This document shows positions 1-64,000 of a stretch of 64,000 nt of DNA, one piece after another. The stretch's first letter is position 1. The number at the start of each line of letters is the position of its first letter. The translations under genes and the position numbers were made by a program. The stretch is from assembly GCF_038443385.1 (NCBI RefSeq), contig NZ_CP151726.1, positions 8,680,001 to 8,744,000 on the forward strand, in the 5' to 3' direction. This DNA is from Stieleria varia. GTDB lineage: Bacteria; Planctomycetota; Planctomycetia; Pirellulales; Pirellulaceae. The notes beneath the pieces are model-generated. The model was not told the origin of the DNA. It ran no database searches and saw only the letters and a list, made by a program, of their open reading frames with translations.

Positions 1-180
1 CTTCCGATCCCGGACCGCTTGAGGAACGTTATCCTGGAGCTCTTCGACCGTTTCGTCTGCGGTCGCTCGCAGGTAACCCACTAGCTCCAAAAGGTGAGTG
101 TTGGAAACGGTGACCAGGAGCACCAGAAAAAGGACTCCTCCGATGATGGATTTGGCAAGCCAGTGCGATAACATGTTCAT
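1..180 (-). CDS. Membrane-anchored protein, N-terminal fragment cut by window edge
   Basis: Reading the minus strand from an ATG at 180 gives 60 residues that remain open to the window edge. Residues about 10-27 are hydrophobic (IIGGVLFLVLLVTVSN) after a short basic-aromatic head, which looks like a signal anchor or signal peptide. The following residues (YLRATADETVEELQDNVPQAVRDRK) are charged and probably helical, suggesting a coiled-coil extracytoplasmic part. I recall planctomycete proteins with this layout (hydrophobic head, then a coiled coil), but cannot assign a function. A GAGG lies just before the start. The frame is real by composition and signal-like head; the rest of the gene lies outside the window. 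Confidence 0.6.
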   Translation of the reverse strand, partial: MNMLSHWLAKSIIGGVLFLVLLVTVSNTHLLELVGYLRATADETVEELQDNVPQAVRDRK

Positions 181-744
181 GGACCTCGATTGTGTTTTGG
201 CATTCAAAAAGCGGCGTAGTGGCCGCAACGGACTACTAACAATCGGAGGTATCCGTCTCCGGAAAGAAACTCGGGAAATTCTAGGAATTCCTCCCAAATG
301 CCATGCTTCAGCCGTCCGACGCCCCAATCGAGGTGAAATGGTCGCCAAACTCAATGCCCTGGAGACGACTTCGCAAGAAGCTCGATCGCCTGAAGAAACC
401 CGATGATGAACGGTGAGATTTAATCCGACCGAGATCGTCACTTGGTTGTCGGTTTTTGGGTCGGGCTGCGAACACCGCTGGGTTTAGATTCTGGTGCTGA
501 TCGTGCGGCGAGTCGGTGCAAGCACTCGACCCGCCGTGGGGATTACGTTCGCATGACGAGTTCTTGCACCATCGTGCCGGGATCAGGTCCAGATCATGTC
601 CCTTGATTCTGTCATAAACGCTTCGTTGACGTCACAACCTCGGAGAGTCGAACGACTGTCTCTCGACTCTCCGAGTCGAGAGCGTACTACACCGTTGATT
701 TTGCCAGTCCATATACGTTCACGCCATCGGAAACCCCACCAACG
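181..744. other. 564-bp stretch without a convincing gene
   Basis: It lies between the start of the left-edge gene and the stop of the sigma factor gene, both on the minus strand. Short open frames here lack a start context or family likeness. The only structure I can support is the perfect hairpin at 660-682, listed separately. It probably holds the promoter of the left-edge gene near 200-300. Confidence 0.4.
660..682 (-). terminator. Perfect 10-bp hairpin after the sigma factor gene
   Basis: Arms CTCTCGACTC and GAGTCGAGAG are perfectly complementary around a TCC loop, 62 bp beyond the stop codon of the sigma gene on the minus strand. No T run follows on either strand, so it is at best a transcript end or processing signal, not a textbook intrinsic terminator. 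The same CTCTCCGAG core occurs in a hairpin at 59169-59187, so it may instead be a small dispersed repeat. Confidence 0.35.
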
Positions 745-1332
745 TCAGCTACCGTGCAGTTGTTTCAGCTTTTCCAACGCTCGAATCCACAGCATGCGGA
801 CGGCGGCTGACGTTTTGCCCATTCGCTCGGCGATCTCATCGTGGGACAGGCCGTCAATGTGCCGCAGCGTCAGGACGGTGCGATGCTCAGGCGAAAGTTT
901 CTCGAGTGTGGCGGCCAACCGCAGCGTTTGTTCGGCTCGATCGGCGACGGACTGCGGGTCGGGTTCTTTGCCGACGGCGAGTTGTTCCAACTGAATACTG
1001 TCCCGGTCGACGGCGGCTTGCAAAGTCTTTTCGCGTCCCATTCCGCGTTTTTCAGTCGCCAGACAATCGCGTCGCTGTCGCATCATCGTTCGCGTCAGAA
1101 TCACACGCAGCCAAGCCAAGCGTTCCGCGTGTGTGGATCCCCGAAAACCGGTTTGACCACGCCACGCGTCCAACAGGGCTTGCTGTACCAAGTCCGATGG
1201 GTCGACTTTGCCTCGCAAGTCGGCGGGCATGTGACGCTCGGCCAGGAGCAACAGCCAAGGTCGGAGGGGACCGATCGACCAAGTTTGCCGCAGTGAGCTT
1301 TCTGCGATGTACGAGTCCTCACTGGAGTTCAT
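745..1332 (-). CDS. ECF-like sigma-70 factor
   Basis: A 195-residue sigma factor with a sigma-2-like region near residues 30-85 (RGKVDPSDLVQQALLDAW) and a C-terminal sigma-4 helix-turn-helix (LSPEHRTVLTLRHIDGLSHDEIAERMGKT-type). It should direct RNA polymerase to a set of promoters not visible here. I chose the ATG at 1332 because it overlaps the kinase stop in the form ATGA (1329-1332) and gives a start at MNSSEDSYIAES; the frame stays open further upstream but runs inside the kinase gene. The coupling to a membrane Ser/Thr kinase is typical of planctomycete sigma-kinase pairs, so phosphorylation of the sigma factor or co-regulation by the kinase is likely but inferred. Confidence 0.9.
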   Translation of the reverse strand: MNSSEDSYIAESSLRQTWSIGPLRPWLLLLAERHMPADLRGKVDPSDLVQQALLDAWRGQTGFRGSTHAERLAWLRVILTRTMMRQRRDCLATEKRGMGREKTLQAAVDRDSIQLEQLAVGKEPDPQSVADRAEQTLRLAATLEKLSPEHRTVLTLRHIDGLSHDEIAERMGKTSAAVRMLWIRALEKLKQLHGS

Positions 1333-4300
1333 GCCCGGGCCTTCGTCGAGAACAGGCGACGCCAGCCTCGCCCCATCAACCGGGCGATATCGACGGGAAT
1401 GCGTAGGCACCAGTAGATGTTGCACAGCAATCCAAAACCGATCAAAGAAATCAATACCAGATCTGCGGGTGCGAGCGTGTATTGGACCGTTTCGTTGTTC
1501 GCGCTGAAATACTCGTAGAACATTAGGATGGCGATCAAGACAGGGCCGCCTAAAGCCAAGGCCAGGACCGTGTTTATGATGGGTTTTCGGTCGGGATGGA
1601 CGCGAGATTGACGCCACTGGTCAGCGGCGATCCAGAGGGCTCCCACGCACGTCCACGGGGTGATGCCGTAAAGCAACGTGACTGCCATGTCGGACTGTGT
1701 CAGCCAGGTGGATTGCCAGCCAACGATCGCGATTGCCAAGACGGGTGGTGCGAGTAGCAACCAGGACAGGCTCCAACGCCGACGCCGCAACGTTTGCACC
1801 AAATAGGCACACGGCAGCACAACGATTGCAAACATGAAGATAGCGCCGCGCAGATGCGATGACAGAAAGTCGGACAGCGCGTGGGGCGACCTTGCGTGGC
1901 TGATCATCGGCATGCGACGCCGGGGATCGGGAGAGGAATGAATGTTGGCATTCACGGGAAGAACAGTTTCCGGTCCGTCTGAGGTGATGAAGACTCCGTC
2001 TGCACTAGACGTGATGATCTCATCATTGTGCTGCGACGGGGAAGAGACGATGTGCGGTAGGTTTCTTTCAGAGAACCACTCGTCATCCGACTCGTAGATC
2101 ACTCGCCCGGTCTCGCAATCAATTCCGGCGTGGTGGCTTTTGTAGAACCTGATCCAAACAATTGTTTTGTCGTGCTCTTGTGTCCATCGCTCACGCGTGA
2201 TGCTGCCCGGGTAGTCGATTTCGGTCCTCCAGATTGGAACGTCAGAATCAAGCGGCAGACACGTGAACGTGACCGCAGGATCCTGTATCGCCAGTTCTTC
2301 TTTCTGGGATCCCCAATGCAAAAACAATCGTTCAGGAATCTTGTCCCCGTTGATGTCCCGCATCCACATTCCCATCAAGTGCCGCCGGTCATCCAGGAAA
2401 GCAGACACGGGAAGCGGATCGACGACAAGCTTGCTCTCGGCCAGCGAGTAGACTCGCGTGACACAGGTGTTTCCCTCTCTGGCGATCCAAGCGACCCGGG
2501 GATGATCACTTTCAGCAGTGCAGTCGGACAAGACGACTTGCTGATGTGAGCTGTCGCGTGAGAAGTCCGACTGCATGTTGCGATCGCCTGCAGAAATACT
2601 GTCGATGAGGTCGCCGTTATCGGCACGACACCAGTGCAGCGTGGCGGTGGGGCTCTCTTTATCCTGACCGCCGAGATAGACGATGTGGTCATGCACCTCA
2701 CCGGGGACGATGTCAAACGGGACAAAGTAGCGTGTGTTGACTCCGTCGATCCAAAGCGGTCTTTGCCACAAAACCTCACCATCGCGACCGTCCCAGACGC
2801 AGAGGTAGAGCATTCGGGAGTCTTCGTACGATTGCGGACCGATGACATCCACCACGCCATCGCGATTGACATCCATGAATTGCAACTCATCCAGATGATC
2901 TGGTCGATTCAATCTTGCCGCTTTTTTCAAAAACTCCGTTGACCACCTGACCGCCCCGCTTTGCGAGCTGACGCTGGTCAGGATCAAAGCATCGCCGGGC
3001 TGCAGCCCGACCGCATGGCTCATAGGCTCATCACCGATCAGGATGATCGATCGATCGTTGTCAAAGGAGTAGGCGGAAAGGATTCGACCGCTGGTGGCAA
3101 TGGGCATCGTCCAACGTGTTTTTCCGCTTTGACCATCGATCAAACTAGCGGGAGAATCGGATAGACCGACGCGTCGCTGGAGGAAGTCGACACGACCGTT
3201 GCTGTACCGAACCGGGGTCCACTGAAGCATTGAGCTGGGATCGTACTGGTACGTCCAAACGGTTTCCAGTGTGTCGGCGTCGATCACACAAAGTGGTGAC
3301 GACGTGCCATCGCTGCAGGCAACAAGGGAGCGACCGTCTTGAGATTTCCATGATGCGATCAAGTGGTTTTCGCCCAGACGCAGGCGAGGCGAGGGTTCGT
3401 CACGCTGCAGCGTCAACTGTTGCGGGCCGTCGAGGTATGGGCCACTGCGTTGGCGGTAAACACGCACATTTTCTCGGGTGGGCGGGGTGGGGACGACATC
3501 CAGCTCTGCGGCGACATTGATCGGATCGGGGCTGGACGGATGAAACCGCAAGACCATCGATGCCAGTTCGTTGTCCGTCGTGCTGTCGCCGATCAGCAGA
3601 TCGATCTCGACGGTTCCCGGCGGCGTGTTGGACAGCTCCGTGCGCACTGCATCGACCTCTGCAACTCGCAACTGTTGCTGGAGCATCGTCACGGGGTGAC
3701 GAGCCCACGCCAACGACTTGCCATCACGACCGGAGATCCAATCGATATAGACGTAGAGCTCTCCTGTGTGGACGCTCGTCTTTTTCGCAATCGGGCTCGG
3801 AGGTCCGGCAAAGGAGGCGACGGCCAAGTCTCGCCATCCGTCTCCGTTGAGGTCCGCGGACACGCCGATTCGGGCAATGCAATCGTCGGCTGAACCGAGA
3901 ATCTGCGGAACCGGTGTTTTATCCCAGAGCGATTTGCCATCATCAGAGCTGATGACATCGATCCCCAGATCGACTCCGTTAAGATAATTTGACGTTGGCA
4001 CGACGACTTCATCGTTGCCGTCTCCGTTCAAGTCGGCGACCAGTGGCCAATCCGGTTGGTTTCGACCAACGGCATCACCCCACTCCAAGAGTAAGAGTCG
4101 ATGTCGCCATCTCGGCTTGCCGTTCAGGTCAAAGGCTTCCAAAAGTGTGGCAACATACCCCATACCGGGTGCCGAAGTTTGCTGAGAGTCGACAAATCCC
4201 AAGATGGATTCGCCACCCCGTCGCATCACCACCGGTTTGCGAGCCGGCATGAAACTCAGTTTGAGCGGCGAGCCTATTTCTGTCCCTGACGCGATCTCGT

Positions 4301-6695
4301 ATCGGTGGCACTGATCTCCCGCTTGGTAAACGATCACCCCCGATTTGCCATTATCCGAGTCATCGCTGATCCATTGCAACGGTGACGGCAACGCAAATCT
4401 CAATGGCGTCGATCCTCGGCGCACTCGGATCTCGAATTCGTAACCACCGCTTGAGGACGATCGATAGGCGCGGTGCGAATTGAAGCTGACGCCTCGGTAC
4501 GAACGTTGGTTGTGTCGCTGAATACCCAGGACACCATCGTATGGCCATCGAGATCCGTAGGTCGCTGTGACGGGTGGCGGAAACATCGCACGGATCGGAT
4601 CGCCCGACTTGCCACTGATCACTGCAACACACGCGTCGGCTTGGACCGCAAACTGCAGATGACATAGCAGTGCCGCGATGTCGTGAACTCCGTCGTCGTC
4701 GAGATCACCAACATCGACCAGATCCAGAACACCGGGAACCATCAGGTTTTCGCTGGCGGTGTGTGGTGCAGCGATCACGCTCTTGGCGGGCAAGCCGGCG
4801 ATTTCGTAGCTGCGGGCCCAGAGTGTCTTGCCGTTGTGATCGACCGCCATCAAAGCGGCTTGCTCCGTCGCCGCCACGAGCGTATCGGACTCCCCATCAC
4901 CGTCAAGATCGATCGGTGACTGCAGGGCGAGTTGTCCGTCGGTGTAGACGCAGTTGTCGTCCAAACTGCGGTGGCCGCGATTGGAATTGAGCAGATCGCC
5001 GGTGACCGCAAAGTTGACATCGGCAACGCGATCCGTCGTGACTTGGTCTTGAGGGGTCAGTGTCACGACTTGAGTGGGAATCGCAGCGACATCGAGTTGC
5101 CAGTCGTGTTTTCCTGATAAGGTAACACGCGAGAGCGAGCCGTTTTGACGTGACAGGATGGCGGGTTCGTTTTCATCGGCCACCGCGATCGCAAACGTAT
5201 CATCGATCGGAACCGTCTTTCGCTCGATCGGCTGACCGGTCAAGCGATACTCGCGTTGTTGCCCGCGAGTAATCGGCAGACGTAGACGACGGCTCCATTG
5301 ACCGGGCGGCGCGAGCAGCATGTCAAAATCGCCCGCAGGTAGTTTCTGATGACTCTGCATCGGGACGGTCAGTTGTATCGCACCGTCGGACAGGCTGGAT
5401 TGCCCGACCGGATGGATGCTGGTCATGTAGGGGCCACCGGCGGCCCGCAATCGGAACGAACCGAGCGTGCTTTCGTGCCACGATCGCAAACCGAATAGCA
5501 AAACGGTGATCATCGCGGCGGTCGCCAACACCGTTGCCACGGCGATTCGCACACGGGATTGATGTCGACGCGTCCAGCGAACCGCACGCTCGACCAGCGA
5601 AATCTCACGTGCTCGGATCGGTCGGTCTTCACGGATCGCACGCAAGTCATCCGCCAACTCGGCGGCGGAGGCGTAGCGTCGATCGGCATCCTTTGCCATC
5701 GCTTTTTGGATCACGACGCTGAAGTCACGCGGCAGATCGTCGCGCAGCTTGTGAACGGGCAGCGGATCATCATCGCGAATCTTACTGATCAGCTTCAGTG
5801 GTTCATCGCCATCAAAGGCCGGCTGTCCGATCGCCATTTCATAGAGGGTCGCACCGAGTGAATAGATGTCGCTGCGTCGATCGACATCCGTGTTGCGAAA
5901 GTCTGCTTGTTCGGGGCTCATGTACCGGGGCGTGCCCAAGATCGCGCCGGTCATGGTCGCGCCGACGTCGAGCAAGCGTCGGGCCAATCCAAAGTCCGTC
6001 AACCAAACACGATCGTCCAGGTCGATGATCAAGTTCGCCGGTTTGACATCGCGGTGGACCACATCACGCTGATGCGCATGGTCGAGAGCCTCGGCGGCTT
6101 GGATCCCCACGCGGAGGATCTCCTCCAGCTCGATGGGGGTTTTGGATTCGTTGGCCGCAGTGATTTTCGCTGCCAAGCTTGTTCCCTCGATCCGCTGCAT
6201 CGCGTACCAACTCGTGTCGCCAGTCCGTCCTGTTGCGTAGACGGGGACGATGTTGGTGTGGTGCAGTGAACCCGCCGTCTCGGCTTCGCGTTGAAATCGC
6301 TGCAGGGCTTGAGGGTCCACGATGCCAAATCGCATGACCTTGAGCGCGACCACGCGATCGAGCGTCTTTTCACGGGCCTCGTAGACGACGCCCATCCCGC
6401 CGCGTCCGAGTTCTCGCAGGATTTCATAGTCACCGATCGAATCGGGCGTGGGGTCCGCAGCGGTGGTTTGCTGCGGTGCCGCCTTCACCCCCAGCGTTTC
6501 GCCCTCGTCGAACAACTGGACGCCGTCCAAGCACGCCGCCAGACGCTCTGCGTACTCGGGATGCTCCGCCAACCATTGCTCGCGGGGCTGTGCAGCTCCT
6601 TGCTCGACGTCATGCAAATACCGCTCAAGAATTTCCGCAATTTTCTCGTCGATCGAGGAATCATCGGAGTTCTCGGACGTTTGCAAGGTGTTCAT
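1329..6695 (-). CDS. Giant membrane Ser/Thr kinase with FG-GAP-like extracytoplasmic region
   Basis: A 1788-residue protein. A short N-terminal region is followed by a kinase domain of about residues 89-365: glycine loop GRGGMG (97-102), ATP-binding Lys 119, HRDVKPAN (214-221) and DFG (234-236) are all present, so it should be active. One membrane segment follows (about 382-404). Then about 1180 residues face outside and carry repeated Asp-rich motifs such as DLDGDGESD (from 596), DLNGDGNDE, DLNGDGWRD and DVNRDGVVD, as in FG-GAP/VCBS beta-propeller proteins that bind calcium. The last roughly 200 residues contain several membrane segments and a basic tail. The downstream sigma gene overlaps by four bases. 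It probably senses an external ligand and signals to the sigma factor; the ligand is unknown. The polytopic C-terminus is unusual for this kinase type. Confidence 0.9.
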   Translation of the reverse strand: MNTLQTSENSDDSSIDEKIAEILERYLHDVEQGAAQPREQWLAEHPEYAERLAACLDGVQLFDEGETLGVKAAPQQTTAADPTPDSIGDYEILRELGRGGMGVVYEAREKTLDRVVALKVMRFGIVDPQALQRFQREAETAGSLHHTNIVPVYATGRTGDTSWYAMQRIEGTSLAAKITAANESKTPIELEEILRVGIQAAEALDHAHQRDVVHRDVKPANLIIDLDDRVWLTDFGLARRLLDVGATMTGAILGTPRYMSPEQADFRNTDVDRRSDIYSLGATLYEMAIGQPAFDGDEPLKLISKIRDDDPLPVHKLRDDLPRDFSVVIQKAMAKDADRRYASAAELADDLRAIREDRPIRAREISLVERAVRWTRRHQSRVRIAVATVLATAAMITVLLFGLRSWHESTLGSFRLRAAGGPYMTSIHPVGQSSLSDGAIQLTVPMQSHQKLPAGDFDMLLAPPGQWSRRLRLPITRGQQREYRLTGQPIERKTVPIDDTFAIAVADENEPAILSRQNGSLSRVTLSGKHDWQLDVAAIPTQVVTLTPQDQVTTDRVADVNFAVTGDLLNSNRGHRSLDDNCVYTDGQLALQSPIDLDGDGESDTLVAATEQAALMAVDHNGKTLWARSYEIAGLPAKSVIAAPHTASENLMVPGVLDLVDVGDLDDDGVHDIAALLCHLQFAVQADACVAVISGKSGDPIRAMFPPPVTATYGSRWPYDGVLGIQRHNQRSYRGVSFNSHRAYRSSSSGGYEFEIRVRRGSTPLRFALPSPLQWISDDSDNGKSGVIVYQAGDQCHRYEIASGTEIGSPLKLSFMPARKPVVMRRGGESILGFVDSQQTSAPGMGYVATLLEAFDLNGKPRWRHRLLLLEWGDAVGRNQPDWPLVADLNGDGNDEVVVPTSNYLNGVDLGIDVISSDDGKSLWDKTPVPQILGSADDCIARIGVSADLNGDGWRDLAVASFAGPPSPIAKKTSVHTGELYVYIDWISGRDGKSLAWARHPVTMLQQQLRVAEVDAVRTELSNTPPGTVEIDLLIGDSTTDNELASMVLRFHPSSPDPINVAAELDVVPTPPTRENVRVYRQRSGPYLDGPQQLTLQRDEPSPRLRLGENHLIASWKSQDGRSLVACSDGTSSPLCVIDADTLETVWTYQYDPSSMLQWTPVRYSNGRVDFLQRRVGLSDSPASLIDGQSGKTRWTMPIATSGRILSAYSFDNDRSIILIGDEPMSHAVGLQPGDALILTSVSSQSGAVRWSTEFLKKAARLNRPDHLDELQFMDVNRDGVVDVIGPQSYEDSRMLYLCVWDGRDGEVLWQRPLWIDGVNTRYFVPFDIVPGEVHDHIVYLGGQDKESPTATLHWCRADNGDLIDSISAGDRNMQSDFSRDSSHQQVVLSDCTAESDHPRVAWIAREGNTCVTRVYSLAESKLVVDPLPVSAFLDDRRHLMGMWMRDINGDKIPERLFLHWGSQKEELAIQDPAVTFTCLPLDSDVPIWRTEIDYPGSITRERWTQEHDKTIVWIRFYKSHHAGIDCETGRVIYESDDEWFSERNLPHIVSSPSQHNDEIITSSADGVFITSDGPETVLPVNANIHSSPDPRRRMPMISHARSPHALSDFLSSHLRGAIFMFAIVVLPCAYLVQTLRRRRWSLSWLLLAPPVLAIAIVGWQSTWLTQSDMAVTLLYGITPWTCVGALWIAADQWRQSRVHPDRKPIINTVLALALGGPVLIAILMFYEYFSANNETVQYTLAPADLVLISLIGFGLLCNIYWCLRIPVDIARLMGRGWRRLFSTKARA

Positions 6696-6779
6696 TTCTG
6701 ATCGGGACGGGCGAAAGGGGGGAAATCCAGTTTAGTCGTTCAGCACGAATCGAGTGATCCATGCTATGCGTCAAGTTTC

Positions 6780-6802
6780 GTAGTGGGATTCGCACGAATT
6801 CC
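6780..6802 (+). repeat. Dispersed short repeat, GGGATTCGCC family, copy 1
   Basis: GTAGTGGGATTCGCACGAATT here matches the core GGGATTCGCCAGAATTC found at seven other places in the window with one or two changes. It lies in intergenic DNA in the plus orientation. Confidence 0.7.
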
Positions 6803-6823
6803 TGCTGCCAGCCCGGATTTTTC

Positions 6824-6898
6824 ATCAGCCGCTGGCGCGATAGCGTCCGGTTCCCGAGTAGGGGCGTGAGAACCGGACGCTATCGCGTGGCGGCTGAT
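6824..6898. repeat. Long dispersed palindrome, copy 1
   Basis: A 75-bp imperfect inverted repeat: the left arm holds CGATAGCGTCCGGTTC and the right arm GAACCGGACGCTATCG, exact complements, with the outer parts ATCAGCCGC and CGGCTGAT also pairing. A second copy is at 21053-21126. Similarity continues beyond the palindrome: both copies are preceded by AGCCCGGAT and both are followed, at different distances, by GAAGACTGT, GTGAGTCGC and TAATCC. It is large enough to form a strong hairpin in DNA or RNA. Confidence 0.85.
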
Positions 6899-6952
6899 AG
6901 GCGCAGAGAAGACTGTTGTGAGTCGCGTGACTAATCCCGTTTGCGAGTATGT

Positions 6953-7013
6953 GGAATTCTGGCGAATCCCATTACGAACAATAAGGAAGGGGAATTCTGG
7001 CGAATCCCACTAC
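6953..7013 (-). repeat. Two copies of the GGGATTCGCC repeat in direct order
   Basis: GGAATTCTGGCGAATCCCAT at 6953-6972 and GGAATTCTGGCGAATCCCAC from 6991 are near-identical and both in the minus orientation relative to the copy at 6780. The paired arrangement recalls BIME/REP-type clusters. Confidence 0.75.
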
Positions 7014-7683
7014 CACCATTAAGGAGACGGTCGGGATGGACGGCGCAACGAGGATTCTTTTCGTTTTTTCTGTGACAGGTGAACCTCCAAAGTGAGCCTG
7101 TGTCACCTGTGGGTCGGCGGACTTGGGAGGGCTTAGCAAGGGGAGTGGAGAAGGGATCATTGGTGAGGTCGGATCGAGCTGGCTCGATGACGACTAACCC
7201 AGGCTGTGAGAGATTTGGCGGTCGCTCGGTTGACTTTCGGCGGCCAAATCATTGGGCTCGTGTCATCACAGCGGTTACTCGGATGGGAGCAGCCGGACAC
7301 GAAATCTCGGGATTCGATAGACCATTCGGATGAATCCCGTTTGGATAGGCCGCTTTGCGGCTTCCTGTGGAAACTTGTTTTCCAATTACTGTGAACAGAT
7401 GCAGCCAGGGTTCCAGCTAGCAAACGAAACTCGAACGATTGTCGATTCACAGATCCGACCATGGAGTCGCTGGGGATGGACGGAGCAAGAGTGGTCGAGG
7501 TGAACGAGCGCAATGAAGCCGCTCGCAATCACCTGGACGCTTTTCGAGCGTTTTTTTGTGTGGCGTCCGAGAATGATCATTCTGACCCGTTACCTTTGCG
7601 GAGACAGCACGCCAGCTTGTTTTCCTACAATCGATCGTGTGCGGACGAAAACAATTCCTAAATGGGTTGATGGAAAATCGGCG

Positions 7684-10600
7684 ATGCGTGACTTGGATCT
7701 TTGGCAATTCCTTGAGGCGACGGAGGTCGATTCGAAAATCGGATCGACCTCTGTCTCGCCGCTGGAACAACTTGCCGAACGGTCGTTGCGTCAGCGTGCC
7801 CCGTTTGTCTCGCTGCTGATCCGCTGGCTGGATTCTCCTGACGCCAGCGTGCGGCGTGCGATCTTGCTGTGCTTGGCAGGCTGTCGCGGCGTCGCGGCAC
7901 GCCGTGCCTTGGTGAATCACCTCGACGACGATGACGCTTCGGTACGCCAAGCAGCTCTCGACACGATCTCGGTGACGCCGACGCGTTCTCTGTTGGTGCA
8001 CGCGTTGTTCCATCCCAGGTGCGACGTCCGTCTGGCCGCGATCGAGTCGGCGACCAAACAGTCAGCGGGCATGCGAAAGAACAACGCCGATTTGCTGCTC
8101 TACCTGTTGTGTGATCCCGAGACCCGTCAGCACGCGATCGACTATTTGGCGACGTCACAGATCGATCGTCTGCCCTTCATGCTTGTCAGCGCAATGCACG
8201 CGGCGAAGTTGATCGACGATACGTTGGCTCGTCGTATCGTTTTGATGGCCGACCCCCGGATGATCATCGTCCTGTTGAGTAACTGGTCAGAGTCTGACGA
8301 TATCGACTCGCCGCCCGTCATCTGGCTACTGAGTCTCTTTTGGGATCAGGATACAAGTGAGCCGGAGGCGGTATCGAATCGATTCCCAAAAGGCTTTTTT
8401 CACGCTTTGATCGAGTCGATTAGCGCCCCCACGGGGAACTGGGTTGATACCAAATTTGCACTCAGGTGTCGCGACTTGGTGCATCAACGTGGCCGGTGGA
8501 ATCCTCTGGTGGCGCGTTTGTGCTTGATCGGTTTGGCGAGCAGGCTGGACTGGCTGGTGGACGATGTGCTTCCGCTGGATGTGTTTCGCGAGGTTGCGGA
8601 CGAGCTGTATCGCGTCGGTATGTCGATCGCGGAAGTCCCAGTGGAGGTCGTTCGGGGCTATCTCAAATCGCCGTGGTGCCGTCGTGAATCGGGTCAGTTG
8701 GATTTGCGCGTGATCGGTGCGATCCTGCACCTCCGCCGACGTGACGGATTTCAGGTCCTGTTGAGTGAATTCAAAGTCACGCAAATCACGGCCGGTTTTG
8801 ATGAGCGTCCTGCCGAATCCGCGATGCTGTTCTCCTATCCAGGGTCATCCAAAGAACAGAATGAACTGATCGAAGCCGTCTTTGCCAATCGATCCAAAGA
8901 CCCGTTCGCCATCGCCATCATGTTGTGCGTGGTGCCGGCGAGCGGTTTGCGGTTTGTTGCTTCACTCACGTCAGCAGAGATGGTCAAGACGTTGCGTGAG
9001 TTGTATCGCTTGACCGATGGCGACGAGTGGTCGGTGTCCGTCAACAAGAGCGCCGCGATCGCCCATCAGTTCTGCAGGCAAATGCTGAGTGGGCAAAAAT
9101 TGGATGAAATCGCATTCCGTGAGTTTCTGCAGCAATGGTTGACCGATCGATGGCTTTCCGACACTCCCATTGCCACCGTGTGGATCGATTCCGCAGACGA
9201 GCGGGTTCGTAGACGGGCGAGGTTCTCCGTCGGCGTCGACTTGGTCACCGAAGTCATCCGGTCGCTGGATAACGAATGGATCGTCGTTTGGATGATCGAC
9301 AACATGACGCCGGTCACGATGGCACAGTTTCTTTCCGTGGTGCCGTACTGCAGCGGACTCTCCTATGCCTTTGAGATGACGCTGGCTCAGCGGCTGATCG
9401 ATCATCCTGAACCCGCTCTCGCACAATGGGCCGCAGATCGCGTGTCTGTTCAGAACGGTGCGTCTGGCAATGCGGAAAAGGAGGCAGCGGAGGCTGCACT
9501 GGAACCAGGCTCGTCGCTGTCGCCGGCAAACCGACATATCTTGATCAACGAGTCAGCCATCCGCATGCACGCTTTGGCGGTCTCCTTGATCGGCAAACGC
9601 TGCGTCGGTGTGGTGGACGCGATTCGTGAGCGTGGATCGCTGACCACGGATGACGAACGTGTGGCTGCTTGCATTGCCCTGTTTGCGTCTGCTGACTCAC
9701 CGATCGAAATCGCCACAACGCTGGTGACGCTGGGTTGCGACGATGAACGCGTTTACGCGCTCGTGGTCCCGGAGTTGATCCGGCATGCCTACCTGTCGCG
9801 TCTCGGTCCGCTAGGCTTTGCGTTGATGCATCGCTGGGAATTCCCCGCATTCTCGTTTGGACGCTGCTGCATGGCCGACGAATCCGAATGCATCGCTTGG
9901 TTGGAGATGGCGGATCGGCTGGCAGCACCCGTCTTGGCGCAGGAACTCGTTCGCTGCATCGCCCACGTGACCGCATTGTACATCGCACGCGAGAACACGC
10001 GTGCCGAGGAGTTGCTCGGCAAATCGCTTTTGGAGACCTGGCTGGAGAGATTGCCGACTCAGTACTCGGTCGATGCGGCGGGTGTCCTGATGCGTGCATT
10101 CAAACGCGGCATCAACCGGGCAGCGTTTGTGCAGATGCAGACCCGTGCTTTGGAGATCATTCCTGAATTGAGCGCCGAAGTTCAATTCCGGTTGAGACCT
10201 TGGGTGGACTCCACGCGATTGGGCAGCGTTGCCATCACCCGGCAAATCAAGCCCACTGCCGTAGACTCAAAGACTCGCGACGCCATCAGCCGCTGCATGG
10301 ATCGAGACCGATTGTCGGCTTGGTTGCGAGACCGAGACGCGACGATCGTGGTTGATGCCGTAATCAGATTGATCGAGTTGGGACACACCGGGATCGAATG
10401 CCTGGTCGATTCACTGCTGGAAAATCCGCCGCTGCCTTGTGCACAGGCGATTGCGGAAACCGTCTTGCTGTGGCCCGCGGACGAGTTGCCGTTGGTCGTT
10501 GGATTGATAGGCGATCGCATGCCAGATAATCGCAAGCTCCCTGATAGCACCTTGTTTCATTTCACGCTTTACGCATTGGTGGGATTCGGCGACGGGTCGC

Positions 10601-12882
10601 ATGTCGAATTTGATCGTGACACGGCGATCAAGGTTCTCAGCGATGTCATGATGCGTCCTTGTACAACGTCGTGGATTCAATCTACTGACATGACGCTGTT
10701 GCTGTCACAGCTTTCACACGATGAAATCGCTGAACTCTGCTGTCGTTGGACGCAATCGATGCATCCCAACGTTTATCGGTGGGCTGTCTTGCGTCAGGTC
10801 CTTCGACTGGACAATGCGGATGTCGATCACGCCCCGGTGATTCGTTCCCTCGAACAGTTCCTGCAGATCGGCACGGATCGTGATCAATCGCTTCGGGTCA
10901 AGGCAGCGGTTGCCCTGGCCCGAAAAGGCAACTGGATTGGATTTCCTATCCTGTTGACGCACCGTTTGGAACACGGTGTTTCCGATGCCAACGATCCGCT
11001 TGCGCGATTACCCATGCAATGGGTTCCTGACAAGCTGGTGGTGCCCGCCGTGGAGTCCTTGTTGGCAGCCGGCCCTGATGCCATCAGCGAAATCGCATTG
11101 AATTCGCTGATCGATTTCCAACGCATGGAAATCCATCACGTCAAGGCAGCCGAGCGCGTGATGCGTGATGCGATGGACGACAATGTTCGTCAAGGCGTGG
11201 CGACCATGGTGCGCGGTCACGGCGATCGCCCCGGAAAATTGCGTCGGATTGCCGGCGAGTTCAAACGCGGCGTCCAGGTCGGACGGGAATTGACCGGACG
11301 ACTGTTCTCCATCGAAATGATCGGAGGCAGCGACTACGGCTACACGCGATTGACCGAGGACCGAATCTATATCAATCCAATGCCGCTGCTGACGGGAGTT
11401 CCACACGCCGAAGACATCGTTCAAGGCCTGATCGTCCATGAGATCGGGCATCACATGTACCATCGCGGCCGTAAAGAGGAAATGATCTGGCGATCGGCAC
11501 AGAAACAAGGTCTTGGCCAATTGCTCAATCTCGTCGCCGATGAGCATCTGGAACGAAACCTGCGAGCGTTGGATCGCAATTACGGCAATCAGTTGAAACG
11601 ACTGGGCGCGTACGCGTTCAATCGTGGTGCCAAGGACATGGCGGTGGATCAAGTCCTGAGGTTGCTGCGTGAAAACGCGTTTGACGTGTTGCGGAACAAT
11701 CCACCGACCGTTGCCAGGGCCCCGGAATGCCTGCACCTTCGCGGCGGCATGCTATTGCAGGACTTGGAGCGATGCGGCAGCAGTTTCGCTCGCTTCTTTC
11801 GCGCAATGCGACTCGGACTGGGCAACCGGCACGATGACCCAAAGGTCGCCGAAGGACTGGCGTTGTTTGACAAATCGTTTCGCAAGCTCGACATGTTCGG
11901 ACTGATGCGGGTTTGTAAGCAACTGCGTAGAATCTTCGGCGATGATGCGTGCATGAATGGGTTTCCAACGCTGGAATCGCTGCTGTCCGATAGCGATGGA
12001 GACTTGGCGGTCAAAGCCGACGGGATCAGCAACGACGACATTCAACGCGAAATCCTGCGAGTCACCAAACCACCGAGTGCCGATGGTGGGAGCGGTGGAC
12101 CGCTGGTGATCAACGTCGGCGATGATCTGCAATTCAACTTGATCCACCGAGTCCAACGCTTGCCTTACTTGCCCGATGCGTATCGCCCTCTGGCAGAGCA
12201 AGTCGGTGCAACTTCGCGTCAGTTTCGTGATTTTCTGCGTGACTTGGGGCTGTCGCAGGTTCGTCGTCCGCGGCGGATCCGGGGACGGAGTGTCGACGCG
12301 GGAGGGCTGCGAAATCTGGTACTCCGGGGAGACCCACGTGTGTTGGTTGCTCGCGAGGTTCGCTACCACAACGATCTGTTCCTGTCCGTCGTCGTCGACT
12401 GCAGCGGATCGATGGACACCGGAGACAGTATGCCCAAAGCACGGTTGTTTGCGGCGATGATGGCCGAAGCATGCCGTGGTCTGGCGGGAGTTGATCTGCG
12501 GATCTTTGGCTTCACGGACAACGAGATCTACGATGCCGGAGACGCGATGCGTCCCGCCATCGCGGAACTCAGCGCGGGGGGAGGAAACAACGATGCCGCC
12601 GCGCTGTGGCATGCGGCTGGCGTGGCCAAACAATCACGACGTAGCGCCAAGGTGCTGGTCATGATCAGTGACGGATTGCCAACGGAGTGCAGCACCCAGG
12701 CGTTGGCGGCGCTGGAGCAACGACTCAGCCGGCAATCGGATACGGTTTGTGCTCAGGTCGCCGTGCGACCGTTGACGGAGATCTGTTTTCAGAATTATAT
12801 CGAGTTGACCGACACCGACATCGCGGTGTCCGTGCGACGCTTCGGCGCGATCGTCGCGAAACTTGTCAAACAAATGATTTAG
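7684..12882 (+). CDS. Helical-repeat protein with zincin-like motif and CobT-like VWA domain
   Basis: A 1732-residue protein. About residues 20-1150 are helix-rich with repeated two-helix units (near the start VRRAILLCLAGCRGVAARRA and VRQAALDTI), like HEAT/ARM scaffolds. A zincin-type motif HEIGHH is at 1252-1257 with a likely third ligand Glu 1287 in LVADEHLER, as in VWA proteins carrying DUF2201-like metallopeptidase domains. The C-terminus (about 1560-1732) is a VWA domain with a MIDAS motif DCSGS (Asp 1572), GGGNND and MISDG, resembling the VWA of cobaltochelatase CobT. No signal peptide or membrane segment is seen. I chose ATG 7684 because the next 50 residues are clearly repeat-like; the frame opens at 7513. 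The AAA+ gene begins 10 bp after the stop. Together they look like a remodelling or metal-insertion machine; the substrate is unknown. Confidence 0.85.
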   Translation: MRDLDLWQFLEATEVDSKIGSTSVSPLEQLAERSLRQRAPFVSLLIRWLDSPDASVRRAILLCLAGCRGVAARRALVNHLDDDDASVRQAALDTISVTPTRSLLVHALFHPRCDVRLAAIESATKQSAGMRKNNADLLLYLLCDPETRQHAIDYLATSQIDRLPFMLVSAMHAAKLIDDTLARRIVLMADPRMIIVLLSNWSESDDIDSPPVIWLLSLFWDQDTSEPEAVSNRFPKGFFHALIESISAPTGNWVDTKFALRCRDLVHQRGRWNPLVARLCLIGLASRLDWLVDDVLPLDVFREVADELYRVGMSIAEVPVEVVRGYLKSPWCRRESGQLDLRVIGAILHLRRRDGFQVLLSEFKVTQITAGFDERPAESAMLFSYPGSSKEQNELIEAVFANRSKDPFAIAIMLCVVPASGLRFVASLTSAEMVKTLRELYRLTDGDEWSVSVNKSAAIAHQFCRQMLSGQKLDEIAFREFLQQWLTDRWLSDTPIATVWIDSADERVRRRARFSVGVDLVTEVIRSLDNEWIVVWMIDNMTPVTMAQFLSVVPYCSGLSYAFEMTLAQRLIDHPEPALAQWAADRVSVQNGASGNAEKEAAEAALEPGSSLSPANRHILINESAIRMHALAVSLIGKRCVGVVDAIRERGSLTTDDERVAACIALFASADSPIEIATTLVTLGCDDERVYALVVPELIRHAYLSRLGPLGFALMHRWEFPAFSFGRCCMADESECIAWLEMADRLAAPVLAQELVRCIAHVTALYIARENTRAEELLGKSLLETWLERLPTQYSVDAAGVLMRAFKRGINRAAFVQMQTRALEIIPELSAEVQFRLRPWVDSTRLGSVAITRQIKPTAVDSKTRDAISRCMDRDRLSAWLRDRDATIVVDAVIRLIELGHTGIECLVDSLLENPPLPCAQAIAETVLLWPADELPLVVGLIGDRMPDNRKLPDSTLFHFTLYALVGFGDGSHVEFDRDTAIKVLSDVMMRPCTTSWIQSTDMTLLLSQLSHDEIAELCCRWTQSMHPNVYRWAVLRQVLRLDNADVDHAPVIRSLEQFLQIGTDRDQSLRVKAAVALARKGNWIGFPILLTHRLEHGVSDANDPLARLPMQWVPDKLVVPAVESLLAAGPDAISEIALNSLIDFQRMEIHHVKAAERVMRDAMDDNVRQGVATMVRGHGDRPGKLRRIAGEFKRGVQVGRELTGRLFSIEMIGGSDYGYTRLTEDRIYINPMPLLTGVPHAEDIVQGLIVHEIGHHMYHRGRKEEMIWRSAQKQGLGQLLNLVADEHLERNLRALDRNYGNQLKRLGAYAFNRGAKDMAVDQVLRLLRENAFDVLRNNPPTVARAPECLHLRGGMLLQDLERCGSSFARFFRAMRLGLGNRHDDPKVAEGLALFDKSFRKLDMFGLMRVCKQLRRIFGDDACMNGFPTLESLLSDSDGDLAVKADGISNDDIQREILRVTKPPSADGGSGGPLVINVGDDLQFNLIHRVQRLPYLPDAYRPLAEQVGATSRQFRDFLRDLGLSQVRRPRRIRGRSVDAGGLRNLVLRGDPRVLVAREVRYHNDLFLSVVVDCSGSMDTGDSMPKARLFAAMMAEACRGLAGVDLRIFGFTDNEIYDAGDAMRPAIAELSAGGGNNDAAALWHAAGVAKQSRRSAKVLVMISDGLPTECSTQALAALEQRLSRQSDTVCAQVAVRPLTEICFQNYIELTDTDIAVSVRRFGAIVAKLVKQMI

Positions 12883-12892
12883 GAATGGCGTG

Positions 12893-14005
12893 ATGACGAA
12901 GTGGAGTGTGGACGAATTGAATGTCGGCATGTTGGTCGAAACAACATTCTGGGCCAATCCGGTTCAGACCAGCGGATTTCGTTTTCGAGCGACCCATCTC
13001 AATGGCCGACGGGCACCAAAAGTCATCCTCTGCGATGACGCCAGGATCGTGCCAGGCAGACCCTGTCGTGTGAAAATCACTGCGATCAAGAAAGCGTCGC
13101 GTGAAGACCGCGGGTCGATCGAAGTCGAGTTTGATCGAATGTTGGAATTCCAGCTCGACGGCGTATACCTCGATCCCATCGTCTCAAAGAAGTTGCAAGT
13201 GTTGCTCGAGAGCGGATTGAACATCTTGCTCGATGGTCCGCAGGGCTGTGGCAAGACGGTCACCGCTCGTTCGATCGCCGAGACCTTGGGTATGGAGTTC
13301 GTTTTCTTTAATTGCGGCGCGGTGGTCGACCCGACCGACTTCTTGGCGACCATCCAAGTGCGCGCGTCGGAGACCGGCTCGCCCGTCACGGATTTCACCA
13401 AGACGGAAGTGCTCGAAGCGTTGGAGGCGGCGTTGGAAAATCCCAGAAAGCGATACCTGATCTTTTTGGACGAGTTGAATCGGTCTCCCGAAAGTGCCCG
13501 CAACGCTTTGATGCCCGCGTTGGATTCGTCGCGTCGACTCTTTCATCCGATCGAGAACCGATTTCTGCCCATCGGGGACAACGTTCAGTTCATCGCGGCG
13601 GTCAATCGAGGCAGCGAGTTTTCAGCGACATTCGGAATCGACGCGGCGCAGTTGGACCGTTTCGCGCCGTTGCAAATGGATTACTTGCCCGCGGCGGAGG
13701 AAGTCAAATTGCTGAAAGCTCGGCATCCCGAACTGAGTGATGCGATCATCAAACGCATCGTGGACTTGGCCAGCAAAGTTCGCTCGGCGCCCGAGATTCC
13801 AGGCGGACTGTCTGTGCGAGCGACGGAAGAAGTGTGTGTGTACTTGAAGCATCCCTTGTTCGCGGAGCAACCGCACCAGGATTTGGCAGAGATCCTCAAG
13901 TCGTCATTCTGCGGCCGATTTTCGGGACACTGGAGCGACGTCACCACCGACGCCGGAGCCGTCTGGTCACTGATCCAACGAGGGGCCCGGCGTGAGCTGA
14001 GCTGA
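12893..14005 (+). CDS. CobS/MoxR-like AAA+ ATPase
   Basis: A 370-residue ATPase. Residues 1-90 are an unfamiliar N-terminal domain (basic, probably beta-rich). The AAA+ core has Walker A GPQGCGKT (115-122), Walker B LIFLDE (189-194), sensor-1 Asn in AAVNRG (about 238) and an arginine in QLDRF (256) that may act as the finger. The motif GSEFSATFGIDAAQLDRF is like CobS of cobaltochelatase. No cobalamin genes are nearby, so cobalt insertion is not supported. A GTG three bases upstream (12890) is an alternative start; the ATG at 12893 is preceded by AGGAATGG. The gene follows the VWA-protein gene by 10 bp, and AAA+/VWA pairs usually act as one complex in the cytoplasm. Confidence 0.9.
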   Translation: MTKWSVDELNVGMLVETTFWANPVQTSGFRFRATHLNGRRAPKVILCDDARIVPGRPCRVKITAIKKASREDRGSIEVEFDRMLEFQLDGVYLDPIVSKKLQVLLESGLNILLDGPQGCGKTVTARSIAETLGMEFVFFNCGAVVDPTDFLATIQVRASETGSPVTDFTKTEVLEALEAALENPRKRYLIFLDELNRSPESARNALMPALDSSRRLFHPIENRFLPIGDNVQFIAAVNRGSEFSATFGIDAAQLDRFAPLQMDYLPAAEEVKLLKARHPELSDAIIKRIVDLASKVRSAPEIPGGLSVRATEEVCVYLKHPLFAEQPHQDLAEILKSSFCGRFSGHWSDVTTDAGAVWSLIQRGARRELS

Positions 14006-14030
14006 GCCATCCGCCTCGACAAATCGGATC

Positions 14031-14046
14031 ACCTAATTTTTTAGGT
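14031..14046. promoter_or_regulatory. Upstream palindromic operator of the BlaI-like operon
   Basis: ACCTAATTTTTTAGGT has complementary six-base arms. It sits just upstream of the -35 box at 14054 and matches the second palindrome at 14079-14096. Two such sites ahead of a BlaI-family gene are what autorepression by a BlaI/MecI dimer would need. Confidence 0.7.
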
Positions 14047-14053
14047 ATTTTGC

Positions 14054-14082
14054 TTGACCGAGAATCCACGGATCGATATACC
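14054..14082 (+). promoter_or_regulatory. Sigma-70-type promoter of the BlaI-like operon
   Basis: TTGACC (14054-14059) and TATACC (14077-14082) are separated by exactly 17 bases. Palindromes stand on both sides, the downstream one overlapping the -10 box, so a bound repressor would block RNA polymerase. Transcription would begin near 14089, leaving a leader of about 70 bases before the ATG at 14160. Confidence 0.65.
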
Positions 14083-14096
14083 TAATTTATTAGGTA
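14079..14096. promoter_or_regulatory. Downstream palindromic operator overlapping the -10 box
   Basis: TACCTAATTTATTAGGTA has perfect eight-base arms (TACCTAAT/ATTAGGTA) around TT. It shares the ACCTAAT half site with the upstream palindrome, and the two centres lie 49 bases apart, close to five helical turns, so both dimers could lie on one DNA face. Confidence 0.75.
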
Positions 14097-14159
14097 ATGC
14101 GACGAGAGCTTTCGCGTTGCGTTGCCTCGCAGTTCTTTGACTCCACGAGATGGAAAACG

Positions 14160-14552
14160 ATGTCCATGGACGCCGATCCGACAGAACGTGAAATGGAGAT
14201 TCTCAAAGTGCTTTGGGAAATCCAAGAAGGCTCAGTGCGAGAGGTGCACGAACGTTTGACGCCCGAGTCGGGTTTGCACTTCAACACGATCCAAACTCAG
14301 CTTCGAATCATGGACGACAAAGGACTTGTCAAACATCGACGCGAAGGAAGGGTGTTTCTCTATCGTCCTCAATGCACTCGTGAGGATGTCTCATCTCGAT
14401 TTGTCAAGAAGGTGTACGACGGGGCCGTCAACGAACTGATGTTGAACATGTTGCGATCCGAAAAGCTCAGCGACAAGGAGTTGCAGGAGCTGGAAGCGAT
14501 GATCGCGGAAGCCCGCTCGAAAAAATCACAGAAGAGGAAAAAGCGATCATGA
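14160..14552 (+). CDS. BlaI/MecI/CopY-family repressor
   Basis: A 130-residue winged-helix regulator: [27 protein letters not shown] followed by [30 protein letters not shown] is the family's DNA-binding domain, and the rest is a helical dimerisation tail ending in a lysine-rich stretch. In the family, a membrane M56 sensor triggers cleavage or release of the repressor. ATG 14160 was chosen because the conserved domain begins there; an open frame back to 14097 would run over the downstream operator. The stop overlaps the next gene as ATGA, so repressor and sensor are translationally coupled. It most likely represses its own operon through the palindromes at 14031 and 14079. Confidence 0.9.
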
Positions 14553-17425
14553 TCATGCAGAATTTCTCGCAATGGTTGGCTCATTCGACGATCTTCGGGA
14601 CCATCCTTCTTGCGATCGGCGCGATCGCGGTCCTGTTGTTTCGCCAACCGGTCCACCGCGTTCGAATCATTCACTGGACGCTTGTTGCCTGTTTATTGGT
14701 TCCTTTATTTCAGCAATTCCATTTTCTGCCGAGTTACTCGCTGGGATTGCTGCAATCCACAGTCCAATCAAACTCGCTGATGCAGGTGGACATGACATCA
14801 GCGACTGAGTCAGTTTCCTTGGTTGACGAAGGCGTGGGGGCGGCGAATCCGGGTCCCATCGCGATCGCTCGAACTGTGCAATCGCAAGAGTTATCGGCGG
14901 AACCTGTGGCGGATCGCGAAAGCAACGCATCGGTCACCCAGCCAGAAGGATCGACCCACGCCCAAGCTGCGCGGAGGAACGTCATCGCGTCACTTTGGCT
15001 TGCCGTGCAAATGCTCTATCTGATGACGGTTGCCGGCATGGGTGTTTTTTGGTGCTTGGCCATATCGCGTCGATCCGCGATCACACGTCGAAGCCGTCCC
15101 GCGAAAAAGTCGACTGCAGCGTTGCTGTCAGGTATCGCGGGAACGAACAAACTGCCCAAGTTGCTTGTGAGCGATGACATCTGCTCTCCCGTCATGTGGG
15201 GTCTGATGCGATCAACGATTGTGATCCCGTCTACGCTGGAGAATGGGGAACCGGATCGACTGAGGTGGGGTTTGGCACACGAGTGGGCACACGTCGTCAA
15301 TCGCGACTATCCCACCTGGATCCTGGCGGCGATCGCTAAGTTTGTTTGCTTCTTTCAGCCTCACTATTGGTGGCTGCGACGGCAGTTGACGCTCAGTCAA
15401 GACTACCTCGCCGATGCTTATGCGACCGACCACGGTGAATCGGCGGAAGACTACGCGGCTTTCTTGGTCGAGTTGGCTCGCGATACGATCCCGGCTCGCG
15501 GCACTTTGGCCTTGGGCATCGCTGACAGCAAGTCGAATCTGTTTCGGAGAGTTCAAACGCTTGTCGTTTCCAGCGTTCCATTGCTCCGTCGCCCAAGCCC
15601 ATTCTCTGTTCTGGCCATTGCGTTGACGGGTGTCGTAGCGGTTGCCAGCTTGAGCCTACTCCGCCTTGGGAATCAACCGGCTCTTGCAGCCATGCCGGTG
15701 ACGGAGGGCGACAAGGATGACGGTGCCGCAGGTAAGACCCTTGACGGCGACACAAAGGACGATGGGCGGTTACCCGATCCGATCACCTATGTCGGCAAGG
15801 TCATTGACAGGGAGACGGGCAAGCCTATCAAGGGCGCCAGCGTTGAAGTCATTCACGAGCTGAGTCGCGATCCAAACACGAATCAGTGGGTCACGCTTCG
15901 CACCACCACGCATGTTTCCGATGAGAACGGCAGGTATGAGTTCACATTGCCGCCGGAGGAGGTTGCCCAGCCATCACTTTACATTGTCGTTGATGCACAT
16001 CACCCCAACTATCAACCCAAAGGACAAAGTGGGTATGCACATTCGATGATCCGCACAAACTTGGAGAAGGGCGAGCCACCGTTCTTTGAGACAATCAAGT
16101 TGTCTCCCGGGGAGCCGATCATGGGACAAGTACTCAATCCAGACGGGGCCCCCGCAGTCAACACGCGTTTGTTGGTGTACTCAAAATCGCCAACCAAACC
16201 TGAAGGACAGAGTTGGGAATACGGGGCTTTCCAGAATACTGCAACCGACGATGAGGGCCGTTTTCGAATGGTTGTCGCGACGCCAGGTGACGGTGTACTA
16301 TGGATTTATCCCAAGAACGCTGCCCCAAGAGCGATCCGGCTTCGAGACAAACGCGGCCAATATGACTCCATCCAACTGAATGACGGCAAGCGTCTGACCG
16401 GCCAAGTGCTAGACACCAAAGGAGAACCGGTCGCCAATGTCGGTGTTTCGGTCGATAGCTTGAGCGATGGCGAAGATGCTGACGAATTCCTGAATCCGAA
16501 CGCTGTCTCCACAGGCATTCGGGCTACAGCGATGACGGATGCGCAAGGCAAGTTCGAACTGCTCCCCCTGCCGCCAGGCGAGTATTCGGTGCGTGTCGAA
16601 GATCAGGTGCATGACCCGACAGAGGAGCAAACAGGACGGAAGCCGAAGAAAGATCTCGACCACGCCTTTTCACGGATGAAGATCACCATCTCCGATGACG
16701 ACATCAACGAGCCACTTGTCATCCGAGCACTTCCGCATGTCATCATTCGAGGCCGATTCTTTGATGCTCATGGAAAACCTCGTGCAAGCCACTCTCAACA
16801 TCTGTTTGGAAAGGTCGATGGTGAGTTCTTCTCTATGGAAAGCTCTCGGCCAGGAGAAGACGGTTGGTTCGAGTTCAAGGCGCCTCACGGTGCAACGGAT
16901 GTCCGCATCAATACGATGACCAACGAACACAGCGCGCTTCGCTGGAGACTGAAACCCAAGGACCCGTTGTCTGTCGAACGTGAAATCAATCTTGGAACAT
17001 TGGAAGAGGATATCACGACACTAGAAATCGTTCGCTACAAAGCTCCCATTCTGCTGGTCAAAATCATCGACGAGACCGGCAAACCGATCGATGGCTTCAA
17101 GCCCGACACGCAGTACGTCGAATCAAAGGACGACGAAACGATGATGAGCGGGCGGTTCGTGAACGGTGGCGTCATCAATTTCGAGAAACAGCCAGACGGT
17201 CGCTGGCGGTCTGGCCAAATGCAACCCGATACCAAACTGCAAGTAACAATTCTCGAAAATGATCTAGGGAATCGAGACGATACGGAGGAGAATGATCCTG
17301 ATAAAGAAGCTCAGGAGTTCCATTACGTGACCAAGCCGCAAACGGTGTCGTTGGCGGAGAGTGACACCAAGGAAATCGTCTTCGTGATGGAAAAGCAAGC
17401 GGGCAGCAAGGATCCGGTCCGATGA
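14549..17425 (+). CDS. M56 (BlaR1-like) membrane metallopeptidase with carboxypeptidase-regulatory-like repeats
   Basis: A 958-residue protein. Two N-terminal membrane segments (about residues 8-55) and a third (about 145-172) precede the zinc motif HEWAH (244-248), followed by [11 protein letters not shown] where M56/M48 enzymes carry the third ligand; here the position appears to be Asp or is displaced, which I cannot settle. A fourth membrane segment (about 350-370) leads to about 580 extracytoplasmic residues with four units like carboxypeptidase regulatory domains ([72 protein letters not shown]). In BlaR1 the outer domain senses beta-lactam; no penicillin-binding motif is seen, so the signal is something else. 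It overlaps the repressor gene and the cytochrome-like gene by four bases each. Confidence 0.9.
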
Positions 17426-19731
17426 CCTCCATTCGCACCTTGCTGTTGCTTGCTCTCGCATCGACACTTGGGCACGCTACTGAACCCGGCACAAACCCTG
17501 TGAACTATCGGCGGCATATCGCGCCGCTGCTCAGTCAATTCGGGTGCAACGCGGGTTCTTGCCACGGATCGGTTCATGGGCAAGGCGGGTTCAAGCTCAG
17601 TTTGTTCGGTTTTGATGATGCGGCGGACTATGAAGCGATCGTAGATCGTGAGGCCGATCGAGTGCTCAAAACACCCCAGGAGAGCCTCCTGCTGTTGAAA
17701 CCAAGCGGGATCGTGGACCACGAAGGCGGTAAACTTTTCGATATCGATTCTCCGGCTTACAAGTTATTGGAGCGTTGGATTCGAGAGGGGGCAAAAAACG
17801 AGCAACTGAGTGAGCTTGTCAAACTCTCCATTGAACCGTCCGAAGTCAATTTGAGCTCCGCGAGCCCCCATTGTGATTTCAAGGTGTTCGCCCGGTTCGC
17901 CGACGACGCGCTCCTCGACGTGACCAATCTTGCCGCGTTGAGTGTCGTCGACGATTCGCTGGCGGAGGTGGACGCCCGTGGGACGCTCACTCGAATGGGC
18001 AATGGGGGCACTTCACTCATCGCCACCTACGGCGGACGCTCCGCCAGCGCATCGATCTTTTCCATTGACGCTCAGATTGGCGTGCCGGTGCTTGAACCGC
18101 CAGCCAATGAGGTGGACAGGTGGATAAACCTCAGGCAGGAGCGACTGCGGATTGCCCCCGTTGAGAAAACCGATGACTACGCGTTCTTAAGACGACTCTC
18201 TCTGCTAACGATGGGACGTTTGCCGACACCGGAGGAGGTTCGATCGTTTGCCGCGGATTCAAACTCTGAAAAACGCACCGTTGCAATCGATCAAGCATTG
18301 GCCTCGCCGCAACACGCGAGCCTTTGGGCAACCCGGATGTGTGAAATCACCGGCAGCCGAGAGCAGTTGTCGTCAGACGCCGAGATCGCAGAGCAGCAAC
18401 AGCGGCGATGGCACGAATGGTTTCGCGTTCGCTTCGTCGACAACCTGCCATATGATCAAATCGCACGTGGCGTTCTGACGGCGACGTCACGTGATCAGCG
18501 ATCCACGAGCGATTTCATACACGCTTGTGTGGAGAGGCCGACCGATATTGCCACTGATGCTCAAGAATATGCGGCAAAGCCGACCTTGGATCTGTACTGG
18601 GCGCGTCGAAAGGAGAATGAGCAGGTCGATCTTGAGTCACTGGCCGAGCGCACTGCCGCTGCCTTTCTCGGTGTTCGTATCGAATGTGCCCGTTGCCACA
18701 AACATCCGTTCGATCGCTGGACGCAAAACGACCATCGATCCTTTGCAAACTTGTTTGCTCAAGTCCGATACGGTTTGTCTCCAGAAATGCGAATGGGCTT
18801 AGCGGACGCGCTGGAGCAACGTCGCCGACGCATCGCTGTCGGTGAGAGCCCGAGCAAGATTCCGCGGATAAGAGAGGTCTATTTGACCGCTAGCACGTCG
18901 GGGAACTTCCGCGATGCGGCGACCTTGGAGTTGCTGCCGTCGAGGCCATTGGGTGACAAACACTACGAGGCTGACGAAGATCCTCGCGAACAGTTCGTCC
19001 ATTGGTTGCTGCTGCCCGAAAATCCCTTCTTCGCCCGCAACTTTGTGAATCGTGTTTGGGCGTATTATTTTGGACAGGGAATCGTAGAACCTGTCGACTC
19101 GTTTTCAGCCTCCAATCCACCCTCACACCCCGAACTCTTGGACGGGCTCGCCAAAGAGTTTATCGCTAGCGGCTACGACATTCGCTCTCTGGAGCGGACG
19201 ATTTTGACCTCCAATGCTTGGCAGCGAGCCGCCACGATTCCTGCCAACCAGCAAAACGATCACCGCAACTATTCTCGCTTTCCAGTCCAAGTATTGCCCG
19301 CTGCAGTTCTCGTCGATGCCATCGCTGACGTGGCAGGAGACGATGACAATCGGGCCGTGGACTCGCCAATGCGCAGTCCTGTCACATCGGCCGCCCCCGA
19401 GTACTTTGACGTATTTGATCGTCCCGAGAGAGTGGCCACCTGTGACTGCGAAAGCAGTCATGCTCCATCGCTGCGGCAAACCATGCTCATGCTCGCCGAT
19501 GACACGCTGTTGAAACGCATCCAAGATGGGATCGCAGTTGAATTGGCTCGCATGAGCAAGAATCGGAAGCTCGTGGAGCAACTTTTTCTCACCACGCTGT
19601 CTCGTCCACCCACAAAAGACGAACGCAAGTCGGCGGTCAAACATTTGCGTGAAGCGAAGGACCGTATCGAAGCGGTCGCCGATTTGACCTGGAGTCTCAT
19701 GACGACGCGCGAGTTCTACACCAACCACTGA
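17422..19731 (+). CDS. DUF1549/DUF1553 planctomycete cytochrome-like protein
   Basis: A 769-residue exported protein with a signal peptide ([19 protein letters not shown]). C42-X4-C47-H48 is followed by GSVHGQGGFKLSLFGFD, typical of the N-terminal domain in this family. A short Ig-like region (about 135-220) precedes DUF1549 and DUF1553, with CARCHKHPFDRW (CXXCH) near residue 422. The family is widespread in planctomycetes, is thought to bind haem c outside the membrane, and nearly always sits beside DUF1501; the biochemical role is unproven. Here it starts inside the stop of the M56 gene (ATGA), so it belongs to the BlaI-controlled operon. Typical length for the family. Confidence 0.9.
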   Translation: MTSIRTLLLLALASTLGHATEPGTNPVNYRRHIAPLLSQFGCNAGSCHGSVHGQGGFKLSLFGFDDAADYEAIVDREADRVLKTPQESLLLLKPSGIVDHEGGKLFDIDSPAYKLLERWIREGAKNEQLSELVKLSIEPSEVNLSSASPHCDFKVFARFADDALLDVTNLAALSVVDDSLAEVDARGTLTRMGNGGTSLIATYGGRSASASIFSIDAQIGVPVLEPPANEVDRWINLRQERLRIAPVEKTDDYAFLRRLSLLTMGRLPTPEEVRSFAADSNSEKRTVAIDQALASPQHASLWATRMCEITGSREQLSSDAEIAEQQQRRWHEWFRVRFVDNLPYDQIARGVLTATSRDQRSTSDFIHACVERPTDIATDAQEYAAKPTLDLYWARRKENEQVDLESLAERTAAAFLGVRIECARCHKHPFDRWTQNDHRSFANLFAQVRYGLSPEMRMGLADALEQRRRRIAVGESPSKIPRIREVYLTASTSGNFRDAATLELLPSRPLGDKHYEADEDPREQFVHWLLLPENPFFARNFVNRVWAYYFGQGIVEPVDSFSASNPPSHPELLDGLAKEFIASGYDIRSLERTILTSNAWQRAATIPANQQNDHRNYSRFPVQVLPAAVLVDAIADVAGDDDNRAVDSPMRSPVTSAAPEYFDVFDRPERVATCDCESSHAPSLRQTMLMLADDTLLKRIQDGIAVELARMSKNRKLVEQLFLTTLSRPPTKDERKSAVKHLREAKDRIEAVADLTWSLMTTREFYTNH

Positions 19732-19761
19732 AACCAGCCAATCACCTGCGGGGAAACGCCG

Positions 19762-21057
19762 ATGAGTTTGAATGTCAAAATCTCACGTCGAAGTGCTCTC
19801 TACGTTGGGACGACGGCGGTGTTCGGACACCAACTGTCCGCCGCCGTTTCGGCCCTCGCTGCGAACAGGTCGGGGAAAGCCAAGAATGTGATCCTGCTGT
19901 GGCTTGATGGCGGTCCATCAACGATCGACATGTGGGATCTAAAACCCGATGCACCTGATCAGATTCGGGGCGAATTCAAACCGATCCCAACCAGTGCATC
20001 GGGAGTTCAGATCTGCGAGCATTTTCCAGAACTCGCCAAGGTCATGGATCGATGTTTACTGATCCGAAGCATCACGCACAGCATCCCTGCTCATGGGCCG
20101 GGGACGCAGTACCTGATGACCGGCCGGTTGCCTTCCGCTGCGCTGCAGCACCCTTCTGTCGGATCGCTGGTTGCAAGCCAACTTTCCGACGATCGAGCTT
20201 CCCTTCCTCCTTACGTGACGTTTGCCGCCCCACAAGGAGCCGGAGCGGGCTTCCTCGGGTCGGCTTGGAATCCCTTTGATCTGGACGCTGACGCTCGGGA
20301 ACTGCCTCGTGGGGTCTCGTTGAATCGTAGTGACGATGCCAGTGACGCGGAAAGGCAACTCAAGCAGTTTCAAAAGCGACTGGCTCTTCGTAAACAGTTC
20401 GACTCCGGATTTGATCGGCTCAATCAAGACGAAGTCGTCGAGGGGCTGAATCGTTTTTCACAACAAGCCATCGACGTGCTCTCAAAAGACTCGGTTCGCG
20501 GTGCGCTTGATTTGGAAAAAGAAAACGCCACGCGGCGTGACAGGTTTGGCGCAGGGAGTTTGGGACGCAACTCACTTCGAGCCTGTCGGCTGATCGAAGC
20601 CGGTGCTCGATTCGTGACCGTTACGTTCGGTGGTTGGGACACGCATCAAGGTAATTTCACAGCGCTTCGCCAGAACTTGCTTCCGCAGTTGGACAAGACG
20701 CTTTCGGTGCTGATCCTAGACTTGGAGGAGCGTGGTCTTTTGGACTCAACCATTGTTCATTGCGTTGGTGAGTTTGGTCGGACCCCCGTCGTCAATGGTG
20801 GCGGCGGTCGTGATCACCACTCACTCGCGATGACGGCCCTGCTCGCCGGTGGCGGATTCCCCGCCGGATCAATCATTGGGGCAACGGACCAGGAGGGTTA
20901 CGAGCCGATCGAATCCCCCTGTTCGCCCACGAAGCTAACGGCGACGATTCTTCATCAGCTCGGCATCGACGGAAACACACAAGTACAGACACCCTCCGGC
21001 CGAAACGTCCGTCTTATTCCCGAGGCGGTCACTCCGCTAGCCCGGATCATTCATTAG
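19762..21057 (+). CDS. DUF1501 protein, Tat-type signal
   Basis: A 431-residue protein with a twin-arginine head (KISRRSALYVGTTAVFG), then the DUF1501 core, which belongs to the alkaline-phosphatase/sulfatase-like fold: LLWLDGGPSTIDMWDLKP near the start, SITHSIPAHGPGTQYLMTG, FGGWDTH and VGEFGRTPVVNGGGGRDHH with its metal-ligand-like residues. DUF1501 proteins are the usual partner of DUF1549/1553 cytochromes; 30 bases separate the two genes here. The final codons and the TAG stop (21055-21057) lie inside the start of the long dispersed palindrome, so the repeat supplies the C-terminal residues (ARIIH). Confidence 0.9.
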   Translation: MSLNVKISRRSALYVGTTAVFGHQLSAAVSALAANRSGKAKNVILLWLDGGPSTIDMWDLKPDAPDQIRGEFKPIPTSASGVQICEHFPELAKVMDRCLLIRSITHSIPAHGPGTQYLMTGRLPSAALQHPSVGSLVASQLSDDRASLPPYVTFAAPQGAGAGFLGSAWNPFDLDADARELPRGVSLNRSDDASDAERQLKQFQKRLALRKQFDSGFDRLNQDEVVEGLNRFSQQAIDVLSKDSVRGALDLEKENATRRDRFGAGSLGRNSLRACRLIEAGARFVTVTFGGWDTHQGNFTALRQNLLPQLDKTLSVLILDLEERGLLDSTIVHCVGEFGRTPVVNGGGGRDHHSLAMTALLAGGGFPAGSIIGATDQEGYEPIESPCSPTKLTATILHQLGIDGNTQVQTPSGRNVRLIPEAVTPLARIIH

Positions 21058-21126
21058 CCGGCACGCGATAGCGTCCGGTTCCCGATTACAGGTGTAAGAA
21101 CCGGACGCTATCGCGTGGCGGCTGAT
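21053..21126. repeat. Long dispersed palindrome, copy 2
   Basis: Same element as at 6824-6898: CGATAGCGTCCGGTTC and GAACCGGACGCTATCG arms with a different 14-base loop. It begins within the last codons of the DUF1501 gene and may act as its transcript end, though no T run follows. Confidence 0.85.
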
Positions 21127-21269
21127 ATGCGCAACCTGTTTTCGTGCCAATCCGCGTAAACCGTTTCTTGCAAACGTATTGCGAAGACTGTAGTGAGTCG
21201 CATGAATAATCCGAGCTAGATCTCAGCTAGAGGCATCCCCGGCGATGCTTTTTGGCGGGCGTGCCGATA

Positions 21270-21298
21270 TTCACCTATTCGACGTTTTGCCCTACAAT
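21270..21298 (+). promoter_or_regulatory. Probable tRNA promoter
   Basis: TTCACC (21270-21275) and TACAAT (21293-21298) with a 17-base spacer end 13 bases before the mature tRNA 5' end, as expected for a tRNA with a very short leader. Confidence 0.5.
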
Positions 21299-21311
21299 GC
21301 CGATCCCCTAG

Positions 21312-21385
21312 GGGGCGGTAGCTCAGTTGGTTAGAGCAGGGCACTCATAATGCCTGGGTCGCGGGTTCAAGTCCTGCCCGCCCTA
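21312..21385 (+). tRNA. tRNA with CAU anticodon (Met elongator or Ile2)
   Basis: A full cloverleaf of 74 bases. Acceptor stem GGGGCGG pairs with CCGCCCT (first pair G-U), the D arm is TAGCTCAGTTGGTTAGAGC, the anticodon loop CTCATAA carries CAT at 21346-21348, and the T arm GCGGG-TTCAAGT-CCTGC closes with one G-U pair. Discriminator A; CCA is not encoded. Elongator Met and the lysidine-modified Ile2 tRNA share this anticodon. The GGTCGC and TTCAAGTCC stretch looks like Ile2, but I cannot decide from sequence alone. Not an initiator, as the three G-C pairs of the initiator anticodon stem are lacking. Confidence 0.92.
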
Positions 21386-21673
21386 TTACTTCTGATTCCG
21401 TCATGATGCCGACTTTCGGCATCGCGGCGGCTCTTGATCATCTGCCTTTCTCCGGCCAGTCAGGCAAGAGTGCCCGGCCTACAGCGATTGAATTCCCCCC
21501 GCTAAGTCAATCAACAAGCTGCTCGACCAGTCTGAGAGATTTTTCTTGGGAAATATCAGTTTCCTTGTCCCCGATGATGGCGCTTCATTTCGGTAATCTC
21601 TTGTGGGACCTCCCGCTCAGTTCATGTCGCAACCTCAAGCTGATTTCCAGTGAACTCCGGTCAGGACGAATGC
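21386..21673. other. 288-bp gap between tRNA and second sigma gene
   Basis: A 92-codon open frame (21403-21681) overlaps the sigma gene in another frame and has no family likeness. I see no RNA gene or clear terminator after the tRNA. Confidence 0.35.
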
Positions 21674-22234
21674 GTGGATGAAAACGCTGCACTTTCCAAG
21701 ATGATCAGCCCGATCAAGGACCGAATGTTTGCCACCGTTTGGCGTATCCTACGACACCCTCAGGATGCCGAGGACGCTTTGCAAAACGCTTTGGTTGCTG
21801 TCTGGCGACGTCAAGCTCAGGTGAAAATGCATCCTGCTCCACAGGCCCTTATTCTTCGAATCTGTGCGGATGCCGCGATCGATCTATTCCGTCGCCGTCG
21901 CATGGATCACGTCGATGTGAATCTATTCGAAGGTCGCCTCACAAGTGATGATTTGCTGCCTCTGGAGAACTTGGTCAGAGACGAACGACTCGACAACGTA
22001 ATGGCAGCGATCTCAAGGCTGTCGCCTCATCAGGCCACTGCGATTGTCATGAAATACATTCAAGCAGAACCTCACGCCCAAATTGCCGAGGCGCTCGATT
22101 GTTCGATTGAGACGGTTCGCGAGCACCTTTCTCGTGGACGAACACGGCTTGAACGAATGCTGGCGAACTTAGGATCTGATCCATTGCCAAGGAAAGTCAC
22201 TTCACCCAATTGTCGGGAGAACAAAGATGAATGA
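21674..22234 (+). CDS. ECF-type RNA polymerase sigma factor
   Basis: About 186 residues with a sigma-2 region (DRMFATVWRILRHPQDAEDALQNALVAVWRR) and a sigma-4 helix-turn-helix (LSPHQATAIVMKYIQAEPHAQIAEALDCSIETVREHLSRGRTRLERML). The start is uncertain: GTG 21674 has AGGA seven bases before it; GTG 21650 in the same frame gives eight more residues and no visible ribosome site. The stop overlaps the start of the following membrane-anchored gene by eight bases, so the two are co-translated. The neighbour probably acts as its membrane partner or target. Confidence 0.88.
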   Translation: MDENAALSKMISPIKDRMFATVWRILRHPQDAEDALQNALVAVWRRQAQVKMHPAPQALILRICADAAIDLFRRRRMDHVDVNLFEGRLTSDDLLPLENLVRDERLDNVMAAISRLSPHQATAIVMKYIQAEPHAQIAEALDCSIETVREHLSRGRTRLERMLANLGSDPLPRKVTSPNCRENKDE

Positions 22235-23549
22235 AAACGACATCAACCGAACAAACGCCGACGTTCTATTGAAGCCGTTTTCACAAATCGCTGTACCGCC
22301 TGATGTTGTCCAGCGGCTAGATGCATGCTGCGATGAGTTCTTCAAAGAATCCAAGAGAGAGGGCAATGTCATGCATCGCAATGGATTGATGAAAGCACTC
22401 TTTCATCACGCGACAATCAGCGTACTTTCCCTCAGCGTGTGCGTATTGTTCGTCGCCGGTTGGTTCGTGTTCAGTTTTGGGGCACCGTCAAGAGCTTTTG
22501 CACAAGTGAGGGAGGCGGTTCAGAATATGCAGAACGCCATCATCACCTATGAAAACCCAAATCAGCCAGAACAGAACATGAAGGTTTACCTTCTCAAGTC
22601 CGGGGCGTTTCGACAGGAATTTAGCAATGGACTGGTAAGGATATGCAGCCCCGATGGAGAACGTTGCCTGGGCTTAGAAACAGACTCCAAGACAGCGTGG
22701 TATTCAACGGTCGAGGGTCAATCGGATGCATGGTATCCGATTCGCAAAATCATGGACGCGACGCGATCAGGCATTCAATCACTTGGAACTCGCGAAGGGG
22801 GATCACACAGAGGATTTCTTGTCGAAAGTGAATCAGAACCGATCCGTCTTGAGATTTGGGTGGATGTCGAGACTGATTTACCAGTCGAAGTCGTTGAATC
22901 GCCCGCCACGCCAGACGATCCGCTTTACTCACATCGGCATTCAACGTTGCGATTCAAGTTCAACCGTGACATTGCCAGGGAGCTGCTCAGCCTGACTCCG
23001 CCAGAAGGCTACCGCCTAGTCAATAGTGGACCGAGCGTTCCGATGCCGGAGGTTCCGCACGGGATTGACATGCGAAAACTGGAACTCAAACCCGGACTCG
23101 GAATGGGCGGACTCACCTGGGGGGATGATTTGGGTGCCGCGAAGAAGCAAATTGGGCCGCCGAGCGAAGTGAATTACTGCTACACGATTGATGGTCAAAG
23201 GTTTCAATCCAGAACGAAGCCAGATGATGCATCCATCGACTACATTCTCGCTGAGTTTGACGCACTTGGACTCACCCTAAATTTTCGAGAGGGTGGCGGA
23301 TTGTTTTCCGTCGCCGTGGAATCAGGGATTCCTGACGCTGGAGTCCGCAGCTTTCCGGGGAAGACAAGTGAAAACATTTCGATCGGGGATTCGTTCGATC
23401 AGATTCTTGAGGCATACGGAAAACCGACTCGTTTCAGAGGACCGGCCAAGTCTCCTTTCGCTGTCATTTACCAGAACTTGGGAGTTGCATTCGTTTTGGA
23501 AGAAGGTCAAGTAACAGGGATATTGGTCACGGAGAAGGAATCAAAGTAA
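22227..23549 (+). CDS. Membrane-anchored LolA-like protein paired with the sigma factor
   Basis: A 440-residue protein with a cytoplasmic head of about 70 residues, one membrane segment (about 72-92, SVLSLSVCVLFVAGWFVFSF) and a long outer part. The outer part begins VREAVQNMQNAIITYENPNQPEQNMKVYLLKSGAFRQEF and continues through LEIWVDVETDLPVEVVE, resembling the outer-membrane-lipoprotein-sorting (LolA-like) domains of planctomycete proteins found beside ECF sigma genes. The last 150 residues (from about GMGGLTWGDDLGAAKKQIGPPSE) form a separate repeat-like region with two similar halves (GDDLGAAKKQIGPPSE; GDSFDQILEAYGKPTR). It overlaps the sigma gene by eight bases. An anti-sigma role through the N-terminal head is possible but not shown. 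Confidence 0.8.
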   Translation: MNENDINRTNADVLLKPFSQIAVPPDVVQRLDACCDEFFKESKREGNVMHRNGLMKALFHHATISVLSLSVCVLFVAGWFVFSFGAPSRAFAQVREAVQNMQNAIITYENPNQPEQNMKVYLLKSGAFRQEFSNGLVRICSPDGERCLGLETDSKTAWYSTVEGQSDAWYPIRKIMDATRSGIQSLGTREGGSHRGFLVESESEPIRLEIWVDVETDLPVEVVESPATPDDPLYSHRHSTLRFKFNRDIARELLSLTPPEGYRLVNSGPSVPMPEVPHGIDMRKLELKPGLGMGGLTWGDDLGAAKKQIGPPSEVNYCYTIDGQRFQSRTKPDDASIDYILAEFDALGLTLNFREGGGLFSVAVESGIPDAGVRSFPGKTSENISIGDSFDQILEAYGKPTRFRGPAKSPFAVIYQNLGVAFVLEEGQVTGILVTEKESK

Positions 23550-23623
23550 ATCGGGCGAAACGAAATAACCCTAATCCGACCGAAATCATTAGAGAGACTT
23601 GAGATCATGGTGACGGGCGCGAG

Positions 23624-25168
23624 CTACTTGCCTTCCTCTGGCCAGTCGTCGGTGCGGAAGGGGGAGGCGGGGAGGTCGGCTGCGTTGTACAGGCTGATCA
23701 CGGGGTTGGCTGCCCAGGCGTAGCGGACGGCGACCGGCTGGTCGATCTTGCTGCTGCTGACGATCACTTTGTCGCCCGCGATATTGGCGTCCGCCCAAAC
23801 GAATTTCTTGTCCTCGCCGCAGATCGCAAATCCGGTGACTTGATCGGTGCTGGATTTCAAGCCGTCTGCGTTCTCGAATTCGATCACCACTTTGTTTCCG
23901 TCGATCGACGAGGACTTGTAAACCGGCCCCATGGGGATCAGGTCGCGGCCGTACACGTCTGCTAGTGCCCACTGGGCCAAACGATAGCCGACGGTTTGTT
24001 TGTCTTTGGGGTGAATGTCTTTTTCTTCACCGACATCAATGGTGATCGCCATACCTGTGTGGGGCAGCGACAAGGTTTTCATCATGCCCTCTTGGACCAG
24101 TGTCCAACCGTTGGTCTCGGAGGGTTCTTTTTGTGGGGCGCGAAAGTTCGGCAGTTGCACCCAAGCGAAGGGAAAGTTGCCTTGCCCCCAACGTGCCCGC
24201 CAATCGTTGATCAAGGTTTGCAGTTGGACCCCGTAGAGGTGCGAGAAGCCACGTCCGGAGCTGTTTTCTCCTTGGTACCAGATCGCGCCCTTGATGGTGT
24301 AGCCCACGATGGGATTGATTTTGCCGTTGAACAGATTGGAGGGGTAGTTGCGATCATTTCGTGGGCGGGAGGCAAGCGACGGCTTTCGTGGGGGCTTTGC
24401 GCCGTCCTGCTTGGCTTGTTGAACTTTTCTTTCGTAGGCTTTCATCGCTCGTTCGTAGTTGGCCTTGGCGGTCTCTGCATCGTACTTGGCGTCGTCTGCG
24501 TTCCAGGCATCCAAGCGAGGCTTGATTGCTTCGACGGCCGATTGCGCGGGCATGCTGGTCCACGATTCGACCGAAGTGCCGCCGACCGACGAGTTGATCA
24601 AGCCGATGGGAACGCCGAGTTCGTGATGCAATCGCTTGCCAAAGAAATAAGCGGTTGCGGAAAAACCCCCGACGGTTTGCGGGCTGCAAATCGTCCAGTT
24701 GCCTTGGCAAGTTTCTTGCGGTTGCGTGGCGTGCCCGGAGTCGACTTTGAACATGCGGATTTGGGGCAAGTCGGCTGCGGCGGCTTCTTTTTCGAAATCT
24801 CTTGCACGGCTGACCGTCATCGCCATGTTGGACTGACCCGAGCAGAGCCAGACCTCACCGACGAGGATGTCTTGGATGGTTTGTTGGGAGCCATCGCCGG
24901 CGATCGTCATCTGGTAAGGCCCGCCGACCGGGGGCGGATCAATTTGCACTTTCCATCGGCCTTGATCGTCAGCCGTTGCGGTCGCCTTGTGGTCTGAGAT
25001 TTGTACCGTGATCTCGCTGCCGGCGGTCGCCCAGCCCCACACCGTTGCGTCTTCATCGCGTTGCAAGACCATGGAGTCGTTGATCGGTGCAGCAAGCTTG
25101 AGTTCGGCCTGCGAAAACGTTGCGCAGCCGAGCACCAGTGCAGCGGCGAGACAGAAACGGTGGATCAT
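23624..25168 (-). CDS. Sialate O-acetylesterase-like exported esterase (SASA family)
   Basis: A 514-residue protein with a signal peptide (MIHRFCLAAALVLGCATFSQA). The catalytic block CSGQSNM, the conserved IWYQGENS and the DIHPKDKQTVGYRLA region with the likely catalytic His are all present, so it should be an active SGNH-type esterase removing acetyl groups from sugars. Between the two halves (about residues 230-270) lies a charged helical stretch (AKANYERAMKAYERKVQQAK) where the second copy in this window (40572-42518) carries a jelly-roll insert. It is divergent from the APC permease gene and convergent with the preceding LolA-like gene. The substrate is likely an algal or bacterial acetylated glycan; this is inference from the family. 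Confidence 0.9.
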   Translation of the reverse strand: MIHRFCLAAALVLGCATFSQAELKLAAPINDSMVLQRDEDATVWGWATAGSEITVQISDHKATATADDQGRWKVQIDPPPVGGPYQMTIAGDGSQQTIQDILVGEVWLCSGQSNMAMTVSRARDFEKEAAAADLPQIRMFKVDSGHATQPQETCQGNWTICSPQTVGGFSATAYFFGKRLHHELGVPIGLINSSVGGTSVESWTSMPAQSAVEAIKPRLDAWNADDAKYDAETAKANYERAMKAYERKVQQAKQDGAKPPRKPSLASRPRNDRNYPSNLFNGKINPIVGYTIKGAIWYQGENSSGRGFSHLYGVQLQTLINDWRARWGQGNFPFAWVQLPNFRAPQKEPSETNGWTLVQEGMMKTLSLPHTGMAITIDVGEEKDIHPKDKQTVGYRLAQWALADVYGRDLIPMGPVYKSSSIDGNKVVIEFENADGLKSSTDQVTGFAICGEDKKFVWADANIAGDKVIVSSSKIDQPVAVRYAWAANPVISLYNAADLPASPFRTDDWPEEGK

Positions 25169-25317
25169 GATGAGTGACCGGTGGGCAGGAAGGATAGATT
25201 GCTGGTAGGTGGGGGAATCTCATTGTAATCTATGCGTGACGGATCGAGGCATTGATGGCTCTTGATAAGCTACGGGGACGATGATCTGGTGTTTGTTTCT
25301 TTCACAAGGCGGTTTTG

Positions 25318-26811
25318 ATGGAGTCCCAGGCGAGCGAGCAAGCAGAGACGTCCGATTCGCAGCACGATGTGCAGGGCGATACACAGAACGATGCTCGACT
25401 CCATCGAATCGGGTTGCCTTCGGCGGCGGCGATCGTTGCCGCGAGCATGATCGGCGCGGGGGTTTATACCACCAGTGGATTCACCATCGCGAGCTTACAG
25501 TCACCCGGGTGGGTCATGGTCGCATGGGCGGTCGCCGGGGTGATCGCGATTTGCGGCGCGTTGTGCTACGGGGCGCTGGCGAAAGCATTCACGGACTCTG
25601 GTGGCGAGTACTTGTTTCTTTCCAAGACCGTTCATCCGATCGCCGGTTTGATGGCGGGTTGGGTTTCTTTGCTGGCGGGATTCACCGGCCCAATCGCCTA
25701 CGCTGCAAAAACATTTGAGTCGTATCTCTCCGAAGCACCCTGGGTGGGCAGACTGGGTTTGAACGCGATCGTGCAGCGGCCTGGGATGACCGCCAGCGTG
25801 ATCGTGCTTTGCGCAGCCGTATTCCATTCGATCGGATTGCGTCGAGGCGCTCGGATCCAGGACTTGGTGGTGCTGATCAAGTTCCTGATGATCGGATTGT
25901 TCTTGGTGATCGCTTTTACTGCCATCGGGTCTTGGCAGGGACTCCAAGAAGCCGATGCGGGGGTCCTGGAAACCTCAGCGGCATCGGCGGAGGTGGCCAC
26001 GACGGACGAAACGGAGAACGATGCGAAAACGTCGACGCTTGCGTTTGTCGTGATGTTCGCCAACTCGCTGATGTGGATCGCATTGAGTTACAGCGGGTTC
26101 AATGCCGCCGTTTACGTGGCGGGTGAAGTCGACCGGCCGGAACGCAATGTGCCAAGAGCGTTGCTGTTGGGGACGCTGCTGGTCACCTTGGTCTACTTGT
26201 TGCTCAACGCGGTGTTTGTTTATGCGCCGACGCGGGAGTCCATCGCCGGTCAGCCCAACGTGGCCACGATCGCGGCGGCGGCGGTCAGCGAAGCGTTCCC
26301 GGAGGACTCACAACTGGGCGGCGGGCGTTTGACGGAGTGGGTTCGTCTATTGATCATGTGCGGCTTGTTCACCTCCGTCAGTGCGTTGGTGATGACTGGG
26401 CCTCGGGTCTACGCCAAGATGGCTGCGGATGGGTACCTGCCACGCTGGATGAATTTTCAGGGAAACGTGCCGGTGGTTTCGATTTGGTTTCAGGCTGTGT
26501 TGGGAATCCTCGTGATCCAGTTCACGCGTCTGAAAAGCTTGCTCGACTATCTGTCCTTTACCTTGGCGGTCAGTGCGGCGTTGACGGCCAGCGTTGTTTT
26601 TGTCTTGCACCGTCGTCCCGACAGTCCCGTCAAAGTGCCCTGGTATCCGCTGCCGCCGATCGTCTTTGTGGGCGGGACACTGCTGTCCGCGACCTTCACC
26701 GGGATCGACAAACCGCAATCGGCAATTGTCGCTCTGGCTACCCTGCTGCTGGGAGCGTTGATGTACCCTTGGTACTTAGATCGGCGTTCGACGGCGGACA
26801 CAAATGGCTAA
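25318..26811 (+). CDS. APC-superfamily amino acid permease
   Basis: A 497-residue transporter. The first membrane helix holds GLPSAAAIVAASMIGAGVYTTSGF, the glycine-rich substrate-binding motif of APC permeases, and about 12 hydrophobic segments follow. The long cytoplasmic head is acidic. It should import amino acids by proton or sodium coupling; specificity cannot be read. ATG 25318 is used; a TTG three bases upstream could also serve. No partner genes are obvious, though the stop overlaps a possible small frame (26804-27016) that leads directly into the HTH operon. Confidence 0.88.
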   Translation: MESQASEQAETSDSQHDVQGDTQNDARLHRIGLPSAAAIVAASMIGAGVYTTSGFTIASLQSPGWVMVAWAVAGVIAICGALCYGALAKAFTDSGGEYLFLSKTVHPIAGLMAGWVSLLAGFTGPIAYAAKTFESYLSEAPWVGRLGLNAIVQRPGMTASVIVLCAAVFHSIGLRRGARIQDLVVLIKFLMIGLFLVIAFTAIGSWQGLQEADAGVLETSAASAEVATTDETENDAKTSTLAFVVMFANSLMWIALSYSGFNAAVYVAGEVDRPERNVPRALLLGTLLVTLVYLLLNAVFVYAPTRESIAGQPNVATIAAAAVSEAFPEDSQLGGGRLTEWVRLLIMCGLFTSVSALVMTGPRVYAKMAADGYLPRWMNFQGNVPVVSIWFQAVLGILVIQFTRLKSLLDYLSFTLAVSAALTASVVFVLHRRPDSPVKVPWYPLPPIVFVGGTLLSATFTGIDKPQSAIVALATLLLGALMYPWYLDRRSTADTNG

Positions 26812-27016
26812 AATGGCCATGATTTCGCACTTGCTGCGTCCAGGAAACCCTTTGGGGGTAGCCGCGCGGTCACTCATCGACGAACATGGCTTGCAGTTGG
26901 AATTGCTGTGGTGCCATTCCGCGGCACAGAATAAACGTTTTGAACGTTTTGGCAGGATGAATTCGACAACTTTCGCAGATCGCGAAGACATACTTTTCTG
27001 GGGAAAGAAGAGCTGA
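26804..27016 (+). CDS. Possible small protein between permease and HTH gene
   Basis: A 70-residue frame from an ATG inside the permease stop (eight-base overlap) to a TGA that shares its last base with the ATG of the next gene. This double coupling is the main reason to list it. The product (MAKMAMISHLLRPGNPLGVAA at its start) has no recognised family. It may be a chance frame in a leader; the segment AAACGTTTTGAACGTTTT at about 26934 could be a regulatory site instead. Confidence 0.25.
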   Translation: MAKMAMISHLLRPGNPLGVAARSLIDEHGLQLELLWCHSAAQNKRFERFGRMNSTTFADREDILFWGKKS

Positions 27017-28167
27017 TGAGATACGCCTTTCGGTTAGCAGAATTATTGGGGCATACACCGGATCGTCGCAAACGACCCGGGACCATCAAATCCATCGTTG
27101 AACACACCGGGCTGGACCGCCACCAGGTGGCATCGCTGTTGAAAAATGAAGCGAAGTACATTCCGCTGGACGCACTTTCTCGATTGTGTGACTACTTGAT
27201 CGATCAAGGTCACGCGACCGCGGAGGAGTTGCCCGGCGCCCTGTTCGCAGTGAACCCGGAGAATTTCTGGGAGTTACTGGCCCGTCGTGGCGAGATCGAG
27301 ATCGTCGTCGGTGTGCGTCAGGGTGAGTCCAATACGTCACCCGAGGGCGCCACCGTGGTCGCCAGCGACGCGGTGCTCTTCGGCGAACTGCTCAGCGGTG
27401 TCTCCACCCTGGGCGGCGCGGCAAAGCACAAACGCGCACTGGATGAAGATGGCGATGCAATGGAGCGACCGGAAGCTCCGATGCCCGATCGCTTGCAGCA
27501 AACCTTGGTGTGGAGCCCCGGCCAAGTTTCTCTGGAAGACGCCCAGGCGCGTGCTGCAGAAGTTTTCAACGGGTTTGCCGAAGCGACCGGCGATCGCGGA
27601 TTGGTTTGCATCGGCAGTGTGAAGAGCAATCCGGTCGTCGAGCTGCTGTTCTCGGACGCCTTTGGTTGCACGCCATTTGTCACCGAAGACGACGTGGACG
27701 ATGTCTCCGCACGATCCTGTCCATTCTTCTTGCGATACCGGGACACAGACCCTCACCCAGACAGCGCCTCGGCCGGCATGCGGTTGAGCAAGAACGAGGA
27801 CGCGCCGGAACCGGGATTCTATTTCGAGAAAGACGACGGCACTTGGCAATACGCCGGTGGCGACAACAAGGACACCGCGCTGGTGTTTTATATCTACCGA
27901 GAAGCTCTTGGTCGTTTGGACATGGTGCTCAGCGGTTTCTCCGGCCGAGCGACCCGCTTGCTTTCCAAGACGATCGCGATTCGCGGCGAAGAGTTTTGGC
28001 CGCCGGTGTATGAGAAAGGTGGCGACATGGTCGGTGCCTATCTGGTCCAGTATGGCAAACCCGACGGTGAACCCAATCGCGACGACTTGATGTACAACAC
28101 GGGTGCTGCCGCGGAGATCATGCCGCTGCCGACCAAAGCGATTGAACGACGCATGGCAAGACGATAA
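27016..28167 (+). CDS. Helix-turn-helix protein of unknown function
   Basis: A 383-residue protein whose first 75 residues form an XRE-like helix-turn-helix (TIKSIVEHTGLDRHQVASLLKNEAKYIPLDALSRLCDYL). The rest is not a domain I recognise: about 80-180 is followed by VSLEDAQARAAEVFNGFAEATGDRGLVCIGSVKSNPVVELLF and an acidic region, ending in a basic tail. No membrane segment. GAAAGAAGAG lies ahead of the ATG. The methyltransferase gene begins three bases after the stop, so the protein may regulate or work with the operon of methyltransferase, permease and lipoate ligase-like protein. Confidence 0.75.
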   Translation: MRYAFRLAELLGHTPDRRKRPGTIKSIVEHTGLDRHQVASLLKNEAKYIPLDALSRLCDYLIDQGHATAEELPGALFAVNPENFWELLARRGEIEIVVGVRQGESNTSPEGATVVASDAVLFGELLSGVSTLGGAAKHKRALDEDGDAMERPEAPMPDRLQQTLVWSPGQVSLEDAQARAAEVFNGFAEATGDRGLVCIGSVKSNPVVELLFSDAFGCTPFVTEDDVDDVSARSCPFFLRYRDTDPHPDSASAGMRLSKNEDAPEPGFYFEKDDGTWQYAGGDNKDTALVFYIYREALGRLDMVLSGFSGRATRLLSKTIAIRGEEFWPPVYEKGGDMVGAYLVQYGKPDGEPNRDDLMYNTGAAAEIMPLPTKAIERRMARR

Positions 28168-28170
28168 GGC

Positions 28171-29013
28171 ATGTCAAAAAAGACGAAGAAGAGTTCCAAG
28201 GGCAAGTCGGCCGCTGACTCGGCTGACAAGTTCGATTTGTATCAAAAGTCCGTCCAAACGCCGGACCACGAAGTCGGCTTTTTTGAACAAGCCTTTCGCG
28301 ATGTCTATCGACGAAAACCCTACACGCTCCGCGAAGACTTTTGCGGAACGTTCGCGGTCTGCTGCGAATGGGTCAAGTCCAACGCGAAACGAACGGCGTT
28401 GGGAGTTGACCTCTGCGGCGAAACCCTGCAGTGGGGTCGCGATCACAACTTGTCCAAGTTGACCGACGCTCAACAGGCTCGTGTTCGATTGCTGGAGCAG
28501 GATGTCCGCAAACACAATCGGCCTCAGGTCGACGTGTTGGCGGCCCAAAACTTTTCGTTCTGGATCTTCAAAACGCGTGCCGAAGTCGTCGACTATTTCA
28601 AACATGCCCGGGCCAACTTGAATGCCGAGGGCATCATGGTCATGGACATGATGGGCGGCGGCGAATGCTACACCGAAGAACACGTGGACAAGCGGACGAT
28701 CAAGAAAGGCAAGAAGGGTTTCAAGTATCACTGGACCCAAGAGTCGTTCAACCCGATCACCGCCGACGCGTGTTTTCATATCTCGTTCAAATTCCCCGAC
28801 GGCAGCAAGCTCAAACGGGCGTTTGAGTACCACTGGCGATTCTGGACGATCCCAGAAGTCCGTGAGATGCTCGCCGAAGCCGGCTTTAGCGAGAGCAACG
28901 TCTACTGGGAGATCGAGGACGAAGACGATCCCGACATCGATGGAACCTGGGAACGCCGAGAAGTGGCCGGCAGTGACCCGAGTTGGATTTGCTACATCGT
29001 TGCCGCAAAGTGA
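28171..29013 (+). CDS. Class I SAM-dependent methyltransferase
   Basis: A 280-residue protein with a lysine-rich head. LREDFCGTFAVCCEWVKSNAKRTALGVDLCGETLQWGRDHN forms the SAM-binding region (motif I and the acidic end of strand 2), and VDVLAAQNFSFWIFKTRAEVVDYFKHARANLNAEGIMVMDMMGG continues the Rossmann fold. The target is unknown. Known relatives are soluble. It lies three bases after the HTH gene and 12 bases before the GTG of the permease gene, so all are one transcript. Confidence 0.85.
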   Translation: MSKKTKKSSKGKSAADSADKFDLYQKSVQTPDHEVGFFEQAFRDVYRRKPYTLREDFCGTFAVCCEWVKSNAKRTALGVDLCGETLQWGRDHNLSKLTDAQQARVRLLEQDVRKHNRPQVDVLAAQNFSFWIFKTRAEVVDYFKHARANLNAEGIMVMDMMGGGECYTEEHVDKRTIKKGKKGFKYHWTQESFNPITADACFHISFKFPDGSKLKRAFEYHWRFWTIPEVREMLAEAGFSESNVYWEIEDEDDPDIDGTWERREVAGSDPSWICYIVAAK

Positions 29014-29025
29014 TCGAGGCCAAGA

Positions 29026-32000
29026 GTGAGCACGACTGAAACCGGCAAATCGTTTTCGCTCCCTCGCATGGCTCTCTCGGGCGTGACCACGGACTGGCGT
29101 ACTTCGCTGGCGATCGCCCTGGGCGTCGCCATCGCAACCGCCGTCGTCGTCGGTGCCTTGCTCGTCGGCGATTCGATGCGAGGCAGCTTGCGCGGTCTGA
29201 CCATCGAGCGTCTGGGACGCATCGAGTCGGTCATCGCACCCGGCGGGTTCTTTGAGGCAGCTCATTTCCAGCCACCCGGAGAAGACCTGACGGGCGAGCG
29301 ATTACCGGATTCGAGAATCGACTCCGCCATCATCCTGTTCGATCGCGGTGTGCTGGAATCCAGTGGCGACGTGACGGTGCCCGGATCGGTTCGCCGAGCC
29401 GGTTCGGTCCAGATCGTCGGATGCGATCACTCGTTCTGGGATTTTGATGTCAGCGGCATCACACCCAAAAAGCTGCCCGCAGACGACGAAGTCATCCTGA
29501 CGCAGAGAGCGGCAGCCGAGATCGGTGTGGGTGTCGGTGACTTGGTCACGATTCGCTTGCCCTCCGAGCAAGCCGTTCCAGCGGACAGCCCGCTGGGCCG
29601 CCGTGATTCCGAAACGGTCGGCCTGCCGCGGATGAAAGTGATTGAAATCCTGCCCGACGAAGGACTCGCGAGGTTTGCGTTATCGCCCAGCCAAGCCGCT
29701 CCGATGAACGTCTTTCTCGACCGAGAAATGATCGCGGATTCCTTGGATCGACAAGGCAAGGCCAACGTGTTGTTGAGCTCCGGTGAGCTGGATGCCGGCT
29801 CGCTGCCGATCGAATTGCCCGACTTAAGGCTGCAGTTGACTCGTGTGCAATCGAATTTTGCTGATTCAGAGCAATCGAGTCGATCGCCCGTCATCGACTA
29901 CTATTCATTGACCAGTGACCGATTGCTTCTGCCCGAGGCTGCTGCGGACCAGATCATCGATGAATTGGACGCGACGGAAATCACTCCCGTGATGACCTAC
30001 CTCGCCAACGCGATCGAACGCGTGGACGACTCGGGCAAGGTCATCGCCTCGGTACCCTACAGCATCATCACCGGGATCGACTCCAGCGAGTCGCTGCCGG
30101 TTTCGTACGTGCTGGGTAACGACGATGTGTCACCAGACAGCGCATCAACAGAACGTGCATCCATCATCAGCGACGCGGTTCCTCTGGTGATCAACGACTG
30201 GACGGCGCGGCGACTGGGCGCGGACGTCGAAACAATGTTGCGGATCGCGTACTACGAACCCGAAGTCGAGAACGGCAAAGAAATCGAACGATACTTTGAC
30301 GCTGTTGTCACCGAGGTGGTCCCGATCACCGAGCCCAGCAAACCGTTTCGGCGAAGTCGTCCTGCTGAGTTCGACAAACCGCCGACGGTTTACAACGATT
30401 CTGCCCTGACCCCCAGTGTCCCCGGCGTGACCGATCAAGACTCCATCAGCGATTGGGACCTGCCCTTTCAACTCACCCGCGAAATCCCCAAGGAAGACGA
30501 CGAGTATTGGCAGAACCATCGGCTGACGCCCAAAGCGTTTCTACCGTTGGCCGATGCACGACGAATTTTTGGCAGCCGCTTCGGCGAAACCACTGGCTTG
30601 CGAATTTCGACCGATGCGGCCGAGGACATCGAATCATTGGGCATCAAAATTCGCCAAGTCCTGCAACCGGCTCTGGCGGATTTGGGTTGGAGCGTGCGAT
30701 CGATCCAGCAGCAACAGTTGGCGGCATCACGTGGCACCACGCCGTTTGACGGTTTGTTCCTGTCGCTCAGTTTCTTTGTCATCTTTTCGGCCATCATGCT
30801 GATCGCGATGCTGCTACGTCTGGGACTGATCGGCCGTTTGCGTCAGTTCGGCGCGTTGATGGCTGTGGGTTGGACACGCCAACAGGTTGCAAAGCTGGTG
30901 CTGACCGAAGGAGCTTGGATCGCAACGTTCGGCGTTCTACTGGGAGTCATCGGTGGAATCGGCTACGCACGCGGTGTGCTGTGGGCATTGCGACATTGGT
31001 GGGTCGGCGCGGTCACCGTTCCATTCTTGAATTTTCACTGGACAACGCTGAGTCTATTGATCGGCAGCGTTGCAGGCTGGCTCGTTGCGATGGCAACCAT
31101 TTGGTTGACGATCCGAAACATCGTGACGGTTCCTGCGACGAAACTGTTGACGGGACGCGACGACTCCGATTCGATCGATCGAGCATACAAACCAGCACCT
31201 TGGCTACAGTGGTCGGTAATCATCATGCCGGTGATCGCGTTGGTTGCTGCCATTGGCGGTGCCATAGCTGGAGGGCAAGCAGCCGCGGGCGGGTTCGTCG
31301 GCGGCGGAATGCTGCTGTTGGTCACCACACTCATCGCCGTTTTCTTGCATTTGCGCAGCTTCACCGGCGCGGGAGAAACGGGTGAGCCTGCAAAGCCGAC
31401 GACAAGCCTCACGATGATGGCCACACGCAGCGCATCTCGGTCGCCGCTCCGCAGCACGTTGACGATCGGCTTGATGGCGACCGCGTCATTCCTGATCATC
31501 GCCATCTCAGCGTTTCGATTGCAGCCGACCGACCGTGGCACCGGCGGATTTGAGTGGGTGGCCCAGTCGGCCCAGCCGATCTACCGCGATCTGGGTGACA
31601 AGAAATTCCAGGCGGAAACGTTTGGTCCTGACAAAGATGAACTCGATGGGACGACCGTGATCAGCATGCGAATGCGACTGGGCCAAGATGCGAGTTGCAA
31701 TAACCTCTACCAAGCCGCACAGCCGACGGTCCTGGGTGTGCCACCATCAATGCAGCAACTGATCGACAACAACAGCGGGACACGATTCGATTGGGCGGGC
31801 GTGGGAGACACAGACAACCCCGACGAAGCGGCGCAAAACAACGCGTGGATGCTGCTGGAGAAACCTGCCGCCGGCACCCAAGCCGATCCGATTCCCGTGG
31901 TGATCGATCAGAACACCGCGATGTGGAGTTTTCAGATGTACGGTGGCGTGGGGCAAATCAAATCTTTTGAATACGAGACAGGAAAGCCAACTTTTTTCAA

Positions 32001-32610
32001 GGTCGTGGGTTTGTTGTCCAATTCGGTCCTGCAGGGCAAGTTGTTGATCGGTGAGTCGAACTTTCAAAAAGCGTTTCCTGACGTCAGCGGATACCAATAC
32101 TTCTTGATCGATTCCGGTGGACGGACGGATGCCAAGGTGTCCGATGTGCTGGAACGACGACTGGGTGATGTCGGCATGGATGTTTCCAAAACCGCCGACG
32201 TCTTGAGTGGCATGCTGGCGGTACAGAACACGTACTTGAGAACCTTTCAAAGTCTCGGAGCTCTCGGGTTGTTGCTGGGCACGGTCGGCTTGGCCATTGC
32301 CCAACTGCGGGCCGTCTTGCAACGCCGCCAGGAACTCGCCGTGATGCGTGCGATCGGCTTCACTCGCGGACGATTGGCATCCTTGGTGATGGGCGAAACG
32401 GCTGCGCTACTGTTTGCGGGGATCGGATGCGGCATCCTCTGCGCGGTACTCGCCGTGCTGCCCTACGCTTGGTTGTCCGGCATGAACCCGCCGATCATCG
32501 AGCCGCTTGTGATCGTGGCGGCAATCATCGTGTTCGGTCTGATCGCCGGTTTGGTCGCGGTGATCAGAGTGGTGCGAATGCCGTTGCTGCAGTCGTTGCG
32601 GGCGGAATGA
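29026..32610 (+). CDS. FtsX/MacB-type ABC permease, two fused halves, no ATPase nearby
   Basis: A 1194-residue membrane protein. An N-terminal helix (TSLAIALGVAIATAVVVGALLVGD) is followed by about 500 extracytoplasmic residues, an FtsX permease block (about 575-700), further helices, a second outer domain and a C-terminal FtsX block containing RRQELAVMRAIGFTRGRLASLVMGETAALL. Such permeases use ATP from a separate ATPase to move lipoproteins or to drive outer-membrane processes, but no ABC ATPase gene is in the operon. GTG 29026 has GAGG seven bases upstream; an in-frame ATG 14 codons later is possible. The stop overlaps the ligase start as ATGA. Confidence 0.88.
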   Translation: MSTTETGKSFSLPRMALSGVTTDWRTSLAIALGVAIATAVVVGALLVGDSMRGSLRGLTIERLGRIESVIAPGGFFEAAHFQPPGEDLTGERLPDSRIDSAIILFDRGVLESSGDVTVPGSVRRAGSVQIVGCDHSFWDFDVSGITPKKLPADDEVILTQRAAAEIGVGVGDLVTIRLPSEQAVPADSPLGRRDSETVGLPRMKVIEILPDEGLARFALSPSQAAPMNVFLDREMIADSLDRQGKANVLLSSGELDAGSLPIELPDLRLQLTRVQSNFADSEQSSRSPVIDYYSLTSDRLLLPEAAADQIIDELDATEITPVMTYLANAIERVDDSGKVIASVPYSIITGIDSSESLPVSYVLGNDDVSPDSASTERASIISDAVPLVINDWTARRLGADVETMLRIAYYEPEVENGKEIERYFDAVVTEVVPITEPSKPFRRSRPAEFDKPPTVYNDSALTPSVPGVTDQDSISDWDLPFQLTREIPKEDDEYWQNHRLTPKAFLPLADARRIFGSRFGETTGLRISTDAAEDIESLGIKIRQVLQPALADLGWSVRSIQQQQLAASRGTTPFDGLFLSLSFFVIFSAIMLIAMLLRLGLIGRLRQFGALMAVGWTRQQVAKLVLTEGAWIATFGVLLGVIGGIGYARGVLWALRHWWVGAVTVPFLNFHWTTLSLLIGSVAGWLVAMATIWLTIRNIVTVPATKLLTGRDDSDSIDRAYKPAPWLQWSVIIMPVIALVAAIGGAIAGGQAAAGGFVGGGMLLLVTTLIAVFLHLRSFTGAGETGEPAKPTTSLTMMATRSASRSPLRSTLTIGLMATASFLIIAISAFRLQPTDRGTGGFEWVAQSAQPIYRDLGDKKFQAETFGPDKDELDGTTVISMRMRLGQDASCNNLYQAAQPTVLGVPPSMQQLIDNNSGTRFDWAGVGDTDNPDEAAQNNAWMLLEKPAAGTQADPIPVVIDQNTAMWSFQMYGGVGQIKSFEYETGKPTFFKVVGLLSNSVLQGKLLIGESNFQKAFPDVSGYQYFLIDSGGRTDAKVSDVLERRLGDVGMDVSKTADVLSGMLAVQNTYLRTFQSLGALGLLLGTVGLAIAQLRAVLQRRQELAVMRAIGFTRGRLASLVMGETAALLFAGIGCGILCAVLAVLPYAWLSGMNPPIIEPLVIVAAIIVFGLIAGLVAVIRVVRMPLLQSLRAE

Positions 32611-33356
32611 ACTCGGACGACACTGCTGACAACACCGACATGCAACGCGTTGAGTTCCATAGCCACGACCCCCGCGATCAACTCGCGGTCGATGAAGCAC
32701 TCTTGTTGGAGGCCGACGCGGGGGAGCGAGGAGAATCGTTCCGCACTTGGTCGTTTGACCAACCCGTTGTCGTACTCGGTCGCTCCTCTCGCATCGCTGA
32801 TGAAGTCGACTTGCAATATTGCCAGTCGATGGAGATTCCTGTCCTGAGACGCTGCACCGGCGGAGCATCGGTCGTCGGCGGCCCGGGGTGCATGATGTAC
32901 ACGGTCGTGTTGAGCGTGGCCCGGCATCCGGAGTTGGCAAAGATCGATGCGGCACACCGATACGTGATGCAGCGCGTGCTCTCGGCCGTGCAGGCTCAGG
33001 TGCCCGCTGCCCGACAGCAAGGCATTTGCGATTTGACGATCAACGACCGCAAATGCTCGGGCAACAGCCTGCGGGTTTCGCGAACTCATGTCCTATATCA
33101 CGGCACGATTTTGCACGATGCGGATCTGGAATTGTTGGCACGATGTCTTTGTCACGCACCGCGTCAACCGGAGTACCGACGCGAGCGAGACCACGGAGAT
33201 TTTGTGACCAATGTGGCGCTCGATCCCGGTCGTTTGGCGGTGGATTTAGCAGTTCGATTCGGCGTCGATCATTCAATCGGGACCGTCCCGCTGGAAACAG
33301 CACTTCGCTTACGTGAAGATCGGTACAGTAACGAGAAGTGGCATCACCGCCATTAA
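32607..33356 (+). CDS. Lipoate-protein ligase A-like protein
   Basis: A 249-residue protein of the biotin/lipoate ligase fold. WSFDQPVVVLGRSSR, RRCTGGASVVGGPGCMMYTV and DLTINDRKCSGNSLRVS match the lipoyl-substrate loop and the catalytic Lys region of LplA; the usual RRxSGGGxVxH is altered (GGASVVGG), so activity as octanoyl or lipoyl transferase is likely but not certain. It would attach lipoate to 2-oxo-acid dehydrogenases or GcvH in the cytoplasm. ATG 32607 is set by the ATGA overlap with the permease gene. Last gene of its operon. Confidence 0.82.
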   Translation: MNSDDTADNTDMQRVEFHSHDPRDQLAVDEALLLEADAGERGESFRTWSFDQPVVVLGRSSRIADEVDLQYCQSMEIPVLRRCTGGASVVGGPGCMMYTVVLSVARHPELAKIDAAHRYVMQRVLSAVQAQVPAARQQGICDLTINDRKCSGNSLRVSRTHVLYHGTILHDADLELLARCLCHAPRQPEYRRERDHGDFVTNVALDPGRLAVDLAVRFGVDHSIGTVPLETALRLREDRYSNEKWHHRH

Positions 33357-33538
33357 CAGGCTCACAAGGTCGCCTGACGCCCCAAATATGCCGTGGGCAA
33401 GAAATTCACACGGTTATTCGGATTTTGCCCATTGCACCCCCCCAGCTGAATAGTACTCTAGCCCTGCGGCAGTGGAGGCCTTGGCTGCCGGACTCTAATG
33501 CGATTCAGATGACCAGACCTACAACAACGAGAAGCAAG

Positions 33539-34222
33539 ATGACGCGAGCGATACAACTGTCAGTGGCATGCGCGGCGGTGTTGATCGCTTCAACACTTTC
33601 CCAGTCTGCCTACGCTGCGATGATTGTCGACTACCACGACAGGAGCGTCTTCGATACGGCTGTTGGACCAACAACGCTAGAAGATTTTGGATCGATCTCT
33701 GTGCCGCTTGAATTCGGTTCCACGGCCGTCGACGTTGGCCCCTTTTCGATCTCGATGTCCGCCGTTCTTTCAGTAATGGACGAGAATGTTCTCACCTTAC
33801 AAAAGCTTCAGAATGATATTTCTCCTGCTGCCAGTAATATCGCCAGAGTTTTAATTAACTCCAGTTCGTCGCTAATTCTAACCTTTGATACACCAATCTA
33901 CGCCTTTGGGGCAGATTTTTCAGGACTTAGCGATGGCAATCAAACGACCCTCGATGCGAGTGGGATGAATGTTGATCTACCCGAAGGGCCCGAAGCTGCA
34001 ATTCAGTTTTTCGGCTTCAACTCCGATACGCCATTCACAACCCTGACTTTTGCGACTAGCGGTTTCGCCAGTTCCGACGGTTTCCGATTCGACAATGTGT
34101 CATTTGCCACTTCTGCCAGTATTTCTTCGGTCCCCGAACCATCATCTCTCGCCGTTTTTGCTGTTGGTGGATTGATCGCCGGTGCTGGGGCGACTCGTCG
34201 ACGTCGGCGTGAAGAACGCTAA
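33539..34222 (+). CDS. PEP-CTERM exported protein
   Basis: A 227-residue protein with a signal peptide (MTRAIQLSVACAAVLIASTLSQSAYA) and a C-terminal sorting signal: VPEPSSLAVFAVGGLIAGAGATRRRRR, that is VPEPS, a membrane segment and an arginine cluster. An exosortase elsewhere in the genome should process it. The middle region is low in charge and beta-rich (TTLEDFGSISVPLEFGSTAV; LILTFDTPIYAFGADFSG). GAGAAG precedes the ATG at 33539; the frame is open upstream (ATG 33509 is an alternative). Local base composition is visibly more AT-rich than the neighbours. A terminator hairpin follows at 34256. Confidence 0.85.
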   Translation: MTRAIQLSVACAAVLIASTLSQSAYAAMIVDYHDRSVFDTAVGPTTLEDFGSISVPLEFGSTAVDVGPFSISMSAVLSVMDENVLTLQKLQNDISPAASNIARVLINSSSSLILTFDTPIYAFGADFSGLSDGNQTTLDASGMNVDLPEGPEAAIQFFGFNSDTPFTTLTFATSGFASSDGFRFDNVSFATSASISSVPEPSSLAVFAVGGLIAGAGATRRRRREER

Positions 34223-34255
34223 TCGAAGCGACACCGCTATTTGACTCAAACAAGT

Positions 34256-34285
34256 ACGGGCGGCCAGAATGGTCGCCCGTCTTTC
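34256..34285 (+). terminator. Intrinsic terminator of the PEP-CTERM gene
   Basis: Arms ACGGGCGGCC and GGTCGCCCGT pair along 10 bases (one wobble) around AGAAT, followed by CTTTCGTT. It stands 34 bases after the stop and just before the convergent sulfatase gene. Confidence 0.65.
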
Positions 34286-34304
34286 GTTGAGGCCCACTGC
34301 AATC

Positions 34305-35711
34305 TCACATCGGTGCAATGCGTCGCGACCCCATGTCGGTGGTCAGCACGACGTGGGCGTCAAAGGCTTCGCGGATCAGTTGGCTTTTGATCGACTGATG
34401 CTCGGCGCTGTCCCAGAGGTCGTCAAACTCCCACGGGTCGTGCTCCATGTCGTACAGCTCCCCGAGTTGCTTGTCGTGGTACATGCACAACTTGTAGCGA
34501 TCCGTGCGATACATCGTGCCAAACGTTCCTGACCCACCGGTGAAATGCGGGTCGAGTGCATCAAAATACTCACTGCGGACGAACTGGCGGTGATCAGAGC
34601 CGTCGGAGTGGCCGGTCAAGATCGGCAGTAGGCTTTTGCCCTGCATGTACTCAGGGCAATCCAGTCCGCAAAGCTGCATCAATGTCGACGTCATGTCCAG
34701 CAACTCCACCAAAGCATCACACCGAAGCGATTTTTGGAATTGTCCCGGCCATGAGAAAATCAGCGGGATGCGAACCAGGCCTTCGTAGAATCGGCATCCC
34801 TTGTACATCAGTCCGTGGTCACCCAAAGATTCACCGTGATCGCTGGTGAATAGAATCACGGTATTGTCACGTTGCCCGGTCGCCTCCAACGTCTGCAAGA
34901 TCCGAGCAAACTGATCATCAATCTGAGCGATCATCGCGTAATACCAAGCTTGAACTTGAAACGCGTTGTGCTCCTCCGGCGTTCGCAACTCGTCCTGAAA
35001 ATCCAGCGACGCGAGTTTCCGCTGCTGAATCAGGTCGGAGTCGCGGAAGTGCGGTCCGGGCATCTGCGATGCATCAAAACGATCCGCGTAACTCTTGGGC
35101 GGAATGAAGGGCGGGTGTGGGTCGTAGATGTTCAAGTTCAACAACCACGGCTGTGATCGATCACGGTGTGACTCGATGAAATCGATCGCGCACTCGCTGG
35201 CCCAAGTCGTCTGATGATATTCCGTGGGCACACGCTCAGACGTCTCTCGCATCGCGTTGAGATCCGCACCCTGGGCTCGAACCCATTCCGCGTAGTCGTG
35301 CCCACTGGACCAGTCGTCTCGCGGCGCGTGGCTGAATTCCCAATAGGAAAAACCATCATCGATGCGTGGTTCGGTTCGATAGCCCGCGCTCTGCAAATGA
35401 AACTTGCCGACGAGTCCGCAATCGTAGCCTGAATCGGCAATCAGCTTGGTGATCACCGGCGGATAATCGGGAAAGGATTCGTTTCCGTTTCGTGTGTTGT
35501 GGACGCGCGAGGGATACATGCCCGTCATGAAACTCGATCGACTGGGCGTGCAAATCGGGCTTTGGCAGTACGCTCGCGTGAACGCGACGCCATCGGCGAC
35601 CAACTGATCCAGCGTCGGCGTCACCACATGTGGGTTTCCAAGTGCGCCGATGGTGTCAAAGCGTTGCTGGTCGGTGCAGTACCAGAGAATGTTGGGGCGT
35701 TTGTCAGGCAT
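34305..35711 (-). CDS. Formylglycine-dependent sulfatase without a signal peptide
   Basis: A 468-residue sulfatase. RPNILWYCTDQQRFDT opens the metal-binding fold, CTPSR (Cys-X-Pro-Ser-Arg) is the site converted to formylglycine, followed by GMYPSRVHNTRNG, GLVGKFHL and TSDHGESLGDHGLMYKG. All core residues are visible, so it should hydrolyse a sulfate ester, or choline-sulfate or phosphonate-like esters as some relatives do. No signal peptide is seen, so it probably acts in the cytoplasm. The start ATG 35711 overlaps the end of the TctA gene by eight bases; the frame extends to 35807 but would lie in TctA. It is the last gene of the esterase-TctCB-TctA operon, which suggests desulfation of the imported substrate. 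Confidence 0.9.
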   Translation of the reverse strand: MPDKRPNILWYCTDQQRFDTIGALGNPHVVTPTLDQLVADGVAFTRAYCQSPICTPSRSSFMTGMYPSRVHNTRNGNESFPDYPPVITKLIADSGYDCGLVGKFHLQSAGYRTEPRIDDGFSYWEFSHAPRDDWSSGHDYAEWVRAQGADLNAMRETSERVPTEYHQTTWASECAIDFIESHRDRSQPWLLNLNIYDPHPPFIPPKSYADRFDASQMPGPHFRDSDLIQQRKLASLDFQDELRTPEEHNAFQVQAWYYAMIAQIDDQFARILQTLEATGQRDNTVILFTSDHGESLGDHGLMYKGCRFYEGLVRIPLIFSWPGQFQKSLRCDALVELLDMTSTLMQLCGLDCPEYMQGKSLLPILTGHSDGSDHRQFVRSEYFDALDPHFTGGSGTFGTMYRTDRYKLCMYHDKQLGELYDMEHDPWEFDDLWDSAEHQSIKSQLIREAFDAHVVLTTDMGSRRIAPM

Positions 35712-37260
35712 CGGTTGAATCAGCAGGTGAATTGTCGGCCGAGAGTGATTGGGTTTTCTGAAATCGAGCACGCAATGTCCAGCCGAGCATGGCCGCGGCA
35801 ACGACACATAGGATCAAGGAAATCGGGCGAGTGATCATCGGCATCAAACTGCCACCGCTCTGCATCAGTCCTTCGGACAAGTGTTCTTCTCCGATCGGCC
35901 CCAGCACGAAACCGATCACCAGGGGTGCGAGCGGTATCCGCCATCGCTCCATCGCGTAACCCAGGACGCCGAACGCCAGCATCACCCAAACATCAAACAT
36001 GCGGTTGGCCAGAGCATACGATCCGATCACGCAGAACACCATCACGATGGGCATCAGAATGTGGTTCGGTACACTGGCTGCCTTGACCATCAGGCGAACA
36101 CCGACCAACAAGAATCCGAGCGTCATCAGATTGGCAATCAACATCGTACCGACGATCGTTTGGACCGCCAGCGGATCACTTTGCAGCAACATCGGTCCGG
36201 GCTGCAGCCCATGAATCACGAGCGCGCCCAGCAAGATCGCGTCGATCACGCTGCCGGGAATCCCCATCGCCACCAGGGGAATCAGCGCACCTCCGATCGT
36301 CGCGTTGTTGGCTGTCTCCGAAGCCACGATGCCTTCTTCGCTGCCATGCCCAAAGGCTTCGGGCTCACTGGAGGCACGTTTGGCGGCGGAATACGCGATC
36401 ACGCTGCCGACGTTGGCACCGATTCCCGGCAGGATCCCGATCCAAGTCCCAATGAGCGAAGAACGCAGTAGGTTCCAACCGTGACGAACGATGTCAGGAG
36501 AACGAAAATCCAAGCGATCAGAATCGATGACTTGTGAATCTCCCTCGTCATCGGTGACCAACTCGGCGATCCGTTCGGCGGGCGGGTCTGCTTGCCAGAT
36601 CTGACGAATCACTTGATTGACCGCAAACAGCCCGATCAAGACAGGCAGCAGCTTGAATCCATCGTCCATCTCGGCAAAGCCGAACGTCAATCGTGGTGTC
36701 CCTGTGGCTGGCAACGCGCCGGGCATCGCCAACAGCACTCCGACGGCACCCGACAACAGCCCCAAGCTGATGGACTTACCCCCGACCGACGTGATCAACA
36801 CCATCGCGACGACCACCAACGCAAAGAACTCGAACGGCCCGAACGACAGCGACCAAACCGCCATCGGCCCAGCCAAACACAACAGAAAGAACCACGAAAC
36901 CATGCCGCCGACGAATGAACTACCGATCCCCAACGCAAGCGCGCGCCCCGATTGTCCTCGCCGAGCCATCGGATAACCATCCAGTGTCGTCATCATCGAC
37001 GCGGGCGTACCAGGCATACGCAACAACGTCGCTGTCACCAGACCGCCGCTCACCGAGCCGACATACATGGCGATCAACAACACCAATGCATACTCGCTGC
37101 GAATCGAGTACGTCATCGGCAGCGCCAATGCGATCAGCATCGCGCCGGTCAGTCCTGGGATCGCACCAACCACAATGCCCAGCAGGCAACCCAGCGCAGC
37201 GAGCATCAATGCCGTCGGCGAAAGCAGCAAAGAGACGGCAATACCGAGATCAGTCAACAA
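35704..37260 (-). CDS. TctA-family large permease of a tripartite tricarboxylate transporter
   Basis: A 518-residue protein with about 10-12 membrane helices. GCLLGIVVGAIPGLTGAMLIALALP is the family's first conserved loop and GIGANVGSVIAYSAAKRASSEPEAFG... VASETANNATIGGALIPLVAMGIPGS is its second. It forms the channel that moves a carboxylate using the ion gradient, with substrate delivered by TctC. Translation seems to begin at TTG 37260, with AAGGGGG about 10 bases upstream inside the end of the preceding gene; no in-frame ATG stands nearby. It overlaps the sulfatase gene by eight bases. The upstream gene is a fusion of the two other transporter subunits. Confidence 0.9.
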   Translation of the reverse strand: MLTDLGIAVSLLLSPTALMLAALGCLLGIVVGAIPGLTGAMLIALALPMTYSIRSEYALVLLIAMYVGSVSGGLVTATLLRMPGTPASMMTTLDGYPMARRGQSGRALALGIGSSFVGGMVSWFFLLCLAGPMAVWSLSFGPFEFFALVVVAMVLITSVGGKSISLGLLSGAVGVLLAMPGALPATGTPRLTFGFAEMDDGFKLLPVLIGLFAVNQVIRQIWQADPPAERIAELVTDDEGDSQVIDSDRLDFRSPDIVRHGWNLLRSSLIGTWIGILPGIGANVGSVIAYSAAKRASSEPEAFGHGSEEGIVASETANNATIGGALIPLVAMGIPGSVIDAILLGALVIHGLQPGPMLLQSDPLAVQTIVGTMLIANLMTLGFLLVGVRLMVKAASVPNHILMPIVMVFCVIGSYALANRMFDVWVMLAFGVLGYAMERWRIPLAPLVIGFVLGPIGEEHLSEGLMQSGGSLMPMITRPISLILCVVAAAMLGWTLRARFQKTQSLSADNSPADSTDA

Positions 37261-37275
37261 TGCAATGGTCCCCCT

Positions 37276-38664
37276 TCATGGCAAGTCCACCACCAGCACA
37301 CGTGTGAATAAAAAATGCATTCCCACGCTCATCACGAAAGCGACCATGGCGATCGTCCAGACGGCGTTGACCAGAGAAAGCCTCTGTCTCGCAAACGACT
37401 CTCTCGCCAGCATGCCCGATACAACCGACGTGTAGGCAGCGGTCGCCAAAATGAAACCGCCCCATCCGAAATGCAACGCCAGCAGGTACATCAGCGTCGA
37501 GACAGCGATGGTTGCCACGACGATCGGTCGCCTGGTCGGCTCGAACTCTTCTCCCGAATCAACCGCAACCGTTTGGCCACTCGTTGCGTCCGATGATCGC
37601 TTTCGAACGTACGCACGAAAACCGGCCAACAGCGCCAGAGTGATGACAGCGACAATCATGATGCGGGGAAAGTCTGGCAGCGGAACTGGCTGGGAGGTGG
37701 CGACCTCTGCGATGCGACTCTCTCGTTGCTTGATTTCTGCCAGTAACGCATCCCCACGCAGGGTCACGTCAGAGAGTTTCATTTCGGCCAACCGTTGCCG
37801 TACCGCCGGTGTCTTCATCGCCGATTCAATCGCATCGGCCAGAAACGCGACGCGAGCCGGCGGGGTCCCCAGTGGCGCCCACCAGAATTGCATGTTTTGG
37901 CTGACCACATCGAATCCCTGCTCTGCGGCGGTGGGCAACTCGGGCAGGTCGGGATGACGAGACTCTCCCAACAGCGCCAGGGCTCGCAGGCCACTTTCCT
38001 GGAACTGAACGTACTCAGCGATCGAGAACGCGCTGACATCGACGTGGCCACCTTGCAATGCCGCAAACCGCTTCGCCCCGCCACCGCTTTGTGTGAAACG
38101 AAACTTTCCCCCTGGCGCCTCCGATTCCAACATCAAACCTGCGAAATGACTGGGTGCCCCCATGTTGGCCGCAAAGATCAATGAATCCGGAGTCTGCTTG
38201 GCCGCCTGCATCAATTCAGAAAGAGTCTGAAACGAGGAACCGCCCGCAACTGCGATCACCTGGGTCGCGTCGCCGGTTCCCGCGATGGGCGTGAATGCTT
38301 CGGGGCCGTACGTCGCGCCGCCGGAATGCTGCGCTGTCATCATCCCCTCGTGCAACAACAGCAGTGTGTAGCCATCGGGTAACGCGTTTTTGACTCGCCG
38401 GCTGCCGATCGTTCCCCCTGCTCCAGGAACGTTGACGATGACCAATGGTTGGTCGAGCAAGTTGTTCTCTTGGATCGCATTCTGAATGATGCGACCAAAA
38501 GTATCGCTTCCTCCGCCAGCGGCGAAGGGAACAATCAGCTTGATGGGGCGATTGGGAAACGCGTTGCTCGACTGATTCGTGGAATCGCATCCTGTCGGTG
38601 CGACGCTGACAAATAGAAACAGGATGCATAGCCACGATGAACACGTGATGACGCGGCGACCCAT
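37276..38664 (-). CDS. TctC-TctB fusion: solute-binding protein joined to small permease
   Basis: A 462-residue protein. After a signal peptide with a Cys (SVAPTGCDS; lipobox poor), residues about 35-315 are a TctC/Bug-type binding protein (RPIKLIVPFAAGGGSDTFGRIIQ, PGAGGTIGSRRVKNALPDGYTLL, AANMGAPSHFAGLMLE, GGHVDVSAF). Then four hydrophobic segments (MIVAVITLALLAGFRAYV; PIVVATIAVSTLMYLLAL; WGGFILATAAYTSVVSGMLA; TIAMVAFVMSVGMHFLFTRV) match TctB. Normally these are separate genes. The fusion tethers the binding protein to the membrane complex. It abuts the esterase stop directly (38664/38665) and precedes tctA. Confidence 0.85.
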   Translation of the reverse strand: MGRRVITCSSWLCILFLFVSVAPTGCDSTNQSSNAFPNRPIKLIVPFAAGGGSDTFGRIIQNAIQENNLLDQPLVIVNVPGAGGTIGSRRVKNALPDGYTLLLLHEGMMTAQHSGGATYGPEAFTPIAGTGDATQVIAVAGGSSFQTLSELMQAAKQTPDSLIFAANMGAPSHFAGLMLESEAPGGKFRFTQSGGGAKRFAALQGGHVDVSAFSIAEYVQFQESGLRALALLGESRHPDLPELPTAAEQGFDVVSQNMQFWWAPLGTPPARVAFLADAIESAMKTPAVRQRLAEMKLSDVTLRGDALLAEIKQRESRIAEVATSQPVPLPDFPRIMIVAVITLALLAGFRAYVRKRSSDATSGQTVAVDSGEEFEPTRRPIVVATIAVSTLMYLLALHFGWGGFILATAAYTSVVSGMLARESFARQRLSLVNAVWTIAMVAFVMSVGMHFLFTRVLVVDLP

Positions 38665-39552
38665 CTAGCGGACACCGAGCTTGCGAATCAGCAGCCAGTC
38701 GGTTGCTCGATCGGGCCACGTTCCGATGTCGGAACCTTGGACCGAGCGCATTCCGTACCCGTGTCCGCCGTTCTGATAGATGTGCAATTCTGCCGAGACG
38801 CCCGACTTCTTTAATCCGGCGTAAATCAAAACGCTGCCGATCGACGTCGAGCGATCGTCATGCGTGTGTACGATGAAAGCCGGCTTGCACTCGGACGTCA
38901 GCACGATCCCCGGCTTCAATTCGCCGCTGTCATCGGTGACTTGCCAAGGATAGACGAGTAAAGAGAAATCAGGCTTCCAAGACTTCTGATCCACCTCATC
39001 GATCGCGTCGTAAGCAGACTTAGTCGCCGTGTGCAGGTAAGCACCGACTTGTCCACCTGCGGAAAACGCGAGCACGCCGACCCTTGTCGGATCGATGTTC
39101 CACTGGTTGGCATTGGCTCGCACGAGACTGATCGCACGCTGGGCATCTTGCAACGGACGCAGATAGGCGGGTTCGCCAGCCGGAGTAGATTCGTTGGTTC
39201 GATAGTTGAGCACAAACGCTGCGATACCCAGTTGGTTCAACCAGATCGCCGCTTCGCTTCCCTCCTTGTCCGGCACGACTTTGCCGAATCCGCCGCCGGG
39301 CAAGATCACCACTGCGGTACCACACGGATTGTCCGGCAAAAAAACATCCATCGTGGGTCGGCGAATGTTGACCAAACGCGTGATCGGGGGATCTTCCTCG
39401 GGTCGCGGCGGCGATTTGACACCGGTTTCTCGCGAAGTTTCCATCGGTGCCAAATCAGGCCAAACGTCAATCGTTTTCGGCTCGACGGCATGGACGGTGG
39501 AAGTGAACACCAATGCTGCAAACAGTAGGCAAGTGTCACGCAAAGAAATCAT
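38665..39552 (-). CDS. Exported alpha/beta hydrolase (acetyl-xylan-esterase-like)
   Basis: A 295-residue protein with a signal peptide (MISLRDTCLLFAALVFTSTVHA). The oxyanion block AVVILPGGGFGKV, the nucleophile elbow FSAGGQVGAY (Gly-X-Ser-X-Gly replaced by Phe-Ser-Ala-Gly-Gly), AFIVHTHDDRS and the final His in YQNGGHGYG fit carbohydrate-esterase-like alpha/beta hydrolases. It should act outside the cytoplasm on an ester. First gene of a four-gene operon ending with a sulfatase; its stop is adjacent to the ATG of the TctC-TctB gene. Confidence 0.85.
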   Translation of the reverse strand: MISLRDTCLLFAALVFTSTVHAVEPKTIDVWPDLAPMETSRETGVKSPPRPEEDPPITRLVNIRRPTMDVFLPDNPCGTAVVILPGGGFGKVVPDKEGSEAAIWLNQLGIAAFVLNYRTNESTPAGEPAYLRPLQDAQRAISLVRANANQWNIDPTRVGVLAFSAGGQVGAYLHTATKSAYDAIDEVDQKSWKPDFSLLVYPWQVTDDSGELKPGIVLTSECKPAFIVHTHDDRSTSIGSVLIYAGLKKSGVSAELHIYQNGGHGYGMRSVQGSDIGTWPDRATDWLLIRKLGVR

Positions 39553-39856
39553 TTCGGCACCGTGTCGATGGATGGGATATCAGAGTCAAGTCACTCAAAA
39601 GCGGGCAACTCAAGACCGGGCGACTAAAAACGATGGGGAGAGTTCTCTCAGGTCGCCAATCAACCATTCTAGTCGATAGGTTGTCAATGTTGAGCGTTGC
39701 TGGACAAGGCAGCGATCCTTGTCGGGCAAGAATTGCAGTATTTTGGCGATCAAGGCATTCTTGTCGCGATGCGCCCTTTACAATAGGCCGCTTCCGACTT
39801 GCAGCAAGTTCCAGCAAGCCGTCATCGATCCACATTTCACCATGGAGTCCTCCCAC
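39553..39856. other. 304-bp divergent gap
   Basis: It lies between the esterase gene (minus) and the DUF1080 gene (plus) and should hold both promoters. I see no RNA, repeat or gene; the frame of the DUF1080 gene is open from 39719 but lacks a start context there. Confidence 0.35.
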
Positions 39857-40474
39857 ATGTCCGCCTCCCTTCTCCGACTGTTCACTGTCTCGTTCCTGCT
39901 CTTGGCTGGCTCTGTTGCCGGGGCTGCCGATGGCAAATGGGAATCACTTTTCGATGGCAAGACCCTCAAGGGATGGGATAAAGTTGGAAGTGAAGACAGT
40001 GAATGGAGCGTCAAGGAAGGGTTGCTGACTGGTTCAGGCCAAGCATCGATGCTGGTCTACTCAACTCGCCCCTACAAGAATTTTCGTTATCGCGCCGAAA
40101 TCAAGATCAATGACGGCGGCAACTCAGGGATGTACTTTCGCACAACACCCAAACCAGGGTTCACGGACGGTTACGAAGCCCAAATCGATAGTACGCACAG
40201 CGACCCGATTCGAACCGGCTCCATCTACGGCATGTGTCACGTCTACCAGCAGCACGTCAAGCCCGACACGTGGTTCCATTACGAAATCGAAGTTCGTGAT
40301 GACGTTTGGCGTGGACGTGAAATGACACGTATCAAAGTGACCATCGATGGCAACGAACTGTACGAATACCTGGACTTCGACAAGACCTTCAAAGAAGGTC
40401 ACTTCGCATTTCAGCAACACGACCCAGGCAGCATCGTTCACATCCGCAAAGTCGAAGTGATGGAACTGCCATAA
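39857..40474 (+). CDS. DUF1080 exported protein (3-keto-disaccharide-hydrolase-like)
   Basis: A 205-residue protein with a signal peptide (MSASLLRLFTVSFLLLAGSVAGA). The core FDGKTLKGWDKVGSEDSEWSVKEGLLTGSG, YKNFRYRAEIKINDGGNSGMYFRT, DGYEAQIDSTHSDPIRTGSIYG and DTWFHYEIEV is the concanavalin-like DUF1080 fold common in planctomycetes, thought to hydrolyse 3-keto-glycosides. ATG 39857 was chosen because GGAG stands 11 bases before it; ATG 39842 gives five more residues. The acetylesterase gene follows 97 bases later across a dispersed repeat, so both likely serve glycan breakdown. Confidence 0.9.
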   Translation: MSASLLRLFTVSFLLLAGSVAGAADGKWESLFDGKTLKGWDKVGSEDSEWSVKEGLLTGSGQASMLVYSTRPYKNFRYRAEIKINDGGNSGMYFRTTPKPGFTDGYEAQIDSTHSDPIRTGSIYGMCHVYQQHVKPDTWFHYEIEVRDDVWRGREMTRIKVTIDGNELYEYLDFDKTFKEGHFAFQQHDPGSIVHIRKVEVMELP

Positions 40475-40484
40475 AGCCCACCCC

Positions 40485-40506
40485 TAATGGGATTCGCCAG
40501 GATTCC
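40485..40506 (+). repeat. Dispersed short repeat, GGGATTCGCC family
   Basis: TAATGGGATTCGCCAGGATT lies 10 bases after the DUF1080 stop, in the plus orientation, with the same core as the copies near 6780, 43943 and 44040. Confidence 0.7.
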
Positions 40507-40571
40507 CACCCAACCGCTTGGCGACCACTCACCATCCCTTCACCGGCTCACGACGCTCCCCAACAAGAACG

Positions 40572-42518
40572 ATGAAAACTCAACTCTTTGCCAATCCACT
40601 CGTCGCGTTCATTTGCGTGGCATGCGTATTCTGCAGCACCGCGTCCGCTCAATCCCTACCGCTGGTGCATCCGCTGTTCACCGACCACATGGTCTTACAA
40701 CGCGACATTGAAACGCCAGTCTGGGGATGGACCACACCAGGCGAAAAGATCTCTGTGGAGTGCGCCGGCCATTCGGCGAACGCGACGGCCGATGCTGACG
40801 GTCGTTGGATGGCCAAGCTCGCCGCGTTGCCTGCGGGTGGGCCTCACGAATTGACCGTGACCGGACCGTCATCGATCACGATCAGCGACGTTCTTGTCGG
40901 CGACGTCTGGATCTGCTCGGGTCAGTCCAACATGGAGTGGTCGGTCCAGATTTCCAACAATGCCGCAGCAGAGATCGCGGCGGCCGACCATCCCAAGTTG
41001 CGGCTGTTCACCGTTCCCAAACGCGTTTCGACCGAGCCTCAGCAGACGGTCAACGCTCAATGGCAACTCTGCACGCCGCAAACCGTCCCCCAGTTCAGCG
41101 CCGTGGGCTACTACTTTGGTCGTGACCTGCAACGCGAATTGAACGTGCCGATCGGCTTGATCCATACGTCGTGGGGCGGAACGATCGCCGAAGCGTGGAC
41201 GAGTGCGGAGTCCCTCAACACGATGGAAGACTTCCGCCCGGCTGTTTCCGCATTCCAGCAGATGGCCGAGGCACAGAAAAACGGCACCAATTCACTCGAT
41301 GCGGCGATGGCCAAATGGTGGAACGACAACGATCCGGGTTCCAAACAGTCCTGGTCCCGGCCAGACGCCGCAACGGATGCCTGGAAAGAAATGACCGTGC
41401 CTGGTAACTGGGAAGACCGTGGCTTGGGGCAATTTGATGGCATCGTGTGGTTTCAAAAAGAGTTTGAGTTGTCAGAGGCGGCCGCTGCCAAGGATGCCGT
41501 ATTACATCTCGGTCCCATCGACGACCGCGACACCACGTGGGTCAACGGAAAGCAAGTCGGCAGCATGAACGAATGGCTTCCGTCACGTGATTACAAACTT
41601 CCTGCCGGCACACTCAAGGCCGGACGAAACGTGATCGCGATCCGAGTGCTCGATACCGGGGGCGGCGGCGGTCTGCACGGTCAACCAGATCAATTGCGAG
41701 TGGAGATTCCCGGCGGCGAATCCGTCGCACTGGCCGGTCAATGGAAATACTCCGTCAGCACACCACTGGAAAAGACTTCGCCAGTGCCACAGCAACTCAA
41801 CAGCAATCCCAACGTGGTCACCGTGCTGTACAACGGCATGCTCGCGCCGTTGGTTCCCTACGCCATCAAAGGTGCGATCTGGTACCAGGGCGAATCCAAT
41901 GCCGGTCGCGCGAGGCAATACCGCACATTGTTGCCAACCATGATCCACGATTGGAGGCAACAATTCGGTGTCGGCGATTTTCCTTTTCTCGTCGTCCAGC
42001 TCGCCAACTTCATGAAGGTCCAAGAGCAGCCGGTCGAAGGCGGTTGGGCGGATTTGCGTGAAGCACAATCGCTGACCGCACGAAACGACGAGAACGTCGG
42101 ACTGGCCTTGGCGATCGACATCGGCGAAGCCAACGACATTCACCCACGTAACAAGCAGGAGGTCGGTCGCCGGCTTGCCCTGTCCGCTCTCGGAATCGCC
42201 TACGACAAAGAAGTCGTCTACAGCGGACCCGAATACGCGTCGGCCGATTTCCGAGACGGAAAAGCCATTGTGAAGTTCAACCACGTCGGTGGCGGCCTGA
42301 AGGCCAAAGGCGACAAGCTGATCGGCTTTGCCATCGCCGGTGAGGACAAAAAGTTTGTCTGGGGCGATGCAGTTGTCCAGGGCGACACGGTCGTCGTATC
42401 ATCACCAGCAGTCCCCCAACCCACGGCGGTTCGCTACGGTTGGGCCAACAATCCGACGTGCAACTTGTACAACGCCGCTGACTTGCCCGCGTCACCCTTC
42501 CGTACCGACGAAGACTGA
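40572..42518 (+). CDS. Sialate O-acetylesterase-like esterase with galactose-binding-like insert
   Basis: A 648-residue protein with a signal peptide (from MKTQLFANPLVAFICVACVF to ASAQS). The N-terminal domain (LPLVHPLFTDHMVLQRDIETPVWGW), CSGQSNMEWSV, IWYQGESNAGRA and DIGEANDIHPRNKQEVGRRLA match the copy at 23624-25168. Between the catalytic halves (about residues 240-390) lies a jelly-roll insert (VPGNWEDRGLGQFDGIVWFQKEF; DRDTTWVNGKQVGSMNEW) like glycoside-hydrolase family 2 sugar-binding domains, a known arrangement of long SASA proteins. It should deacetylate glycans outside the cytoplasm. Convergent with the PQQ-repeat gene. Confidence 0.9.
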   Translation: MKTQLFANPLVAFICVACVFCSTASAQSLPLVHPLFTDHMVLQRDIETPVWGWTTPGEKISVECAGHSANATADADGRWMAKLAALPAGGPHELTVTGPSSITISDVLVGDVWICSGQSNMEWSVQISNNAAAEIAAADHPKLRLFTVPKRVSTEPQQTVNAQWQLCTPQTVPQFSAVGYYFGRDLQRELNVPIGLIHTSWGGTIAEAWTSAESLNTMEDFRPAVSAFQQMAEAQKNGTNSLDAAMAKWWNDNDPGSKQSWSRPDAATDAWKEMTVPGNWEDRGLGQFDGIVWFQKEFELSEAAAAKDAVLHLGPIDDRDTTWVNGKQVGSMNEWLPSRDYKLPAGTLKAGRNVIAIRVLDTGGGGGLHGQPDQLRVEIPGGESVALAGQWKYSVSTPLEKTSPVPQQLNSNPNVVTVLYNGMLAPLVPYAIKGAIWYQGESNAGRARQYRTLLPTMIHDWRQQFGVGDFPFLVVQLANFMKVQEQPVEGGWADLREAQSLTARNDENVGLALAIDIGEANDIHPRNKQEVGRRLALSALGIAYDKEVVYSGPEYASADFRDGKAIVKFNHVGGGLKAKGDKLIGFAIAGEDKKFVWGDAVVQGDTVVVSSPAVPQPTAVRYGWANNPTCNLYNAADLPASPFRTDED

Positions 42519-42585
42519 TCGATTGTGGTGACCTGCACGTGGGATAGGCTGGATGGCTTATCCCACTGCGAATCATCCCGTTGCG

Positions 42586-43863
42586 TTAGGGTTTGTCATT
42601 TCCGATTCGGAAAAGATCAGTCTCTCCGCGCAAGTAGATCTGGCCATTTGAGATCGCCGGTGATGCAAAGGCTCTCTGGCCGAGCGGGTTCTCGGAAACG
42701 ACATCAAACGCGTCACCAGAACGCACGATCGTCATCACGCCTTCGTCACTGAGAAAATACACCAGTGATCCGGTGGTGACCAACGACGCGCTAAAGTGAG
42801 GGCTCATCCTTTCTCGCCAAACCTGCTCGCCGGTTTCCGTGTTGAAACAGTGAGCGATCCCACGATCGTCGGCGACATACAGATGATTGCCGGCCACGAC
42901 CGGTGACGGGACATAGGACTTGGCCTCCGTGCTGTGCCATGCCACATGAGTATCGGTCACGTCGCCACTGCCGTCTTTGCGAATTCCCATCACGTGATGT
43001 GTGGGAAAGCCGGCCGACATGTAGTACTTGTCCGCATCATCGACCATCGAGGCCACAAACTGCTCCGTAGGCCCCTCGACGGTCCACCAAGTCGATCCGT
43101 CGCGTGGGTTCAAGCTGGTGATCTGCTTGCTGCCGGAAAAGACGATGTGTGGTTGCCCGTTCACTTCACGCAACAGTGGCGTGACATAGCTGCGAGTCTT
43201 GTGACGACGCGGCGTTTTCCAGACCGTCTGCCCGGTGTTCCGATCCAACGCGACCACGTAGGAGTCGCCGTCATGATCGCCGTTGACGATCACAAGCGAT
43301 TCGAACAGCAGAGGACTGCTACAGTAGCCGTGAACGCTTGAAAACTGCCCCGGACGAACGAGCCATTCTTGATTTCCGTCAAAATCGTATGCCGCAACGA
43401 CCATGTTGCCCGAAGCGGTTTCCGCGTCTGAGTCGGCGGCGTCTTGGTTCGTGTTTTCCAGAAAAGTCACATAGACCAGCGAACCATCGGTGGCCGGCGT
43501 CCCCGAGGCAAAACTGTTCAGCTTGTGTTTCTTTTCCAGGGGTGCGTCGATGACGGTCTTCTGCCAACGCAAATCTCCTGATTCGGTGTCAAAGCAGAGC
43601 AGTTCTCGTTTTTGATCGTCAAGCAAGCAGGTGGTGACGAAAACATTTTGACCGTGAACGATCGGCGAAGAATGGCCGACGCCAGGCACGGGAACTTTCC
43701 AAACAACACCTTCGCCCGTTTCCCCGTTCCATTTTGTCGCTGCGCTCGCTTCCATGCTGGTCCCATCGCCACGCGGTCCCCGCCAAGCCGGCCAATCCTC
43801 GCCCCAAGCCGGCGACAGGGTCAAACAAAGCACGGACAACAGCAATGCAGAGGGCAATCTCAT
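42586..43863 (-). CDS. Exported PQQ-repeat beta-propeller protein
   Basis: A 425-residue protein with a signal peptide (MRLPSALLLSVLCLTLSPAWG) followed by EDWPAWRGPRGDGTS, the usual opening of planctomycete PQQ-like proteins. Repeated blades such as LLCFDTESGDLRWQKT, VVALDRNTGQTVWKTP, ITSLNPRDGSTWWTV and AHCFNTETGEQVWRE show a BamB/PQQ-type propeller. No enzyme residues are evident, so it may be a binding or scaffold protein. ATG 43863 gives the signal peptide directly; the frame is open to 43959. It converges with the acetylesterase gene. Confidence 0.85.
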   Translation of the reverse strand: MRLPSALLLSVLCLTLSPAWGEDWPAWRGPRGDGTSMEASAATKWNGETGEGVVWKVPVPGVGHSSPIVHGQNVFVTTCLLDDQKRELLCFDTESGDLRWQKTVIDAPLEKKHKLNSFASGTPATDGSLVYVTFLENTNQDAADSDAETASGNMVVAAYDFDGNQEWLVRPGQFSSVHGYCSSPLLFESLVIVNGDHDGDSYVVALDRNTGQTVWKTPRRHKTRSYVTPLLREVNGQPHIVFSGSKQITSLNPRDGSTWWTVEGPTEQFVASMVDDADKYYMSAGFPTHHVMGIRKDGSGDVTDTHVAWHSTEAKSYVPSPVVAGNHLYVADDRGIAHCFNTETGEQVWRERMSPHFSASLVTTGSLVYFLSDEGVMTIVRSGDAFDVVSENPLGQRAFASPAISNGQIYLRGETDLFRIGNDKP

Positions 43864-43942
43864 GGCGGAACAGATACTGAGGGGAGTGGTGGGACTGTCA
43901 GCGCGAAGCACTACGTCGTCAGGGAATTGTTGCATTCTCGCC

Positions 43943-44105
43943 GTAATGGGATTCGCCAAAATTCGTTGTGCTTAGGGTCGGTTGGTGTAGCCGGAAAGTT
44001 GCGCGCGAGCGGCTGAAGCCTGGACTCCAACTGCAAAACGTAATGGGATTCGCCAGAATCCCCTTCTTTCCAAGCCTACTCAGGAATTCTGGCGAATCCC
44101 ACTAC
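43943..44105. repeat. Cluster of three GGGATTCGCC repeats
   Basis: GTAATGGGATTCGCCAAAAT (from 43943) and GTAATGGGATTCGCCAGAAT (from 44040) run in the plus orientation and GGAATTCTGGCGAATCCCAC (from 44083) in the minus orientation. The last two can form a stem of about 17 pairs. The cluster lies between the divergent PQQ-repeat and UPF0158-fusion genes. Confidence 0.8.
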
Positions 44106-44207
44106 GAAAAGGTTGAGCGATGTTGCGTAAGGCAGGATCCATAGTATAGCAAGCAATCTGAAATCAAATTGCGACCGACAAAATCACGGCAAGGGAACAG
44201 CAGGCCA

Positions 44208-45512
44208 ATGTACGAAACGACTTACGGCGACCGCGTCTTGAGGGGTGCTGAGGCGAGATTGATCGCGCATGCTGCGTGGAGATTCACCGACGACTTGCGC
44301 AATCATGTGCCGTCCGATGGCAGGGCTGATATGAACCGGGGCGACAGCGTCATCTTTGAAGCATTGTCGCCGGAACAGAAGATCGTGATGATCGACCGCG
44401 TCACTCTTTACTTACTCGATGAAACGGTCGATGCGCCTCCCTGCACGGCATTACTGGATGCGACGATCGCAGCGTTGTATCGACAGGTCTACGATTCGGT
44501 GAACATCGAGATCGATCTCGATCACACGTCGTCAACTTCAGGCCCAGAGGGAACCCTGGAGCGTGAACAGGTCATCGAGGCCTACCTCGTGAATGCGGAC
44601 GTAGAGGATCCAGATTTCGAGGCACCGGACCCCGAGTGTCAGGACTTGAGCATTTGGCAAGGTATCATCGATAGTCTACGTGATCGAGTTCTGCAGGACG
44701 AAGATTGGCTTTTGGAATCTCCCCTGATGGATATCGATCCAGATGAATCTCATGCTGTTCGGCAAATCGCCGGGATCGATCGTGACTATTTCACTGACAT
44801 CGCACCCGACGCGGACGTCGAGCAAGCCGCGTTGGCATGGAGCAATATGCTGAAGCGGCTCACGGGCGAGCGAGTAGAAACATGGCGTTTCGGAGGTCAC
44901 ATTCCTGGGCCGCTGGAGCAAGACTTGCCGCCGCCGCTCGATGTGCTGAGGTTTGATGACGAGAACGAATCGTTCCATGAAGAGCAGGTCTCTACGGCGG
45001 ATTGGGAGCAACTCGAACCCGTCTTGCTGTCCGACGTGATTGAGGAAATGCAGTGCGGCAACAGTGAGTGGTCATCGTTCGTCAACAAGCGAACCGGAAA
45101 AGTCATCGGCCTGCCTGCGGATATTTTTTCCTACCTGGAGGATGAGGCGGCAGGTGATTCGACAGGTTATTTTGGCAATGGGACAGACGAGATGCTGCAA
45201 GAGGCCAGAGAGATCGAGGAGTCGAATGATTACGAGCCCCTGCCCAGTTCTTACGATATTCACGAATGGGAAATCATGCGTGAATTCTGTGAGTCGTTGC
45301 CGAATGAAGAAGATCGGGAGCAGCTTGAAAATGCGATTCACGGCAAAGGTGCCTTTCGCAAGTTCAAAGAAGCTGTCCGAGAACTGAGCATGGAGTTTGA
45401 ATGGTTTCAGTTTCGTGACTGGAAATTCGAACTGATCGCAATTCGTTGGCTGGAAGAAAACTCGATTCAATGGGTGCGCGAGAGAGTTGCCCCGGACGAG
45501 CCTCCGTTCTGA
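44208..45512 (+). CDS. UPF0158-domain protein with long acidic N-terminal extension
   Basis: A 434-residue soluble protein. About residues 270-434 match the UPF0158 family ([84 protein letters not shown]). UPF0158 proteins are usually near 150 residues and of unknown function. The first roughly 265 residues are acidic, helical and unfamiliar ([53 protein letters not shown]). ATG 44208 was preferred to TTG 44169 in the same frame. No operon partner is clear; the next gene starts 154 bases on. Confidence 0.8.
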
Positions 45513-45602
45513 GACCGTTCGCGAGGTGGGTTGTCAGCAATGTTGCAAGTGTCGCGAAACAGGCAAAGTGTTTCCGATCGCACCTGGAGCCGCTGCGGGG
45601 AG

Positions 45603-45608
45603 TATAAT
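45603..45608 (+). promoter_or_regulatory. Possible -10 box before the DUF1592-type cytochrome gene
   Basis: A consensus TATAAT stands 58 bases before the ATG at 45667. No good -35 box is found at the usual distance, so the support is weak. Confidence 0.25.
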
Positions 45609-45666
45609 CGGAACTCCCGCCTGCCCTGCCTCGCTTCCCCGCCTTGCCGACGCTCCCGTGAACCTG

Positions 45667-48102
45667 ATGAACGTCATCCTACGTTTGTTCTTGATCGTGC
45701 TGCCCATGGTTGCTAGCGCAGCAACTGTTTCCGCAGCAGAATCGTTTGAGTCGTTCTTGAACACACACTGCTTGCGGTGTCACGGGCCAGAGAAAGTCGA
45801 GAGGGACTTGCGGATCGACCAATTATCGCGTGATTTCAAAGTCGGAGCCGATAGCCATCTGTGGGCCGAGATTGTGGAGCGGATCAATGCGGGAGAGATG
45901 CCGCCCGCGGAAGAACCACAGCCCACGGAAGATGAGATTGCCAGTGTCGTCACGCAGCTTGATGCTCGCATCCGCGAAGGAAGGGCGGCGAGAATGGCGA
46001 CTCGGCCACCGGTCGCACACTATCGTCTCAGTCGACGCGAATACCAAAACACCGTCTACGATTTACTCGGTGTTCGCTACGATCCGACTCAACCCGGTGA
46101 GCTGAATGCCGATCCTCTTTGGCAAGGTTACGAACGAATTGGCGCGTTGCTTTCATTGTCGCCGTCGCACGTGGAAAGGTACTACCGAGCGGCAGAGATC
46201 GTTTTGGATCGTGCGTTTCCTCAACAGTCGGTCACGTCACAAACCATTCGCAAAACGGCGGCTGAGATTCGTTACGGTGGCGGCAAGCAACAACAGGAAT
46301 ATCTCGATCGATTTGGCATCAAGCGTCCGCTTCGCGCCTTGATCTTTCCGGGACGACTACAAGCTGCGTTGCGTCCCAACTGGCTGGGACGCGTTGGGCC
46401 CGAACACAGTGGATTGTATCGTGCCAGAATACAGGTCAGCGGGATTCGCCCTCCCGGCGGCCAACGGGCACACTTGCGGATCGGCCAGAGCACGGGTGAA
46501 GCGACGAACGAAGGACTGATTGAACTGGATGTCTTGGCACCAGAGGACCAACCGGAGATCATTGAGTTCGAAGTGTTTTTAGAGATGCCCGCAAGTCTCG
46601 ATTTCAACGTCGTTGTCACCGACATCATTTCACGAGACAAAGGTGGCCATCATCGCAACATCCTGGGCGGTTCCAACTACATCTTCACTCATACCAGTGA
46701 GACTCAGTTGTTGAATCCGACCGGACCCAAACTCTTTGATGAATCCGGCAACGGGATTTTTTCGTTCGTGTTGCTGGATTGGATCGAGTGGGAGGGACCG
46801 ATCGAGAGCGACACCGAGCGGGCGACACGCGTCGGTTTGTTTCCGCCTAATGACGCTAGCCTGGACACGGTCACCGATCATTTGCAGCGATTCGCCCAGC
46901 GTGCTTGGCGACGTCCGGTCAATCCGACGGAGCTACAGCACTACCTCAATGCCTACGAGACGGAACTTGCCGCCGGTGAAAGCGTCTCGTCTGCGTATCG
47001 AGTTGCTTTGCTGGGCGTGCTGACCTCGCGAAACTTTGCCTACATCGTGGAGGGCGAGACTCAACCGCGTACACGATTGACCGACTGGGAACTGGCAACA
47101 CGCTTGTCATACTTTTTGTGGAGTTCCATGCCCGACAACGAACTATTCGATGCGGCAGGCGGTGGAGCGTTGTCTGGAGACGAATTAGCCACGCAAGTGG
47201 ATCGCATGCTGGCGGATCCCAAAGTCGATCGGTTCGTTAAAGATTTTCCGCGGCAATGGTTGCAATTGCATCGTTTGGGAATGTTTCCGCCCGATGGCAA
47301 GTTGTACCCAGACTATGACGTGTGGCTGGAAACCAGCATGCATGAAGAAGTCGTTCACTACTTTCGCGAGATGTTTACCGGTAACCTGCCCATCGACGCG
47401 TTCCTCAAGTCCGACTGGACGATGGTCAACCCGCGACTTTGCGAGTTTTACGGATTGCCCGAACCGAGCACCTCAGGCGTGCAGCGGGTGTCGTTGCGAC
47501 AAGAGGACCATCGTGGCGGGCTGTTGACGATGGGTGCGATCCTCGGCCTGACCTCCGACGGCACTCGACATCGTCCGGTGCATCGTGGGGTCTGGGTTAG
47601 CGAAGCCATCTTTGGAAAAACGCCTCCGCCCCCGCCGGCAAATGTCGACCCGATCGAGCCGAATCCGCCCAGCAGTCCCAAGGCAACCATTCGACAGAAG
47701 ATTGAAGCCCATGCGCAGAACGCGAACTGTGCCGCTTGTCATCGCAATGTCGATCCGCTCGGACTGGCATTCGATCAATTCGATGCGATTGGACAATGGC
47801 GAACACACGAACGAGTCGATCAAGGTACCGGCGAAGATCCGCCGGTGAATGCAAGTGGCGTCATGCCCGACGGTCGTGCATTCAGCGATGCGGAGCAATT
47901 CAAACAACTACTCCTGGACGACCGCGACTCATTCCTGAAAGCCTTCGTCGAACACCTGTGCACGTACGGTTTGCGTCGCGTCATGACGGTGGACGATCGT
48001 GAGGACATCCAGGCAATCGTGAACGAAGCAAAGCAAAACCACTATCAATTGAAAGACATCGTCCGCGCCGTCGCCTTGTCCGAACTGTTTCGGAAGCGTT
48101 AA
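45667..48102 (+). CDS. DUF1587/1592/1588/1585-type planctomycete cytochrome c protein
   Basis: An 811-residue exported protein with a signal peptide ([23 protein letters not shown]). C35-LR-C38-H39 begins a cytochrome-c-like domain ([19 protein letters not shown]). Then come the DUF1587 region ([18 protein letters not shown]), a carbohydrate-binding-like insert, DUF1592 ([20 protein letters not shown]), DUF1588 ([34 protein letters not shown]) with CAACH near 695, and DUF1585 at the end ([23 protein letters not shown]). This order is the standard one in planctomycetes, where the gene pairs with DUF1552 as here. Redox role outside the membrane is presumed. The frame is open from 45487, but the signal peptide sets the start. 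Confidence 0.9.
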
Positions 48103-48133
48103 GAGTCCCTCCAACTCCCTTGAGAACCTTGAC

Positions 48134-49474
48134 ATGAACCCATCCTGGATGATCGACCGGCGGCATGCCTTGCGTGGCCTGGGTAGCTTCATTGCCTTAC
48201 CGCTGTTGAACTGCATGCGTCTCGCCGGCGCAGCGGAAGGGGAGACCCCACGACGAAGTGCATTCATCTACATTCCCAACGGCGTCAATACGCTCGACTA
48301 TCAGATCACCTCGCCTGGTGAAGGATACGAGTTTTCGCGGTCACTGATGCCGTTGGAAAAGCATCGCGCCGTCATCACTCCGATCAGCGGGCTGCATCAT
48401 CCGGGTGGATTGGGACATCATCACAACTGCCAAAAGATCTGGCTCACCGGAGGACATCTCGGTCCGACGGATCGCAATACCATTTCGGTCGATCAGCAAA
48501 TGGCCGAGGTGACTTCACCGCATACGCGTTTTCATTCGTTGGAGATCGCCAACAAAGGCGAATCATTGGCGTGGACGGCGGACGGAATCCGGCTTCCCGG
48601 GATGAGCCGATGCAGCGAAATCTTTGCTCATCTGTTCGAGGAACCCAAGAACGGCACGGCAGCGCAACGCCGATCCCTGCGACGAAAGGTCAGCGTGCTG
48701 GACGCGAATTTGGAGGAAGTCCGCTCGCTGGAGCGAAAAATGGGGGTGGAGGACAAAGGGCGAATGAATCAGTACATGACTGCCGTTCGTGAAACCGAAA
48801 TTCGCACCAAGCGCGCTGATGCTTGGTTGGATGTCCCTCGTCCAGAGATCTCTGACGCCGACCGAAAGCGTAATGAACGCGATGTCCCTCAAACGCAGGC
48901 GGGAGACTATTTCCGGACGGTTTACGATCTGATCATCTTGGCTTTTCAAACAGATGCGACGCGTGTGGTGACCTTCAGCAGTGGCTTGGAGGGTCAGGGG
49001 CTTGCGATTCCCGAGTTGGGGATTTCACAATCGCGTCACGAACTCAGCCATCACAATGGGGACGCAGGGCACATGGAAAAGCTCACACAGAGCGACACCT
49101 TCAGCGTCGAACAATTCAGCTACTTCCTGACGCGTCTGGCCGAGACACCTGATTTCAACGGGCGTCCTTTGTTAGACACGACCATGTCCTTGTTCGGCAG
49201 CGGCATGGCCTACGGTCACAGTCATGGCAACGCCAACTTGCCGCTGGTGTTGGCCGGTGGAACAGGTTGTGGGCTCATGCACGGCCGCCACGTGGATCTC
49301 AACCAAGGTCACTTTGACGGCTATCAACTCGATGAACCTGGCAAACACTACCACCTGTGTAGTCGACCGGCCAACAGTAATGCTCACATGAGCAACCTAT
49401 TGTTGACGATGGCGCAGAAAATGGGTGTGGAGACGGATCGCTTTGGTGACAGCAACGGTGAATTGGATCTGTGA
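48134..49474 (+). CDS. DUF1552 protein, Tat-type signal
   Basis: A 446-residue protein with a twin-arginine head ([28 protein letters not shown]). The core [84 protein letters not shown] and [21 protein letters not shown] is typical of DUF1552, a distant relative of DUF1501 and the usual partner of DUF1592-type cytochromes. It begins 31 bases after that gene. Its stop overlaps the next start in a TGATG arrangement. Confidence 0.9.
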
Positions 49475-50697
49475 TGCATCAAACAAAAATGATCCAGTCG
49501 CTTGCGTTTCACACAAGTCTAGCGTGCTTGATTTGTGTTTCGCTGTTTATCGGATCGCTACACGCCGAGGAACCGTACCGACCTAAGCCGGGTGAGTTTC
49601 CGAGTCTGGAGGAATCCAAAGCCTTCCGAGGCGAATTGGTCTTTGTCGATCATGTGAATCGACGAGGCAGCCTGCGACTGCATGTGGACGGCCACTACCA
49701 GGAAGGTCGACTTCATCATTTCGCCATGCTGCCCTATGGAATGATTCGCTACCGTGGTGCCCCTGCCGATTTGCGAGACATTCCCATTGGAACGGTTCTT
49801 TACGGTCGCTTTTTCTTGCCTCCCGATCCAAAGAACTCTGCTGTTCCCAATGGAAAGGGAAACGACAAAACTGCCCCGGCGGAAAATCACGCGATCCTGT
49901 TGGAAGACGGGCCGAGCCTTTGTTTGCGAGAAGGCAAATCTTGGAAGCTCAGGTCGGTCGACATCAAGAACGGCGAAGGTGATTTGGTCGCGAGCCTGCA
50001 TCGAGAGGACGACGGCGATGGTTTGGGCGGCGAACATAAGTTGACCATCGACAGATCCACACGTATCTGGCGTGGACGGGAGCTACTGGGGACGGACGAA
50101 CTGACGGCGGATGGGACTTGGCCTGCCGAGGGGCAAAAAGAACTGAGCGGTCAGCCTGTCCAGCTCGCTCTGACTTGGCATCCACGCTATCTCTACCAAC
50201 AGTTTCATGTCGCCGACATTTGGCTCGATGAAACGGCCATGACGGTCGCGACAGAACGCGTTCGTCAGCGCCACATTCGACACATCCGAACGCGTTGGAT
50301 GCCTGCGATGGTGGACTCCATCGAATACGGACAATTTGGTCACGCCATTGTGACGACAACCTTGTTCGGTGGCATCGACGAGTCACTCTACGCGGACTTC
50401 AAACCCGGCACCAGTGGCAAGATGGCTGCGGCGGAGGACACATTGCGGACTTGGTGGCCCGACCACGACGGAATGGACGGCATGATCGTCGGAGTCGACA
50501 CATCACCACGGAATCCGCCGCTGGGTAGCAGTGGGATCCAAATCGGGTTCAAAGTCCCACTGATCTTGGAAGGTTTCCGGCCTGGACGAATCGTCCGCAT
50601 TCGCGCTCAGGGCTGGCCCAATGTCAAACCGCCCGTCGAGGAGCGGGTGCGAGGTTTCGAGGACCGCTGGCCCAGCCCTGAGGTGTTTCAGGACTGA
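49474..50697 (+). CDS. Exported protein of unknown function, third gene of the DUF1592/DUF1552 operon
   Basis: A 407-residue protein with a signal peptide ([31 protein letters not shown]). The remainder is soluble and beta-rich: [84 protein letters not shown] and [14 protein letters not shown]. It resembles no family I can name. The later part ([42 protein letters not shown]) may form another small domain. It shares the final base of the DUF1552 stop, so it should work with that pair. A GTG three bases upstream is an alternative start. Confidence 0.8.
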
Positions 50698-50809
50698 CGC
50701 AGGGTTACAAGCCGACGTCACCCTGAACGGATTTCACAAGGAACCGCCCAGCATAAGGATGGTTTTTCGAACACGTCGATCGCTCAATCACCGCGTTTGA
50801 AACCTGATA

Positions 50810-50839
50810 TTGGACGCCGGGATCTCTAGCCACTAGAAT
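50810..50839 (+). promoter_or_regulatory. Possible promoter of the second DUF1549/1553 operon
   Basis: TTGGAC (50810-50815) and TAGAAT (50834-50839) with an 18-base spacer stand about 140 bases before the ATG at 50978, in an intergenic region without other signals. Confidence 0.35.
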
Positions 50840-50977
50840 AAGGTCCACTCCCACCATGGCGATTCCCCCCCCCGAATCGCTCCGAGTCCCCCGCCTTTGA
50901 CTCTCCAAACCATGCCACAACGTCTCGACGATCCTGCTGCGCGTTGGTTAAGAGAAGGATTCTCTCGACGCGGCGAT

Positions 50978-53233
50978 ATGACTTCCACGAGCGAGAGGGC
51001 GCAAGGGAAATTCTGGCGCATCCCATTACGGAGCTGGGGGATCGCTGCTGGATTCTTGATGGTTGTTCTCAGCATTCAAACTGTACGCGCAGAGACTCCG
51101 TCGGTTGATTTTGTCAACGACATCATGCCGGTGCTGACCAAGGCGAGTTGCAATACCGGCGTCTGTCATGCCAAGGCTGGTGGAGGTCAAAACGGATTCG
51201 AGCTTTCCTTGCTCGGATTTGAGCCCCAAGACGACTACACGCACTTGGTGCGAGGCGGTCGTGGGCGGCGTGTCTTTCCTGCCGCGCCCGAGCTGAGTTT
51301 GATTCTGCAAAAAGCGTCAGGCGAAATCCCTCACGGAGGTGGCATCCGACTGTCAAAAGATTCCAGTGGTTACCGACTGCTGCATCAATGGATTGAGCAG
51401 GGAATGCCAGCTTCCCCAGAAAACAACACCCAGGTCACCTCCGTGGAAGTTGACCCGCCCGCGGCAATCCTGAAACCCAACGAGCAGCGGCAGTTGGCCG
51501 TGATGGTCAAGTACTCCGATGGCAGTCAGCGTGATGTCACATCGCTGGCTTTGTTTGAGTCCAACGATGACGCAATGATCACGGTCACCGACGACGGGCT
51601 GGCGACAGCCAGCGACATCCCCGGCAACGCATCCGTCATGGTCCGCTATCAAGGTCGCGTCGCAGTTCACAGCGCGACCATTCCAATGGCAGCACCAGTG
51701 GGCGACGTACCAGAACCGATCAACTTTGTCGACGAGCATGTCTTCGGCAACCTTACCCAGTTAGGAATTCCACCGTCGCCGGTTTGCGATGACGCCACGT
51801 TCTTGCGACGCGTGACGTTGGACATCGCCGGGCGACTACCCAGCGAAGAAGAAACCAAAAACTTTCTCGAAAACGAATCTGCCGATCGTCGTATCCAGGT
51901 CGTTGATGAGCTGCTGCGGAGCCCGGACTACGCGGACTATTTTGCCAACAAGTGGACGGCGCTGTTGAAGAACCGCCGCGATGATCGCAGCGACATCACA
52001 TCCAACTTTGCTTTTCACGCTTGGGTGCGTGACAGTCTGCTCGCCAACACACCGTACGATCAAATCGTGCGTGAACTGCTGGCTGCAACGGGAACGATCA
52101 TCGGCAACCCGCCAGTCGCGTGGTACAAACGCGTGAAAGAGCCGAACCAACAGATCGAAGACGTCTCGCAGCTTTTCCTCGGCGTTCGGTTGCAGTGTGC
52201 CCAATGTCACCACCACCCGTTTGAACGATGGAGCCAAGACGATTACTACGCGTTGACTGCGTTCTTTAGCCGTGTCGGGCGCAAACCGACGGCGACGGCA
52301 GGCGAAGACCTGATCTTTCACCAACGTGGTGTGGCCGAAGCAAAGAACATGAAGACCGGGACGATGATTCGTCCGATCGCACTGGGCGACCGTGTCGGCG
52401 AAATCTCGCCCGATGAGGACCCACGGCTGAAACTGGCCGACTGGATGGCTTCGCCCGAAAACCCGTTCTTCGCCAAAGCGCTCGTCAATCGCTACTGGAA
52501 GCACTTTTTCAAACGCGGATTGATCGAACCAGAAGACGACATCCGCGACACGAATCCTCCGACCAACCCTGAATTGCTCGCCGCCTTGGAGCTGCATTTC
52601 ATCGAGAGCGGATTTGATCTCAAAGACTTGATTCGAGTGATTGCGACCTCCAGGGCCTATCAACTCAGTGCCGCACCGAACGAGCACAACATCGCGGACA
52701 TGCAAAACTACTCCCGATACTTTCCGAGACGATTGCAAGCCGAGGTTTTGTTGGATGCCATTGATCAAGTGACCGGAGCGACCACCAGCTTTGCAAACCT
52801 GCCGCCTGGGACGCGCGCCGTAGCTTTGCCTGACAACAGCTACAACACTTCGTCTCCGTTCTTAAAAGTGTTCGGGCGTCCCGAAAGCACCAGCGTCTGC
52901 GAGTGCGAACGTGTTCAGTCGGCTAGTTTGGCTCAAAGCCTGCACTTGATCAACGCGGCTGACATCAAGTCCAAAATAGCGGCGTCAAACGGTCGCGTAG
53001 CAAGACTGACCAAGGATGCGAATCCCATCGAAGATCAAGTTCGAGAAATGTACTTGGCCGCGCTGAGTCGTTTGCCCAGCGACGAGGAGTTGCGTATTGC
53101 AGCCGCTTATCTGGTCGAGTCTCGCGTCGGTGACGACGGCAAGCCGCTGTCGGAAAACCAGGCCTTGCGGGACAACTTGCAGGATCTCACCTGGGCGTTG
53201 ATCAACACCAAAGAATTCATCTTCAACCACTAG
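50978..53233 (+). CDS. DUF1549/DUF1553 planctomycete cytochrome-like protein, second copy
   Basis: A 751-residue exported protein. With ATG 50978 the head is MTSTSERAQGKFWRIPLRSW followed by GIAAGFLMVVLSIQTVRA, a good signal peptide. C58-X4-C63-H64 (CNTGVCHAKAGG), an Ig-like region (about 140-235), DUF1549 and DUF1553 follow, with CAQCHHHPFERW in the middle. It is about 40% alike by eye to the copy at 17422 in the conserved parts. The codons for about residues 10-18 are a copy of the dispersed GGGATTCGCC repeat. The frame is open back to 50897; no start there has a ribosome site. The next gene begins six bases after the stop. Confidence 0.88.
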   Translation: MTSTSERAQGKFWRIPLRSWGIAAGFLMVVLSIQTVRAETPSVDFVNDIMPVLTKASCNTGVCHAKAGGGQNGFELSLLGFEPQDDYTHLVRGGRGRRVFPAAPELSLILQKASGEIPHGGGIRLSKDSSGYRLLHQWIEQGMPASPENNTQVTSVEVDPPAAILKPNEQRQLAVMVKYSDGSQRDVTSLALFESNDDAMITVTDDGLATASDIPGNASVMVRYQGRVAVHSATIPMAAPVGDVPEPINFVDEHVFGNLTQLGIPPSPVCDDATFLRRVTLDIAGRLPSEEETKNFLENESADRRIQVVDELLRSPDYADYFANKWTALLKNRRDDRSDITSNFAFHAWVRDSLLANTPYDQIVRELLAATGTIIGNPPVAWYKRVKEPNQQIEDVSQLFLGVRLQCAQCHHHPFERWSQDDYYALTAFFSRVGRKPTATAGEDLIFHQRGVAEAKNMKTGTMIRPIALGDRVGEISPDEDPRLKLADWMASPENPFFAKALVNRYWKHFFKRGLIEPEDDIRDTNPPTNPELLAALELHFIESGFDLKDLIRVIATSRAYQLSAAPNEHNIADMQNYSRYFPRRLQAEVLLDAIDQVTGATTSFANLPPGTRAVALPDNSYNTSSPFLKVFGRPESTSVCECERVQSASLAQSLHLINAADIKSKIAASNGRVARLTKDANPIEDQVREMYLAALSRLPSDEELRIAAAYLVESRVGDDGKPLSENQALRDNLQDLTWALINTKEFIFNH
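51006..51029 (-). repeat. Dispersed short repeat inside a signal peptide
   Basis: AAATTCTGGCGCATCCCATT, minus orientation, is the same repeat as the intergenic copies with one or two changes. It encodes part of the n-region of the second DUF1549/1553 protein (GKFWRIPL). Confidence 0.65.
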
Positions 53234-53239
53234 CACATC

Positions 53240-55294
53240 ATGAATGATCTCCCCAAGACAACTGCGAGACTGGCGGTTGCGGTTCTTGCCTTTTTTGCTG
53301 GACACCTCAGCTATGTGAGTGCTCAGTCGGTTTGCTTGCCGGCACCCCGGTTGCTGACAACCATGCCGATGGGCGGCCAAGTCGGTTCGACCGTGGAAGT
53401 GACCGTGACTGGCGAATCGATCGAAGGTGCGGAGCAATTGCGGTTTTCGGACCCGAGGATCAGTGCCCTGCCCAAGCTCGACGCCGATGGCCTGCCGCTG
53501 GCGGGAAAGTACACCGTGACGATCTCGCCGGACTGCCCTCTGGGAATTCACGAAGCCCGGTTGATGACCCCGTTGGGGCTTTCCACGTCACGTGTGTTCT
53601 CGGTGTCGTCGCTGCCAGAAGTGATCCAGGAGAAACCAACACCAACCGCCGAAGCCCCGATGGAGCTGGCGATCAACACGATCTGCAACGCAACAATGCC
53701 GGTTCGAGCGGTCAACCATTACTCATTCACTGCCAACAAGGGGCAACGTGTCTTGGTGGAGTGCGCCGCCGATGGGATCGATTCCAAACTGAAAGCCGTG
53801 CTGATCGTCGCGGACGAAAAAGGTCGTGACTTGATGGTCGAAAGGCGAGGCGGAGCGATCGATTTCACGGCTCCCAAAGACGGGATCTACCAAGTCAAGG
53901 TTCATGAGCTGACGTTCAATGGCGGTCCAGAGTATTTTTATCGACTTGCGATTCGAGATGTTGCGGGTGACGTGATCCCCGATCCATTGCCGTCAACGCA
54001 ACAAGTCAACGCGTTTTCGTGGCCTCCGCCGGGCTTGTCCGCTGTGGCAGAGATGCGTGAGATCGAACCGAATCAAGACACGACTCAAGAGATCGGGCTG
54101 CCGTGTGACATCGCCGGCAGCTTCTATCCCGCCGCCGATGTGGACACCTTTGAGTTTAATGCCAAGAAAGGCGAGATGTGGTGGGTGGAGGTTGCGTCTC
54201 AGCGACTGGGCTTGCCAACAGATCCATCCGTATTGGTGCAACAAATCGTTGACGAAGGCGACGATCGCAAGTATGTGGATGTCGCCGAATTGAACGACAT
54301 CTCAAGTCCGGTGAAAGTTTCCAGCAACGGATACGCCTACGATGGACCGCCGTACAACGCGGGCTCCAGCGACGTGCTGGGTCAGTTTCAAATCCAAATG
54401 GACGGTCGCTATCGATTGCAACTGCGAGATCTGTTCGGCGGCACTCGCAACGATCCACGCAACGTCTATCGGATGGTGATCCGCAAAGCCCAGCCAGACT
54501 TTGCGCTGGTCGGATGGGCGTTGCACATGATGTTGCGCAACGGGGATCGCAATGCACTTTCCAAACCGATTGCGCTTCGCCCTGGAGCGACCATGGCATT
54601 GGAAGTCGTCGTGATTCGCAAGGACGGGTTTGACGGCCCGATCGAACTCAGAATGGACCACTTGCCCGAAGGCGTCGCCGCACAAGGGTTGACGATCCCC
54701 GCCAAACAATCGCGAGGCATTATGCTCGTCACGGCCGCGGAAGACGCCCGGCAGGATATGTCGATGGCCGATTTCTATGGCACCGCCGAGATCGATGGGC
54801 AAACCGTCACGCGACGCTGTCACCTGGCATCGATGAAATGGCCCGTCAAAGACGGCAAGTCGGAAATCCCCAGTCCAAGGTTGCTGGCCGATGTTCCGAT
54901 TTCGGTCAGCGCGATCGAGAAAACGCCACTGACGATCTCGCCTCAAGAAGACAAAGTTTGGGAAGCGAAAGCGGGCGAAAAGCTGACCATCCCGATGGTT
55001 CAAACATCCAACGCAAAGTTTTCGGGAGCGAACCTGAGCCTCAGCACGTTTGGCGGCGATATGGAGCGTAACCCCACGTTCGACGTCTCGCTCACGGCTG
55101 ATCGAACCGAAGCCGTGATCGATCTGGCCAAAACCAAAACCCCGCCTGGCGATTACACGATCGCCTTTTACGGAGGCGCTGTCGTCAAGTACGCAGCGAA
55201 TCCGGACGCTGCCGACGCCAAGACCAATGACATTGCCGACATCATCGTCACCCAGCCCGTCCACATCCGAGTGTTGCCGGAAGAGAAAAAATGA
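53240..55294 (+). CDS. Exported protein with PPC-like beta domains
   Basis: A 684-residue protein with a signal peptide (MNDLPKTTARLAVAVLAFFAGHLSYVSAQ). An N-terminal IPT-like beta region (PMGGQVGSTVEVTVTGESIEGAEQLRFSD) is followed by two bacterial pre-peptidase C-terminal-like units (NHYSFTANKGQRVLVECAADGIDSKLKAVLIVAD; DIAGSFYPAADVDTFEFNAKKGEMWWVEVASQRLG) and further beta domains toward the end. No catalytic motif is seen. It is the standard middle gene between DUF1549/1553 and DUF1501 in this type of operon, probably a binding or assembly protein outside the membrane. It starts six bases after the cytochrome-like gene, and its stop overlaps the DUF1501 start as ATGA. Confidence 0.85.
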   Translation: MNDLPKTTARLAVAVLAFFAGHLSYVSAQSVCLPAPRLLTTMPMGGQVGSTVEVTVTGESIEGAEQLRFSDPRISALPKLDADGLPLAGKYTVTISPDCPLGIHEARLMTPLGLSTSRVFSVSSLPEVIQEKPTPTAEAPMELAINTICNATMPVRAVNHYSFTANKGQRVLVECAADGIDSKLKAVLIVADEKGRDLMVERRGGAIDFTAPKDGIYQVKVHELTFNGGPEYFYRLAIRDVAGDVIPDPLPSTQQVNAFSWPPPGLSAVAEMREIEPNQDTTQEIGLPCDIAGSFYPAADVDTFEFNAKKGEMWWVEVASQRLGLPTDPSVLVQQIVDEGDDRKYVDVAELNDISSPVKVSSNGYAYDGPPYNAGSSDVLGQFQIQMDGRYRLQLRDLFGGTRNDPRNVYRMVIRKAQPDFALVGWALHMMLRNGDRNALSKPIALRPGATMALEVVVIRKDGFDGPIELRMDHLPEGVAAQGLTIPAKQSRGIMLVTAAEDARQDMSMADFYGTAEIDGQTVTRRCHLASMKWPVKDGKSEIPSPRLLADVPISVSAIEKTPLTISPQEDKVWEAKAGEKLTIPMVQTSNAKFSGANLSLSTFGGDMERNPTFDVSLTADRTEAVIDLAKTKTPPGDYTIAFYGGAVVKYAANPDAADAKTNDIADIIVTQPVHIRVLPEEKK

Positions 55295-56748
55295 ATCCTT
55301 CACAAGAATTGTGCTGTCCGGGTCCTGACGCCGCAACGCACAACATAGCCGCGAATCTTGCCGGTACGCGACGCAGTTTTATGAAAATGGGCATCGCCGG
55401 TTTTGCGAGCCTCAGCCTGCCAGCGGTCATGCGATTACGCGCGGCCAGTCTCGCTGCAACCGGTTCGACTGCGGCAAGCGAAAAGACCGCCGTGATCTTG
55501 GTGTGGAAACCAGGCGGATGCTCTCACATTGACACCTACGACCCCAAACCCGACGCGGGCAGCGAGTATCGCGGACCCTTTGGCATGATCTCGACCAAAG
55601 TGACGGGAATGAAGTTCACCGAGTTGCTGCCCAGACAGGCCGCGATCGCTGACAAGTTCACGCTGCTCAGGAGCATGAAACAAGGTGCCGGCGGACACCC
55701 GGCCGGCTCGATGCAGATGTTTTCCGGCGACGCCGACACACGCGACAAACCCAAACCGAAGTATCCCGACTGGATGTCGGTGGTCAACTATTTGCGAAGC
55801 CAAGAGGGGCCGCGAGAGAATCCGTTGCCACGATACGTCGGCGTCAGTGGGCCATCGACGTATAACGGCCCCGCGTATTTGGGCGATGCCTACTCACCAT
55901 TCTCAGTGACCGGCGACCCAAATTCTCCCGATTTTGTGGTTCCCAACATCGGGTTGTCCAGTCAAAACGAAGCCGAGAGGATCCGCCGACGCATCGGTCT
56001 GCGAGAAAAGCTTGACACGATGTCTCGCGAGTTTGACCGATACGGCGAACTCGGAGCGTTGGACGAATTTGAATCGCAGGCGATGGCATTGCTGACCAAC
56101 CCCAAGACCAAAGACGCCTTCGACTTGACCCAGGAAGACGACAAGACCCGAGATCGCTACGGTCGAAATGCTTGGGGGCAACAGTTGCTGTTGGCGCGTC
56201 GATTGGTCGAGGCCGGAGTCGAAGTATTGACGACCAGCTTGCGTGGTCAACTTTGTGGCCGCGTCAGCAACTGGGACGATCACGCGGTCAACCACCACGT
56301 GTTCGACGCGTTGCGTTTCCGCGCCCAGGCGTACGATCAAGCCGTCACGGCGTTGATCGAAGACATCCATGAGCGTGGTTTGTCCAAACGCGTGCTGGTT
56401 GTGGTGACGGGTGAGTTTGGACGGACGCCAAAGATCAATTATCAACCCAGCACCGGGGCGGGCAACGCGAGTGCAGCGGCCGGAACCAAGCAACCAGGAC
56501 GTGACCACTGGCCCCGAGCCTTCTCAAACATCTGGGCCGGCGGTGGAATCGAGACAGGACGCTTCATCGGTTCAACGGACAAACGCGGCGAAGACGTCGT
56601 GGAGCGACCATGCGGCCCCGGTGATTTCCTAGCAACGATCTATCATCACTTGGGAATCGATTCGTCCAAGGTTTTCATCAAAGACTTCAACGGCCGCCCC
56701 ACACCAATCGTCGATCACGGAACACCGATCCCAGAGCTGATGGGATGA
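55291..56748 (+). CDS. DUF1501 protein with Tat signal, second copy
   Basis: A 485-residue protein. The head TRRSFMKMGIAGFASLSLPAVMRL is a very good twin-arginine signal. The DUF1501 core follows: VILVWKPGGCSHIDTYDPKPDAGSEYRGPFGMI, LLRSMKQGAGGHPAGSMQMFSGD, VVTGEFGRTPKINY and GRDHWPRAFSNIWAGGGI. The copy at 19762 is shorter by about 50 residues. It should be exported folded, with its cofactor or metal, alongside the DUF1549/1553 and PPC-domain proteins encoded just upstream in the same transcript. Confidence 0.9.
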   Translation: MNPSQELCCPGPDAATHNIAANLAGTRRSFMKMGIAGFASLSLPAVMRLRAASLAATGSTAASEKTAVILVWKPGGCSHIDTYDPKPDAGSEYRGPFGMISTKVTGMKFTELLPRQAAIADKFTLLRSMKQGAGGHPAGSMQMFSGDADTRDKPKPKYPDWMSVVNYLRSQEGPRENPLPRYVGVSGPSTYNGPAYLGDAYSPFSVTGDPNSPDFVVPNIGLSSQNEAERIRRRIGLREKLDTMSREFDRYGELGALDEFESQAMALLTNPKTKDAFDLTQEDDKTRDRYGRNAWGQQLLLARRLVEAGVEVLTTSLRGQLCGRVSNWDDHAVNHHVFDALRFRAQAYDQAVTALIEDIHERGLSKRVLVVVTGEFGRTPKINYQPSTGAGNASAAAGTKQPGRDHWPRAFSNIWAGGGIETGRFIGSTDKRGEDVVERPCGPGDFLATIYHHLGIDSSKVFIKDFNGRPTPIVDHGTPIPELMG

Positions 56749-57253
56749 AATAAGTCGTAGGTCATGCTACGCATGACGAAGTACGGTACGCCCGTCCTCA
56801 CGATTGGCCGTCTGGAACTGTGGAAAACTTCTAGTGACGTCCCTTACCCCGACCGCGAAGCCGGTCACAGAGAACACCGCGCAACACACCGTATGCGACA
56901 GGTCAAGGCTTTAAGTTGGTTGGCAGGGAAGCCAACGCCTCCTTTCTCGCAAAGATGCGTCCCCCCTGAACCACAACCACAAGCAGTCAGCACTCCACTT
57001 CAAGGCACACCACGAACTCAACCAACCAAGACCCGATTAAGTTCAACTGCAGCCGTCACCGGGTACGGGGAGACATCGTTGCGCTTACTCGAAAAGCGAA
57101 CCACCCGTACTCCGGTGTATGTTATGGATATGCTGTCGGATAGCGGCGTTTCAATTCAGCAGCTTAAACGAATTGAGAAACATTTGAACCTCCTCCTCGG
57201 ATATTCCACTGCCGACGTCCTTCTGCACGAACATGGAAATACTTTTCGAGTTG
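56749..57253. other. 505-bp gap with a diverged dispersed repeat
   Basis: About 56845-57065 matches 59413-59690 in several blocks: CCGACCGCGAAG, AAGTTGGTTGGCA, CCAACGCCTCCTTTCTCGCA, AGACCCGATTAAGTTCAAC and GTCACCG. A 166-codon plus-strand frame (56764-57264) runs through it but looks like read-through of repeat DNA. The end of this stretch may hold the original 3' part of the interrupted lipoprotein gene (in a shifted frame to 57151). Confidence 0.5.
56845..57065 (+). repeat. Diverged direct repeat, left copy
   Basis: Shares ordered blocks with 59413-59690, including CCAACGCCTCCTTTCTCGCA and AGACCCGATTAAGTTCAAC, in the same orientation, with unrelated stretches between blocks. The two copies flank the IS element, the interrupted lipoprotein gene and two small frames. 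Confidence 0.7.
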
Positions 57254-57370
57254 TCAAGCGATGACCGTGAAACCGTCATCAGAGGATTCATACAGTTGCC
57301 AGCCATCGGGAGGGCTCGAAACAGTGTCCGAATCCAGATTATCGTTTGGTCCGTCGTCTTGCTCCACAAG

Positions 57371-58551
57371 TAAGCACCCCAGCAACGGTCTTGTAGGATA
57401 ACAACCACAGCGGTTTGGCTTGAGATTTGCACTTTTACCTGGAGGATCAATCCTGTCTTTTGCTAGCATCGCCCTGCCCCCAGGTGATGTCCAGCCGGGA
57501 GGATCCAATGGCACGTCCTGTCTTTAAATTTGCTCTGCCAGATCGGCGGCAATTGAAACAGCTTGAACAGATGAAGTCGCATCACCGCTTGCCGTCCCAT
57601 CGTCGGCGGGCCGAAGCTATCTTGTTGAGCGTCAGAGATTATTCCGCCGCTCAGATCGCTGACATTGTACAAGGACATCCTGACACGGTGCGTCGGTGGA
57701 TCGATCGGTTTAACCAGCATGGGATCGATGGAATCACTGACAAGCCGAGAAAGGGAGGTGATCCTGCTCTCAATGATCACGAGCAATCGATCCTTCGTGA
57801 ACTCATCGAGTGCTATCCCAATCGTGCTCGCACGGTGCTCAGCAAGCTCAAAGAGGAAACCGGAAAGCAGATTAGTCGATCGACACTGCGTCGCTACTGC
57901 CATCGCTTTGGTTTGAACTGGAAACGCTTTCGAAAGAGTCTCCGCAAAAAGCGAGATCAGGCCAAATTTGACAAGGCGAAGAGAAAGATTGCCAACTTGG
58001 CCGCGAGGCCCGATCGGGATGTCTACTACTTTGATGAATCCGCACTGACGCTCCGGGAAGTCGTGCCATACGGTTGGCAACCTGTGGGCGAACGAATCGA
58101 AGTTCCGGTGACCGGAGGATCTCGACCAAGCCTTCAGGCCCTCGGCTTCCAGTCGTGCGAGGGTGACGTTCACTGCTACCTCCATCGTAGCAATGTGAGC
58201 ACTTGGACGGTCACGTCGGTGATTGATCATTTCATCTCGACGTTGACGCGACCGGCTACAATCGTCATCGACAACGCGTCGGTCCACACCAGCGAGGAGT
58301 TTCGTCGTCAAGAATTGGTATGGCAGCAACGCAATGTGGAATTCTTTCGGATACCACCGTACAGTCCTGAGTTGAATCGAATTGAACGATTCTGGGAGAA
58401 ACTCAAATATGAATTGATGCCGGTCCAGGCCTGGGAAACCTTTGATGATATGCTGGAGTGCGCGACTGCGTGCATTGCAAATATAGGAACCGTATTTCAT
58501 ATGCCGTCGCTGGTTACACAATAACCTGCAAGATCGCTGATGGGGTGCTTA
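57371..58551 (+). mobile_element. IS630-type insertion sequence with TA target duplication
   Basis: Element body 57373-58549 (1177 bp) bounded by TA on both sides. Terminal inverted repeats of 28 bases: left 57373-57400 begins AGCACCCCAGCAACGGTCTT, right complement begins AGCACCCCATCAGCGATCTT, five differences overall. It carries one transposase gene, whose TAA lies in the right repeat. The intact ends and frame suggest it is recent and possibly active. Confidence 0.92.
57508..58524 (+). CDS. IS630-family DDE transposase
   Basis: A 338-residue transposase. The N-terminal helix-turn-helix region (RRRAEAILLSVRDYSAAQIADIVQGHPDTVRRWIDRF) binds the ends. The catalytic core shows Asp 176 (YYFDESAL), Asp 255 (IVIDNASVH) and Glu 293 (SPELNRIERFWEKLKYE), the DDE triad of the IS630/Tc1-mariner superfamily, which cuts and pastes at TA. 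GGAGG stands nine bases before ATG 57508. Complete in a single frame, unlike many members that need frameshifting. A long minus-strand frame over it (57463-58521) is a shadow. Confidence 0.93.
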   Translation: MARPVFKFALPDRRQLKQLEQMKSHHRLPSHRRRAEAILLSVRDYSAAQIADIVQGHPDTVRRWIDRFNQHGIDGITDKPRKGGDPALNDHEQSILRELIECYPNRARTVLSKLKEETGKQISRSTLRRYCHRFGLNWKRFRKSLRKKRDQAKFDKAKRKIANLAARPDRDVYYFDESALTLREVVPYGWQPVGERIEVPVTGGSRPSLQALGFQSCEGDVHCYLHRSNVSTWTVTSVIDHFISTLTRPATIVIDNASVHTSEEFRRQELVWQQRNVEFFRIPPYSPELNRIERFWEKLKYELMPVQAWETFDDMLECATACIANIGTVFHMPSLVTQ

Positions 58552-58691
58552 GTACTGCACCCTGTGGGTCCGTATCGCCAACTTCGCGTCGCTGCTGACA
58601 TCCAAGCAAGGAGCTAGCGACAAATACAACGACAATGAGTTGTGTCCAACGTGATATCAAAACGAATTCTCCTCTTGGTCCTAACGAATTG

Positions 58692-58728
58692 CGATCTATG
58701 CAGGCACAGGACGTGCATGCATAGATCG
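58692..58728. repeat. Perfect 11-bp hairpin upstream of the lipoprotein gene
   Basis: CGATCTATGCA and TGCATAGATCG are exact complements with a 15-base loop. It lies between the 105-residue gene (minus) and the split lipoprotein gene, so it could end the former's transcript or control the latter. No T run follows. Confidence 0.5.
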
Positions 58729-58804
58729 TGCGTTGAGCTTTGTCGGAGGTTGCCAGCTCAAATGAACTTGCCCGTAGGACTTGGATCGGAGCGTCCAATC
58801 CGCC

Positions 58805-59122
58805 TCAAAAAGATTCTATCTCAAACGACACTTCCGGTGTCAAACCGAAGAGGTACATCTGGATCGCTTTTGCCGGTTCCGGTCCCGTTTCCTTTGCGAC
58901 TTCTACCTGCGTTTCCAGGTACCAGTCGTAATCATCCGAACCGTAATGTGCCGTCCAGAACTCGCGGTGTGACTCCCGCTGTCGCTCCGCGTACCATTCC
59001 GGACACGTCTCACTCTCCCGCCAGAACAACTCCTTCCACGTCGGCTTGGGCGCCTCACACACCAAACTTAGCTCGATGCTGTCGCAGCACTTGCACTCTG
59101 GCAACGATGGAACAGACTCCAT
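58805..59122 (-). CDS. Small cysteine-containing hypothetical protein
   Basis: A 105-residue soluble protein. Residues 9-14 (ECKCCD) and two later cysteines (VCEAP; TCPEW) could bind a metal. The rest is rich in Trp, Glu and Tyr (KPTWKELFWRESETCPEWYAERQRESHREFWTAHYGSDDYDWYLE). The composition is protein-like and unlike the shadow frames around it. No family recognised. It precedes the split lipoprotein gene on the same strand. Confidence 0.5.
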   Translation of the reverse strand: MESVPSLPECKCCDSIELSLVCEAPKPTWKELFWRESETCPEWYAERQRESHREFWTAHYGSDDYDWYLETQVEVAKETGPEPAKAIQMYLFGLTPEVSFEIESF

Positions 59123-59168
59123 CCGGCCTTGTGCCGGTGGTGAATCGACTGACCGGCTACCACGTAGC

Positions 59169-59187
59169 AGCGTCTCTCCGAGACGCT
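59169..59187. repeat. Perfect 8-bp hairpin with CTCTCCGAG core
   Basis: AGCGTCTC-TCC-GAGACGCT. It has the same loop and core as the hairpin at 660-682 and lies just downstream (minus strand) of the small membrane-protein frame. Confidence 0.45.
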
Positions 59188-59210
59188 ACCCCAACGAGCG
59201 CAGCGAGCAG

Positions 59211-59402
59211 TCACGCCGCCATCCACCAATCTCGTTTAACGCCAAGCCGCAGGCGTAATCGAATCCGCTGACACAACCGAACCCCATCGCCCAGACCACC
59301 AATCTCGTTTAACGCACAGCCGCAGGCGTAGGCGAATCCGCCGACACAACCGAAAACCATCGCCCAACCCATCAGCATCAGCACAGCAAAGACGCCGTTC
59401 AT
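59211..59402 (-). CDS. Possible small membrane protein altered by a 73-bp duplication
   Basis: A 63-residue frame with a hydrophobic head (MNGVFAVLMLMGWAMVFGCV followed by GGFAYACGCALNEIGG) and GGGGGAG some 15 bases before the ATG. The second part of the frame is the same DNA read again in another phase because a 73-bp segment is duplicated in tandem; there the product turns into an arginine-rich tail (RLCQRIRLRLRLGVKRDWW). The original protein probably ended differently. No family known. Confidence 0.35.
   Translation of the reverse strand: MNGVFAVLMLMGWAMVFGCVGGFAYACGCALNEIGGLGDGVRLCQRIRLRLRLGVKRDWWMAA
59220..59365. repeat. 73-bp tandem duplication
   Basis: Copies 59220-59292 and 59293-59365 agree at most positions (for example CCACCAATCTCGTTTAACGC and GACACAACCGAA in both). 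As 73 is not a multiple of three, the duplication changes the reading phase. Confidence 0.85.
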
Positions 59403-59412
59403 ACAACACGAC

Positions 59413-59690
59413 TCCCCCGACCGCGAAGTCGGTCATAGAAGACAGCCGTCAATTGCGCCCAAGCGGCGGGGAAAAGAAGGTGCGGTGTGCGAATGCAAGA
59501 AGAAGCACAATCAACGCTTGAAGTTGGTTGGCAAGGATGCCAACGCCTCCTTTCTCGCAAGGATGCGTACTCCTGACTTGCCCCAAAGAACGATCAGCAA
59601 TCCACTGCCAGACTCTTCACCTACTCAACCAACAGAGACCCGATTAAGTTCAACGACTGCCCGTCACCGAGGACGGACGATCGATTTTCC
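59413..59690 (+). repeat. Diverged direct repeat, right copy
   Basis: Counterpart of 56845-57065. A 71-codon frame (59485-59700) lies in it, but no start or family supports a gene. Confidence 0.65.
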
Positions 59691-59732
59691 ATTTAAGTAA
59701 TCGCGCAAGCCGTCCTTCGGTGCACGGGATGG

Positions 59733-60284
59733 TTACCCGCCCGCCGGATCAACGCGTGTACCAGGCGGCACGACGGGCCTCTCTGCTGCGGCACCTAACG
59801 AATGGACGGACAGAACAGCAGAACGCCGATCACCAACGGAGTCATCATCGTCCTCGATGGCAGCGGCCCAAACAAGTCCGCGTTGATTGTCACGAAACAA
59901 GCCAAAGTCCGGCCGGTCCATTGTGATCTGCTTCTCGAATTGCCCGTAGCGGCTGACAAGTTCCGACTTGAGGTCGAAGTCGTCGTCAATCCAGTGGTAC
60001 AGGAAGTGGATGCCAGCAACGGAATCGCGTGAGTCGATGTCTAGAACCACAAAGTCCGGCGGTATGGCATCGGGTGAAGTCTTGATCGCGAGTGGGCCAA
60101 CGGCATTGATTGCCGTGCCGATCGCGGAACTATCAGGGAGATAGGGATCCGCAGTCAATCGTGGCCGAAGATCAGCCGTAACGTCGGGTAGAGGCAAGCG
60201 AATTAATCGCGTTGCGTATCCGCAGATCAGCCCAAGAACAAACGTCGCAGCAGCGATCTCAGCGGTGCGGTATTTTCGGTTCAC
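59733..60284 (-). CDS. Membrane-anchored hypothetical protein
   Basis: A 183-residue protein with an N-terminal membrane helix (AEIAAATFVLGLICGYATRLI) and a soluble outer part containing FVVLDIDSRDSVAGIHFLYHWIDDDFDLKSELVSRYG and RPDFGLFRDNQRGLVWAAAIEDDDDS. No family recognised. The last about 30 residues (AAAERPVVPPGTRVDPAGG) look unlike the rest and run toward the diverged repeat, so the natural end may have been lost. Confidence 0.55.
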   Translation of the reverse strand: MNRKYRTAEIAAATFVLGLICGYATRLIRLPLPDVTADLRPRLTADPYLPDSSAIGTAINAVGPLAIKTSPDAIPPDFVVLDIDSRDSVAGIHFLYHWIDDDFDLKSELVSRYGQFEKQITMDRPDFGLFRDNQRGLVWAAAIEDDDDSVGDRRSAVLSVHSLGAAAERPVVPPGTRVDPAGG

Positions 60285-60332
60285 GGATTGAGTTCCAAGT
60301 CGACGCTAAATTAAGTCGGCGAACGTCGGGGA

Positions 60333-61091
60333 TCACCGAGGCCGCGCGAAAGACTCAGGCCAAACCGATTGACCTGACTCGCGGCCTTCGTGTGCATCCC
60401 ATTGTTCTGCTCTACGAATCCCAGAACTTCTTGGTGACGCCCGAATTTGACGATACCATGCTGAGTAAAGGTCAACAACGTTTTTCCCATATTCCGTATC
60501 CGATTGACGACTGATCATTGCGTCCCGTGCCGAACGCTTGAACAGCTCCATTCGCGACTCTAAAGCATGGAAGTAAAACGGTGCATTCTCTTTCGTCGCG
60601 CTTGGAATTGGATAGCGTATGAAGAACTTGTTGGTTCGTGCCATTCGTTCGTATTCGTAGTCGAGTAAAGCATTAACAAACTCCGCTTGTCCCACATTCG
60701 GGAGTCGCGCTGCTCGCTCGAAACCTTCAGCGATTGCTGGATGCATTAGGTTGTGCAACTCGAAAACCAGCAAATACCATTTGTCTTGGCCAGACATGTC
60801 GGGCGAGCTCGTTATACGGACCATCGCTGGAGCGTTACGACGCGATGGAACATGCTGAGCCATCCCGAGGTCCGGTTCCGTTGGATCCCATTTCACGGTT
60901 TCTCCGTTCGATCCGGTCGCAAGTCTTCTCACGACCCACCGAACGATTACGTCGTCTCGAGGAAGAATTCCGTCCATCGCAGGTCGATCCTTGATAATGC
61001 GTTCAAGTTCTCGCTCTCCAGTCGATGCGCTCTGGGCAAGAGAAACGGAAGCAAGCCCAATTACGGCTATAAAACTGGTGACGAGGCGCAT
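60333..61091 (-). CDS. Exported hypothetical protein
   Basis: A 252-residue protein with a signal peptide (MRLVTSFIAVIGLASVSLAQ). The mature part contains WYLLVFELHNLMHPAIAEGFERAARLPNVGQAEFVNALLDYEYERMARTNKFF, a helical region with conserved-looking aromatic and acidic residues. No family recognised and no membrane segments beyond the signal. The last 40 residues are rich in Arg and Ser and may not be native. The gene lies just 3' of the degenerate group II intron; an inverted repeat (61122-61180) stands in its leader. Confidence 0.65.
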   Translation of the reverse strand: MRLVTSFIAVIGLASVSLAQSASTGERELERIIKDRPAMDGILPRDDVIVRWVVRRLATGSNGETVKWDPTEPDLGMAQHVPSRRNAPAMVRITSSPDMSGQDKWYLLVFELHNLMHPAIAEGFERAARLPNVGQAEFVNALLDYEYERMARTNKFFIRYPIPSATKENAPFYFHALESRMELFKRSARDAMISRQSDTEYGKNVVDLYSAWYRQIRASPRSSGIRRAEQWDAHEGRESGQSVWPESFARPR

Positions 61092-61121
61092 TCAACTTCC
61101 TTGTAGCAGAACGGTAGGATT

Positions 61122-61180
61122 CACCGAGTCGCGGGAGTTGAGTATCCATGTGTGAAATCACACCACCGCGACTTCGGGTG
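61122..61180. repeat. Inverted repeat in the leader of the 60333-61091 gene
   Basis: CACCGAGTCGCGG (61122-61134) faces CCGCGACTTCGGGTG (61166-61180); the arms pair with two single-base bulges. The loop holds a smaller palindrome, GTGTGAAATCACAC (61150-61163). Confidence 0.45.
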
Positions 61181-61296
61181 AGTAGGCCGGGGTCTCTTTG
61201 GTTTAGGTTACGGTTTGTTTTCCCTGTTTGCCACCCGTTTCCTCTGGTGGTGTCACAATATTGTAACCATGCCGCATTGACTCCCGGCCCTTCGTA

Positions 61297-61329
61297 GATC
61301 CGGACGTGCCGTGTTACAGCATCCGGCTC
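61297..61329 (-). ncRNA. Group II intron domain V-like hairpin
   Basis: GAGCCGGA and TCCGGATC form the lower stem and TGCTG/CGGCA the upper stem. It matches the conserved domain V layout with a mismatch in the catalytic triad stem and a five-base loop. Confidence 0.55.
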
Positions 61330-61340
61330 CCAGATTTCAC

Positions 61341-61664
61341 CTAGCAATCCGCCTGATGATGGCGAGGCACGAACCAGTGCATTCGACCGACGCGCTGGAG
61401 TGCGCGTTGTGAAAGCAGGGGACGGGCTCTCGAAACTCCACGAACAGAAGGAACGCCGCGATCCAGCCTGGTTAGCACCGTGGGTCCGTCACTGAGTACG
61501 GTAGGCGTCAGGTCTGAATCGCGTGAAATCCCGACCGCCTTCCCTCGATCGATATTACTCGACTTCGTTCCATTTGATTGGCTTTCAAGCTTCAACGGTA
61601 GTATTCGGTCGTCCGAATCCCTGAGTGTCATTTGTCTTCGTCGCTTATTCCACTTCTGGGACAT
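61341..61664 (-). pseudogene. Remnant of a group II intron maturase/reverse transcriptase gene
   Basis: A 107-residue frame. MTLRDSDDRILPLKLESQSN and NIDRGKAVGISRDSDLTPTVLSDGPTVLTRLDR resemble, from memory, the N-terminal leader of intron-encoded reverse transcriptases. After about residue 75 the frame jumps to a short tail (LQRVGRMHWFVPRHHQADC) instead of the RT domains, so nearly all of the enzyme (usually over 400 residues) has been deleted. The stop lies 12 bases ahead of domain V, as expected for a domain IV frame. Confidence 0.5.
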
Positions 61665-62138
61665 ACTCGAATCGGCACGGCTGGATACCGTGGTCGATCA
61701 AGAACCTCAGGGTCCTCACTGGTTACCTGACTGACGTGATGTGTAGCGCGCGTGAGCCGACCAAGGTGAACAGCAAGCGTTCTTCGGGGCGACGACTCCG
61801 GGTCTCTCCACGAAGCCCGCCAATGTCGCGTCGTGGAGTGCTGCCTTGGGGCATGCACAAACCTTGGGCACTGTAATCACCTGATTGAGGCCAACAGGTA
61901 CAAAATTTCGGAGCTATTCCCGTTCACTGCCGCGCACACCACCCACAGTCCATTCATCCTCACTACCTTTCTGCCTGTCTCGATCCCAACAGTCCAGTGC
62001 TTCAACGACTGACTTCGACCACCGGTCTTATACAGCCGCTGCAACACTCAATACTGGGCCTGTGGCTAGCAGCTACCCAGGCGGGATCTCCCCCCGCTCG
62101 TCAATCAGACCTTGCCAGTCCGCACGTGCACCGTGTTG

Positions 62139-62450
62139 TTATTCGTCGGCGTGGGGCCGCTCGTTATGGGTGTCGTGAAGATTGTCTACAGTAGTCGTTT
62201 GCTTGCCCGATGTTCGCAATCGCTTCTCTTCCTCGCGAGCCTTCTGCAACGCAACCGCCTCGCGTGGTAGCTTGAATTCCGGTCCCGTCGGGAAGTACTG
62301 CACCTCGTCAGCTGAGTGCATCTTGGGCAATTGAGAGTCGCCATCTGATGCACCAAATCGACATCCACCGAGCCAAAGCAGTATCGCTACGGCAACGATG
62401 CATAGCGTCTGATGAGTCCACCATGCAAGATTGGGCAGTGCGATGTTCAC
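62139..62450 (-). CDS. Small lipoprotein
   Basis: A 103-residue protein. A hydrophobic stretch (TLCIVAVAILLWLGGC) ends in lipobox LGGC with Cys 30. The mature part is charged and probably helical (REAVALQKAREEEKRLRTSGK) and follows a short linker (FPTGPEFKLP). It would be anchored to a membrane on the outer side. The group II intron begins 14 bases after the stop. No family recognised. Confidence 0.65.
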   Translation of the reverse strand: MNIALPNLAWWTHQTLCIVAVAILLWLGGCRFGASDGDSQLPKMHSADEVQYFPTGPEFKLPREAVALQKAREEEKRLRTSGKQTTTVDNLHDTHNERPHADE

Positions 62451-62602
62451 AGCAGTGGCTCCGTGGATCGAAGTGGTGGTCGTGGAAAGGGAATTTCAAT
62501 CGACGACCGTCCCGCATCACGGGGGGGCGGGAGTTGACTCTGATTTAAAGACAGACCGGCCACCGCCACTCCTGTACATGCGATGGTTCGCAGCCATGTC
62601 GA

Positions 62603-63046
62603 TCATCCGGCAAACCACAAGCGACATGCGATTGCCGCAAGCAGCAAAGCCGTTCCGAAAACGACGCCGTATTGTATTCTAATCTGACTCCAGTCCCAAG
62701 CCATGCGGATGCCACGATATTGATCAGCATCGCGATCCGGATCATCGTCACATTCAAGCTTCGGAATCACGGCAAACACACCGAGCGGGACCACTGGAAT
62801 AAAGACGAGGCACCGCCAGAGAACGGATTGATAAACGATCGGATCGTACCCAGCATCCTCCGCCAGTTTGGCCACGTCGCCAGAAAGGCGTATTCGATTC
62901 TTGCGTCCATACAATTGATGATCGGATACGCCGTAAAAGACAAGGGAATCGGTCTCGCTACCTGCGATTAGACGTTCAACAATCGCCGGACTGATCTCGT
63001 CTGGGTAGATGGCATCGTTCGACTTCGGCGAGTCATATGGATTCAT
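62603..63046 (-). CDS. Small membrane protein of the 'MNPY' type
   Basis: A 147-residue protein starting MNPYDSPKSND, a head often seen in planctomycete small membrane proteins. The soluble part (SPAIVERLIAGSETDSLVFYGVSDHQLYGRKNRIRLSGDVAKLAED) precedes a membrane helix (WRCLVFIPVVPLGVFAVI) and a second one at the C-terminus (IQYGVVFGTALLLAAIACRLWFAG). ATG 63046 was chosen because of this head; the frame is open upstream to 63247 without likeness. Function unknown. Confidence 0.7.
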   Translation of the reverse strand: MNPYDSPKSNDAIYPDEISPAIVERLIAGSETDSLVFYGVSDHQLYGRKNRIRLSGDVAKLAEDAGYDPIVYQSVLWRCLVFIPVVPLGVFAVIPKLECDDDPDRDADQYRGIRMAWDWSQIRIQYGVVFGTALLLAAIACRLWFAG

Positions 63047-63176
63047 TGCCGGTAGCGGCTTGGTCTTGGGATGCGAACGGTGGTGATCAACGAGGACGCG
63101 CGAACGATTCCCCATTGCCAAACCGCTAGAAACGCGTCCTTCGGTGGATGTCATGGTTACGCCCAATATGTTTCGC

Positions 63177-63788
63177 TCAGTCGGAGTTTGCTGCACGCGT
63201 TTCTTTCGCACTTTCGCTATCGGCGCTTTCGATGTCCTTCTTACCATCTAAATCTTGAACGCATTGAGCAAGCTGTTTGAAAAAGTCGCTTTGGTAGGTG
63301 CCGGTTCCGTCAAGTCTAACAGGAGTGGCGGAAACCGTACCATTCCCAAACGCAATGAAGATGCTTTTGACTCTGCCTTCCTCGATTGCTACGTCCATCC
63401 AGAATTGCGGGTCCCCGTTCACCCAGTACGTAACTGACCCTTTCCCGTCGCTCAATTCCTGCCGTTGCGTTGGGCTGTGCTCCCTGAAAGAATGGTTGCT
63501 GCGATCGAACAACTGGTCAATCTCAGCTAAAGCAAGCTCGTCCGTTTTTGCATTTTGTCTCGCGATGAGATTTTTAAGTTCTGCGACGGTCATGCCCACA
63601 GAAACGCCGTAGATCTTCTTCCATTCTGCCTTAAAGGTGCGGAAACGCTTTGAACTCGTGATTGAGTCAGCGTCCGAAAAATCAATCTCGGCGTCGACTG
63701 CTGGTACAGGTGAAGCAGATCGTTGACCAAATGCAACGCCTGAAAGTGCAATACAGGTCATCGCAAGCGAGAGAAGGATGTGATTCAT
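63177..63788 (-). CDS. Exported hypothetical protein with charged tail
   Basis: A 203-residue protein with a signal peptide (MNHILLSLAMTCIALSGVAFG). The mature part contains WKKIYGVSVGMTVAELKNLIARQNAKTDE and VTYWVNGDPQFWMDVAIEEGRVKSIFIAFGNGTVSATP, a small alpha/beta fold that recalls SmpA/OmlA-like 'GMT' domains (GVSVGMTVAELKNLI), where a lipoprotein would be more usual. The tail is acidic and repetitive (KKDIESADSESAKE). ATG 63788 is set by the signal peptide; the frame is open to 63908. It lies upstream of the 'MNPY' gene on the same strand. Confidence 0.7.
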   Translation of the reverse strand: MNHILLSLAMTCIALSGVAFGQRSASPVPAVDAEIDFSDADSITSSKRFRTFKAEWKKIYGVSVGMTVAELKNLIARQNAKTDELALAEIDQLFDRSNHSFREHSPTQRQELSDGKGSVTYWVNGDPQFWMDVAIEEGRVKSIFIAFGNGTVSATPVRLDGTGTYQSDFFKQLAQCVQDLDGKKDIESADSESAKETRAANSD

Positions 63789-64000
63789 TGGCGTAACGAC
63801 GGCCATCACCGGGCACGGCCAATGTGGTTTCCATTTGTAAGCGCCCCATGCCGTGCTCCGGTGGATGGCATGGTTTGCCGCTTCTTGGAGCGGATTGGAG
63901 CCAACCACGACGCCCTATGTTCAACAAATCGTATCAGGTGCAACCACCGGCAGCAAATTGCGCCGAGAGACAACAGTTCGACTTCACCACGCCATTCATA
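63789..64000. other. Right window edge, no gene seen
   Basis: Leader of the exported-protein gene and about 100 bases beyond. I see no start, repeat or RNA signal that I can support. Confidence 0.3.

Follow-up and report, generated by a model that had tools for sequence, protein, structure and literature searches.

What does a bacterial protein of 1732 residues do when it joins a giant helical scaffold, a peptidase-like motif and a VWA domain in one chain, and has an AAA+ ATPase encoded immediately behind it? This question is raised by a locus of Stieleria varia (Planctomycetota, Pirellulaceae), which we analysed within 64,000 nucleotides of contig NZ_CP151726.1 (assembly GCF_038443385.1, positions 8,680,001 to 8,744,000), here called the window. 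An earlier note, made from the letters of this DNA, had read the gene pair as an AAA+/VWA remodelling machine. That reading holds, the nearest PDB relatives of the pair being midasin and NorQ/NorD. The features of the locus are collected in Table 1; genomes and loci of relatives are designated by G and L numbers.

Table 1. Features of the locus, with positions counted from the first letter of the window.
Feature	Position	Strand	Basis or remark
Predicted structured noncoding RNA, new family, ~150 nt	7205..7375	+	covariance models R1 and R2; pair counts; kissing loop
ORF1, giant solenoid-zincin-VWA protein, 1732 aa	7684..12882	+	frame open throughout; in-frame ATG at 7513 also possible
HEAT/ARM-type alpha-solenoid, ORF1 residues 1-1159	7684..11160	+	AlphaFold model, HEAT matches
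Zincin-type (CobT N-terminal type) domain, residues ~1183-1330	11230..11673	+	profile-profile match, helix-sheet-helix model
HEIGHH, predicted zinc-binding/catalytic motif, residues 1252-1257	11437..11454	+	invariance in 26 relatives
DEHLER motif, residues 1286-1291, probable third metal ligand (D1286 or E1290)	11539..11556	+	invariance, CobT-type profile
Conserved pre-MIDAS stretch (~residues 1523-1561), probable NorD-finger counterpart	12250..12366	+	NorD alignment
VWA domain with MIDAS (DCSGSM 12397-12414, GGGNNDA, SDGLPTECS)	12361..12879	+	VWA_CoxE, midasin/NorD fold matches
AAA+ ATPase, 370 aa, CobS/midasin type, N-terminal domain ~95 aa	12893..14005	+	GTG at 12890 also possible
ATPase Walker A; Walker B	13235-13258; 13457-13474	+	

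Architecture of ORF1 and its ATPase

The start of ORF1 at 7684 is common to the ORF1 of two relatives from the genus. In the AlphaFold model, residues 1-1165 form an all-helical solenoid (pLDDT 85.6), and the approximately 1150 residues of repeat helices described in the earlier note are thereby confirmed as a predicted alpha-solenoid. Pfam gave a weak HEAT_2 match in this part and strong HEAT_2 matches in sister proteins, and a fold search returned generic HEAT/ARM solenoids and nothing more specific. Neither TROVE (Pfam scan, E <= 1) nor another RNA-binding domain was recognised in ORF1. In the model of residues 1160-1732 (pLDDT 79), a helical linker connects a zincin-like helix-sheet-helix domain with the VWA domain. 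This whole piece matches phage CobT/VWFA proteins (E 4e-17), the global rmsd to the viral models being high. No named family for the ORF1/ATPase pair was returned by NCBIfam or PADLOC, the matches of the latter being weak. Membership in MADS was considered and rejected; the mad8 score was weak and a literature search gave no link.

VWA_CoxE is matched above the Pfam cutoff over residues 1524-1684. VWA_2 is matched in all 26 ORF1 members and CobT_C, weakly, in 22 of the 26, and CobT heads the PDB profile matches of ORF1 (E 1e-6). The MIDAS motif that had been placed at residue 1572 (DCSGSM, residues 1572-1577) was confirmed, with D1572, S1574, S1576, N1635, N1636, D1637 and D1663 invariant in 26 of 26 aligned relatives. 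The VWA domain superimposes on the MIDAS domain of midasin with Z 21.1 (rmsd 2.3 over 195 residues) and, together with the candidate finger region, on the VWA of NorD with Z 18.2 (rmsd 4.4 over 238 residues). The latter alignment pairs model residues 315-567 with NorD 351-638, a range that includes the NorD finger (403-448); the pLDDT of the ORF1 model is locally low in the candidate finger stretch.

The zincin region on its own aligns with a CobT-type zincin profile at E 3.8e-6 in profile-profile comparison, with observed scores of 39-44.5, whereas 60 column shuffles reach 21.8 at most. Because this match lies far above the shuffles, the C-terminal third of ORF1 can be assigned to the CobT type with its metal motif intact; Pfam PF06213 (CobT) itself did not match ORF1. 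The signature of zincin metallopeptidases, HE..H plus invariant acidic residues, is present, the ligand acid being one of those in DE.LER: H1252, E1253, H1256 and H1257 as well as D1286, E1287, E1290 and R1291 are invariant in 26 of 26 aligned relatives. With the key residues of both motifs invariant in these relatives, the zincin and MIDAS motifs are not there by chance. The earlier note had seen correctly the HEIGHH motif at residues 1252-1257. A zincin-like fold around it was reproduced by structure prediction, and the profile comparison with CobT that the note had proposed was positive. The note's suggestion of Glu 1287 as zinc ligand stood in part: the residue is invariant in the family, but D1286 or E1290 is the likelier third ligand, since these are the acids that the CobT-type profile aligns. 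The comparison with DUF2201, likewise proposed there, was negative; PF13203 was not matched, with no DUF2201_N match genome-wide at E <= 1e-3 and none among the 26 ORF1 members.

As judged from this conservation, the zincin domain probably retains its metal site, and a peptidase activity is putative. The domain could instead be a scaffold and no enzyme, whatever the machine does, an explanation which is compatible with the other readings discussed below and which we hold to be quite possible, if short of an even chance. A phage CobT protein (P0003) matches PF06213 yet lacks HE..H, so the zincin fold can serve without a metal site; in a plasmid CobT-like protein (P0004, with HEAAH and LEDIRIE) the PF06213 match covers the zincin part. 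What speaks against a mere scaffold is the invariance of HE.GHH and of the D/E motif across 26 relatives from two phyla, which is the pattern of a retained metal site.

The ATPase gene begins 7-10 bp past the ORF1 stop, in accordance with the gap of about 10 bp first noticed. It matches AAA_5 (Pfam), its Walker motifs are intact as had been claimed, and their key residues are invariant in 26 ATPases. The label CobS-like is likewise appropriate, phrog_249 (CobS type) being the best phage family; the best PDB relative of the ATPase is midasin. The locus accordingly holds what characterises a MoxR-type pair, namely an AAA_5/MoxR-like ATPase with intact Walker motifs and a partner gene for a MIDAS VWA protein; the bpMoxR match was sub-threshold. 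Type-A ATPases across phyla are 62-86% identical to that of the window.

Distribution and linkage of the gene pair

ORF1 is single-copy in its own genome and patchily distributed: three of the 14 genomes of the genus have it, as do a few elsewhere in the order. Relatives were sampled with one genome per species, and their true number is higher than that listed. The holders include the cultivated Plesiocystis pacifica SIR-1 (locus L027). Among the matches listed they occur in Planctomycetota and many Myxococcota, mostly with 1600-1900 aa when complete, and a single shorter one in Gemmatimonadales. Of 392 Planctomycetota genomes, four (~1%) gave an ORF1 match. The ATPase was detected in three, all of them among these four; in the remaining one, ORF1 is a fragment. 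A viral origin was considered and rejected, as no ORF1 relative was found in viral contigs and phages and plasmids show VWA-level similarity only.

The ATPase gene lies directly 3' of ORF1 in most loci. Two genes, whose Pfam matches differ between the two loci, separate the pair in L032 and L036, and where the ATPase is not adjacent (G032, G060-G064) an orthologue is encoded elsewhere in the same genome. The expectation that the pair is always linked was therefore right for co-occurrence, the ATPase being present in 9 of 9 ORF1 genomes searched for it, unlinked cases included, but wrong for adjacency, with the genes apart in at least five genomes. In a sister subfamily, type B (L037, L075, L077), the ATPase is located upstream of a shorter ORF1' of ~1140-1310 aa. 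The zincin-VWA part and the ATPase are strongly conserved.

The borders of the module are visible in G001, which is syntenic with the window from 14028 on, 23 bp past the ATPase stop, and has neither ORF1 nor ATPase there; its own copy sits elsewhere in the genome. The two genes thus form a discrete unit. A third protein gene travelling with the pair, for which a neighbourhood survey had been proposed, did not emerge. Clustering of neighbours gave no recurrent protein gene, and no neighbour cluster recurs beyond close relatives; what is co-inherited instead is a structured RNA. On the protein side, two things are new, the giant solenoid and the fact that ORF1 is strictly paired with this ATPase, whereas the zincin-VWA part itself is the known CobT type of phages and plasmids.

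A co-inherited structured RNA

The RNA was absent from the earlier note and is the most surprising component of the locus. A stretch of some 140 bp upstream of ORF1 has counterparts at the corresponding position in G001 and G002, with 78-81% identity, although the flanks differ, and within the genus only the three module-bearing genomes have this stretch (40 relatives searched). A small protein-coding gene was considered as the source of this conservation and rejected, no clearly conserved reading frame being found. The predicted fold consists of a 5' hairpin followed by a closing stem that encloses three hairpins, of which the first and the second are predicted to be joined by a kissing interaction of their loops.

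RNAalifold, applied to a MAFFT alignment of three RNAs, gave 59 pairs, 10 of them with two-sided changes. In a count of 55 pairs on the three-RNA MAFFT alignment, 96.4% of cells are paired, a level reached in 0 of 500 shuffles. With 16 sequences, 93% of cells pair and 165 two-sided changes are seen, in an alignment fitted to the model and leaning its way. Between the loop of the conserved hairpin (CUC-N6-GAG) and the apical loop of the hairpin that follows it, 4-6 base pairs can form in 18 of 19 sequences, and covariation is seen among them (GGUGG/CCACC, GAUGG/CCAUC, GGCGG/CCGCC). Their summed score is 257, compared with 222 for re-dealt loops (0/5000) and 185 for shuffled letters (0/1000). 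At E <= 5 the RNA of the window matched no Rfam family, Y RNA included, nor did those of two relatives, save for one chance miRNA. No tRNA was found at or near the RNA and no sigma-70 promoter near it. The RNA represents a new family, predicted here from genome sequences, whose kissing loop covaries and which is conserved from Planctomycetota to Myxococcota.

A covariance model of the three sequences found the RNA at 13 further ORF1 loci in two phyla (E <= 0.002), always upstream and on the ORF1 strand; the E-values are rough, coming from short calibrations, and the relatives are a sample. The rebuilt model detected it in 17 of 26 chosen genomes, once in each and every one with ORF1. The nine negative genomes comprise six genus mates that lack ORF1 (0/6 with a match), G261, where a fragmented assembly has an ORF1 match in a short frame, G065, which has type B alone, and G066, in which ORF1 occurs twice. 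As the six mates, G261 and G065 do not possess a full-length type-A ORF1, the RNA is present in 17 of 18 genomes which do. Under stricter filters, only two of the 392 Planctomycetota genomes had the RNA, the genome of the window and G116, both with full-length ORF1 and ATPase. The RNA accompanies ORF1 also where the ATPase is not adjacent; in the DNA examined at locus L034 no match was found. Type B lacks the RNA, which indicates that the protein core can work without it. In viral contigs the RNA core gave three exact short matches; these were rejected, as they were poor with the full model (E 0.03-0.4) and had neither ORF1 nor ATPase.

In most loci the RNA lies 180-970 nt upstream of ORF1, a position that taken alone would fit a leader too. 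Indeed, the proteins could be a protein-only remodeller of the CobST/NorQD type, and the RNA a cis-acting, riboswitch-like leader controlling ORF1 expression. We find this explanation improbable. It agrees with the position of the RNA 177-974 nt upstream on the same strand, seen in 15 of the 16 loci from which the model was built, and with the description of AAA+/VWA machines of this type as otherwise protein-only (PMC13036017). The distances vary widely, however: among the three matches outside the training set, the RNA is 246 nt upstream of ORF1 in G116, 7.6 kb away in G072 and 280 kb away in G032, and in L021 2.9 kb with intervening genes separate the two. A predicted opposite-strand ORF lies between RNA and ORF1 in L025, and a single RNA is found per genome despite further ORF1-like genes (G063, G072). 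Because of the separations in G072, G032 and L021, the RNA is probably a separate molecule that acts in trans.

A proposed RNA-dependent remodeller and its relation to known systems

ORF1, the ATPase and the RNA are co-inherited across two phyla, even when unlinked, and it is this co-inheritance that suggests a contact between RNA and protein. We consider it fairly probable that ORF1, its dedicated CobS/midasin-like ATPase and the trans-acting RNA of ~150 nt constitute an RNA-dependent remodelling machine, which would most likely be analogous to Ro60 and its Y RNA, with an AAA+ motor added. The wider proposal is that of a new class of ribonucleoprotein machine, an AAA+/VWA remodelling complex that carries a zincin protease of its own and has the trans-acting RNA as a permanent component. 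Its chances we judge to be evenly balanced.

In NorQ-NorD, the two proteins meet at the VWA C-terminus and at a finger that enters the AAA+ pore, and NorD is twisted in the course of ATP cycles (PMC13036017). Docking of this kind is likely here because ORF1 has a VWA, a finger region and a conserved C-terminus: the ATPase ring would sit on the VWA domain, held by the C-terminus of that domain and by a finger reaching into the pore, and would spend ATP on twisting or pulling ORF1, by which the client would be remodelled. Ro60/Rsr combine a HEAT-repeat ring with a MIDAS VWA, and Y RNA is encoded nearby in bacteria (PMC11277228, PMC7790460). By this analogy the solenoid may hold the RNA in the way that Y RNA is bound by the HEAT ring of Ro60. 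The RNA could be a gate or adaptor that selects the client, which we think is an RNA or an RNA-protein particle. The zincin domain would either clip the exposed client or be a metal-stabilised structural part. On account of the docking likeness and the Ro60 analogy, we favour an RNA-dependent remodeller with a possible proteolytic step. Counted against it are G066, L034 (in the DNA examined) and type B, none of which gave an RNA match, the generic matches of the solenoid and the lack of a recognised RNA-binding domain.

A conflict or defence system seems unlikely to us; here the AAA+/VWA switch would keep a zincin effector inactive, with the RNA acting as sensor or inhibitor. A defence-type role has been proposed in general terms for other MoxR-vWA systems of multicellular bacteria, and the host phyla are rich in such conflict systems (PMC7159879). 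The patchy distribution, the missing module beside the syntenic cluster of G001 and an AbiEii-like gene that follows the ATPase in L011 would all fit. However, the VMAP, iSTAND, FtsH-like and beta-propeller partners were not recognised among the partly annotated neighbours, of which none recurs, the PADLOC matches are weak, and ATPase and zincin-VWA part are highly conserved, unlike fast-diversifying effectors. The defence and leader explanations overlap partly with the RNA-dependent machine; that of an inactive zincin is independent of all three. A role in metal insertion, as a chelatase or metallochaperone resembling CobN-CobS-CobT or NorQD, is very improbable, since in spite of the CobT-type layout, the CobS-type ATPase and NorD as nearest solved VWA with a finger, no recurrent metal-enzyme gene was seen among the partly annotated neighbours, the RNA is left without a role, and known chelatases need no large solenoid.

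Among known systems, the CobT-like proteins of phages and plasmids (PF06213 and PF11775) share with ORF1 a zincin, a helical linker and a VWA in one chain, with an AAA+ gene nearby, and the profile and fold similarity spans the C-terminal 570 residues of ORF1. They differ in being mostly 500-750 aa long, and the N-terminal part of their CobS-like ATPase differs, in a rough comparison, from that of the window. We know of no 1150-residue solenoid and no associated RNA in these proteins. In jumbo phages, a metallopeptidase is fused N-terminally to a vWA and accompanied by a MoxR ATPase, a pair proposed for virion assembly, with no giant solenoid mentioned (PMC7824862). The claim of the earlier note that a zincin and a VWA in one chain fit no known class has to be given up in view of these two groups. 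The ternary MoxR-vWA conflict systems of multicellular bacteria also have the AAA+/VWA pair, and sometimes superstructure-forming repeats; their third proteins (VMAP, iSTAND, FtsH or beta-propeller partners; PMC7159879) were not recognised here, where the third part is an RNA.

NorQ-NorD has in common with the present pair the VWA with finger region and an ATPase paired with a VWA partner, but neither a zincin nor an RNA has been described for NorD, whose client is nitric oxide reductase. Midasin (Rea1/MDN1) provides the closest solved MIDAS domain and the closest solved AAA+ sequence. It is a single chain with six AAA+ modules and no known zincin, and acts on pre-60S ribosomes. To our knowledge, no RNA component of their own has been described for midasin, NorQD, CobST or RavA-ViaA, all of which are presented as remodellers of proteins. 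Without its RNA, the protein pair would be a variation on the known AAA+/VWA theme, one that shows CobT-type zincin-VWA modules fused to a giant helical scaffold.

Ro60/Rsr with Y RNA share HEAT-type repeats, a MIDAS VWA and a structured noncoding RNA encoded close by, whereas Ro60 has neither zincin nor dedicated AAA+ motor, ORF1 has no TROVE domain and the RNA no Y RNA match; homology to either was not found. The inheritance of a rare two-gene bacterial machine together with a structured RNA suggests an undescribed RNA-protein machine. If the proposal is true, the machine has no RNA-containing predecessor known to us in the midasin/MoxR-VWA world; it would open an RNA-dependent branch of the AAA+/VWA machines and offer a bacterial counterpart to Ro60-Y RNA or vault particles.

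Genes around the module

The N-terminal part of the 1788-aa protein is Ser/Thr kinase-like, and its C-terminal region is long. Synteny of the BlaI-like/M56-BlaR1-like cluster is kept in the genus relative G001, there without the ORF1-ATPase module. Both genus relatives that carry the module have a gene after the ATPase which is absent there in the window; similarity was tested for the L011 copy, which weakly resembles AbiEii-like nucleotidyltransferases.

Coordinates of neighbouring genes, variant modules and plasmid-encoded proteins
Source	Position	Feature
window	1329-6695	1788-aa protein, divergent, upstream of the structured RNA
window	14097-17425	BlaI-like repressor (151 aa), then M56/BlaR1-like protein with large C-terminal extension
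L011	15465-16100	gene after ATPase
L012	15036-15638	gene after ATPase
L031	246-11680	G066, two ORF1 paralogues
L032	9008-13540	interrupted module
L036	1761-4592	interrupted module
L037	7140-10939	type B, ATPase and shorter HEAT-zincin-VWA protein
L075	5452-10532	type B, same pair
L077	9482-14213	type B, same pair
L088	4732-6588	plasmid CobT-like protein
L090-L093		plasmid CobT-like proteins

Variant modules and the type B subfamily

At two Myxococcota loci ORF1 and the ATPase are separated by two additional genes, the Pfam matches of which are not alike between L032 and L036. In G066, also Myxococcota, a single ATPase gene lies between the paralogues, and this is the sole genome with full-length ORF1 but without an RNA match. 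The ATPase gene is upstream in the type B sister subfamily, and the structured RNA family was not found accompanying it. Types A and B are both present in G063 and in G072.

CobT-like proteins of plasmids

Many plasmids encode CobT-like zincin-VWA proteins with HE..H, annotated as VWA proteins only and adjoined by DUF3150 proteins. Matches to such a protein were found in 1206 plasmid records, 969 of them predicted to be conjugative, e.g. IncC.
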